Shown here one piece after another: positions 1 to 9,640 of a DNA stretch of 9,640 nt. Source of the DNA: an uncultured Beijerinckiaceae bacterium. Its GTDB lineage: Bacteria; Pseudomonadota; Alphaproteobacteria; Rhizobiales; Beijerinckiaceae. A program made the translations under genes and the position numbers. The DNA lies in NCBI GenBank assembly GCA_937863205.1, contig CALMGA010000225.1, positions 1 to 9,640 of the forward strand, written 5' to 3'. Numbering within the stretch: the stretch's first letter is position 1; each line of letters opens with the position of its first letter. Under the pieces are notes generated by a model. It was given only the letters and a program-made list of their open reading frames with translations, made no database searches and had not been told where the DNA came from.

Positions 1-185
1 CACGCGAAACCGACAGTCCAGGCCGGAAGCTGCCCCTTTTTCAGCGACCTGCTAGGTGCAAATACGTAGTGGTGTGGCGCTTCCTCCGCGGCAGGTGGCA
101 GCACCCGATGCTCTGATCGAATGGGCTCCTTTCCTTAGTCGCCCTTCACCCCTCCGTTCGCTACATTGTGACACGAGCGGGGTGA
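1..185. other. Leading segment without an assignable gene
   Basis: No frame reads across this stretch into the open frame that starts at 186. The + frame that continues downstream has stops at 114-116 and 183-185. Another + frame opens with GTG at 56 and is readable to about 190 before turning arginine-rich. It could be the upstream part of the same gene separated by a frameshift near 185-200, but nothing recognisable supports that. Confidence 0.3.
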
Positions 186-959
186 CGCAACATCATTGTC
201 GACGCGACAGTCGGCGAAGACTGGGCGTCCAACATAGGCGATGCGCAGACACTGCTCAGCGTAGCCTACGGGCTAACGGCGGCGCGGCCGACGATCCGGG
301 CATTGATCGCGCGCAACGAGCCACGAATTGTCAGTTTGTCGGCGCGACTCGCGGCTATGGCGCCGGACACTGCGCGCCGACTCGTGGCGGCGGGAAAGCG
401 TGTGGCGATCTGCCGATTCGGGCATGTCGACTGGATGCTCTGCACGCTGGTGCTCTGCAATTTTGCGGTGCGAGAGCCTGAGCTGGTCCCAGCGCTGCTC
501 GAGCCGCACCATGCCGGTTTGGCAACCGCCCTGTCGCAGCCAAGCCCGACCTTCTACAACGAGGCCCTGCTCTTCCTTCAACTGCTCGCGCAAGTCGCGC
601 CAGAAGGCCTGGAACGTGTGCTCGACCAAATCGGCTTGGAGAGCGCAGCACGAGGCTGGCGCAACGCGCTCGCGAGGCGCGAGAACAACCGAGTGCGAGG
701 CGCAAAGGCGCAGGCGAGGCAGGTCGCGGCCCTCCTCATCCATCACGCGCTCAAACGCGACGACGCGGTCGGTGACTTCGCGCGAGCGCTTCGGCACGAA
801 TTCCCAAGATACTCGGTGCCGCGAGCAAAGACCCTCGAGGTGTTCGCTCCCCTCGAACTGCTTGAGGCCGTTGCATGTGCCGCCGATAGAGATGGACAGC
901 TCGTCTCCGGCGCTGTTGATGAGGGAGGATCACCAAGCACGCCACATCCGTTCAAGTGA
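186..959 (+). pseudogene. 3' part of an Ala/Leu-rich helical-repeat protein, 5' end missing or frame-broken
   Basis: This frame is open from just after a TGA at 183-185 to a TGA at 957-959. The first conventional start inside it is TTG at 303, and the first ATG is at 357. The reading upstream of 303 (RNIIVDATVGEDWASNIGDA, then TLLSVAYGL) already looks like protein, so the true beginning probably lies further upstream in another frame or was lost. The product is strongly helical, with Ala/Leu-rich segments such as LLAQVAPEGLERVLDQIGL that recall the C-terminal helical repeats of large STAND-type NTPases. That family resemblance is a weak inference and no NTPase motif is present. It converges on the MobV-like gene with only 37 bp between stop codons and no obvious terminator. 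An intact shorter protein from TTG 303 (218 aa) is the alternative. Confidence 0.45.
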
Positions 960-996
960 TAATAGTCGCTAATCTCCGACGCTCATCATCCCACGT

Positions 997-3072
997 TCAT
1001 CGCTCCGGGCCTGACCTCGCCTTCGATCCAAGCTCCGCGACGAGCCCATCCAGAGCGGAAGCGATGCGCGGACCGAGGTGACGTAGCGCAGGAAGCTGGG
1101 CGTGTTCCGCAAGGATTGCAGCCCACTTGCGAATGCGTCGAAGCCTCTTGAGCTCGGGCTCGAAGTTGCTCAGCAGGCTCTCGTGAGCAGCCTTAACCTT
1201 CCTAGCCGCTTCCTCCTGCTCCTTCGCCGCAGCGATTGCCGCCTCAGCTTCCACCAACCGCGCATTAGCCAAGGTCTCGCGCTCTTGAGCGTTACTCGTT
1301 AATCGCTCAACGCGCGTCTTGATGGCTTTGCCGACCTGCTTCAGGAAATCAAACGCGGGGACCAGTTCGGGGCGCTCCGCAAGGTCGGCAGCCTTCCGGA
1401 TACTGCCATCGGCGAAGCCGCGCAGCCCGGCCTCGAGCGCACCGACCCTTGCCTCGTGCTCGCCCTCACGTGCGACGACAAGCCGTTCCAAGTCGGCAAT
1501 CTTCGCCTCGCAATCAAGCAAGCCGGCCTGCTCGGCTGCCAATCTCGCCCGCGTGCTCGCAACTCTCTTACGTTCGACGGCCAGTTCCTCACGCTCGGCC
1601 GAGACGGCGGCGAACGCCTGATCAGCGGCAGCTCGGGCCGATCGGGCGCTCTCCGCATTCGCAGCCGCCGCCGCCTCGCGCCGTTGCGCTACAGCATTCG
1701 CCTCCTCCAGTCCGCGTTCTCGCTCGCGCAGCGCCTTCCGTCGTTCCGCCTCCGCAGCGGCGATTGCGTGGGCAGCGAGGGCCATATCTGCCTCACGCAG
1801 ATCCAGTTCCGCCGCGCGTTGCTGTAGGCGCTCCGCTTCACGATGCGCGCGATCTTGTTCTTTCCGGTTGCGGGCATTGTCATCTGCGATGCGGCTCGAT
1901 GAGGCAGCGAGTTCCTCGCGCCTGCGCTCGTCGGCATCTCTCGCCTGGACCGCTTCCACCTCGCGCTTACGCAACTCCCTCGTCGTAACCTCGACAGCCC
2001 GGGCGGTCTCCGCGACGCTCGCCTTTTCAGTCGCGACCTCGCGTTCAGCCTCGTGCAGGGCTTCTCGCGCGCGCGCCTGCTGTTGCACGACCGCAGCGAG
2101 CCCTGCCTCGCGACTATCGAGCATGCGCTTCGTTTGCTCGATCGCGGCAACCGCCTGCTGAAGCTCAACCGTCCGCTCGTTCAGAGCTGCTGAAGCGGCA
2201 GCTAGCCGGAGGTCGTCACGCGCAAGCCGATCTCCATCTTCCGCAAGGCGCTGTCGCTCAGCTTGGATTTGCTCCTCCCGCCTCTGCTGGTCATCATCAC
2301 GCTGCGCAATCAGAGCTAGAGTGTTTAGGATCGTTGCACGCTGGCCATCCCGCTCAGCATGCCAAGCCTTCTCCGCAGCGATTGATTGCCGGTACTCGGC
2401 GACAGTGAGATGCCAACGGCCAGTGACGGCCTTCGGCTCGCCACGCACGATGCGGTCGTCGAGCGAGCTGGCCGCGTGGTGGGCCCAGAGCGTCTGCAAA
2501 GCGGAAAAGCTTTTGCCGCCGCCAACCGCCTTCTGCAAGCGCAGGAGGGCATCCTTAACGCTGACCTCGGCGACATCCACCCCTCGAGAGCCGTCCTTAC
2601 GCGGACGGCCGCGTCGCATATGAACAGGCGCGACGAAGCAATCGACCACGCCCGCGCCGCGCTCATCGAGATCCATGCGCATCGCGTACAGGCCGCCGAA
2701 ATGTGTTTCGGCAAAAACCTTCGCTTGCTCGAACAACTTGAGGACGCGCGTGTTGCCGGAGCCGTCGTGGACACCGCCGGTCTCTGCCAGCCAGTCGGAC
2801 GAAATGCCGAGCAGGAGATGCGCCGTCAGCGCAGCGCCTTTCCTGGTGCGAGCACCGGAGTCGTGCAGGTACGAACGAAGATCATTGACGTACTCGCAGG
2901 TCGCGCTTCCATAGCGCGACCAGAAAAGCGACAGAGCGGGATCGGCTCCGGGGCGCACGGCAGCGGTGGGTGACTCGCGTCGGCCATGCGCTTCCTGTTG
3001 ACGCAAATATGGTTCGTCCATAGCTCGATGAAGTCGAGCGAAGGCAAAGATGGTCTTCGTGCCACCGTTCAT
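997..3072 (-). CDS. MobV/Pre-like plasmid recombination protein with long coiled coil; catalytic histidines replaced
   Basis: The 691-residue protein starts KTIFAFARLHRAM, as MobV/Pre (Mob_Pre) relaxases do after the initiator. It keeps a motif-I-like AHGRRE (residues 28-33) and a GADP that matches the usual NADP. The motif expected to read HxDExTPHxH appears at about 132-145 as RMDLDERGAGVVD: the acidic pair D136-E137 is kept, but the metal-binding histidines are gone (the first at the position of D134, the others at G141 and V143). A basic RRGRPRKDG follows at 153-161. From about 225 to 560 the sequence is an almost unbroken Glu/Ala/Arg coiled coil, then a second shorter coil and a globular tail (about 660-691). 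ATG 3072 fits the family's N-terminus, although no clear Shine-Dalgarno precedes it. It lies downstream of parA and the DUF3102-like gene on the same strand. It is likely DNA-binding or structural rather than a working nickase; that is inference. Confidence 0.75.
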   Translation of the reverse strand: MNGGTKTIFAFARLHRAMDEPYLRQQEAHGRRESPTAAVRPGADPALSLFWSRYGSATCEYVNDLRSYLHDSGARTRKGAALTAHLLLGISSDWLAETGGVHDGSGNTRVLKLFEQAKVFAETHFGGLYAMRMDLDERGAGVVDCFVAPVHMRRGRPRKDGSRGVDVAEVSVKDALLRLQKAVGGGKSFSALQTLWAHHAASSLDDRIVRGEPKAVTGRWHLTVAEYRQSIAAEKAWHAERDGQRATILNTLALIAQRDDDQQRREEQIQAERQRLAEDGDRLARDDLRLAAASAALNERTVELQQAVAAIEQTKRMLDSREAGLAAVVQQQARAREALHEAEREVATEKASVAETARAVEVTTRELRKREVEAVQARDADERRREELAASSSRIADDNARNRKEQDRAHREAERLQQRAAELDLREADMALAAHAIAAAEAERRKALRERERGLEEANAVAQRREAAAAANAESARSARAAADQAFAAVSAEREELAVERKRVASTRARLAAEQAGLLDCEAKIADLERLVVAREGEHEARVGALEAGLRGFADGSIRKAADLAERPELVPAFDFLKQVGKAIKTRVERLTSNAQERETLANARLVEAEAAIAAAKEQEEAARKVKAAHESLLSNFEPELKRLRRIRKWAAILAEHAQLPALRHLGPRIASALDGLVAELGSKARSGPER

Positions 3073-3096
3073 AGCATTACCATGGAGTCTGCAGAT

Positions 3097-3116
3097 TTTC
3101 CGAATGTATTCGGAAA
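3097..3116. promoter_or_regulatory. Perfect inverted repeat upstream of the MobV-like gene, candidate operator
   Basis: The arms TTTCCGAAT and ATTCGGAAA are perfect inverted repeats separated by GT. The site lies 25-44 bp upstream of the start codon at 3072, where a repressor or autoregulator would be expected to bind. No convincing -35/-10 pair was seen around it, so the promoter position is not assigned. Confidence 0.5.
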
Positions 3117-3124
3117 CTCACTAC

Positions 3125-3155
3125 CGGTTATCCTACGGACCGCTCCGCTTAACCG
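3125..3155. repeat. Nested inverted repeat (cruciform/hairpin)
   Basis: The outer arms CGGTTA (3125-3130) and TAACCG (3150-3155) enclose an inner stem CGGA/TCCG (3136-3139 and 3144-3147) with a CCGC loop. It is one of a run of hairpins between the DUF3102-like gene and the MobV-like gene. It may be part of an origin-of-transfer-like or leader structure. Confidence 0.4.
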
Positions 3156-3189
3156 TGTGAGCCCTGCGGGGCATCAACACTGGCTATGC

Positions 3190-3225
3190 GAGCGCAAATA
3201 GCGCTTCGCCGAAGGCTATTTGCTC
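3190..3225. repeat. Long near-perfect hairpin, candidate oriT-type or leader structure
   Basis: The arms GCAAATAGC (3194-3202) and GCTATTTGC (3215-3223) are perfect inverted repeats. They continue inward through CTTC/GAAG (3204-3207 and 3211-3214) around a GCC loop, with a single bulged G at 3203. It sits about 120-150 bp upstream of the MobV-like start, the side on which MobV plasmids usually carry oriT. No T-run follows on either strand, so a simple terminator is less likely. Confidence 0.5.
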
Positions 3226-3300
3226 ACTAAAATCGATTATGTAGAACTCGGGTCGAGATTCATCGATGTGACTAATTTATCGGCGCGGAAGCAAACACGC

Positions 3301-3336
3301 GGGCTGGTCGGCGCCGAATACTCGCCGTGCCAGCCC
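3301..3336 (-). terminator. GC-rich hairpin after the DUF3102-like gene, terminator-like
   Basis: The arms GGGCTGG (3301-3307) and CCAGCCC (3330-3336) enclose a second stem CGGCG/CGCCG (3309-3313 and 3323-3327). On the minus strand the hairpin begins 27 bases after the stop codon of the DUF3102-like gene. Only a weak T-rich stretch (GTGTTTGCTT) follows, so it may be a partial terminator or attenuator that separates the first two genes from the MobV-like gene. Confidence 0.45.
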
Positions 3337-3363
3337 TGCCTAGTGCTTCTGGTTAGCGGGCAA

Positions 3364-4326
3364 TCACTCGCCGACGCTCGCCTTCAGCACAAGTTGTACA
3401 TCGGCAAAGGTGGTCGTATGCCAAAGCTCGACGAGTTCGACGATGACCTGATCCTCATCGACGTACTCGCGAAGGCGAGCAATAAGCTCGATGGCTGCTG
3501 TCCGCGCGCTTGCGGCGCGCGTCATCTCGTTGATCGCGGCAGCCCGGTTGATGTTGTCGCCAATCTCATTGACATGCGGCTTCGCCGAATCAACATAGGC
3601 TCTGTCCGCGGTATCGGTCGAAGCATCGACCTGCCCCGACGTGGCGATCGAGTCGACAGCATCTTCACCGAAGTTCTCGGTCATGGCAGCTGCATTGATT
3701 GAGACACTCTCGTCATCCTGCCGACTGGACGCGGCGGAGCGAGCGACCACCTCTTCCTGGCCCGCTTTCTCGAGTTGCCGGGTCTTGTGCGCTCTCTTCA
3801 TGGCTTCCACCTCGTCGAAGGATGGAATATCGGCGGTTTCGATCTTACGCACGATTTCCGCTTGTACCTCAGCCGGAGCGTGCGTGCCCGCATACAGCGC
3901 TTTAAGCTCCAATTGTCCAACCGTTGGACATTTTCTATACCATTCAGTGGCGCTCATGATGTTATGAATGGAGGACTTTGACATGGCGAACGTGCTATCG
4001 CGCCATTTGCCCCAAGTCCCGGGGTAGTGCTGACGAAGCAGATCCCTAGCCTGCAATAATTCCTCACCGACATCAAATACGAATCTCTTGGTCTTCTTGT
4101 AAATTCGTGCGTGATGCCCCTGCAAAGTGATGCGGTGCTTCGGGTCAAATTGTGAGTAGTCGAAGGGCGCCGCAGGTTTTACGACGACATCGAGGAGGAA
4201 GTCTTGGGGAGGGATGATCTCCTGCGCGGGGGTGGTCTCGGCCGTCACGCTCACTGGCTCCGGGCGCGCCCCCTCAGCAAGCGCATCTTCCAGATCGGCC
4301 ATCGCGAAGTCTTTCCGGCTCGCCAT
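3364..4326 (-). CDS. DUF3102-like protein, putative ParA partner
   Basis: This is a 320-residue protein. Residues 70-180 resemble the DUF3102-type domain: a helix reading VGEELLQARDLLRQHYPGTW, then a stretch GKWRDSTFAMSKSSIHNIMSA that looks like a helix-turn-helix, then an ALYAG...APAEVQAEIVRKIE segment and an acidic helix up to SFDEVEAMKRAH. The N-terminal 55 residues are low in complexity and rich in Pro/Glu, and the C-terminal 130 are Ala/Asp-rich and probably partly disordered. ATG 4326 shares its A with the TGA stop of the upstream parA (TGATG). An AAGGA ribosome site lies 7 bases before it inside parA, so translational coupling is likely. A second start at M9 (MADLEDALAEG) is possible. 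By position it could be the DNA-binding adaptor of the ParA ATPase; the domain match is a recollection and the role is inference. Confidence 0.7.
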   Translation of the reverse strand: MASRKDFAMADLEDALAEGARPEPVSVTAETTPAQEIIPPQDFLLDVVVKPAAPFDYSQFDPKHRITLQGHHARIYKKTKRFVFDVGEELLQARDLLRQHYPGTWGKWRDSTFAMSKSSIHNIMSATEWYRKCPTVGQLELKALYAGTHAPAEVQAEIVRKIETADIPSFDEVEAMKRAHKTRQLEKAGQEEVVARSAASSRQDDESVSINAAAMTENFGEDAVDSIATSGQVDASTDTADRAYVDSAKPHVNEIGDNINRAAAINEMTRAASARTAAIELIARLREYVDEDQVIVELVELWHTTTFADVQLVLKASVGE

Positions 4327-4952
4327 CAGTGTTTCCTTTCCGACAATCCGATGATTTCAGCAATTGATCGCCACAATCCCCGGATCTCATCCGCCGCCGG
4401 ACCATTGCGCTGTTCTTCGATGACACCGCGACCAGCGGCGATTGCATCTTGGTAGACAAGTCTATGACCCATGACCGGCCCCACCCGGCCGCCCCACCGA
4501 TCGAGCAGAAGCTGCGTTTTGCTGACTCGCGTCTCGCCCGGTGGGCACTTGATCATCACCCATTTGAAAGTCCTGCCGTGAGCTTTGAGCGCACGCGCCG
4601 TCGGTAGCGACTCCTCCACGTCCAGCCGGGAGGTAGACGTGGGGATCAGTGTCAGGTCGGGTAAGGCGAGTAACCGCTCGATCTCAGAGTCGAACCTGCC
4701 GGGCGTATCTAGGAAGTACAGGTCGTAGTCGGGGTTGGCTTTGACGGTGCTCATGACCTCATCTGGTGCGCAAACGATAACGATGGGAGGTAGCTTCTTG
4801 CGTCGGCAGAACCATTTCCACGCTGACGATTGCGGATCGGCGTCGATGATGAGAACGCGGTAGCCGCATTGAGATACGTAGTCGGCAAGGCAAATGATCA
4901 GAGTGGTTTTCGCGGCGCCACCCTTCTGGGTAGCTGCAGCAATTATTGTCAT
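4326..4952 (-). CDS. parA: ParA-family partition ATPase (short form)
   Basis: The 208-residue protein has the deviant Walker A KGGAAKTT (K10 signature lysine, K15 catalytic lysine), a Walker A' LIIDADPQSSA (D37, D39) and a Walker B YDLYFLDTPG (D82). The third glycine of the usual KGGxGKT is alanine here (A14). It has no N-terminal helix-turn-helix, so it belongs with the short ParA/Soj/ParF-like proteins that bind DNA non-specifically and move plasmids or protein cargo over the nucleoid. GAGGT lies close before ATG 4952. It is the first gene of the minus-strand cluster and is coupled to the DUF3102-like gene by a one-base stop/start overlap. No ParB with a recognisable ParB/Srx domain lies nearby, so the partner may be the DUF3102-like protein. 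Confidence 0.9.
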   Translation of the reverse strand: MTIIAAATQKGGAAKTTLIICLADYVSQCGYRVLIIDADPQSSAWKWFCRRKKLPPIVIVCAPDEVMSTVKANPDYDLYFLDTPGRFDSEIERLLALPDLTLIPTSTSRLDVEESLPTARALKAHGRTFKWVMIKCPPGETRVSKTQLLLDRWGGRVGPVMGHRLVYQDAIAAGRGVIEEQRNGPAADEIRGLWRSIAEIIGLSERKH

Positions 4953-4993
4953 GTTACCTCACGTGCGCGCAGCGTCTGGCGACGTCGAGCGTG

Positions 4994-5005
4994 GTCTAGG
5001 TAGAC
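4994..5005. promoter_or_regulatory. Short palindrome upstream of parA
   Basis: GTCTA-GG-TAGAC is a 5-bp inverted repeat with a 2-bp spacer, 42-53 bp upstream of the parA start. It could be an operator for parA, since ParA-type operons are often autoregulated. The site is short enough to arise by chance. Confidence 0.25.
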
Positions 5006-5101
5006 TGTGCCGATCGCGACCGCAGGCGGTATCCCAAGCGAGGCTTCTGCTCGAAGGGCTAGAACACTGGGTCAAGGATGGGCGGTATGAAGCATTTAGG
5101 C

Positions 5102-5113
5102 AGGCAATTGCCT
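5102..5113. repeat. 12-bp perfect palindrome
   Basis: AGGCAATTGCCT is a perfect palindrome without a spacer, next to an A-rich run at 5116-5121. It could be a protein-binding site (centromere-like or operator) in the parA upstream region. The function is unknown. Confidence 0.3.
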
Positions 5114-5309
5114 AGCAAAAATTTGGTCGCAATACATCATTGCTAGATCCAATGAGTTTGCCGATTCCATGGGACAGTTCTGGAGAAGCGACCCACAGTG
5201 GACAGGACGCACTGATGCTGTCGTCCGACTGTCCTGCTTGCCGCCAACATACTCGAACGCAAGCTGTGCATCGATGAAGCGGCGTGGAACTGGACACCTT
5301 GCTTTCCGT

Positions 5310-5325
5310 TACGATAATGATCGTA
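5310..5325. promoter_or_regulatory. Inverted repeat before the 297-aa gene, candidate operator
   Basis: TACGAT and ATCGTA flank AATG. The repeat ends 27 bp before ATG 5353, and a TTGCTT (5299-5304) lies just upstream as a possible -35. A repressor bound here would overlap the likely promoter. The -10 is not clear. Confidence 0.35.
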
Positions 5326-5352
5326 TTACCTAATTCGCTGACGGGTGAGAGC

Positions 5353-6246
5353 ATGGGCAGGAAGAATATTTATGGTCATTCGAAGCTGCGGCTGCGCGAA
5401 GGTCGGGACTTCGAGTATATCCTGAAATTACCAGTCGACGTGCTGCAGGTTATCACCGGCAGGCTCTACGCTCCGTGGTGCGGCAGGTGCTATGACGTCA
5501 AAGGTATCGAGACCATTGTGATCGATTTAGACACAATTAATCTCGGCATCGCAGTCAACCGCTTCAATCAGATTGATCCTCTCGCAAAAGGCTTGGTCAA
5601 GAAGGCGAGAGACCTGCTTGATGGGGCAACAACCGCTCCGGATTATAGACTCATGCTCGATGAACAGACGAAGAGCATGTCTCAACAGCGCGCGAGCGAT
5701 GTTCTTGTGGCAGATAAGGCCCTGAGCGACGCGGGGTTACTGCCGCCCTTGGCAGAACTGATTGCAAAGCTGCACGAACAGGCCGGTATGCCTATTGTTA
5801 AGCTCAAGGCGGGTCAGGATGCGCAGGATCTGGAACGACGGGAACTAGAAATTTGCATCGAAGCGCCTCGAAGGAAGAAGTGGTGCCCGCCAGTCGTGTA
5901 CTACGATCGTCCGGAAGAGTTCGAAGAGCATGCCATCTCCAAAGGTTTGCAGTCGCGTCTCAGGACCGCCATTGATGAGAACAGAGATCTGCCCCCTGAA
6001 CTCATCAAGGAAGTGATTAAGGCAATCCAGCCTAAGACATCGAAAAATGTTGTGAAAAAGCCAAAGAGGTACGTGTATCCCAATCGCGTTGACAAGATCC
6101 TGTTTGCGACTGGCTTGACCATGGAGTCGGGCAGCGACAGGCAATGCTTAGCAGGTGAGCTTATCCAAGCGGAGATCAACGCACACAAAACCATCATCAA
6201 AAAGAGAGCTACTACCGATGTTAGGAACCTCGATAGGCCAGTGTAG
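5353..6246 (+). CDS. Hypothetical protein, 297 aa, unknown function
   Basis: I do not recognise this protein. ATG 5353 (MGRKNIYGHSKLRLREGRDF) is preferred because GGTGAG precedes it at a suitable distance. The frame can be extended to GTG 5284, but that would run through the palindromic putative promoter. The protein is soluble in appearance, with no signal peptide or membrane segment. Features are a CGRC pair (C43, C46) after APW, a central helical part (about 75-160), a PPVVYYDRPEEF segment, and a basic lysine-rich C-terminal third (PKTSKNVVKKPKRYVYPNRV and a final IIKKRATTD). The basic tail would suit nucleic-acid binding. The gene is less GC-rich than its neighbours, suggesting acquisition. 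It faces away from parA and is followed within about 35 bp by the left end of an IS5-family element. A plasmid replication or partition accessory role is possible but unsupported. Confidence 0.75.
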   Translation: MGRKNIYGHSKLRLREGRDFEYILKLPVDVLQVITGRLYAPWCGRCYDVKGIETIVIDLDTINLGIAVNRFNQIDPLAKGLVKKARDLLDGATTAPDYRLMLDEQTKSMSQQRASDVLVADKALSDAGLLPPLAELIAKLHEQAGMPIVKLKAGQDAQDLERRELEICIEAPRRKKWCPPVVYYDRPEEFEEHAISKGLQSRLRTAIDENRDLPPELIKEVIKAIQPKTSKNVVKKPKRYVYPNRVDKILFATGLTMESGSDRQCLAGELIQAEINAHKTIIKKRATTDVRNLDRPV

Positions 6247-6255
6247 CTTAGAAGC

Positions 6256-6277
6256 GACCGCTCCAAGGAGCAAGGTC
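6256..6277 (+). terminator. Terminator-like hairpin at the IS5-element boundary
   Basis: GACC-GCTCC, an AA loop and GGAGC-aa-GGTC form a 9-bp stem with a 2-base bulge, starting 9 bases after the stop of the 297-aa gene. No T-run follows; the presumed IS5 end starts at about 6281. The original T-tract may have been displaced by the insertion. Confidence 0.35.
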
Positions 6278-6354
6278 TAGCAGGCTGCTGAAAAAGGCTG
6301 TGAGTTTTGAGCAGTCCATGATTCACTCTGTCAGGATTTGCGGGAGTGCATCGG

Positions 6355-7223
6355 GTGCGCGGACAGGATAGCCGGAGCGGCTCGCTGTTCTCCTACGTGG
6401 ACCTGGAGCAGCGGGTCCGCCCGGATCATCCCCTGCGTTTGATCCGGACTTTGGTGAACGAGGCGCTGGCCTCGCTCGACGGGCGCTTTGGCGAGATGTA
6501 CTCGGAAATCGGTCGTCCTTCGATCCCACCCGAGCAGTTGTTGCGGGCGATGCTGCTGCAGGCCTTCTACTCCGTACGTTCCGAACGTCAGCTGATGGAG
6601 CGGCTGGACTTCGACCTGCTGTTCCGCTGGTTCGTCGGCCTGGGCATCGACGATCCCGTGTGGGATGCCTCGACCTTTTCCAAGAACCGCGACCGCCTGC
6701 TCGCCGGCAGCGTGGCGGCGTCGTTTCTCGGCGCCGTGCTGGCCATCCCGCGCGTCAAGCGCCTGCTGTCGCAGGATCACTTCAGCGTCGACGGCACCCT
6801 GATCCAGGCCTGGGCGTCGATGAAGAGCTTCCGGCCCAAGGACGGCACGCCGCCCGATCCGCCCGAACCGCCTGCGGGCGGGCGCAACGCCGAAGTGGAC
6901 TTCCACGGCCAGCGCCTGTCCAACGACACCCACCAGAGCACCACGGATCCGGACGCCCGGCTGTACCGCAAAGGGCGGGGCCGGGAAGCCAAGCTGTGCT
7001 TCATGGGGCACCTGCTGATGGAGAACCGCAACGGGCTGATCGTGGATGGCTGCGTGAGCCAGGCCAACGGCCAGGCCGAGCGCACCGCCGCCCTCGTGAT
7101 GATCGAGACGCGGGCCGACCGGCCAAACCGCATCACGCTTGGCGCCGACAAGGGCTACGACGCCGCGGACTTCGTGAACGAGCTGCGCTCCATGAACGTG
7201 ACGCCGCACATCGCCCGCAACAC
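6355..7223 (+). pseudogene. IS5-family transposase, N-terminal part, disrupted by transposon insertion
   Basis: GTG 6355 (MRGQDSRSGSLFSYVDLE) is the likely start: GGGAG lies 8 bases upstream and relatives begin MRG; a GTG at 6346 is the longer alternative. The N-terminal DUF772-type region (GRPSIPPEQLLRAMLLQAFYS, then RSERQLMERLDFDLLFRWFVG) is intact. The DDE domain shows the first aspartate in HFSVDGTLIQAWASMKSF and the second in LGADKGYD. The frame is interrupted after IARN-T and, read into the inserted element, ends at TAG 7252-7254 after the foreign tail ATMHLTNRR. The catalytic glutamate lies in the separated 3' part, so this copy cannot make an active enzyme. It would act in IS5 transposition by cutting and joining the element's ends. 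Confidence 0.9.
7216..7223 (+). repeat. Target site duplication, left copy
   Basis: CGCAACAC directly abuts the left terminal repeat and is repeated exactly at 9535-9542. Eight base pairs is the target duplication length known for the IS1595 family. Confidence 0.93.
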
Positions 7224-7247
7224 GGCAACTATGCACTTGACAAACAG
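7224..7247 (+). repeat. Left terminal inverted repeat of the IS1595-family transposon
   Basis: It matches the reverse complement of 9511-9534 at 21 of 24 positions (mismatches at positions 6, 16 and 19). It contains TTGACA (7237-7242), a consensus -35 box facing the transposase. The TAGAAT that follows at 7252 is too close for a standard promoter. Confidence 0.93.
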
Positions 7248-7288
7248 ACGCTAGAATCGGACAACCAGGACGCGAAAGCGAGCCTGTC

Positions 7289-8233
7289 ATGTCCATCGAT
7301 CTTACCGACCCCATCTTCTCCGACGAAGCCGCTGCCTGGACCCATTTCGAAGCGATCCGCTGGCCTTCTGGTCCGGTCTGCCCGCACTGCGGCGTGGTTG
7401 ATGCCGCCGACAAGGTGACTGGCCGCACCGCGCGTCCCGGTCTTCACCGCTGCCGCACCAAGGAGTGCCGCAAGCAGTTCACGGCGACGATCGGCACCGT
7501 GTACGAGCGGTCGCATATTCCCATGCACAAGTGGATGCTCGCCACGCACCTTCTCTGTTCCAGCAAGAAGGGCATGTCGGCTCATCAGCTCTGGCGCATG
7601 CTCGGCTTCGGCTCCTACCGCACCGCTTGGTTCATGGCTCACCGCATCCGAGAGGGCATGACCGACGACAGCCACAAGGCCGAGGGCGGCTTGGGCGGCG
7701 TCAACAAGGCCGTTGAGGCTGATGAGACGTATATCGGCGGCAAGGCCAAGAACCGTGCCTATGGCGCCCCTGCGCCCAAGAAAGCGGTTCTCTCCGTCAT
7801 CGAGCGCGACGGCTGGGCCAAGTCTTTCCACGTCGCCAACGTCACGGCCAAAAGTGTTCGCCCGATCATCGTCACCAACGTCAACCGCGCCTCGATCCTG
7901 ATGACGGACGAAAGCACGATCTATCCGAAGATCGGCGAAGAGTTTACCGCGCATCACACCGTCAACCACAGCGCTAACGAGTATGCCCGTCTCGGCTCCT
8001 ATGTCGGCATCAACGTCAGCGAGAACTTCTTTTCCATCCTCAAGCGCGGCATTACCGGCGTCTATCACAGCGTCAGCGAGGCGCATTTGCATCGCTACCT
8101 CGCCGAGTTCGACTTCCGCTATAATCATCGCTCCAAGCTCGGCTGCGAGGACACAGAGCGGGCTCGCCGCGCCGTGGCGGGCGTTGCTGGCAAGCGGCTC
8201 ACCTATAACCAGCCTGCTTCACCCGCCGCCTAA
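7289..8233 (+). CDS. IS1595-family transposase (ISXO2-like domain)
   Basis: The 314-residue protein catalyses cut and rejoining of the surrounding element. A zinc ribbon lies at the N-terminus (C31, C34, C55, C60; CPHC...CRTKEC), followed by a helical DNA-binding part (MHKWMLATHLLCSSKKGMSA) and the ISXO2-like DDE-type domain. That domain shows VEADETYIGG (D145), LMTDESTIY (D207) and NVSENFFSILKRG, where E245 or the adjacent N246 with K252 would complete the DDE/N-K signature. It ends with LHRYLAEFDFRYNHR, typical of the family. Length is normal and no frame disruption is seen. ATG 7289 has only a weak ribosome site (GCGAG). It is transcribed towards the passenger genes, the next of which starts 41 bp downstream. 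Confidence 0.95.
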   Translation: MSIDLTDPIFSDEAAAWTHFEAIRWPSGPVCPHCGVVDAADKVTGRTARPGLHRCRTKECRKQFTATIGTVYERSHIPMHKWMLATHLLCSSKKGMSAHQLWRMLGFGSYRTAWFMAHRIREGMTDDSHKAEGGLGGVNKAVEADETYIGGKAKNRAYGAPAPKKAVLSVIERDGWAKSFHVANVTAKSVRPIIVTNVNRASILMTDESTIYPKIGEEFTAHHTVNHSANEYARLGSYVGINVSENFFSILKRGITGVYHSVSEAHLHRYLAEFDFRYNHRSKLGCEDTERARRAVAGVAGKRLTYNQPASPAA

Positions 8234-8259
8234 GAAGAAACTTTGGGAGCCATCCTCGT

Positions 8260-8265
8260 AAGGAG
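8260..8265 (+). promoter_or_regulatory. Strong Shine-Dalgarno for the first passenger gene
   Basis: AAGGAG lies 9 bases before ATG 8275 and fixes this start. It is clearly stronger than the site in front of the transposase. Confidence 0.75.
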
Positions 8266-8274
8266 AGCAGCATC

Positions 8275-8742
8275 ATGGTCGCAGAGATTTATGGCGGCAT
8301 CAGCGCGTTCAAGACGGCGTTTGATATCGCGAAGGGATTGAAGGACATTGACGACGCGACCCGTAGGAACGCGGCTGTCATAGAATTGCAGGAACAGATC
8401 CTCGGAGCACAAGCGGCGCAAACGACGCTGATTCAGACCGTAGACGATCTTAAAAAGAAAGTTGCAGCATTTGAAGCATGGGAAACAAAGACTGAGCGCT
8501 ATCAGCTTCACCAATGGGAAACAGGAACGTTTAGCTACCGTCTGAAAGACAACGTGCAACCAGCCGAGCCGTCGCACCATATCTGTTCCCGATGCTATGA
8601 GGAGCGAAAGCGCTTTATCTTGAACTCTGATGATGACGCTTACCACCATCGTTTGAAGTGTCCTGGTTGTCAGACGGTAATTCGAATTGGTTCTCATGAT
8701 CGACTTGCGAGGGGCATGGAGGCGTTTTCTCGCGGCTACTAG
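8275..8742 (+). CDS. Passenger protein: coiled coil plus C-terminal zinc ribbon, unknown function
   Basis: The 155-residue protein begins with a helical segment (ISAFKTAFDIAKGLKDIDDA), continues into a heptad-like coil (about 30-70, AAVIELQEQILGAQAAQTTL to DDLKKKVAAFEAW), then a short beta-rich linker and a zinc ribbon with C104, C107 (CSRC) and C129, C132 (CPGC). Proteins of this design occur widely as unnamed small proteins in proteobacteria; no function is established to my knowledge. An AAGGAG ribosome site supports ATG 8275. It follows the transposase by 41 bp in the same direction and could share its transcript. Its last 128 bp overlap, in antisense, the 82-residue minus-strand ORF. Confidence 0.85.
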   Translation: MVAEIYGGISAFKTAFDIAKGLKDIDDATRRNAAVIELQEQILGAQAAQTTLIQTVDDLKKKVAAFEAWETKTERYQLHQWETGTFSYRLKDNVQPAEPSHHICSRCYEERKRFILNSDDDAYHHRLKCPGCQTVIRIGSHDRLARGMEAFSRGY

Positions 8743-8863
8743 GCTTCTTAGCTTTCGGCTTCGGCGGCATGTTCGCCATACGCCGGATCACCTCGTCACG
8801 GCGCTTGGCGATCTCGGCGTCAGATAACGATTGCTCATTAGGAAGCCCTGTTTTGCTCGTCAC
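8615..8863 (-). CDS. Passenger small protein, 82 aa, conserved-type hypothetical
   Basis: GTG 8863 is preceded by a good ribosome site (GGAGG, 7-base spacing, at 8871-8875). The product starts MTSKTGLPNEQSLSDAEIAK and continues RRDEVIRRMANMPPKPKAKK, a design I recognise from many short unnamed alphaproteobacterial proteins that end soon after a PPKP(H/K) motif. Here the frame continues past that motif through SSREKTPP into sequence antisense to the zinc-ribbon gene, so the C-terminal 40 residues are probably an unnatural tail. That suggests truncation of the original gene when the cargo was assembled. The longer frame from 9028 is rejected because the extra residues are antisense to the HEPN-like gene. 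Confidence 0.6.
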   Translation of the reverse strand: MTSKTGLPNEQSLSDAEIAKRRDEVIRRMANMPPKPKAKKPSSREKTPPCPSQVDHENQFELPSDNQDTSNDGGKRHHQSSR

Positions 8864-9440
8864 AACCGATCCTCCACAGCTAACCAAAACCATGCGCGCC
8901 CTAATCGGCGACATTATCATGTTGGGCGCAGAGATCGATGAGCTTGCAAGCGTCGCTCTTTTTCTTATTACCAATGTCCCTATAGCGAACGGCTTTGTGC
9001 TGTTTGACAAGACTCCCGTAACTACCAAGCTGAAGAAGCTTCAATACTTTGTTGAACTTTCAGGTAGAATTGATAAAGCTGAGCAGTTAGATGAGATGAT
9101 GAAGAAATCTGAGCATTTCATTAGGATGAGAAATACCTTTGCGCACGGCACGCTTTCAGCATTTGATGGTATCACGTGTTCGTTTACAGTATCATCTGAT
9201 ACATCTACTCAGGACAACATGCTTGTATGCCGTACAACCAACCTTCGATTGAAGGGACTTCATAATATAATTGAGGAAGGACATGAGATAGCGGATGCTA
9301 TCCGTGACATGTTCGATGCGTCATTACTGCATGAACGATCCGAGCACACAGTTCTTGCGACGAAACCGCCGACTCCAAAAGAGCTTCGAAAAGCACGTCC
9401 CGCAAAACCTCAGCGCCCGCCTCGATCATCTCCGGCGTAA
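8853..9440 (+). CDS. Passenger protein with HEPN-type RNTFAH motif, candidate RNase
   Basis: The core is an all-helical protein: GDIIMLGAEIDELASVALFL, a hydrophobic segment and a second helix KLKKLQYFVELSGR. Next comes SEHFIRMRNTFAHG, coded at about 9111-9149, in which R-N-T-F-A-H fits the R-x4-H motif of HEPN domains, many of which are RNases in toxin-antitoxin, abortive-infection or CRISPR-related systems. The start is uncertain. TTG 8853 (AGGAAG upstream) avoids most of the antisense overlap with the 82-residue ORF; ATG 8892 and ATG 8919 are shorter options and ATG 8769 a longer one. The last third is Lys/Pro/Arg-rich (KPPTPKELRKARPAKPQRPP) and antisense to the 67-residue ORF. The region is markedly AT-richer than the transposase. 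The HEPN call rests on the motif and helical look only. Confidence 0.6.
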   Translation: MLVTTDPPQLTKTMRALIGDIIMLGAEIDELASVALFLITNVPIANGFVLFDKTPVTTKLKKLQYFVELSGRIDKAEQLDEMMKKSEHFIRMRNTFAHGTLSAFDGITCSFTVSSDTSTQDNMLVCRTTNLRLKGLHNIIEEGHEIADAIRDMFDASLLHERSEHTVLATKPPTPKELRKARPAKPQRPPRSSPA

Positions 9441-9501
9441 CCTCGATCTCGCATTCGGCCGCGACGGGTTCGTTTGTCTCCGTTGCAACCTTGGCGTGCA
9501 T
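9298..9501 (-). CDS. Passenger small protein, 67 aa, conserved-type hypothetical
   Basis: The product contains EIEVTPEMIEAGAEVLRDVL followed by FEALLESAVSSQELCARIVH and AV. This is the pattern of short alphaproteobacterial proteins with a VTPEMIxAG helix followed by a terminal VxxI(V)xAM-like helix; their function is unknown to me. ATG 9501 is preceded by AGGT at 7 bases. The start is only 9 bases inside the right terminal repeat, so the promoter must lie in the repeat or in the flanking IS5 DNA. The gene overlaps the 3' end of the HEPN-like gene by 143 bp in antisense. Confidence 0.6.
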   Translation of the reverse strand: MHAKVATETNEPVAAECEIEVTPEMIEAGAEVLRDVLFEALLESAVSSQELCARIVHAVMTHRTCHG

Positions 9502-9510
9502 TCAAGCTAC

Positions 9511-9534
9511 CTGTTCGTTAAGTGCATAATTGCC
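9511..9534 (-). repeat. Right terminal inverted repeat of the IS1595-family transposon
   Basis: Read inward it starts GGCAATTATGCACTT and matches the left end at 21 of 24 positions. The TTGACA of the left end reads TTAACG here. Confidence 0.93.
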
Positions 9535-9542
9535 CGCAACAC
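9535..9542 (+). repeat. Target site duplication, right copy
   Basis: CGCAACAC is identical to 7216-7223. Joining 7223 directly to 9543 rebuilds the uninterrupted IS5-family reading frame through IARNTAGRR. Confidence 0.93.
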
Positions 9543-9640
9543 CGCGGGGCGGCGCTCCGCCGTTGACGGGCGGACCACGCGCCACCCCGGCTACGCGGTG
9601 AGCCAGCGCATCCGCAAGCGGATCGAGGAAGCTTTTGGCT
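9535..9640 (+). pseudogene. IS5-family transposase, C-terminal part (continues past the window)
   Basis: In the original frame it reads RNTAGRRSAVDGRTTRHPGY followed by AVSQRIRKRIEEAFG. This contains the Y-x2-R-type end of the DDE domain and the catalytic glutamate within RIEEAF. It is the direct continuation of the part ending at 7223 and lacks a start of its own. The remainder and the element's right end are outside the window. Confidence 0.9.

Follow-up and report, generated by a model that had tools for sequence, protein, structure and literature searches.

The DNA analysed here, referred to as the window, is a stretch of 9,640 nucleotides from an uncultured Beijerinckiaceae bacterium in which a gene for an IS5-family transposase is interrupted. 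What is the interrupting segment, what does it carry, and does its cargo follow a pattern? The initial annotation described a complete passenger-carrying IS1595 element inside the IS5-family transposase gene, and both the window sequence and a survey of relatives support that description (Table 1). Our reading, to which we assign a probability of roughly 70%, is that the segment is a transporter IS from an IS1595 clade with interchangeable defence or toxin-like genes, that its HEPN-like protein would be an RNase-type toxin, and that a small protein, SM1, would serve the element.

Table 1. Features of the element and of the gene that it interrupts, in window coordinates
Feature	Position	Strand	Details
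IS5-family transposase gene, 5' part	6346..7223	+	NCBIfam NF033581 (transpos_IS5_4), 3.9e-61
8-bp target duplication, left copy	7216..7223	.	CGCAACAC
IS1595-family element	7224-9534		2311 bp; ends, duplication and intact DDE transposase
Left terminal inverted repeat	7224..7247	+	21/24 match to right end
IS1595-family DDE transposase, 314 aa	7289..8233	+	zinc ribbon C31, C34, C55, C60; D145, D207, E245
First cargo gene (155-aa protein, phage family phrog_1244)	8275..8742	+	phrog_1244, 1.6e-36
SM1, small protein	8615..8863	-	motif RRDEVIRRMANMPPKP; GTG start after GGAGG; profile 1.1e-11 on long frame
Second cargo gene, HEPN-like protein	8853..9440	+	TTG 8853 (195 aa) or ATG 8892 (182 aa)
RNTFAH codons, Rx4H motif of HEPN-like protein	9129..9146	+	
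SM2, 67-aa right-end protein	9298..9501	-	motif VTPEMIEAG; profile match
Right terminal inverted repeat	9511..9534	-	21/24 match to left end
8-bp target duplication, right copy	9535..9542	.	CGCAACAC
IS5-family transposase gene, continuation with Glu region	9543..9640	+	window end cuts gene at 9640

A target duplication of 8 bp is a trait of the IS1595 family. The window element has CGCAACAC on both sides, and 53 of 80 relatives are likewise flanked by perfect duplications. The terminal repeats and the duplication were both found where they had been placed at first. The best 24-bp terminal match flanked by a perfect 8-bp duplication scores 21 in the window, and the same score ranged from 11 to 16 of 24 in 100 mononucleotide shuffles. 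The element is genuine, with borders defined to the base. Its transposase matches DDE_Tnp_IS1595 (PF12762; 2.3e-33) and Zn_ribbon_IS1595 (PF12760; 4.6e-11) in Pfam and, above the cut-off, IS1595 (NF033547; 8.8e-53) in NCBIfam, so that it has both the DDE domain and the N-terminal zinc ribbon of the family. The zinc-ribbon cysteines are kept, and D145, D207 and E245 are identical in 62/62 aligned transposases. We presume the subgroup to be ISNwi1-like; the plasmid matches listed (40 of 186 records) are annotated as 'IS1595 family transposase' and no more precisely. Since the genes for the 155-aa and HEPN-like proteins lie inside the borders, the element qualifies as a transporter IS (tIS). The transposase would bind the 24-bp ends and insert the element with an 8-bp duplication, as the ends, the duplication and the family suggest.

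Excising the element and one of the two CGCAACAC copies in silico leaves an IS5 reading frame that is open. The rejoined frame aligns across the site with two intact annotated Azospirillum IS5 transposases (L227, L228), both unbroken through the insertion site, so that two relatives of the interrupted gene show the site empty. The exact frame restoration proposed in the initial annotation is thereby borne out. The insertion point lies after GADK.YD and before RIEEVFGW, which we take to be the second catalytic Asp region and the Glu region of the IS5-family transposase, and the element, as had been claimed, parts the first two aspartates of its host from the glutamate. It landed in the IS5-family gene and split the catalytic core. 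The host gene continues past the end of the window; the window's protein is listed on a contig of 9640 bases, so the window is probably an entire contig.

To find relatives, species genomes were scanned with the window transposase. Of the 509 stretches that passed confirmation, the 80 best loci, mostly from Alphaproteobacteria, were used. The ends stand beside a perfect 8-bp duplication at 53 of these loci, 51 delimited automatically and two (L042, L058) by hand; ends were hand-placed at 8 further loci with imperfect duplications (1-7 of 8 matching), and 19 loci were dropped. The window included, this yielded 62 elements, 54 of which combine ends like the window's with perfect duplications. 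Their lengths are 1833-3634 bp (1.8-3.6 kb) against ~1 kb for the transposase, so every element has room for cargo. The pattern TTGAC occurs at a fixed position in 46 left and 28 right ends among the 54 elements. A promoter in the left end was considered on this account, and none is claimed because a simple scan of the window's element found no promoter; the window is also without any Rfam match at gathering scores. The perfect duplication, the intact transposase and a host reading frame that is otherwise undamaged in the part within the window make it plausible that the element is recent and active. That it is instead a dead relic, no longer mobile, seems quite improbable. Neither a second copy nor any other evidence of movement was observed, and the element gave no sigma-70-like promoter in the simple scan, but the duplication is perfect, the transposase has kept its catalytic residues, and the ends (21/24) are as alike as those of the first delimited set of relatives (19-24 of 24).

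The relatives were compared for what they share. Four pairs of elements have transposases at least 93% identical. Three of them (L001/L025, L038/L067 and L042/L058) have no cargo match, and on the plus strand their DNA matches only in the transposase block, in 64-84 bp of SM1 and at the right end; the fourth pair (L066/L075) has a common cargo stretch (85% over 47 aa). The same ends with different cargo, the check proposed in the initial annotation, were found among relatives. This comparison shows the transposase, SM1 and the right end to be conserved and the cargo between them to be exchanged. In this clade the three parts make up a constant chassis, while what lies in between is replaced; in the window, the slots are filled by the phrog_1244 protein and the HEPN-like protein. 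The closest elements by sequence among the best 80 loci, L025 and L001 from Methylocystis, have a transposase 71% identical to the window's and carry both SM1 and SM2, as the window element does. L025 also has a phrog_1244 protein in common with the window, whereas the plus-strand gene beside SM1 in L025 and L001 is without a match to the window HEPN-like protein (E <= 1e-3).

The two cargo proteins of the window differ in how widely they occur. The 155-aa protein matches 503 database proteins at E <= 1e-5, itself counted, and has a homologue in L025, whereas the HEPN-like protein has no relative besides itself in 5.8 billion proteins. HEPN ribonucleases carry an Rx4-6H motif, and RNTFAH in the window protein is of this form; the invariance of R, N and H in our alignment A3 is circular, its rows having been picked by that motif. 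The structural model is a helical bundle with inserted strands at 86-118, and 2hsb and HepT are within the first five VIA rows. A Foldseek search of the PDB gave nothing at E <= 0.001, a PDB sequence profile search gave a best E of 0.52, with CRISPR-associated and ApeA chains among its weak rows, and no family in Pfam or NCBIfam matched above cut-off. A Cas9/Csx12 identity was rejected as chance (17.9 bits in NCBIfam, where the cut-off is 399.4; PADLOC 2.1e-4). When the window cargo was compared with the described anti-phage systems in PADLOC, the only matches were weak ones of Cas9 type to the HEPN-like protein; these were judged chance, and the element is accordingly not classed among defence systems. 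Our inference is that the HEPN-like cargo protein is a toxin of the RNase type. Such a toxin could act in an abortive-infection-like defence, or it could keep the element in its host.

The cargo of the clade as a whole was examined against flanking genes. The RN...H motif is present in 30/81 cargo ORFs (140 aa or longer) and in 8/314 flanking ORFs. For Pfam and PADLOC, 82 of the 90 listed cargo ORFs were used, 8 having been dropped as likely antisense or overlapping. Pfam recognised GmrSD_N in four, DUF4145 in three and MtlR in two, and AIPR, HEPN_MAE_28990, HEPN_RiboL-PSP, PIN, NYN and SocA_Panacea in one each. PADLOC gave 69 families at E <= 0.01 (best 3.3e-178), while the control, a random 82 of the 314 flanking ORFs of at most 600 aa, gave 19 families at that threshold and none better than 5.6e-14. 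Searched one by one in PADLOC, 11/20 cargo proteins matched at 0.001 or better. These eleven are PD-Lambda-5 A and B (two proteins each in L029 and L045), AbiU (L050), NsnA/PD-T4-2_A (L053 and L054; weak NsnA in L033) and weak PDC-M24B (L013, L051 and L061).

Two further samples, which overlap in part, again showed the cargo and RN...H trends. The genome sample comprises 29 places. Of the 25 whose E is lower than 1e-70, 23 were taken, the other two being repeats from the first set; six more remote places were added. Its independence is incomplete, because L143 coincides with L035, a locus that had been dropped from the first set, and some loci come from genomes already represented there. Of these places 20/29 were delimited, and SM1 was found in 11/29, including 10/15 with a transposase identity of at least 52%. 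With ORFs counted by hand and a fixed downstream stretch taken for the 9 undelimited loci, RN...H occurred in 10/45 cargo ORFs, one per locus in 10 loci, in a sample without its own flank control. Ten of the larger non-HEPN cargo proteins were compared with PADLOC and Pfam, and 6/10 matched PADLOC at 1e-4 or better: PDC-S33 (3.8e-100), a C5 methylase whose neighbour has a GIY-YIG domain in Pfam, two PDC-M24B (4.1e-12 and 1.5e-7), and a type IIG restriction-methylation enzyme with its neighbouring specificity subunit. In viral contigs, 62 loci were found and 46 tested, the 16 with short or partial matches being omitted; 24/46 were delimited, SM1 is present in 20/24 (on the plus strand in L202), and RN...H occurs in 10/36 cargo ORFs against 2/94 flanking ORFs. 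The samples overlap a little, since L172 equals L064 of the first set in length and duplication, and L207 appears to be the same element as L208.

These counts bear on the simplest alternative, an ordinary transporter IS with arbitrary passengers, in which the HEPN-like protein is just an unrelated helical protein. Passenger-bearing IS1595 elements are known, such as MTnSag1 and tISCpe8 with lincomycin resistance (PMC5704250, the part available to us), and the window protein is without a family match above cut-off or a significant Foldseek match. Arbitrary passengers should not, however, differ from flanking genes as they do in RN...H frequency in the first and viral sets (the genome-sample figure, 10/45, points the same way), nor reach PADLOC values that the flanking control does not approach. 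We consider this alternative unlikely.

Two small proteins, SM1 and SM2, recur on the minus strand in the span from the transposase to the right end. SM1 was characterized with a profile and an alignment. The profile matches 58/62 elements; since 24 of these very sequences, selected for the motif, went into building it, the figure is partly circular. The called length is 45-80 aa in 48/58, and the 44-row alignment gives the motif RRDxxxxRMLxTPPxP. In the window, the GTG start preceded by GGAGG was picked by us inside a longer open frame that reaches 9028. The SM1 alignment has 606 database matches, with no functional name among the 120 matches listed. In 10 hand-picked pairs, codon differences at positions 1/2/3 number 83/69/152 and the pooled pN/pS is 0.43, from which SM1 looks to be under selection at the protein level. 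The right-end protein SM2 is less widespread, its profile, built from 16 motif-chosen sequences, matching 22/62 elements.

The position of SM1 relative to cargo raises the question of whether the two are functionally paired. In one layout (16 elements), a minus-strand cargo gene lies just upstream of SM1, with an exact 4-bp overlap in 8/16. In the other (34 elements), a plus-strand gene is roughly head-to-head with SM1, the called starts ranging from a gap of 55 bp to an overlap of 354 bp; calling starts as the longest frame exaggerates the overlap. The window has the head-to-head layout, its HEPN-like gene standing start-to-start with SM1. Both layouts would suit an addiction module in which a HEPN toxin and an SM1 antitoxin retain the transposon or its plasmid and defence is a side effect. 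Restriction-modification, which is itself addictive, is also among the cargo. However, a specific antitoxin should track its toxin, and SM1 distance is hardly related to HEPN class (Mantel r 0.03, 309 of 5000; 58 elements); similar SM1 proteins stand beside AbiU, GmrSD-type and PDC cargo as well as HEPN cargo. An addiction module of this kind is therefore somewhat unlikely.

SM1 distance does track transposase distance (Mantel r 0.33, 0 of 5000; the same 58 elements). We examined where SM1 occurs in whole genomes. The source genomes of 20/80 loci hold 23 occurrences in 19 genomes; 21/23 have a transposase, whole or fragmentary, at most 1.5 kb away, and the remaining 2/23 have a transposase or remnant adjoining, in larger regions. 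Among 190 genomes drawn from the class there are 23 occurrences in 15 genomes (one being the source genome of L001), of which 17/23 adjoin an opposite-strand transposase or a piece of one and 6/23 do not. This association, together with the presence of SM1 beside many cargo types, would also fit a transposition factor or transposase regulator unconnected with cargo. Such a role is a serious possibility but a doubtful one: SM1 overlaps a cargo gene by exactly 4 bp in eight elements, SM1 at L126 and L130 lacks a transposase where one is expected yet has a cargo homologue adjoining, and more distant cargo-bearing IS1595 elements showed no SM1. Because SM1 follows the transposase and not the kind of cargo, we favour a protein that serves the element, by regulation or as a general cargo partner, over a HEPN-specific antitoxin. 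As a guess, cassette exchange could also use the short, conserved SM1 block, which has a variable slot on either side, as a homology anchor.

A bolder version of the transporter reading, which we hold at somewhat less than even odds, is that this compact IS1595 clade specialises in carrying immunity and toxin genes, with cassettes swapped between transposase, SM1 and right end, and that SM1 is a new small protein family enabling cargo exchange or safe carriage. The singleton HEPN-like gene of the window would then be a single example among many toxins or defence effectors that await description, and SM1 would be a marker of the cargo slot. Defence genes spread fast among bacteria, and the best-known transposon vehicles are large. 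The relatives bear different defence-like genes in the same framework, so the element may help to spread bacterial immunity genes. If elements of 2-4 kb with one transposase routinely bear single defence or toxin genes, reading their slots would offer a direct route to new systems. The clade would also be a clean test case for whether cargo serves the host, as phage defence, or the transposon, through its maintenance.

Finally, we compared the element with known systems. The window protein shares the Rx4H motif with HEPN toxins such as HepT of the MntA-HepT pair and may resemble them in fold, its model being a helical bundle, but differs in its inserted strands, in having no recognised MntA-like partner and in showing no significant sequence similarity. 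Tn7-like transposons are enriched in cargo for anti-mobile-element defence and toxin-antitoxin systems (PMC8649781, in the part available). No Tn7-type transposition genes were recognised inside the element; unlike Tn7-like transposons, the elements described here have one IS1595 transposase, few cargo genes and ~2-4 kb. MTnSag1 (= tISSag10) and tISCpe8, transporter IS of 1.7-2.0 kb, share with the window element an IS1595-family DDE transposase, ends with target duplication and an internal passenger; as far as the available part of PMC5704250 goes, they belong to Firmicutes and carry lincomycin resistance, whereas the present clade is mostly alphaproteobacterial, with HEPN-like or defence cargo and SM1. 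A literature search covering titles and abstract openings, with few subscription papers, found no IS1595 clade with interchangeable HEPN-like or defence cargo around a conserved small protein. Passenger-bearing IS elements, IS1595 included, are thus known, and what appears new relative to the literature searched is the combination of interchangeable HEPN-like or defence cargo with SM1.

Among the 54 elements with perfect 8-bp target duplications, TTGAC occurs at a constant position in 46 left but only 28 right ends. Approximately 17 bp further inward, a weak TATATT-like stretch is visible in the consensus of the left ends, as if the left end contained the -35 box of a putative transposase promoter. 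In the right ends of L007, L011, L067, and L078, the called frame of the small right-end protein SM2 begins within the terminal repeat; it starts with M-H-L, encoded by ATGCACTTG or a similar sequence.

Ends of the ATCACCTTGACTGAAC type occur in L037, L046, L049, L050, and L054. The duplications flanking these five elements (CCCGCAAG, found twice, CGCGAGGG, CTTGCGGG, and CCCTCGGG) are GC-rich and similar in part, which suggests a target preference.

At L126 and L130, a cargo homologue adjoins the small minus-strand protein SM1, and no IS1595 transposase lies in the expected position. This arrangement may represent decayed elements or a second carrier. Transposase relatives are also encoded on 62 contigs classed as viral (L165-L226); therefore, if this classing is correct, such elements are present in phage or prophage DNA too.

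The left part of the window's contig (997-6246) looks plasmid-like. A replication role for the plus-strand 320-aa ORF is a guess.

Features in the left part of the contig
Feature	Position	Strand	Match
691-aa ORF	997-3072	minus	
320-aa ORF, unnamed	3364-4326	minus	
ParA-type ATPase	4326-4952	minus	AAA_31, 4e-14
320-aa ORF, unnamed	5284-6246	plus
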